This document shows, one piece after another, positions 1 through 21,502 of a DNA stretch of 21,502 nt. Position 1 is the stretch's first letter. Every line of letters begins with the position of its first letter. The DNA lies in the IMG/VR virus record IMGVR_UViG_3300047200_000232, positions 1-21,502 of that record; one strand, 5' to 3'. A program made the position numbers and the translations under genes. The stretch is from a virus. The notes under the pieces were generated by a model that worked only from the letters and a program-made list of their open reading frames with translations, made no database searches and had not been told where the DNA came from.

Positions 1-1863
1 GGAACTTTCGAAGAGTACTACTCTAACATCGTAAAGGGTGACCCTATCGTGACCAAATTGGCTCACCAGAGAATGTATGACATTTTAACCCAAGAAGGTG
101 TAGAGATTGTTAAAACAGATGAAGATTCTAGGCTTAGAAGAATTTACGGCAATGACATCATAAAAAAATACAACTTCTTCAAAAACGAGTTCTTTGGTAT
201 TGATAAAATCTTAATGAAATTAGTAAGATTCTTCCATTCAGCCTCTATGGGTGGCGAAGAGTCAAGACAGGTACTATATCTTGTAGGTGGAGTTGGCTCT
301 GGGAAATCTTCTTTGATGGAAGCTTTAAAAAGAGCTTTACAAAACTCTCTTCCATTCTACCATCTTGAAGGATGCCCAATGCACGAAGAACCCTTACATT
401 TGATTCCAATTGATTTAAGACCCCTATTTGAAAAAGAACTAGGTGTAAAAATAGAAGGTGAATTATGTCCAACTTGTCGCTACAGACTTAAAACTGAGTT
501 AAACGGAGATTATGAAAAATTCCCTGTAGTAATGTCCAACTTTAGTATTGCAAACAGAGTAGGCGTGGGAGTAGTTCCACCTGTAGACCCTAATAATCAG
601 GATACTTCGGTATTGACAGGTTCAGTAGATATATCCAAGATTGACCTATATGCAGAAGATGACCCTAGAATTCTTTCACTGAATGGCGCATTTAATGTAG
701 GCAATCGTGGTATTGTGGAATTTATTGAGGTCTTTAAGAATGAGACTGAATATTTACATACTATGATAACAGCTACTCAGGAAAAGGCTATCCCCTCGGC
801 AGGGAAAGGTTCTATGCTTTATTTTGATGGTGTTATACTGGCACATTCAAATGAGGCAGAATGGAACAAGTTTAAAGCAGACCATACAAACGAAGCTATT
901 TTAGATAGAATTGTAAAAATTGAGATTCCTTACTGCATGGAATTAGACGAAGAAGTTAAGATTTATAAGAAGATTCTAGGAAAAAGTAGGTTTGATGCCC
1001 ACATAGCTCCTCATACAATTGAAGTTGCTTCTATGCTTGCAGTTATGTCAAGACTTGCTCCTTCTACTAAAGTAAGCTGTTTAACAAAGATGAAGATATA
1101 CAACGGGGAAGAAGTAGTTGAAACAGGAGGTTCTAAAAAAGTTGACGTACTGGAACTCAAAGAGGAAACACCAAGAGAGGGAATGACAGGTCTTTCAACT
1201 AGATTCATAATGAAAGCAATTGATACAACAATTTCGGAGTCAGAACATAAATGTATTAACCCAATTGCAATAATGGAAACTCTTGTGAAGTCTATAAAAG
1301 AACTCACTATAAAAGAGGATGAAAAAGAAAAACTGCTTAAGTTCATTCAGTCAGATGTTAGGAAAGAGTTCAATAAAATGTTGGAGAAAGAAATAACAAA
1401 AGCATTTATATTTGGGTACAAAGAACAAGCGGTAAGCCTATTCCATAACTACCTTGACCATGCAGAAGCATATGTTAACAAAACTAAGATTAAGGATGTT
1501 AACACGGGCGAAGAGCTTGAGTCTGATGAAAAGTTCCTGCGTTCAATTGAGGAGCAGATTGGCATAACGGATACGGCTGCGAAGGGCTTTAGAGCAGATG
1601 TAATCTCTTATATGTTCTCTCTATCTAGGAAAGGACAGACAATAACATACGACTGCTATGAACCTCTTAAGGAAGCAATCGAAGCAAAGTTAACTAACTC
1701 AGTCAAAGAGTTGAGCAGGATAATTACTTCTTCAAGAGTGCGTGATAAGGAACAGGGCGAAAAATTTGACGCTATGTTAGAAGAAATGTTCAGGAATGGT
1801 TACTGCCCTGAATGTGCCAAGGCACTGCTTGCATACGCAAGTAATAATCTTTGGAAGGACTAG
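1..1863 (+). CDS. prkA: PrkA/YeaG-family AAA+ protein (5' partial)
   Basis: Frame 1 is open from the first base of the window, so the true start lies upstream; the GTG at 49 is internal. The first in-window codons read GTFEEYYSNIVKGDP, which matches the segment about 20 residues into Bacillus PrkA (GTFADYLEIIKENP), so only a short N-terminus is missing. A Walker A motif, GGVGSGKS, is encoded at 286-309, followed by the family signatures GCPMHEEPLHLIP, LTGSVDISKI, ILAHSNEAEW, HIAPHT and SIEEQIGI. The C-terminus (NGYCPECAKALLAYASNNLWKD split over the last codons) ends where bacterial PrkA ends, so the gene looks complete at the 3' side. PrkA proteins were described as serine kinases and B. subtilis PrkA also as an ATP-dependent protease affecting sporulation; which activity applies here cannot be read from sequence. 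It heads a PrkA-DUF444-SpoVR cassette. The family call is secure; a phage-specific role is inference. Confidence 0.95.
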   Translation, partial: GTFEEYYSNIVKGDPIVTKLAHQRMYDILTQEGVEIVKTDEDSRLRRIYGNDIIKKYNFFKNEFFGIDKILMKLVRFFHSASMGGEESRQVLYLVGGVGSGKSSLMEALKRALQNSLPFYHLEGCPMHEEPLHLIPIDLRPLFEKELGVKIEGELCPTCRYRLKTELNGDYEKFPVVMSNFSIANRVGVGVVPPVDPNNQDTSVLTGSVDISKIDLYAEDDPRILSLNGAFNVGNRGIVEFIEVFKNETEYLHTMITATQEKAIPSAGKGSMLYFDGVILAHSNEAEWNKFKADHTNEAILDRIVKIEIPYCMELDEEVKIYKKILGKSRFDAHIAPHTIEVASMLAVMSRLAPSTKVSCLTKMKIYNGEEVVETGGSKKVDVLELKEETPREGMTGLSTRFIMKAIDTTISESEHKCINPIAIMETLVKSIKELTIKEDEKEKLLKFIQSDVRKEFNKMLEKEITKAFIFGYKEQAVSLFHNYLDHAEAYVNKTKIKDVNTGEELESDEKFLRSIEEQIGITDTAAKGFRADVISYMFSLSRKGQTITYDCYEPLKEAIEAKLTNSVKELSRIITSSRVRDKEQGEKFDAMLEEMFRNGYCPECAKALLAYASNNLWKD

Positions 1864-1978
1864 AATAACACTAATAAAATATTGGGAAGCTGTTATTAGT
1901 AGGGAACAGCAAGTAGAATTGTGTGTTGGGTTAGATTCTACAAAATTATTAAAAGTTTATGATATAAGAAGGAAAAAC
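1864..1978 (+). other. Structured intergenic region between prkA and the HNH gene
   Basis: This 115-base gap holds three perfect inverted repeats. ACTAATAA (1870-1877) pairs with TTATTAGT (1893-1900). GCTGTT (1889-1894) pairs with AACAGC (1905-1910); the two stems share 1893-1894 and pair within interleaved positions, so they are mutually exclusive. GTAGAAT (1913-1919) pairs with ATTCTAC (1935-1941) around a 15-base loop. No U-run follows any stem, so an intrinsic terminator is not supported. It may be an RNA element acquired with the homing endonuclease gene, or a processing or attenuation structure. The base pairing is directly visible; function is unknown. Confidence 0.45.
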
Positions 1979-2656
1979 ATGGGTAAAAAAATAACTGATT
2001 TAACAGGACAAAAATTTAATAAGTTAAAAGTTATCTCATATGTAGGAGAAAAAGGAAAGTATATGTGGTTGTGTGAATGCGATTGCGGTAACATAACCAA
2101 AGTCTCAAGAAATCATTTAAAAAATGGACACACTAAATCATGTGGGGATTGCCCCTTCATCACTTATTTTAAACATGAAGATGGTTATATGATAGGAGTG
2201 TCCACCAACGGATTAAAATTTTACTTTGACGAAAAATTCTTTAATAAAATAAAATATTTTAATTGGAGAATTAGTGTAAGGAACTATGTATACGCAATTA
2301 TAAATAAAAAATACGTTCAATTTCATAGATTCATTTTAAACATACAAGACGTTAAGATATTCGTAGACCATAAAGACCACAATACCTTAGATAATAGAAT
2401 TAGCAATCTAAGAATTTGCAACAGACAAAAAAACCGTATGAACTCAATCGCAGTTGTTAATCATACAAGTAAATACAAAGGGGTAAGTTGGAAAAAGGAT
2501 AATTCGAAATGGATTTCTCAAATAGGTTATAACAAAAAGAAGATTTACATTGGGTTATTTGATTCCGAATTAGAAGCCGCAGAAGCTTATAATGAAAAAG
2601 CCAAGGAACTATTTGGAGAATTTGCATGGTTGAATAAGATAGAAGAGGTGGTTTAA
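1979..2656 (+). CDS. HNH homing endonuclease with AP2 DNA-binding domain
   Basis: The ATG at 1979 is chosen because AGAAGGA lies just upstream and the protein then begins MGKKITDLTGQKFNKLKV, a typical start for phage HNH enzymes; the frame stays open upstream into the prkA tail but without family sequence. The 225-residue protein has an N-terminal zinc-ribbon-like segment (CECDCG at 32-37 with KSCG at 53-56). An HNH core follows at about 115-152 (FHRFIL, VDHKDHN, LDNRISNLR), with H116, D130-H131 and N143 as likely active-site residues, and an AP2 domain at about 163-218 (KYKGVSW, KIYIGLFDSELEAAEAYN, FGEFAWLN). Such genes cut a DNA target and spread by copying into it. It is free-standing: prkA and the DUF444 gene both look intact around it. 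The last codons (IEEVV) overlap the DUF444 ribosome binding site. Confidence 0.92.
   Translation: MGKKITDLTGQKFNKLKVISYVGEKGKYMWLCECDCGNITKVSRNHLKNGHTKSCGDCPFITYFKHEDGYMIGVSTNGLKFYFDEKFFNKIKYFNWRISVRNYVYAIINKKYVQFHRFILNIQDVKIFVDHKDHNTLDNRISNLRICNRQKNRMNSIAVVNHTSKYKGVSWKKDNSKWISQIGYNKKKIYIGLFDSELEAAEAYNEKAKELFGEFAWLNKIEEVV
2645..2651 (+). promoter_or_regulatory. Ribosome binding site of the DUF444 gene, inside the HNH gene
   Basis: GAGGTGG lies 6 bases before the ATG at 2658 and is read as the EVV codons at the end of the HNH gene. Translation of the DUF444 gene is therefore probably coupled to, or was rebuilt by, the inserted endonuclease gene. Confidence 0.7.
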
Positions 2657-2657
2657 G

Positions 2658-3860
2658 ATGGCTATATTCAAAAGTTATGATAGTAAAAAGGGGAAAAGGG
2701 CGGCAGAAGATGTTCAAAGACATAAAGAGTTAATAGAGAAATCTATTAAAGAAAATATTAAAGATATAATAGCTGATGAAAGTATTATAGGACAAAACAA
2801 GGATAAAAAAGTAAGAATCCCTGTTAAATCTTTAAAGGAATATAGATTTATTCATGGAAGTAACAAAGGAAACGTAACCTCTGGAACGGGAGAGGAAAAG
2901 CGAGGAGACCACGGTTCTCAGGAAAACAAAAAAGGAGAACAAGGTAAGGCAGGAGAAGAAGAAGGCGACGAAGTTTATGAAACTGAAATCACAATGGAAG
3001 AGTTGATTCAATATCTTTTAGAAGATTTGAAACTTCCAGATTTAGATAAAAAGAAAATTGCAGATATAGAGGAGCTTTGCAACAGCAGAAGATTGGGGTA
3101 CAAAAGAAAAGGTATTGCTCCTCAACTAGCAAAGAAAAAATCGGTAATAGAAAAAATAAAAAGGGTTCAGGGAGTACGGAAAACATATATAGAGGAAGGT
3201 AAAGAAGACGAAATTCCCGAAAGAATTCCGTTCATGGAACAAGACCTTAGATATCACAGAGTTAAAGAAGATACGGAAAAAAGATATAATGCAGTCATAA
3301 TTTGCATTATGGACGTTTCTGGCTCTATGGATGCTAGCAAAAAATATTTAGCGAGGAGTTTTTATTTCCTTTTGTACCAATTTTTAAAATTAAACTATTC
3401 AAACATACAAATTGTATTTGTGGCACATACAACAATAGCAAAAGAGGTTAATGAAACTGATTTCTTTTCTCGAATGGAGTCGGGCGGAACTTTTATTAGT
3501 AGTGGATATGAAAAAGCTATCGAGATAATCAAAGAGAGATATAATCCTGAGATTTGGAATACATATGCTTTCCACTGCACAGATTCAGATAACTGGGCAA
3601 ATGACAATGCAAAAGCAAAAGAGGCAACAAAAACTTTACTAGGACTATGTAATTTATTTGGATACGTAGAAATAATTCCTACCGAAGAGAACTATTGGAA
3701 TATTGGAGGTAATAACACTGACTCCTTTAAAACAGAACTTAAGAAAAGCTTTGGAAATGAAGACAACTTTGTTTCAGTTTCAATTACAAAAAAAGAAGAC
3801 GTAGTCCCAGCAGTTAAAAATGTTTTAGAAAAAAACAGTGATAAATCTAAAGAGGATTGA
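2658..3860 (+). CDS. yhbH: YhbH/YeaH-family DUF444 protein with VWA-like domain
   Basis: The 400-residue length is close to the bacterial family (about 390-430). The N-terminal half carries DUF444 features: RHKELIEKSIKENIKDIIADESII, then IPVKSLKEYRF. A charged, low-complexity linker follows at about 68-106 (many G, E and K). The C-terminal half is VWA-like: a MIDAS-type DVSGSM motif at 219-224, then GGTFISSGYEKAIEIIKERY and FHCTDSDNW, which match bacterial YhbH closely. The family is of unknown biochemistry but is nearly always encoded with PrkA and SpoVR and is thought to act with them in stationary-phase stress and sporulation. VWA domains usually bind partner proteins through a metal ion, and partnership with the AAA+ PrkA is a reasonable inference. 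It starts one base after the HNH stop, and the spoVR gene follows after 11 bases. Confidence 0.94.
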   Translation: MAIFKSYDSKKGKRAAEDVQRHKELIEKSIKENIKDIIADESIIGQNKDKKVRIPVKSLKEYRFIHGSNKGNVTSGTGEEKRGDHGSQENKKGEQGKAGEEEGDEVYETEITMEELIQYLLEDLKLPDLDKKKIADIEELCNSRRLGYKRKGIAPQLAKKKSVIEKIKRVQGVRKTYIEEGKEDEIPERIPFMEQDLRYHRVKEDTEKRYNAVIICIMDVSGSMDASKKYLARSFYFLLYQFLKLNYSNIQIVFVAHTTIAKEVNETDFFSRMESGGTFISSGYEKAIEIIKERYNPEIWNTYAFHCTDSDNWANDNAKAKEATKTLLGLCNLFGYVEIIPTEENYWNIGGNNTDSFKTELKKSFGNEDNFVSVSITKKEDVVPAVKNVLEKNSDKSKED

Positions 3861-3871
3861 GGTTTTATATT

Positions 3872-5311
3872 ATGTCAATGACTGAATTTTCAATGAAGGA
3901 CTTGATAACTTGGAACGAAAAAATCGAGGAAATAGCCCAAAAGTTTGGGCTAAACTACTATCAACAAGAGTTTGAGGTTTGCGACCAAGATGACATGTTG
4001 GCATATATGAGTTATCATGGGATGCCCTCGCATTATCCTCATTGGTCATTCGGGAAAGCATTTGACAAAACTAAAACGATGTATAAATACAATATGACTG
4101 GACTGCCATATGAAATGGTTATAAATAGCAATCCATGTCTAGCTTACTTAATGGTTGATAACACACTATTATTGCAAATACTGACAATTGCTCATGTGTA
4201 CGGTCACAATGATTTTTTCAAAAACAATAGAATGTTTGTAGAAGGAACTGATGCAAGTTATACATTGGAAAACTTTAAGAGTCATGCAAACAGAATAAGA
4301 AATTACATTGATACTTATGGATACAAAAAAGTTGAAAAAATATTAGACTCTGCTCACGCCATTCAATATCAAGTTAACAGAACAATAGGAGAAAAGACGT
4401 TGACAACGAGAGAGCTGAAGCAAAATATAAGAGATAGAGTCAATAAAAAAGACCCGTACTCATTAATAAAACCCAAAACAGATTTTGATTTTAACAGAGT
4501 TTTACTTGAGTGCAGTTTAGAACAGACAATAGTAGAACCACAAGAAGATTTAATGCAGTTCATGATAAACTTTTCAAAGCTAGAGGACTGGGAAAAAGAT
4601 ATACTTAATATTGTTAGAGAAGAAACACTTTATTTTATTCCTCAAATCGAAACAAAGATAATGAATGAGGGTTGGGCGAGTTACTGGCACTATAAAATTT
4701 TAAGTGAGCTTCTTGGTAGTTCTTCTGAATATCAAGGGCTGTATATTGAGTTTCTAAAAAGACACAATCAAGTTATAAGACCTCATGCAAAGAGTTTGAA
4801 CCCTTATTACATAGGATTTAAGATTTTTGAATGGATAGACAATAACCTAGGTAGAGAAAAAATGTTCGAAGTTCGTGAAATGGAAAGAGATTCGTCCTTC
4901 ATAAGAAAATATTTAAATTTTGAACTGTGCAAAGAAATGAATTTAATCTCATATGACCACGACCGCTATACTCGTGAAGATTACAGTAAGGATACTTTTA
5001 CAGTCACCGAACTTTCAGATGACGACGGATGGAGAAAGGTCAGAAATATGTTAGCCTCTTCTGTGGGATGTCAAAAAATGCCTGTAATTACTGTAGATAA
5101 TATTAAAAGTAAAAGCGGGGGCGTAGGTTCTTTAATTTTAAGTCATAGGAATGAAGATGGTGAATTAGAATTAAATTATTTGGTTGAGACTTTGAAGCAT
5201 TTAATTGATTTATGGGGAGGCACTATTGAAATAAATGCAACAATAAACAATGTGAATAGAATAATAACAATGGACAGAACGAAAGATTGGAGTATTTATC
5301 CTAAATTATAA
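3872..5311 (+). CDS. spoVR: SpoVR-family protein
   Basis: A TTG at 3857 is in frame, but the ATG at 3872 is preferred because GAGG (3859-3862) sits 9 bases before it. The resulting 479-residue protein is close to B. subtilis SpoVR (about 470). Family signatures are clear: YHGMPSHYPHWSFGKAFDK near residue 50, YEMVINSNPCLAYLM, AHVYGHNDFFKNN (bacterial form AHVLAHCDFFKNN) and MNEGWASYWHYKIL in the middle, followed by the long helical C-terminal part. SpoVR affects spore cortex formation in Bacillus; its enterobacterial relative YcgB is a stationary-phase and nitrogen-starvation gene co-regulated with yeaG-yeaH. The molecular activity of the family is unknown. It closes the PrkA-DUF444-SpoVR cassette, and a new promoter follows directly. 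The first His-rich motifs are retained, so there is no sign of decay. Confidence 0.95.
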   Translation: MSMTEFSMKDLITWNEKIEEIAQKFGLNYYQQEFEVCDQDDMLAYMSYHGMPSHYPHWSFGKAFDKTKTMYKYNMTGLPYEMVINSNPCLAYLMVDNTLLLQILTIAHVYGHNDFFKNNRMFVEGTDASYTLENFKSHANRIRNYIDTYGYKKVEKILDSAHAIQYQVNRTIGEKTLTTRELKQNIRDRVNKKDPYSLIKPKTDFDFNRVLLECSLEQTIVEPQEDLMQFMINFSKLEDWEKDILNIVREETLYFIPQIETKIMNEGWASYWHYKILSELLGSSSEYQGLYIEFLKRHNQVIRPHAKSLNPYYIGFKIFEWIDNNLGREKMFEVREMERDSSFIRKYLNFELCKEMNLISYDHDRYTREDYSKDTFTVTELSDDDGWRKVRNMLASSVGCQKMPVITVDNIKSKSGGVGSLILSHRNEDGELELNYLVETLKHLIDLWGGTIEINATINNVNRIITMDRTKDWSIYPKL

Positions 5312-5321
5312 ACAAACATAG

Positions 5322-5350
5322 TTGACAAACTCCTGCTAATATGATATACT
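5322..5350 (+). promoter_or_regulatory. Sigma-A type promoter, near consensus
   Basis: TTGACA at 5322-5327 and TATACT at 5345-5350 are separated by exactly 17 bases, with an extended -10 TG at 5342-5343. It lies 11 bases after the spoVR stop and 21 bases before the next start, and probably drives the cluster beginning at 5372. The perfect -35 suggests strong transcription by the host housekeeping polymerase. Confidence 0.88.
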
Positions 5351-5371
5351 ATATTTAAGGGAGGGGTTAAA

Positions 5372-6010
5372 ATGTTAATTATAGACCAGAAAGCAGAACT
5401 AGTTTTAAACGGTGATTCAAAAAAGAGATTGATAAGTGTTTACAAGAGTAAAGGATACTCTCCTAAATGGAAAGGTGACACCGCATATTTCTACGTAGAC
5501 CTAAATGATGTCCCAACAACTTCACGGGAAGTAACGTTTAAGGTAAGATGTGATTATTGCGAAAAAATATACACCACAACAGCTTACGACTATTATAGAG
5601 TCATAAACAAAGAGTCAGTTAAAAAAGACTGTTGCGGAGATAAAGATTGTAAAACAAAAAAAACAAGAGAAACTAACTTGATGAAGTATGGTACGTTACG
5701 ACCTAAAATAATGAACTGCATAATGGTTAAAAACGACGAAGGAGAAGTAGTTAAAGGTTATAAGTGCAAAGAATGCAACGAAGAAAAACCTCTGACAGAA
5801 TTTCCAGAAGACTCAAGAAGCACGTTAAAAATTTCAAACAAGTGCTTGTCATGTAAAGAGAAAATTGGTGAAAAATATAAAAAAGAAAGAAAAGAATATT
5901 TAGCGAAATATGAAAGCGAATACTACGAAGAAAACAAGCAAAAAATTAAAGAATATAAGAAGAAATGGTGGCAGGATAAATATTTAAAAACTACTGGAAG
6001 CAAAGAATAG
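5372..6010 (+). CDS. Hypothetical protein with two zinc-binding cysteine clusters
   Basis: I do not recognise a characterised function. The 212-residue protein carries a first cysteine cluster at C60, C63, C87, C88 and C93, followed by KTRETNLMKYG; related ETNL-KYG segments occur in phage endonuclease-associated DNA-binding regions. A second cluster, C132-x2-C135 and C158-x2-C161 (KCKECNEEKPLTEF), resembles the short zinc ribbons of phage HNH proteins, but no HNH or GIY-YIG catalytic core is visible. The C-terminal 45 residues are very rich in K, E and Y and probably form a long charged helix. It has a strong ribosome binding site (AAGGGAGGGG at 5357-5366) and is the first gene behind the promoter at 5322. 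It may be a nucleic-acid-binding protein or the remnant of a homing-type protein; both are inference. Confidence 0.75.
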   Translation: MLIIDQKAELVLNGDSKKRLISVYKSKGYSPKWKGDTAYFYVDLNDVPTTSREVTFKVRCDYCEKIYTTTAYDYYRVINKESVKKDCCGDKDCKTKKTRETNLMKYGTLRPKIMNCIMVKNDEGEVVKGYKCKECNEEKPLTEFPEDSRSTLKISNKCLSCKEKIGEKYKKERKEYLAKYESEYYEENKQKIKEYKKKWWQDKYLKTTGSKE

Positions 6011-6018
6011 ACTTCCAG
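5994..6018. repeat. Inverted repeat spanning a stop codon
   Basis: CTGGAAG (5994-6000) and CTTCCAG (6012-6018) form a perfect 7-bp stem with an 11-base loop containing the TAG stop at 6008. No U-tract follows, so it is not a standard terminator. It could stabilise the 3' end of the upstream message or be chance. Confidence 0.3.
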
Positions 6019-6058
6019 AGAGTAAATTACGAATAAAAAGGAATGAAAGGAGTAGATT

Positions 6059-6646
6059 ATGATAATAAAGACTGATAGGTTAATACTACTTAGATTAACA
6101 GATGATGGTACTGACGTAAATGATTTGTTTCGTCTATTTAGTAATGAAGAAGTGGCAAAATACGCAATATGGAATAGGCATGAGACATTACAAGCTACTA
6201 AAAGCCACATACAAGATTTGTACAAAAGACATGAGGGCTATTTAACATATCAGGAATTAAAAATAGTAGATGCTTTAACAGGAGAGTTCTTAGGTATATG
6301 TAGCTTTAGAACGCAAGAGATTGGTACTTATGGCATTTCTGAAATAATAGGGTCGCTAGGGTACTATTTACTTCCTGAGTATTGGGGTAAAGGCTATGCG
6401 ACAGAGATAGCCAAGGTTTTAATAAAACTTCTTTTTGAAGAGTATAAGGCACACAGGGTTGTAACAACCTGTGACCCTAATAACATAAATTCTTACAAGG
6501 TAATGGAAAGATGCGGCATGAAGTATGAAGGACATTTAAAGAATGACAAACTTAAGGAAAATGGGACGTGGAGAGATAGTTCCCACTATTCAATCTCTGA
6601 AAGTGAGGCGGAGTCTCTTAAAATAGACTATGTAATATCAATGTAA
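6059..6646 (+). CDS. GNAT-family N-acetyltransferase (RimJ/RimL-like)
   Basis: The 195-residue protein has the layout of RimJ/RimL-type acetyltransferases: it begins IIKTDRLILLRLTDDG, and the acetyl-CoA-binding motif A is GYYLLPEYWGKGYATEIAKV at about residues 101-120. This is followed by the HRVVTTCDPNNINSYKVMERCGMKYEGHL segment (in two parts) typical of the family's second half. RimJ/RimL enzymes acetylate N-terminal amino groups of ribosomal proteins, and relatives act on antibiotics or small amines, so the substrate cannot be assigned. AAAGGAG lies just before the ATG. In a phage context it might modify a host protein or inactivate a toxin or antimicrobial, but nothing nearby identifies the target. 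Confidence 0.9.
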   Translation: MIIKTDRLILLRLTDDGTDVNDLFRLFSNEEVAKYAIWNRHETLQATKSHIQDLYKRHEGYLTYQELKIVDALTGEFLGICSFRTQEIGTYGISEIIGSLGYYLLPEYWGKGYATEIAKVLIKLLFEEYKAHRVVTTCDPNNINSYKVMERCGMKYEGHLKNDKLKENGTWRDSSHYSISESEAESLKIDYVISM

Positions 6647-6676
6647 GTAAACATTAAAATGAAATGGGGATATTCT

Positions 6677-7978
6677 ATGAAAGAACAGTGCATATTTTGT
6701 AAAAAGTATATTTCTCAGAAAAAAAACGGAGACATGGCAGGACACTATCTATTTGGACAATACTTTACTTGTGAAAATTGCTTTTTTACATATTGTAGAA
6801 CAAACAATATGGAGGTAGGGAAAAATGGGTTTACTGAGGAAATAATAGTAGATTTGATGACTACTTCATACGAAGAAGATAACAGTCTTGATTGCGACGA
6901 CGGTGAATGTGAATGTGAAAATTGTGGTAACGTTCAAGATAATCAAGAATTAGTACCCACTAAAGAAGCTAGTCATAGTAAAACACTCTTCACGCCAAGG
7001 GAAATAACTTCACTTTTTGACCGCTTTGTTATAGGGCAGGAGAATGCAAAAAAAGCTGTAGCTGTAGCTGTTTACAATCATTACTTGAGAATTAATAATA
7101 GGTCTGTTACAGACATTCCAAAGAACAACATTTTTATGATTGGTTCTACTGGGACGGGGAAGACTTATTTATGGGAAATAGTTGCAAAGATGCTAGATGT
7201 TCCTCTTTTAATAACAAATGCGGGAAATTTTACAGCAAGTGGTTATAAAGGCACTAACGCAGAAGAAGCACTAGGGGACTTAATAACACTAGCCAATTTT
7301 GACATTGAAAAAGCACAAAATGCTATTATAGTCTTAGACGAAGTAGATAAATTAACTAAAAATAGCGATTCTAATAGCGACATGAACAGTACGAGAGTTC
7401 AGCAGTGCCTTCTTAAAATAGCAGAGGGTACTATAGTCTCAGTTGATTTAGACAGAAAGAGATATACGTTAGACACAAAAAATATACTTTTTGTAGCCAA
7501 TGGTAGTTTCAACGGGCTGAAAGAAGTTATTAATAAAAGAGTAAATAGTTCAAATATTGGACTGGGCTTTGGTAAAGTTAGTAGTAAAAACTTAGAAATT
7601 TCGAGTGATATTTTACATAGGGCAAAATCAGATGACCTAATATCGTTTGGATTCATCCCTGAATTTGTTGGAAGATTTCCTATAATAACGGCTTTAAATG
7701 ACCTTACTCAAGAAGATTTAATAAGAATTCTGTCAGAGCCTAATAACTGTTTAGTACAACAGTATATACAATTATTTGAACACTCAGGTATTTCAATAAG
7801 GTTTGACCAACAGGTTTTAGAAATCATTGCTAAAAAAGCAGTCCAAGAGAAGATTGGGGCAAGAGGACTGAAAACTTACATGAATAAAGCCTTAGAGGAA
7901 TTACTTTACGAGTTACCATCTATGGGTTTTACAGAGTATATAATCACAAAAGATGTTATTAAGTCTTTAGAAGATTAA
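6677..7978 (+). CDS. clpX: ClpX-like AAA+ unfoldase with zinc-binding domain
   Basis: The ATG at 6677 is preferred to that at 6659 because GGGG (6666-6669) precedes it at good spacing and the protein then starts MKEQCIFCKK. At 433 residues it matches full-length ClpX. The N-terminal zinc domain has C5-x2-C8 and CENC about 30 residues on. An unusual acidic, Cys-rich linker (DCDDGECECENCG) follows. The AAA+ core has Walker A GSTGTGKT (156-163), Walker B IIVLDEVD (217-224), FIPEFVGRF and a sensor-2 GARG (394-397). The pore-1 loop reads GYKG (189-192) instead of the near-invariant GYVG, and the RKH loop reads DRKRY. The sequence NIGLGFG (293-299) occupies the place of the ClpP-docking IGF loop. 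It probably unfolds selected proteins and may feed host ClpP. No clpP is in the window. Confidence 0.93.
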   Translation: MKEQCIFCKKYISQKKNGDMAGHYLFGQYFTCENCFFTYCRTNNMEVGKNGFTEEIIVDLMTTSYEEDNSLDCDDGECECENCGNVQDNQELVPTKEASHSKTLFTPREITSLFDRFVIGQENAKKAVAVAVYNHYLRINNRSVTDIPKNNIFMIGSTGTGKTYLWEIVAKMLDVPLLITNAGNFTASGYKGTNAEEALGDLITLANFDIEKAQNAIIVLDEVDKLTKNSDSNSDMNSTRVQQCLLKIAEGTIVSVDLDRKRYTLDTKNILFVANGSFNGLKEVINKRVNSSNIGLGFGKVSSKNLEISSDILHRAKSDDLISFGFIPEFVGRFPIITALNDLTQEDLIRILSEPNNCLVQQYIQLFEHSGISIRFDQQVLEIIAKKAVQEKIGARGLKTYMNKALEELLYELPSMGFTEYIITKDVIKSLED

Positions 7979-7991
7979 CAGGGGGTTTACA

Positions 7992-8603
7992 ATGAGTTGT
8001 TTATCATTTTTGATTTTAGTATTATTGATTAGTACATTTGCATATGACTTTACCAAATTCAAAGAAAAGGCAAACGGTTATGAGTCTTTAAGTTTTAATA
8101 CCTTTTTTGGTAATCTGTATTATTATTACAAAATTCGAATATATACAATAGAAATGTTTATTTATCACATTAAAACTGGTACAAAAAATATTGTTAAATG
8201 GTTACCTATAATTTGGGGTGATGTAGATTGGAATTACTTTTCTATATACTCCATTTTATTTTTTAAACTAAATAACATGGAAAAAAGTTTTATGTACGAA
8301 GACAGTGGATTAGAAAATGAAAAGTATGTAAAACAAATAAGACTGGCTAAAAAATTATGTTTTAGAATTTCCGAAGATGAATATTTATGGAAACTTTATG
8401 ACTCCATAGAAGAGAGATACGGGAAAATGAAAGTTACATATGGAGAGTCCAATAGTAAATTTAAGAGGATTTCATTCGAAGAAAGTGAAGAGGCTAGTAA
8501 TGCTAAAAAAAGAGCGTATGAGTATGCAAATTCAAGAAGAAAGCGAGACATGGAAATATTGTGCAAGATTTTGCAAAAATACTCGTTAGAATGGCTTGAT
8601 TAA
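7992..8603 (+). CDS. Hypothetical phage protein with N-terminal membrane segment
   Basis: The 203-residue protein begins with a hydrophobic stretch (SCLSFLILVLLISTFAY, residues 2-18) that could be a membrane anchor. The central part, IIWGDVDWNYFSIYSILFFKL, resembles a W-x-D-x-DW motif followed by an aromatic helix seen in many phage proteins of unknown function; that resemblance is from memory and not checked. The C-terminal half is charged and helical, with KKRAYEYANSRRKRDMEILCKIL. A strong ribosome binding site (GGGGGT at 7981-7986) precedes the ATG. It lies 13 bases after clpX, so it is probably co-transcribed. No catalytic motif is visible, and its function is unknown. Confidence 0.8.
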   Translation: MSCLSFLILVLLISTFAYDFTKFKEKANGYESLSFNTFFGNLYYYYKIRIYTIEMFIYHIKTGTKNIVKWLPIIWGDVDWNYFSIYSILFFKLNNMEKSFMYEDSGLENEKYVKQIRLAKKLCFRISEDEYLWKLYDSIEERYGKMKVTYGESNSKFKRISFEESEEASNAKKRAYEYANSRRKRDMEILCKILQKYSLEWLD

Positions 8604-8639
8604 AAAATAAAATTTGTAAGTTGGAAATGAGTTGGTGTA

Positions 8640-8813
8640 ATGAATATTCGACAGTTTTATAAAATGTATTGCGCAGATTTCGCTTTGACGTGGTGGCAAA
8701 AAATCTATATGGTTATTTTTTTAATTGTTAATTACAGAGCCATGAGAAGATACCAGATTAGTCTTAAACACTGGAACAAAATTATGAAAAACAGGAGGGA
8801 ACAAAATGATTGA
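8640..8813 (+). CDS. 57-residue hydrophobic microprotein overlapping ndk
   Basis: An ATG at 8640 opens a 57-codon frame ending at TGA 8811-8813, eight bases inside the ndk gene. The product starts MNIRQFYKMYCADF, has an aromatic and hydrophobic middle (WWQKIYMVIFLIVNY) and a basic tail rich in R and K. Such small membrane-type proteins are common in phage gene strings. The ribosome binding site is weak, with no clear GGAGG, which lowers confidence. An in-frame TGA at 8628 means no earlier start is possible. It would fill the 202-base gap between the neighbouring genes, and its end carries the ndk ribosome binding site (GGAGGG at 8794-8799), which supports a real coding overlap. Confidence 0.55.
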   Translation: MNIRQFYKMYCADFALTWWQKIYMVIFLIVNYRAMRRYQISLKHWNKIMKNRREQND

Positions 8814-9222
8814 AGAAACTTTAATTTTTTTAAAACCAGATTCAGTAGAAAAGAACGTTGGTCATAAGATAATAATTAGATTGCTTGCGACAGGTCTTAC
8901 TCCTAAATACGCTAAATTTACAAAATTAACCGAAGAACAAGTAAGGGAGCACTATAGTCACGTCTCTCGTTTAGACTTTTTTGAAGATATGGTAAAATTT
9001 ATAACATCTGATTATGTGTTAATTATGGTTCTTGAAGGAGCAGACGTAGTAAACAAAGTAAGAAAAATGATAGGAAGCACAAGGAACGCCGAAGCAGGAA
9101 CTATTAGAGGTGATTTTGGCTCTGACGGGTTCAGAAATCTTATCCATGCTTCTGGAAGCACACAAGAGTATGAACAAGAGTGCGAGCATTTACTACCAGA
9201 TTATTTTTACACAGCTAAGTAA
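8806..9222 (+). CDS. ndk: Nucleoside diphosphate kinase
   Basis: The 138-residue length is that of a standard Ndk. Key motifs are present: ETLIFLKPDSV at the N-terminus (KPD signature), FITSDYVLIMVLEG in the middle, the ATP-site segment IGSTRNAEAGTIRGDFG, and NLIHASGS with the phosphate-accepting histidine at H114. The bacterial form is NVIHGSDS, so the motif is slightly diverged but all core residues are kept. Ndk transfers the gamma phosphate between nucleoside di- and triphosphates and completes dNTP synthesis. Its position near two nucleotide kinases and a deoxyribosyltransferase-like gene fits phage control of dNTP supply. GGAGGG precedes the ATG. Confidence 0.95.
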   Translation: MIEETLIFLKPDSVEKNVGHKIIIRLLATGLTPKYAKFTKLTEEQVREHYSHVSRLDFFEDMVKFITSDYVLIMVLEGADVVNKVRKMIGSTRNAEAGTIRGDFGSDGFRNLIHASGSTQEYEQECEHLLPDYFYTAK

Positions 9223-9240
9223 AATACTTATAAAAAGTAA

Positions 9241-9269
9241 TTGACATAAATATGAGAATGTTGTATAAT
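9241..9269 (+). promoter_or_regulatory. Sigma-A type promoter, perfect -35 and -10
   Basis: TTGACA (9241-9246) and TATAAT (9264-9269) are both perfect consensus hexamers, separated by 17 bases. The promoter lies 18 bases after the ndk stop and 49 bases before the acyl carrier protein start, and probably drives the long gene string from 9319 onward. No obvious operator palindrome overlaps it. Confidence 0.92.
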
Positions 9270-9318
9270 AAAGATGTAGAGTGGTTCATAAAAAAATAAA
9301 AACAAAAGGGGTATGAAT

Positions 9319-9564
9319 ATGGGAGACCAAGCAGTAAAAAACAAGATAATAGAGTTAGTGGCAAACTTAGCAATGATAGAGGAAGACGATTTTGAATTAA
9401 CAGACACTTTCTCAGAAATAGGATTGGACAGTATAGACATCTGTACTCTCGTCGCTGATATTGAGATAGAGTACGACATATTTCTTGACCAAGACATTGA
9501 CTTGGATAACATGGGAGACATAACCGTAGAAAAACTGATAGAAATTACTTTACTTAGAATGTAA
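9319..9564 (+). CDS. acpP: Acyl carrier protein
   Basis: The ATG at 9319 is preferred over 9313 because AAAAGGGG (9304-9311) is 7 bases before it but only 1 base before the other. The 81-residue acidic protein has the ACP pattern: a helix I region (KNKIIELVANLAMI), then FSEIGLDSIDICTLVADIEI, matching the canonical [20 protein letters not shown]. The phosphopantetheine-accepting serine is S38. ACPs carry acyl chains for fatty acid, lipid or secondary metabolite synthesis after activation by a 4'-phosphopantetheinyl transferase. No synthase, transferase or condensing enzyme is in the window, so it presumably works with host enzymes. It is the first gene behind a perfect promoter, implying high expression. 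Resemblance to D-alanyl or other specialised carrier proteins cannot be excluded. Confidence 0.88.
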   Translation: MGDQAVKNKIIELVANLAMIEEDDFELTDTFSEIGLDSIDICTLVADIEIEYDIFLDQDIDLDNMGDITVEKLIEITLLRM

Positions 9565-9593
9565 TTATACATATGGCACAGGAGGAATAAAAA

Positions 9594-9791
9594 ATGCTAA
9601 TAGTTTATAAACTGAATTTTTATAACGAAGAAGTGTATTTAGAGATTGAGACGGAAAAAAGAATAAGATATTGTTGGACTCCTGACTTTTCAAAAGCTAC
9701 AAAGTTTAATTCACAAGAAGAAATCACTGAAAAAATAAATAAATTTGGAATAGGAGCTATTAAAAATTTTTTGGTGAAAGAAATTAATTGA
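9594..9791 (+). CDS. Small hypothetical protein (65 aa)
   Basis: AGGAGG lies 8-9 bases before the ATG, supporting translation. The product begins MLIVYKLNFYNEEVYLEIE and has a CWTPDFSKATKF segment followed by a short helical part (EEITEKINKFG). The strand-strand-then-helix look with 'W...FSKATKF' recalls small phage proteins of unknown function. No cysteine pairs or catalytic motif are visible. It is co-directional with, and probably co-transcribed with, the ACP and the transglycosylase-like gene. Confidence 0.7.
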   Translation: MLIVYKLNFYNEEVYLEIETEKRIRYCWTPDFSKATKFNSQEEITEKINKFGIGAIKNFLVKEIN

Positions 9792-9810
9792 ATATTTTAT
9801 AAAATATTCA
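9789..9810. repeat. Perfect 22-bp AT-rich palindrome
   Basis: The half-site TGAATATTTTA (9789-9799) is followed immediately by its exact reverse complement (9800-9810). It begins at the TGA stop of the 65-residue gene and precedes the transglycosylase-like gene by 22 bases. It could be an operator for a dimeric regulator or a weak hairpin; no promoter hexamers were seen close to it. Confidence 0.5.
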
Positions 9811-9832
9811 TAAAAAGAAATGAGGAAATTAA

Positions 9833-10462
9833 ATGGGAGTTAAACACTATGTTTTATCAATTTTTATTTTTTTTATTCTACTTTTGAACGTGCAAAATGA
9901 AGGGAATAAACAAAATGAAATAGAAGGCACAAAAATTTTAACTCCGTCAGTTTCAGTCGTTAGTAGTTTATCACTAAACCAAATGCCAATCTATAACATT
10001 AAACTACCAATAGATTTACAGGAATTCTTATGGCAAAAATGCAAGGAGTCAAATTGGGATTATGAAATGATACTGGGATTACTTTATTTAGAGAGTGAAG
10101 GGTTTGATGTAAAACTTGTTAGCCTTAATACAAACGGAAGTAAGGATTTAGGATTGGCTCAAATAAACAATAACAAGAAAAATATGTTGTGGTATGCTCA
10201 GTTATCAGGATTTAATGAAAAATTCAATCCTTTTAACCCTAAACATGCAATTTGCGCTTGTATTGAAGGACTTAACTTTTACAGAGAATACTGGAGAACT
10301 AAAGTAAGCGAGGAAAATCTTGTTTACTATGTTTTAAATAGTTACCGTATGGGAGAAGTAAGTTTTGGTAAGTACATAAAGCAAAAACATAAAATTAGAA
10401 CAGACTATGATAAAAATATATTTAATTATAAAAACCAACTTGAAGAAAGAGGTAAATTATGA
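9833..10462 (+). CDS. Lytic-transglycosylase-like exported protein
   Basis: The 209-residue protein starts with KHYVLSIFIFFILLLNV, a signal peptide or membrane anchor. After a linker, residues about 58-190 look like an SLT/lysozyme-type domain. WDYEMILGLLYLESEGFD carries the likely catalytic glutamate (E87, in the ES motif), DLGLAQINN at 105-113 is the GLxQIN motif, and FNPFNPKHAICACIEGLNFY plus VYYVLNSYRMG complete the pattern. These enzymes cleave the MurNAc-GlcNAc bond in peptidoglycan. In phages they usually occur in virion or lysis genes; here it sits among nucleotide metabolism genes without holin or tail neighbours. GAGG at 9822-9825 precedes the ATG. Its TGA overlaps the next ATG as ATGA. 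Confidence 0.82.
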   Translation: MGVKHYVLSIFIFFILLLNVQNEGNKQNEIEGTKILTPSVSVVSSLSLNQMPIYNIKLPIDLQEFLWQKCKESNWDYEMILGLLYLESEGFDVKLVSLNTNGSKDLGLAQINNNKKNMLWYAQLSGFNEKFNPFNPKHAICACIEGLNFYREYWRTKVSEENLVYYVLNSYRMGEVSFGKYIKQKHKIRTDYDKNIFNYKNQLEERGKL

Positions 10463-10959
10463 AAAAAGTTATAATTGTTAATGGGTCTGCGGGAGTAGGG
10501 AAGAACACCCTAATAGACTTTTGCAAAGAGTACTGTGAAGTGTCCGAGTTTGATTCAGTTGGGAAAGAAAAGGCTTTAGCTTTGCTTGCGGGTTGGGACG
10601 GAGTCAAAGATGAAAATGGTAGGCAACTACTTCGAGCTTTCAAGCAAGCTAGAATAAATTATGGAGACTTACCTACAAAAGATGCTCATTCTGCCATAGT
10701 ACAATTTTTAGGAGATGACACAAAAGAAATCCTTTTTTTGCACATACGAGAAGATGAAGAAATGCAAAAAATTAAGAATGTTTTTCCTGATATTTTAACT
10801 GTTTTAGTTGTTAACAGTAACATAGAACAGATTGAAACAAACAGTGCTGACGCAGGTGTTTATGATTGCGAGTACGATTTGTTAATTAGCAATAATTCAT
10901 CTTTAGTTGATTTTGAGTCAAATGTTGACATATTCATAAATTACTTAAGAACTCATTAG
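10459..10959 (+). CDS. P-loop (deoxy)nucleotide kinase-like protein
   Basis: The 166-residue protein starts MKKVIIVNGSAGVGKNTL, with a P-loop at 9-17 in which N replaces the usual S/T after the lysine, as in the GKDT form of phage dNMP kinases (T4 gene 1 type). A region with RQLLRAFKQARINYGD may hold lid or substrate-binding residues. HIREDEEMQKIKNVFPDILTV (two parts) and the late VYDCEYDLLISNNSS fit the end of a P-loop kinase fold (VVNS...Y-D-I-NN pattern). The likely role is phosphorylation of a (deoxy)nucleoside monophosphate for phage DNA synthesis. The specificity is not visible. ATGA overlap with the preceding gene indicates coupling. Confidence 0.75.
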   Translation: MKKVIIVNGSAGVGKNTLIDFCKEYCEVSEFDSVGKEKALALLAGWDGVKDENGRQLLRAFKQARINYGDLPTKDAHSAIVQFLGDDTKEILFLHIREDEEMQKIKNVFPDILTVLVVNSNIEQIETNSADAGVYDCEYDLLISNNSSLVDFESNVDIFINYLRTH

Positions 10960-10976
10960 GAAGAAGGTATGGTAAT

Positions 10977-11549
10977 ATGATTGTCTTGATTGGAGAGAGT
11001 GGGTCAGGAAAAACTTCAGTGGAAAATATACTTTGTAACGAATATAACTATGAGAGAATTATTAGTTATACAACAAGAGACCCAAGGTTGGAAGAAATAA
11101 ACCACGAAAGTTATCATTTTATAACTCGCAATGAATTTGAACAGCTTGTTGACAGTGGATTTTTTGTAGAGTTTGCCGAATACAACGAAAACTTATATGG
11201 AACTGCAAAAGAGGATTGCGGTGTTAATAAAGTATTAGTTGTAGAGTCGCAAGGCTTACTACAATTACAGAATATTAAAAATTTAAACATCTTGTCTTTT
11301 TATTTAAGCTCACCTGAGTTGACAAGATACATAAGGATGTCAGATAGAGGCGATGATTTAAAGAAGGTTTTTAGTAGAATTAGAAATGATAGAACGGCTT
11401 TTAAAGGTGTTGAAAAAAATGTGGATTACATCATAGATAACAATACTTATACAGATTTGAATGAAATAGCAGTATGTATTGATGAAATTTATCAAAAATT
11501 TAAAATAACGAACAAAAAGAAGGGAAGAAAAAAGAATGAAAAAGTTTGA
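10977..11549 (+). CDS. gmk: Guanylate kinase-like protein
   Basis: The 190-residue protein has Walker A GESGSGKTS (6-14) and the guanylate-kinase core: SYTTRDPRLEEINHESYHF corresponds to canonical SVTTRKPREGEVDGVDYHF, and EFEQLVDSGFFVEFAEYNENLYGT corresponds to [24 protein letters not shown] in two parts. R-x-D-R (RIRNDRTAF) and YIIDNN are further family marks. The enzyme would make GDP/dGDP from GMP/dGMP and so feed Ndk. The C-terminus is very lysine-rich (NKKKGRKKNEK) and overlaps the next gene by 14 bases. An out-of-frame ATG at 10969 hits a stop at once, so 10977 is the start, with AGAAGG upstream. Confidence 0.88.
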   Translation: MIVLIGESGSGKTSVENILCNEYNYERIISYTTRDPRLEEINHESYHFITRNEFEQLVDSGFFVEFAEYNENLYGTAKEDCGVNKVLVVESQGLLQLQNIKNLNILSFYLSSPELTRYIRMSDRGDDLKKVFSRIRNDRTAFKGVEKNVDYIIDNNTYTDLNEIAVCIDEIYQKFKITNKKKGRKKNEKV

Positions 11550-11790
11550 AGATGTTTCAAAAGAAGTCAGGGAAAAAGTAAATAGTGGATTTAGGATTAC
11601 TTATAGAGAACTTAAAAAACTCAATCCTGTTACAAAAAGTTTCACTATCAATACAAATGACCCAAATGAGGCAATGGCTTTTTATAAACAAAATTATAGT
11701 ATCAAAAAGTTTGAATTTATTGGAATTGAGTCGTTAAGTGTCAGTTCTGGAATTGACGTAAGCCAAGATGAAGGAAAGGAAGATGTATGA
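11536..11790 (+). CDS. Small hypothetical protein (84 aa)
   Basis: I do not recognise this protein. It starts MKKFEDVSKEVREKVNSG, is mostly helical at the N-terminus, then has SFTINTNDPNEAMAFYKQNY and an acidic end (DVSQDEGKEDV). It overlaps the guanylate kinase gene by 14 bases and the following gene by the 4-base ATGA, so translation is probably coupled on both sides. AAGGGAAG upstream serves as ribosome binding site. No metal-binding or catalytic residues stand out. Confidence 0.7.
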   Translation: MKKFEDVSKEVREKVNSGFRITYRELKKLNPVTKSFTINTNDPNEAMAFYKQNYSIKKFEFIGIESLSVSSGIDVSQDEGKEDV

Positions 11791-12242
11791 AGATTTACTG
11801 CGCAAGACCAATGTCAGGGTTAACTTACAAAGAGGTGATGGATTACTATAGAGATACCGTCCATTTTCTTAAAACTTCTGGTTACAAGGTGTTGTGTCCT
11901 ATGACTGGAAAAGAAAGGATGGAAAACGTAACCGAGGTAAAACTTAAAGCGCATGGGTATGATATTGACCCTATATTAGCTGATAAAGCTATACTAGGAA
12001 GAGACCATTGGATGGTACATCAGTCAGATGTTGTGTATGTAAACTTAATTGGAGCTACTACTGTTTCAATTGGATGCTGTATGGAATTAGCTTTTGCTAA
12101 AGCTTATAACAAGCATACAATAGTAGTTATGGAATCAACAAATATCCACAATCATTGTTTCGTACTTCAGTGTGCAAATATTGTGTTTGAAAATACAAAA
12201 GAAGCAGAAGAATATTTAAAACAATTAATAACTGGTATTTAA
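11787..12242 (+). CDS. Nucleoside 2-deoxyribosyltransferase-like protein
   Basis: The 151-residue protein begins MKIYCARPMSGLTYKEVMDYY, the substrate-pocket start typical of the nucleoside 2-deoxyribosyltransferase / dNMP N-glycosidase superfamily (A/G-x-PMSG). HQSDVVYVNLIG contains the conserved Asp (D81), and SIGCCMELAFAKAYNKHTIVV contains the likely catalytic nucleophile E100. These enzymes swap or remove the base on deoxynucleosides or dNMPs, in salvage or in making unusual nucleotides. The neighbouring kinases and Ndk suggest a role in the dNTP pool; a role in base modification of phage DNA is possible but not shown. ATGA overlap with the preceding gene. Confidence 0.8.
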   Translation: MKIYCARPMSGLTYKEVMDYYRDTVHFLKTSGYKVLCPMTGKERMENVTEVKLKAHGYDIDPILADKAILGRDHWMVHQSDVVYVNLIGATTVSIGCCMELAFAKAYNKHTIVVMESTNIHNHCFVLQCANIVFENTKEAEEYLKQLITGI

Positions 12243-12276
12243 TAAAAATAATAATAAAAATAGGAGGAAATTAAAA

Positions 12277-13290
12277 ATGGCGAACGTAAAAAATGAAACC
12301 ACAATCAGAGAAGCCGAGAATAATGTTGTTATTGAGGGTATCCTAGCAGAGAACAACTTAGAAAAATTCAGCAGTGACAACGGAGAGGGGATAAGAGGGG
12401 ATTTAGTTATAAAGACTGGTGAATTCTCTTTTCATCCTGTTAAGTTCCTAGTATCCAAGTATAAAGCTGACAAAAGTGAAAACGGAAGTTACAAAAAAAT
12501 AGAAGAAGCTATGGAATTGGTTGGAATAGCTAATGTCCAAGATGAAGATGAAGCTGATAAAATTTCTATAACCAGTGGCAAAATCGGTTTAGAGGAATAC
12601 TATCAAAAAGACCAGCTAAGAGCTTTTAACAAGGTAAGTTCTAACTTCATTAAGAAAATAAACCCAAGTGATATATTTAACCCAAGAGCAGAATTTAGAG
12701 TGGAATTTTATCTTCACAGTATAGTTGAAGAAATCAAAGATGATGAAGCTACAGGAAGAGTATTTTTGAAAGCTTTGATTCCTATGTATGGAGGTAAGAT
12801 AATTCCTTTTACTTTTGTAGTAAGTGACAATGATATCATATCTTTCTTAGATTCTTCTGTTTCTAAGGGAGATACACTCAAAGTTTACGGGGAAGTAGTT
12901 AATACAGTAATGACTCAAGAAATCGAAGAAAAAGTCCATGTTGGTAAGCCAGTCAAAACTATCAAAAAAACTACAGTAAGAGAATTTGAAATAACATCTA
13001 TGGAACTACCTTATGACGAGGACAACTTAAAAAAATACACCAAGGACGAAATTAAAGCCGCTAGTGCCGCCAGAGAAATTTACTTACAAGGTTTAAAAAA
13101 GAAATCAGAAGACAAGGAAAGTGGGAAAGGGTCTAAAGGGGTTGTAGGAAAAGGAAGTGCTGGAGCAAAGACTGCTTCTAAGCCTGTTACGAGTGCCAAA
13201 CCTGCTACTCAAGCCAAACCTGCTCAGAAGTCTGCTCTTGTTTCCAAGCCAGCCGATGCAGAGGACGAAGAAGAGGAATTACCTTTCTAG
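12277..13290 (+). CDS. SSB-like single-stranded DNA-binding protein with acidic tip
   Basis: The 337-residue protein has a beta-rich N-terminal part (about 15-245) with segments such as NNVVIEGILAENNLE, EFRVEFYLHSIVEEI, GRVFLKALIPMYGGKIIPF and SKGDTLKVYGEVVN, consistent with one or two OB folds. A low-complexity linker rich in K, S, A and P (about 270-325) follows, and the protein ends DEEEELPF. That layout, OB core then flexible linker then acidic tip ending in PF, is the layout of bacterial SSB, whose DDDIPF tip recruits replication and repair proteins. Position directly before the Sak4-like ATPase, helicase and primase agrees. Sequence identity to classical SSB is not obvious, so this is a fold and context call. 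AGGAGGA precedes the ATG. Confidence 0.8.
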   Translation: MANVKNETTIREAENNVVIEGILAENNLEKFSSDNGEGIRGDLVIKTGEFSFHPVKFLVSKYKADKSENGSYKKIEEAMELVGIANVQDEDEADKISITSGKIGLEEYYQKDQLRAFNKVSSNFIKKINPSDIFNPRAEFRVEFYLHSIVEEIKDDEATGRVFLKALIPMYGGKIIPFTFVVSDNDIISFLDSSVSKGDTLKVYGEVVNTVMTQEIEEKVHVGKPVKTIKKTTVREFEITSMELPYDEDNLKKYTKDEIKAASAAREIYLQGLKKKSEDKESGKGSKGVVGKGSAGAKTASKPVTSAKPATQAKPAQKSALVSKPADAEDEEEELPF

Positions 13291-13308
13291 AAGTAAATGA
13301 TTAATAAA

Positions 13309-13347
13309 AATATAATAGTGGTATGTTCATTCTACCACTATTATATT
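13309..13347. repeat. Strong 15-bp hairpin between SSB-like and Sak4-like genes
   Basis: AATATAATAGTGGTA (13309-13323) and TACCACTATTATATT (13333-13347) form a perfect 15-bp stem with a 9-base loop. On the + strand the next bases are CAAACTCAAA, with no U-run. On the minus strand the stem is followed by TTTTTATTAATC, the form of an intrinsic terminator against antisense transcription. On the + strand it may be an RNase III site or a 3'-stabilising structure that sets different mRNA levels for the two genes. Confidence 0.7.
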
Positions 13348-13379
13348 CAAACTCAAATTAATTGGAGGAGGAAATTAAA

Positions 13380-14465
13380 ATGTTTGACATCTTTAACCCG
13401 CAAATAAGCGTAGTTTCACACGATATGGATGGCAAAACCATTCTTGTCTATGGAGACAACCGTTTGGGGAAAACGAAACAGGCTACCAGACTCAAAAAAC
13501 CATTTTACTTCCCATTTGAAAATGGACTAAATGGTATAGCAGGTGTACCTTTTTTACCAATTCAGAAATGGTCAGATTTCGTAAAAATAAATAAAAGCTT
13601 AACAAATCAATCAACTTTAGCAAAAGCCAAGGAAAATTATCAGACTTTGATTTTTGATACTCTTGAAGCCGCTTATATGAAGTGTGAGGATTATATATGT
13701 GCTCAATATGGCGTTATGAGAGTAAAGGACGGAAATCAGGGGTACGGATTGTGGCGAGAAGTAGGTTCTGAGTTTTGGAAGCAAATAAATTTGCTCACTA
13801 GTGCAGGGTATACGGTATACTTTATTGCACACGAAACTGAAAGAGAAATTACAGATGCTATAACAGGAGAAACCTACGTTAAGAAGTATCCTAGAGGAGA
13901 CAAGAGAGCAGTAGACCCTATCTGTGACTTGGTGGATATTATTGCCTATTTAAAACCTAATGGTATTGATGAAAACGGTAAAGAGATACCAAGTTCTGCA
14001 TATTTTACAAACACATTAGAGTATAAGGCTGGGTCACGTTTTGACTACCTTGCTGAATGGATTGAAGAGTTCACTGCTGAAAATCTTGAATCAGCTATTT
14101 ATGAGGCTGTGCAAAAGCAACAAGAGATAGAAGGAATAAAAACAGTCAGTTTTAAAACTCAACAAGAAACTACAACAGTAGAAGAAAGACCTTTTGAAGA
14201 TATAGTAAATGACATTAAAAAGATTGCTTCCAACTTAAATAAAGCTGGTAGAATGGAAGAGTATCAAGAAGTGGTGAATAATTACCTTGGGCAAGATGGA
14301 AAGGTTAAAGAGGCACACAAAGGGCAAATTCAGCAATTAGAATTGATACTTAACGACCTACAAAATCTTATTAGTGAAGAAGCAGAAGTACAACAAGAAG
14401 AAGAACCAAAAGAAGTTCCCGTAGAAGTGAAAACTGAAAAAACAACTAAAAAGAAAACAAAGTAA
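13380..14465 (+). CDS. Sak4-like RecA-fold ATPase
   Basis: The TTG at 13362 lies inside the GGAGGAGG ribosome binding site (13365-13372), so the ATG at 13380 is the start. The 361-residue protein has a P-loop GDNRLGKT (25-32), FYFPFENGLNGI shortly after, a Walker B-like TLIFDTLEAAY (D93) and VYFIAHETE as sensor-like strand. This is the AAA_24/Sak4 pattern of short phage RecA-like ATPases that stimulate single-strand annealing and recombination. Residues from about 250 form an added helical region (FEDIVNDIKKIASNLNKAG) and a charged E/K tail (KTEKTTKKKTK). Sak4 proteins usually pair with an SSB, and the SSB-like gene is directly upstream. Confidence 0.85.
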   Translation: MFDIFNPQISVVSHDMDGKTILVYGDNRLGKTKQATRLKKPFYFPFENGLNGIAGVPFLPIQKWSDFVKINKSLTNQSTLAKAKENYQTLIFDTLEAAYMKCEDYICAQYGVMRVKDGNQGYGLWREVGSEFWKQINLLTSAGYTVYFIAHETEREITDAITGETYVKKYPRGDKRAVDPICDLVDIIAYLKPNGIDENGKEIPSSAYFTNTLEYKAGSRFDYLAEWIEEFTAENLESAIYEAVQKQQEIEGIKTVSFKTQQETTTVEERPFEDIVNDIKKIASNLNKAGRMEEYQEVVNNYLGQDGKVKEAHKGQIQQLELILNDLQNLISEEAEVQQEEEPKEVPVEVKTEKTTKKKTK

Positions 14466-14491
14466 AAAATAGTTTTCAGGGGGAAGACTTC

Positions 14492-15016
14492 ATGAAAAAG
14501 ATTAAAAAGTGCTCTGGTTGCGGTAATGAAATCATAGGTAAAGATTTTATTACCCGCAACAAACTGTTATATCACAAAGAATGTAAAACGGACGTAGAAT
14601 TTTCAGACTTTAGGAAATTAACTGATTACATAAAAGAAAAATTAGAAGCAATGGATGCTTATAACCCTAATTGTTGGAGTAAAGTTGCTAAGTATATACA
14701 AAGGCTTTGTGATACTGAATACCCTGACGCAAGATGTAAAATAACTCACATTGGTATTTTATATACACTTAAGTATTACTATGATGTTTTAGGCAATGAG
14801 TTCCCTACGGAGGACATAGAAAGGGCTATAAATATAGTACCATATTATTATAACGAAGCTAGAGATGACTTAAAAGCAGACTTAACCAGAGAAAAGAATA
14901 TAAAAGATTTTGATTTTGACCACTATGGAGAAAAATGGATTGAAGTAAAATTTAAATCCAAGTCTAAACCAAAACCAGAACTTATAGACATAAGTGCTAT
15001 CGATGTTGATGACTAG
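14492..15016 (+). CDS. Hypothetical protein with N-terminal zinc finger
   Basis: The 174-residue protein has a zinc finger at its start: C7-x2-C10 and H28-x2-C31 (KCSGCGNE, LLYHKEC). The rest is helical, with AYNPNCWSKVAKYIQRL, ITHIGILYTLKYYYDVLG and IVPYYYNEARDDL. This helical region with repeated tyrosines is conserved-looking but not a family I can name. It sits between the Sak4-like ATPase and the replicative helicase, where phages often carry a helicase loader or replication accessory protein; that role is a guess from position. GGGGGAAG precedes the ATG. Function unknown, DNA binding likely. Confidence 0.72.
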   Translation: MKKIKKCSGCGNEIIGKDFITRNKLLYHKECKTDVEFSDFRKLTDYIKEKLEAMDAYNPNCWSKVAKYIQRLCDTEYPDARCKITHIGILYTLKYYYDVLGNEFPTEDIERAINIVPYYYNEARDDLKADLTREKNIKDFDFDHYGEKWIEVKFKSKSKPKPELIDISAIDVDD

Positions 15017-15042
15017 AGAAATACAGAAAAGAGGGAAACGTT

Positions 15043-16659
15043 TTGGAAAATTGGAAAGAAGAATACTATGACGAAATTGCAGTGGGAATGGTTTTAGGCG
15101 GGTTAATAAAAGACCATACACTATTTCGCAATCCAAAATATAGTGATTTAACGCTAAGTGATTTTTTAGGTGCTCTTGATAGGATACTGTTTGGGGCTAT
15201 ATCTAATTTGATAAAAGAAAAAGCTGAAACAATAGACGGAAATCAGATTGATTTATATTTGAACCCTTACCCTAAACAGCACAAAATCTACATAGACAAC
15301 GGTGGAAAAGAACTCATAAATAAAATAGTAAAGTGCGCTGACAACTTTGAAATTTATTATAATCGTATTAAAAAATTCAGCTTTTTGAGAGAGGCTAGAA
15401 TTTTGGGAATAGATATTTCCAGTATTTATTCTAAAGAGATTATAGACAGAGAAGACGACCTAAGTGATGAAATGAACGAAAAATTTAATAGTATGACGAT
15501 AAACGACATGATAAGACTAATAGAAAATGATGTCAACACTTTAAAGAGTAATTATATAAAAACTCACAAAAGTACTAAACTTAAAGCTGGAGAAAAATTA
15601 GAAACATTAATTGAAAGTTTTACCAAAGCCCCAGAATTGGGAACTCCTTTATACGGAGATTACATTACTGCTATAGCGAGAGGAGCTAGAATTGGTAAAC
15701 TGTTTTTGCGGTCAGGAGGAACAGGGTCTGGAAAATCAAGGTTAGCCGTTGCTGATGCGGCGTTTATAGCTTGTGGTACACTTTGGGATTCAAATTTAAA
15801 CTGTTGGGTTCAGAATGGAATACCAGAAAGCACTTTATTTATAACAACAGAGTTATCATTAGATGAAATACAAACAATGTTAGTAGCTTTTGTCTCAGGT
15901 GTTTCCGAAACTAAAATTTTGGATGGTATTTATACCGAGGAAGAACAAGCAAGAATTAATGAAGCGATTAAAGTAATAAATAAAAGTCCATTGTGGTTAG
16001 AGCAATTATCTGATTTTGATATAACAGACATTGAACAGACTGTTCAAAAATATGTTTATAGCAAAGACAATATAAGATATGTATTTTTTGATTATATTCA
16101 CACTAGTATGAAGTTAATGAATCAGATGGTAAAACAAAGCAGTGGAATGAAGTTAAGAGAAGATAACATTCTATTGATGTTTATTGATAAATTAAAATCG
16201 TTATGCAATGAACTCAATATCTTTATTTTTACAGCAACTCAAGTCAATGGAGACATGAAGAACTCAAAAATTCTTGATACAAACGTACTGAGAGGGGCTA
16301 AAAGTATAGGCGATAAAATTGACCTTGGGTATATAATTCAACAGCCTACTCCTTATGACCTTGACAAGATTAGAAAAGTGTTAACAAATAGATTTAAGGT
16401 GTTCAAAATGCCTAATCTGGTTTATCACGTGTACAAAAACAGAAGAGGAAAGTATGACAAAGTGAGAGTTTGGCTCTGTGCAGACTTAGGGAATATGCGA
16501 ATAGAGGAAATTATAGTCACTAATAATAACTATGAACCTATTGATATAGTAAGATACAGTGTAGAAAACATAGAAAAATTAGAATTATCTTCTGATGAAC
16601 CTGATACGATTTATGAAGCAGAAGAGCAAAAGGAAGAAGAAGAATTAGAGGACTATTAG
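15043..16659 (+). CDS. dnaB: DnaB-like replicative DNA helicase
   Basis: A TTG start at 15043 is chosen: GAGGG lies 7 bases upstream, no ATG exists in frame before the previous gene, and the first internal ATG would cost 15 residues. The 538-residue protein has a variable N-terminal helical region and a linker at about 150-185. A RecA-type core follows with Walker A GGTGSGKS (225-232), TTE (268-270) with the catalytic glutamate, Walker B VFFDYIH (D350) and TATQVNG (Q400, motif H4-like), then DTNVLRGAKSIGDKIDLGYI near 413. These are DnaB/SF4 features. The enzyme would unwind DNA at the phage replication fork. The acidic end (EEQKEEEELEDY) is unusual for DnaB. The primase starts one base after its stop. 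Confidence 0.88.
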   Translation: MENWKEEYYDEIAVGMVLGGLIKDHTLFRNPKYSDLTLSDFLGALDRILFGAISNLIKEKAETIDGNQIDLYLNPYPKQHKIYIDNGGKELINKIVKCADNFEIYYNRIKKFSFLREARILGIDISSIYSKEIIDREDDLSDEMNEKFNSMTINDMIRLIENDVNTLKSNYIKTHKSTKLKAGEKLETLIESFTKAPELGTPLYGDYITAIARGARIGKLFLRSGGTGSGKSRLAVADAAFIACGTLWDSNLNCWVQNGIPESTLFITTELSLDEIQTMLVAFVSGVSETKILDGIYTEEEQARINEAIKVINKSPLWLEQLSDFDITDIEQTVQKYVYSKDNIRYVFFDYIHTSMKLMNQMVKQSSGMKLREDNILLMFIDKLKSLCNELNIFIFTATQVNGDMKNSKILDTNVLRGAKSIGDKIDLGYIIQQPTPYDLDKIRKVLTNRFKVFKMPNLVYHVYKNRRGKYDKVRVWLCADLGNMRIEEIIVTNNNYEPIDIVRYSVENIEKLELSSDEPDTIYEAEEQKEEEELEDY

Positions 16660-16660
16660 T

Positions 16661-17839
16661 ATGCTAGACAAAGAGAAAATTAGGGAATCATTAACAGAAG
16701 AGGATATAACAAAAATTTTATTAGACTTAGGTGCTGGCGACCCCCAGCGTGATAGAGAAGGCAACATGGTATATAGGACTATTTGCCATGGAGGGAATAA
16801 GCATAAACTTTATTATTATGATGATAGTAAAATGTTTCATTGCTACAGTGGCTGTCAAACCAGTTTTGATATTTACGCATTAGTCTTAAAAGTTAAAAAA
16901 TGGGAAAATAATAAGTTCCCTGAAGTAATAAAATATGTAGCAAACGTGTCAGGTAAATGGCTAACGAAGGATTATAACAAAGAAACTGAAACTAGATGTA
17001 GATTAGATTTATGGAAGAACTTCGGAGAAGAAAATACAAAACAGGATTTAAAATTAACCAATTACTCAAAAAATGTTTTGAACGTATTTATAAACAAACC
17101 TCATGAATTATGGATAAACGAGGGAATAAGCGAAGAAACAATGAAAACATTTGATATAAGTTATTATTCAAAAGAAGACAGAATAATAATACCTCATTTT
17201 GATATAGATGGAAATTTAGTAGGAATAAGAGGAAGAGCACTTTTAGAAGAAGACGTACAAGCAGGAAAGAAATATATGCCTGTAAGGGTTAATAAAATTG
17301 AATACTCTCATTCAACAAGATTAAACTGGTATGGGTTAAACATAACTAAAGAAGCCATAAAAAGAAGAAAGACAGTAAAAATATTTGAATCAGAAAAATC
17401 TGTGATGAAGTTGTATGAATGGTATGGGAATGATTGTGATGCAGTTGCTTCTGGAGGTAGTTCAATTAGTCCTACACAACTTAAGATTTTAGAAGATTTG
17501 GGAGTAGAAAAAATTTACCTATGTTACGACAAAGAATACACAGATGATGATAACGAGCAAAAACAGAGATATGGAATGAAACTGATAAAAGCCGTTCACT
17601 CTGTTTGTCAATTTAAAAAAGTTTATTTAGTTTTAGATAATGATGAACTTTTACAATGCAAAGACTCTCCGTGCGACAGAGGGAAAGAAGTTTTTGAGTA
17701 TCTTGTTAGAGAGTCAGAAAAAATTGAAAACAACTGCAAAGTGACCCCTTTGAAAATTTACTCAGAGGAAGAAGCAAAGGAATTAACAAAAGGAATTTTT
17801 AAAAATCGTAGAAATAAACAGGGGAAAAGAAATGACTAA
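16661..17839 (+). CDS. dnaG: DNA primase (CHC2 zinc finger and TOPRIM)
   Basis: The 392-residue protein has a CHC2-type zinc finger: C42 and H48 or H43, then C61-x2-C65 (TICHGGNKHKLYYY, MFHCYSGCQTSFDIYAL). The central part includes DRIIIPHFDIDGNLVGIRGRAL, typical of the primase catalytic domain. A TOPRIM core follows with IFESEKSVMKLY (E243) and IYLCYDKEYTDDD (D290, E292 in place of the common DxD). The C-terminus is shorter than in cellular DnaG and lacks an obvious helicase-binding domain. It makes RNA primers for replication, working with the helicase encoded immediately upstream. The 3' end overlaps the LAGLIDADG gene by 8 bases. Confidence 0.9.
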   Translation: MLDKEKIRESLTEEDITKILLDLGAGDPQRDREGNMVYRTICHGGNKHKLYYYDDSKMFHCYSGCQTSFDIYALVLKVKKWENNKFPEVIKYVANVSGKWLTKDYNKETETRCRLDLWKNFGEENTKQDLKLTNYSKNVLNVFINKPHELWINEGISEETMKTFDISYYSKEDRIIIPHFDIDGNLVGIRGRALLEEDVQAGKKYMPVRVNKIEYSHSTRLNWYGLNITKEAIKRRKTVKIFESEKSVMKLYEWYGNDCDAVASGGSSISPTQLKILEDLGVEKIYLCYDKEYTDDDNEQKQRYGMKLIKAVHSVCQFKKVYLVLDNDELLQCKDSPCDRGKEVFEYLVRESEKIENNCKVTPLKIYSEEEAKELTKGIFKNRRNKQGKRND

Positions 17840-18446
17840 ATATGATTTTAATGTAAAAATATTTGATGAAATAGATACTCCTGAGAAAGCTTATTGGACA
17901 GGATTTATTTGGTGCGATGCCTATGTTTGCAAAAGACAAAGAAAAACCAGTATAACTTATGAATTCAAACTTGAATTATCACAACAAGATGTTAATCACT
18001 TAGAAAAGTTAAAAACGTGTATGAACTCGAACCATGAAATCAAATATTATAAATTCATAGGATTCGGGAAAGAACATACAAATTGCAGATTATATATATC
18101 TAACAATTATTTTGCCAAGAATCTCTATGAAAACATTGGATTGATTCCTCATAGGTTTGAAACAGAAAAATTAATAAAACAAGTACCAGAAAAATTTTAC
18201 AGAGATTTAATCAGAGGTATCTTTGATGCAGAGGGAGGATTTTCATACTACTATCACACAGATAAGAATCGATTATCTCCTTGTTTAAAAATAAGCTTGG
18301 GCATAACTACGTATGAAACATTACTAGAATTTATAAAAAACCATTTTATGGAAAAACAGTTAATAGTTACTAATTTAAAATTAAGTAGGAGACATGACGA
18401 CAGAGATGATGTTTGCAAACAACTAAAAATTTCTGGAACTCAATAA
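17832..18446 (+). CDS. LAGLIDADG homing endonuclease, probably truncated by a stop
   Basis: The 204-residue reading frame has two LAGLIDADG-like helices: YWTGFIWCDAYV (21-32) and DLIRGIFDAEGGFSYY (125-140), with D29 and D132 as likely metal ligands. The ribosome binding site is CAGGGG, inside the primase end. The frame ends at TAA 18444 directly after KISGTQ, yet the same frame continues for 33 further sense codons that look like the normal C-terminus of this family (see next entry). The gene therefore probably carries a nonsense mutation. It lies between primase and RecJ-like genes, a typical site for such elements. Both neighbours look complete. The shortened protein may still fold, because both active-site helices are present. 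Confidence 0.88.
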   Translation: MTKYDFNVKIFDEIDTPEKAYWTGFIWCDAYVCKRQRKTSITYEFKLELSQQDVNHLEKLKTCMNSNHEIKYYKFIGFGKEHTNCRLYISNNYFAKNLYENIGLIPHRFETEKLIKQVPEKFYRDLIRGIFDAEGGFSYYYHTDKNRLSPCLKISLGITTYETLLEFIKNHFMEKQLIVTNLKLSRRHDDRDDVCKQLKISGTQ

Positions 18447-18548
18447 TGTTTAAAAATATTAAATTATTTATATAAAGATAGTGAAGTTTATCTAAGTAGA
18501 AAATATCAAAATTATACATCGTTTTTAAACGTAATGAGTAGTAGGTAA
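18447..18548 (+). pseudogene. In-frame 3' remnant of the LAGLIDADG gene
   Basis: After the TAA at 18444-18446 the same frame reads C-LKILNYLYKDSEVYLSRKY, then QNYTSFLNVMSSR and stops at TAA 18546-18548. The 'LYKDSEVYLSRKY..Y..FL' pattern is the usual end of single-chain LAGLIDADG homing enzymes (GT..VLK.LNYLYKDS..YL.RKY). No frame change is needed, only one sense codon in place of TAA, for example AAA or CAA. A short CGTTT/AAACG hairpin lies at 18520-18531. Confidence 0.75.
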
Positions 18549-18575
18549 TTAAAAAAAAGAAAAGAGGGAAAATCA

Positions 18576-20321
18576 ATGAGATATGTTTTAAAAGGTTGTA
18601 ATGACTACTTAATAAATCCTGTTGAATGTGTATTAAGTAATAGAGGCGTAGAAAATTCGCAATTATTTTTAAATCTAAATGAAGATGTAATAAATGATTA
18701 TTCATTATTAAAAAATATTAAAGAGGCTACGAATTGTCTAATACAACATCTAGAAAAGGATAGCGTAGTTTTTATTTTGGTAGATTGCGATGCTGACGGC
18801 TATGCAAGTTCTGCTCTTATGTATAATTACTTAAAAAGATTGAAACCTGAAATAAAAATCCAGTTTTATGTACATAGCGGCAAAGAACATGGATTATCAG
18901 AAGAAGCCTTAAAAAATATTAACGATGATGTAAAACTAGTAATTTGTCCAGACTCTTCAAGCAGTGATTTTAAAGAACATAAAATTTTAGCTGACAAAGG
19001 AATTGATGTAATAGTTTTAGACCACCATCAATGTGAAAAATACTCAGAACATGCAATAGTGGTTAATAATCAACTTTGTGATTATCCAAACAAAGATTTT
19101 AGTGGGGTTGGAATTACATATAAATTTTGTAAGGCTTTAGACAAGAGGCTAAAAGTTAATTTTTCTGAAGAGTATTTAGATTTAGTAGCTTTAGGTAATA
19201 TTGGTGACATGATGGATATGCGAAGTTTAGAGACTAGATACTACACTTTAAAAGGATTAAAACAAATTAAGAATCCTTTCATCAAAGCTTTAGTTGAAAA
19301 GCAAAGTTTTTCAATAAAAGGAGAAGCGAACACAACAAGTTTTGCTTTTTATATAGTTCCTTTGATTAATGCCTGTGTTCGTTTCGGGACTCAAGAAGAT
19401 AAAGCTAATATGTTTTATGCTTTTGCCAATTCTAATCTTCATTTTGATTATCAACCAAAAGTAAAGAAAAAAGGAGACCCAAAACCACCTGTAATTCAAC
19501 AGCATATAGCTGACTATATGGCTAGAACATGTGTTAATATTAAGGCTAAACAGGACAGGGAGAAGCAAAAGGGAGTAGAAATAATTGAGGCAAGAATCGT
19601 AGAAAAGAACTTGTTACAAAATAAGGTACTTATGGTAAACTGTACAGGTATATTAGACCCTAATTTAACTGGTTTGGTTGCCAATGAGCTTATGCATAAG
19701 TACAAAAGACCAGTTATTTTACTTAAACAATTCACTGAAAAAATATATGGTGGCAGTGGTAGAAACGCAGAAAGACCAGACCTAAAGGATTTTAGGAAAC
19801 TTCTATGGGATACCAATATGTTCGAAGAGGTTGCGGGACATGATAACGCCTTTGGAATAAAAATAAAGAAAGAAAATATAATGAAAGCTAGTAAAATAAC
19901 TAATGAAAAACTAAAGAATATGACCTTTGACGATATTCATGAAGTAGATTTTGCTATACCTGCGAAAAAACTGACAAAGAAAATTATTGTTGATTTAAAC
20001 GGACTTAAAAACATTTGGGGTCAGGGAGTTAGTGAACCCAAGAGCGCAATCGTAGGTTTATCAGTCCCTACAAAAAATATAATGTTAATGGGAGCAGAAA
20101 AAAATACTATAAAATTTACTTACAATGGTGTAGAATTTGTGAAATTTAAAACCACGGAAGAAAATTACGAAAAAATGATGGTATTTGGTGGAGGAGTTTT
20201 AAAACTCAATATCGTTGGAAAATTTTCTGTTAATGAGTACAATGGTACAACCACTCCTCAAGTTATAATAAGTGATTACGATTTCGAAGTAGATGAATCG
20301 GAAGAAGCATTTGAGTTTTAG
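18576..20321 (+). CDS. recJ: RecJ-like DHH-family single-strand exonuclease
   Basis: The 581-residue protein has the RecJ motifs in order: ILVDCDADGYASSALMYN (D70, D72, D74; motif I), ICPDSSSSDF (D126; motif II), VLDHHQ (DHH at 149-151; motif III) and ALGNIGDMMDM (D211; motif IV). The second half holds a DHHA1-like domain with RPVILLKQF and IYGGSGRN, followed by a region that could carry the OB fold (about 460-580). RecJ degrades single-stranded DNA 5'->3' in recombination and repair. In phages such proteins process ends or flaps during replication. It follows the replication genes and precedes a PD-(D/E)XK-like protein by 8 bases. GAGGG precedes the ATG. The acidic C-terminus (DESEEAFEF) is notable. 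Confidence 0.9.
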   Translation: MRYVLKGCNDYLINPVECVLSNRGVENSQLFLNLNEDVINDYSLLKNIKEATNCLIQHLEKDSVVFILVDCDADGYASSALMYNYLKRLKPEIKIQFYVHSGKEHGLSEEALKNINDDVKLVICPDSSSSDFKEHKILADKGIDVIVLDHHQCEKYSEHAIVVNNQLCDYPNKDFSGVGITYKFCKALDKRLKVNFSEEYLDLVALGNIGDMMDMRSLETRYYTLKGLKQIKNPFIKALVEKQSFSIKGEANTTSFAFYIVPLINACVRFGTQEDKANMFYAFANSNLHFDYQPKVKKKGDPKPPVIQQHIADYMARTCVNIKAKQDREKQKGVEIIEARIVEKNLLQNKVLMVNCTGILDPNLTGLVANELMHKYKRPVILLKQFTEKIYGGSGRNAERPDLKDFRKLLWDTNMFEEVAGHDNAFGIKIKKENIMKASKITNEKLKNMTFDDIHEVDFAIPAKKLTKKIIVDLNGLKNIWGQGVSEPKSAIVGLSVPTKNIMLMGAEKNTIKFTYNGVEFVKFKTTEENYEKMMVFGGGVLKLNIVGKFSVNEYNGTTTPQVIISDYDFEVDESEEAFEF

Positions 20322-20329
20322 GAGGAAAA

Positions 20330-20905
20330 ATGTTCAGAAGACCTAAAAATGAAACAGAAACACATTTTTTATTAAAAGAAGTTGCTAAATACATCCTTTG
20401 GGGATGGGGTTACAATAGATTAGGTACGGAAGTGGATAGTATGTACTCTTTTGATGGAACTGAAAACACTAGAAAAAGAAGAGGAATGAAAAACATAGTT
20501 GATGTGGCGGGAGTAAAAATAAGTAAAAGCAGGGGAAAGTCAATTTATGATGTAAGGATTGTAGAGAGCAAGGCTACACTACAAGACTTTAAAAGTGGAT
20601 ATTGTAGTTGTGCTAGTCACAATTATATAATCGCTCCAAAGGGCATTATACCTCTTAATCTTATACCTGAAAATATAGGACTCATAGAAGTGGAAATTTC
20701 TCAATTAGAAATACAAAAGTATTCACAAAAAATAAGTGATATGAAAGGGGTCGAACTAGTAAAAAAAGCAAAGAAGAAAAGAGATTCTAGATTTAAAACA
20801 GAAGAATCTTACCAGAAATGGTGTCACGATATACTAGAAAAGATTGCTTATAGAAGTGGTTCAGAACTCCTTTTTTGGAGAAATTATATAGAGTTTACGA
20901 AATAA
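20330..20905 (+). CDS. PD-(D/E)XK nuclease-like protein (MmcB type)
   Basis: The 191-residue protein has a nuclease-fold pattern: IVDVAGVKIS (D58), then VRIVESKATLQDFKSGYCS with E79-x-K81 as the E-x-K motif, then NYIIAPKGIIPLNLIPENIGLIEVE. This D...ExK arrangement and the 'ESK-x-LQDF..GYC...YIIAPKG' line resemble MmcB-type DNA repair proteins and related phage proteins. The C-terminal 60 residues are basic and helical. It may cut flaps or nicks or repair phage DNA with the RecJ-like protein. GGAGG overlaps the recJ stop, so the two genes are coupled. Catalytic activity is inferred from the motif only. Confidence 0.78.
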   Translation: MFRRPKNETETHFLLKEVAKYILWGWGYNRLGTEVDSMYSFDGTENTRKRRGMKNIVDVAGVKISKSRGKSIYDVRIVESKATLQDFKSGYCSCASHNYIIAPKGIIPLNLIPENIGLIEVEISQLEIQKYSQKISDMKGVELVKKAKKKRDSRFKTEESYQKWCHDILEKIAYRSGSELLFWRNYIEFTK

Positions 20906-20931
20906 ATCGAATTTTTATCAGGAGGTAACTT

Positions 20932-21120
20932 ATGTGCAATACAAGCAATTGTAAAGACAATCCAACCATATCTTTAGACAATCCATATGACTACTATCCA
21001 TATAGTATTACTTGGAGTAAAAATACGCCTAAAACTTTTAAGATTTCTCTTAACCTAAAAAATGCAAATAGAAAGAAAGGGATTTGGACGATTAATCAAG
21101 TTTTAAAGCAAATGGGGTAG
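20932..21120 (+). CDS. Small hypothetical protein (62 aa)
   Basis: AGGAGGT (20921-20927) lies 4-5 bases before the ATG and supports translation. The product starts MCNTSNCKDNPTISLDN, with C2 and C7 as its only cysteines, then PYDYYPYSITWSKNTPKTFKI and a helical end (GIWTINQVLKQMG). I do not recognise the family. It may be a small regulatory or inhibitor protein of the type common in phages. Confidence 0.65.
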   Translation: MCNTSNCKDNPTISLDNPYDYYPYSITWSKNTPKTFKISLNLKNANRKKGIWTINQVLKQMG

Positions 21121-21169
21121 GGTGGGTGTAAAACAAAATAAACAAAGCAAGTATTTTGCGGAGGTATAT

Positions 21170-21502
21170 GTGGATATCGTTGTAACTATTCCAAAATCTG
21201 AATATAAAAACGATGACAAAGAAACAAAAGTCATGCTGGAAAACCCAGAAGAAGTATTTCAATTTTGGGTAACGAAAAGAATACCTAAAAAATTATCGCA
21301 AGGAGACAGGATTTATTTTGTAAAGAACGGCAAAGTAGAATCTTCAATGGTCGTAAGGTTTATAGAATTTGCGAAACTTCAAAAGTGCGATGTTACTGGA
21401 AGAGTGTGGTTAGCAGATTGTTTAATTTGGATGCAAGACTTAAAAGATGAATCGAACTTGAATATTAATATCAAAGGGTTTCAAGGATTTAGATATAAAT
21501 GG
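21170..21502 (+). CDS. Phage hypothetical protein, PUA/ASCH-like (3' partial)
   Basis: GTG at 21170 is taken as start: GGAGG (21160-21164) is 5 bases before it, and the overlapping ATG at 21168 meets a stop after five codons. The frame stays open to the window end (111 codons). The product starts MDIVVTIPKSEYKNDDKE and contains FWVTKRIPKKLSQGDRIYFV, then CDVTGRVWLADCLIWMQDL and GFQGFRYKW. The 'RxPKxLxxGDRIYFV' and 'GFQGFRYKW' parts recall a phage protein family of PUA/ASCH-like small domains that may bind RNA or modified nucleotides. That is a memory-based suggestion, not a checked hit. The C-terminus lies outside the window. Confidence 0.65.
   Translation, partial: MDIVVTIPKSEYKNDDKETKVMLENPEEVFQFWVTKRIPKKLSQGDRIYFVKNGKVESSMVVRFIEFAKLQKCDVTGRVWLADCLIWMQDLKDESNLNINIKGFQGFRYKW

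Follow-up and report, generated by a model that had tools for sequence, protein, structure and literature searches.

The stretch analysed (hereafter the window) is a fragmentary virus record of 21.5 kb from IMG/VR, and encodes a divergent ClpX-family unfoldase, P0001, which by inference works like ClpX. Its AAA+ core is intact, and all three substrate-contacting loops are altered, as judged from the sequence together with a structural model. The account that we consider somewhat better than even is that P0001 is a phage ClpX-family unfoldase that acts on substrates other than those bearing an ssrA tag, and passes them to a phage or host ClpP. The features referred to throughout are as follows.

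6677..7978, + strand: phage-encoded ClpX-like AAA+ unfoldase P0001 (phmmer, NCBIfam, Foldseek).
6689..6796, + strand: zinc-finger-like CxxC...CxxC...C segment (C5, C8, C32, C35, C40), from cysteine spacing.
6863..6991, + strand: acidic Cys-rich linker, residues 63-105 (Cys 73, 78, 80, 83), from composition and pLDDT.
7142..7165, + strand: Walker A, GSTGTGKT, residues 156-163, intact.
7241..7252, + strand: pore-1 loop GYKG, residues 189-192 (E. coli Val154 replaced by Lys), from alignment.
7325..7351, + strand: Walker B, IIVLDEVDK, residues 217-225, intact.
7367..7405, + strand: pore-2 loop DSNSDMNSTRVQQ, 3 residues shorter, T199-R200 missing, V202 replaced by Met, SGEG replaced by NSTR.
7433..7480, + strand: truncated RKH loop, an AF2 beta-hairpin (253-258/261-266) that lacks 7 residues relative to E. 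coli.
7556..7570, + strand: docking tripeptide region IGLGF (IGL 294-296 overlapping LGF 296-298), from alignments.
7658..7684, + strand: arginine-finger region PEFVGRFPI (R333), intact.
7856..7873, + strand: sensor-2 GARGLK (R396), intact.

The first-pass annotation had placed a ClpX gene at 6677-7978 (+), and this is indeed a real open reading frame of 433 amino acids, beginning with ATG 6677, six bases 5' of which lies GGGGA, a plausible start signal. An alternative in-frame start at ATG 6659 lacks a signal of this type. In phmmer searches, the top PDB matches are ClpX chains (E down to 1.5e-81, residues 83-426), and the Pfam domains AAA_2 and ClpB_D2-small are detected. Foldseek searches with the AF2 model of P0001 return ClpX-ClpP structures first (E 5e-33), with a TM-score of 0.72-0.90 against solved ClpX; ClpX homology and fold span residues 104-428. 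Model confidence (pLDDT) exceeds 90 across most of the AAA+ core (residues 101-420), and is low in the docking loop. P0001 falls just under both NCBIfam ClpX cut-offs (TIGR00382, 353.3 vs 359 bits; NF003745, 328.2 vs 370.75 bits), both of which the phage relative L189 exceeds, and scores far below the cut-off of the HslU (ClpY) model TIGR00390 (187.8 vs 362.45 bits). The hallmarks of ClpX that are missing from P0001 are a score above the NCBIfam cut-offs, a match to PF06689, the GYVG pore motif and the RKH loop.

The motor itself is preserved. Walker A and B, the arginine finger and sensor 2, all previously described as intact, are so in both sequence and alignment, giving a complete HCLR-type AAA+ core; the equivalents of E. 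coli Lys125, Glu185, Arg307 and Arg370 are kept, as in essentially all sampled sequences.

The loops that line the pore tell a different story. The GYKG reading of pore-1 was confirmed (codons GGT TAT AAA GGC), and since a change from Val to Lys takes at least two base changes, a single base-call error cannot account for it. Among ~185 sampled ClpX sequences this is the sole GYKG loop: GYVG is found in 80/80 bacterial sequences, and the 104 others (mostly viral; five are of host-DNA or E. coli origin) carry GYVG (93), GYAG (6), GYTG (3) or GFQG (2), a rarity that, on these alignments, appears to be more than chance. A basic residue following the tyrosine is compatible with pulling, as illustrated by the pore loop of ClpB, KYRG, where a basic residue stands beside the pore tyrosine (PMC10870172). 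The change in pore-2, absent from the first-pass annotation, is larger than that in pore-1: where the reference has NPSITRDVSGEG, P0001 aligns as SNS---DMNSTR.

The RKH loop had been reported as reading RKR. These letters are present at residues 260-262, but the loop is no variant of RKH: its measured span is 10 residues, compared with 17 in bacteria (77 of 79 distinct sequences), E. coli His230 is without a counterpart, and the AF2 model folds it into a bare hairpin of two strands and a tight turn. As the RKR letters sit inside this hairpin, they should not be taken for a conservative substitution.

In E. coli ClpX, the ssrA tag is contacted by Y153, V154, T199, V202, R228 and H230 (PMC7652416), positions at which P0001 has, by alignment, Y, K, a gap, M, R and a gap, so that only Tyr153 and perhaps Arg228 are retained. 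Replacement of RKH by AAA abolishes degradation of ssrA substrates in E. coli (PMC7112951). Human ClpX also leaves such substrates undegraded, and has other residues in place of T199 and H230 (PMC7652416). With the tyrosine and possibly the arginine kept and the other contacts changed, the best inference is that P0001 has lost ssrA-type recognition, and its substrates probably differ from those of host ClpX.

Could these changes be mere drift in a decaying, non-functional ClpX of host origin? P0001 does lie on a long lone branch (~1.5 substitutions per site), scores below the curated ClpX cut-offs, and is altered in the most conserved loops. We nevertheless consider decay very unlikely, as the open frame is full-length, the ATPase motifs are all intact, as is the arginine finger, and the changes are concentrated in the substrate loops and the N-terminus, leaving a confidently modelled core.

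The N-terminus is divergent as well. The Pfam zinc-domain model zf-C4_ClpX (PF06689) has no match to P0001 at E up to 10, while the controls, E. coli ClpX and the phage relative L189, are readily recognized (8.6e-22 and 7.1e-12, respectively). The cysteine pairs 5/8 and 32/35 are arranged like those of the ClpX zinc site but with a longer spacing, and may represent a diverged zinc site. The Cys-rich acidic linker that had been claimed to follow is present, with 12 acidic and 2 basic residues over positions 63-105. It is probably disordered, judging from pLDDT values of 34-58 over the N-terminal 100 residues and below 50 over residues 40-98; that the Cys-rich parts bind adaptors or substrates is a guess.

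In the docking sequence of P0001, NIGLGFGK, either IGL or LGF could be the tripeptide, and both fit [LIV]-G-[FL]. IGL had been placed at the IGF docking position; the letters are there, and one MAFFT alignment supports this placement, which is doubtful, as LGF takes that position in 4/5 alignments (the one from phmmer and three of the four made with MAFFT). The AF2 model has a pLDDT of 62 in this loop. In E. coli, I268L or F270L severely weakens ClpP binding (PMC7112951), and one of these two changes applies to P0001 in either register; docking to an arbitrary host ClpP should therefore not be assumed. In alignment column counts, Leu occurs at position 268 in 24/80 bacterial ClpX sequences, LGF being a common bacterial tripeptide.

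No ClpP was found within the 21.5 kb window. We scanned 48 ClpX-bearing records and 31 PrkA-bearing phage records in which no ClpX was found for canonical ClpP, defined as a strong full-length match of at least 189 bits. It is present in 25/48 ClpX-bearing records vs 0/31 controls, and among records of at least 100 kb in 20/35 vs 0/19, counts for which Fisher p-values overstate the evidence because the sequences are related. Matches in the ClpX-less set are all weak and shorter, of the kind that would be expected for head-maturation proteases. Since ClpX phages often carry canonical ClpP, a phage-encoded partner for P0001 is at least as likely as host ClpP.

In the earlier reading, a lone phage ClpX uses IGL for docking to host ClpP, thereby redirecting degradation in the host. 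The absence of a phage ClpP from the window, the prevalence of LGF in bacteria, and several ClpX-bearing records of at least 200 kb in which no canonical ClpP was found (G020, G021, G026, G031, G038, G039, W06) are in its favor. We hold it to be unlikely, as large ClpX phages usually bring their own canonical ClpP (19/26 of those at least 200 kb), the tripeptide that aligns with IGF is probably not IGL, and the E. coli substitutions cited above are each so damaging to ClpP binding.

Among the phage ClpPs, the Ser-His-Asp residues are kept in 19/20, and in the clade of ClpX sequences with IGI/IGL docking loops, 4/4 ClpPs read (loci L272-L275, which go with ClpX L189, L203, L207 and L246) have the pocket residues Y82, Y90, T92 and Y112, a set unseen in the other 16 phage ClpPs. 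As these ClpX sequences form one clade (support 1.0), this is probably a single event; the pattern is as expected if ClpX and ClpP change together, and may reflect compensation between a small residue on the ClpX loop and a bulky one in the ClpP pocket.

A further possibility is that P0001 needs no ClpP, serving instead as a chaperone or remodelling motor in virion assembly or in the disassembly of replication complexes, a role that has been proposed for jumbo-phage ClpX (PMC7824862). This precedent, a docking loop that differs in sequence from that of E. coli, and the presence of a replication block (Sak4, DnaB, primase, RecJ) 5 kb downstream of the P0001 gene are consistent with such a role, but P0001 keeps a hydrophobic [IL]G[LF] at the docking position in a loop close in length to that of E. 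coli. A protease-free motor would not be expected to keep the docking tripeptide, and its retention makes the chaperone role quite improbable.

The neighborhood is otherwise phage-like, the window RecJ being closest to RecJ of SPbeta-group Bacillus phages, and megablast found no relative among 50,697 phage records. A LAGLIDADG homing endonuclease (17832-18446) lies between primase and RecJ, and an acyl-carrier-protein-like ORF (PP-binding, 9313-9564) adjoins NDK and transglycosylase genes. Positions 49-5311 hold a PrkA, DUF444 (YhbH/YeaH), SpoVR cluster, interrupted by an HNH/AP2 homing-type endonuclease. PrkA relatives occur in at least 180 viral stretches (the best 55-60% identical), the three genes are clustered (order DUF444-SpoVR-PrkA) in 76 of the 80 viral contigs with the best matches, and Thermus phages also carry the trio. 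A general link between ClpX and this cluster was rejected, as ClpX was found in 0/31 PrkA-phage records, where two faint AAA+ matches (E 3.7e-6, 2.6e-4) are not ClpX; two ClpX-bearing records (L228 and L246) contain both.

Under the explanation that we favor, P0001 would be an ATP-active, phage-encoded ClpX-family unfoldase, probably assembled as a hexameric ring in which the pore tyrosine still pulls chains. It would no longer select ssrA-type Ala-Ala tails as E. coli ClpX does, and would instead pick another set of substrates by means of its own pore loops and divergent N-terminal domain, handing them to a ClpP that is either the host's or the product of a gene elsewhere in this phage's genome. 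The phage would thereby govern the degradation of selected proteins, leaving ssrA clearance to host ClpX. Several observations weigh against this explanation: the window contains no ClpP, the docking loop differs from the IGF of E. coli whichever register is right, and the controls for the ClpP counts are phylogenetically non-independent, with some records being fragments. Moreover, as no relative exceeds ~44% identity over most of the AAA+ domain, selection on the lineage is not directly visible. A more specific version can be advanced only tentatively: a ClpX-derived unfoldase devoid of ssrA recognition would pick private substrates through the basic residue of pore-1 and its remodelled, Cys-rich N-terminal domain, forming with a phage ClpP an orthogonal protease that operates beside host ClpXP.

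The pore loops of bacterial ClpX are nearly frozen, and natural variants with an intact motor would help to separate residues that choose substrates from those that pull them. If phage ClpX pairs with phage ClpP, such pairs would constitute orthogonal degradation machines that can be compared with those of the host, and might be usable as independent tools for protein degradation.

While phage ClpX is already known, P0001 is a divergent orphan branch of it. Searches of IMG/VR, GTDB genomes, phages and plasmids yielded no close relative (none above the ~44% noted above); the best short match (L271, 57% over 65 residues) lies at a contig end, and a tree places P0001 in no clade. ClpX proteins of phage G and Atu_ph07 were named previously (PMC7824862), and phage ClpX also appears elsewhere in the literature (PMC11242549); among the open-licence texts searched, no paper describes the loop combination of P0001.

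With E. coli ClpX (6wrf, 6po1), P0001 shares the AAA+ large and small domains, Walker A/B, arginine finger and sensor 2, along with the pore tyrosine, a hydrophobic docking tripeptide and ~41% core identity, from which it departs in GYKG, a rewritten pore-2 that is 3 residues shorter, an RKH loop 7 residues shorter, and a zinc domain unseen by Pfam. Jumbo-phage ClpX proteins (Bacillus phage G gp258, Agrobacterium phage Atu_ph07 AUZ94814.1, and the Pseudomonas phi30-2/PA5oct group) are 37-39% identical to P0001 but keep GYVG and DVSGEG, and all except phi30-2 keep an RK-type RKH loop; in phage G, clpP adjoins clpX, an arrangement not seen in the P0001 window. Eight IMG/VR sequences (L189, L203, L207, L216, L225, L232, L233, L246) share the short RKH loop (10-12 residues) and have an IGI/IGL docking loop, but retain GYVG and DVSGEG and do not group with P0001 in the tree; L246 resembles the window in having PrkA-DUF444-SpoVR nearby. 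A separate ClpX type, forming its own clade, was seen on a 722 kb Aneurinibacillus plasmid (L118) and in Bacillus sp. M6-12 (L134), with a shortened RKH loop, KRKVLL; in L118, a sigma factor lies just upstream, with type II/Flp secretion-like and ParA-like genes nearby. Two sequences from viral contigs of 316 and 110 kb (L269 and L270), in which the pore tyrosine is replaced by Phe and no above-threshold ClpP match was detected, resemble P0001 in their altered pore-1 (GFQG), rewritten pore-2, missing RKH motif and divergent N-terminus, with no zf-C4_ClpX match in L269, the one scanned; they are only ~28-29% identical to P0001, and retain the IGF docking tripeptide.
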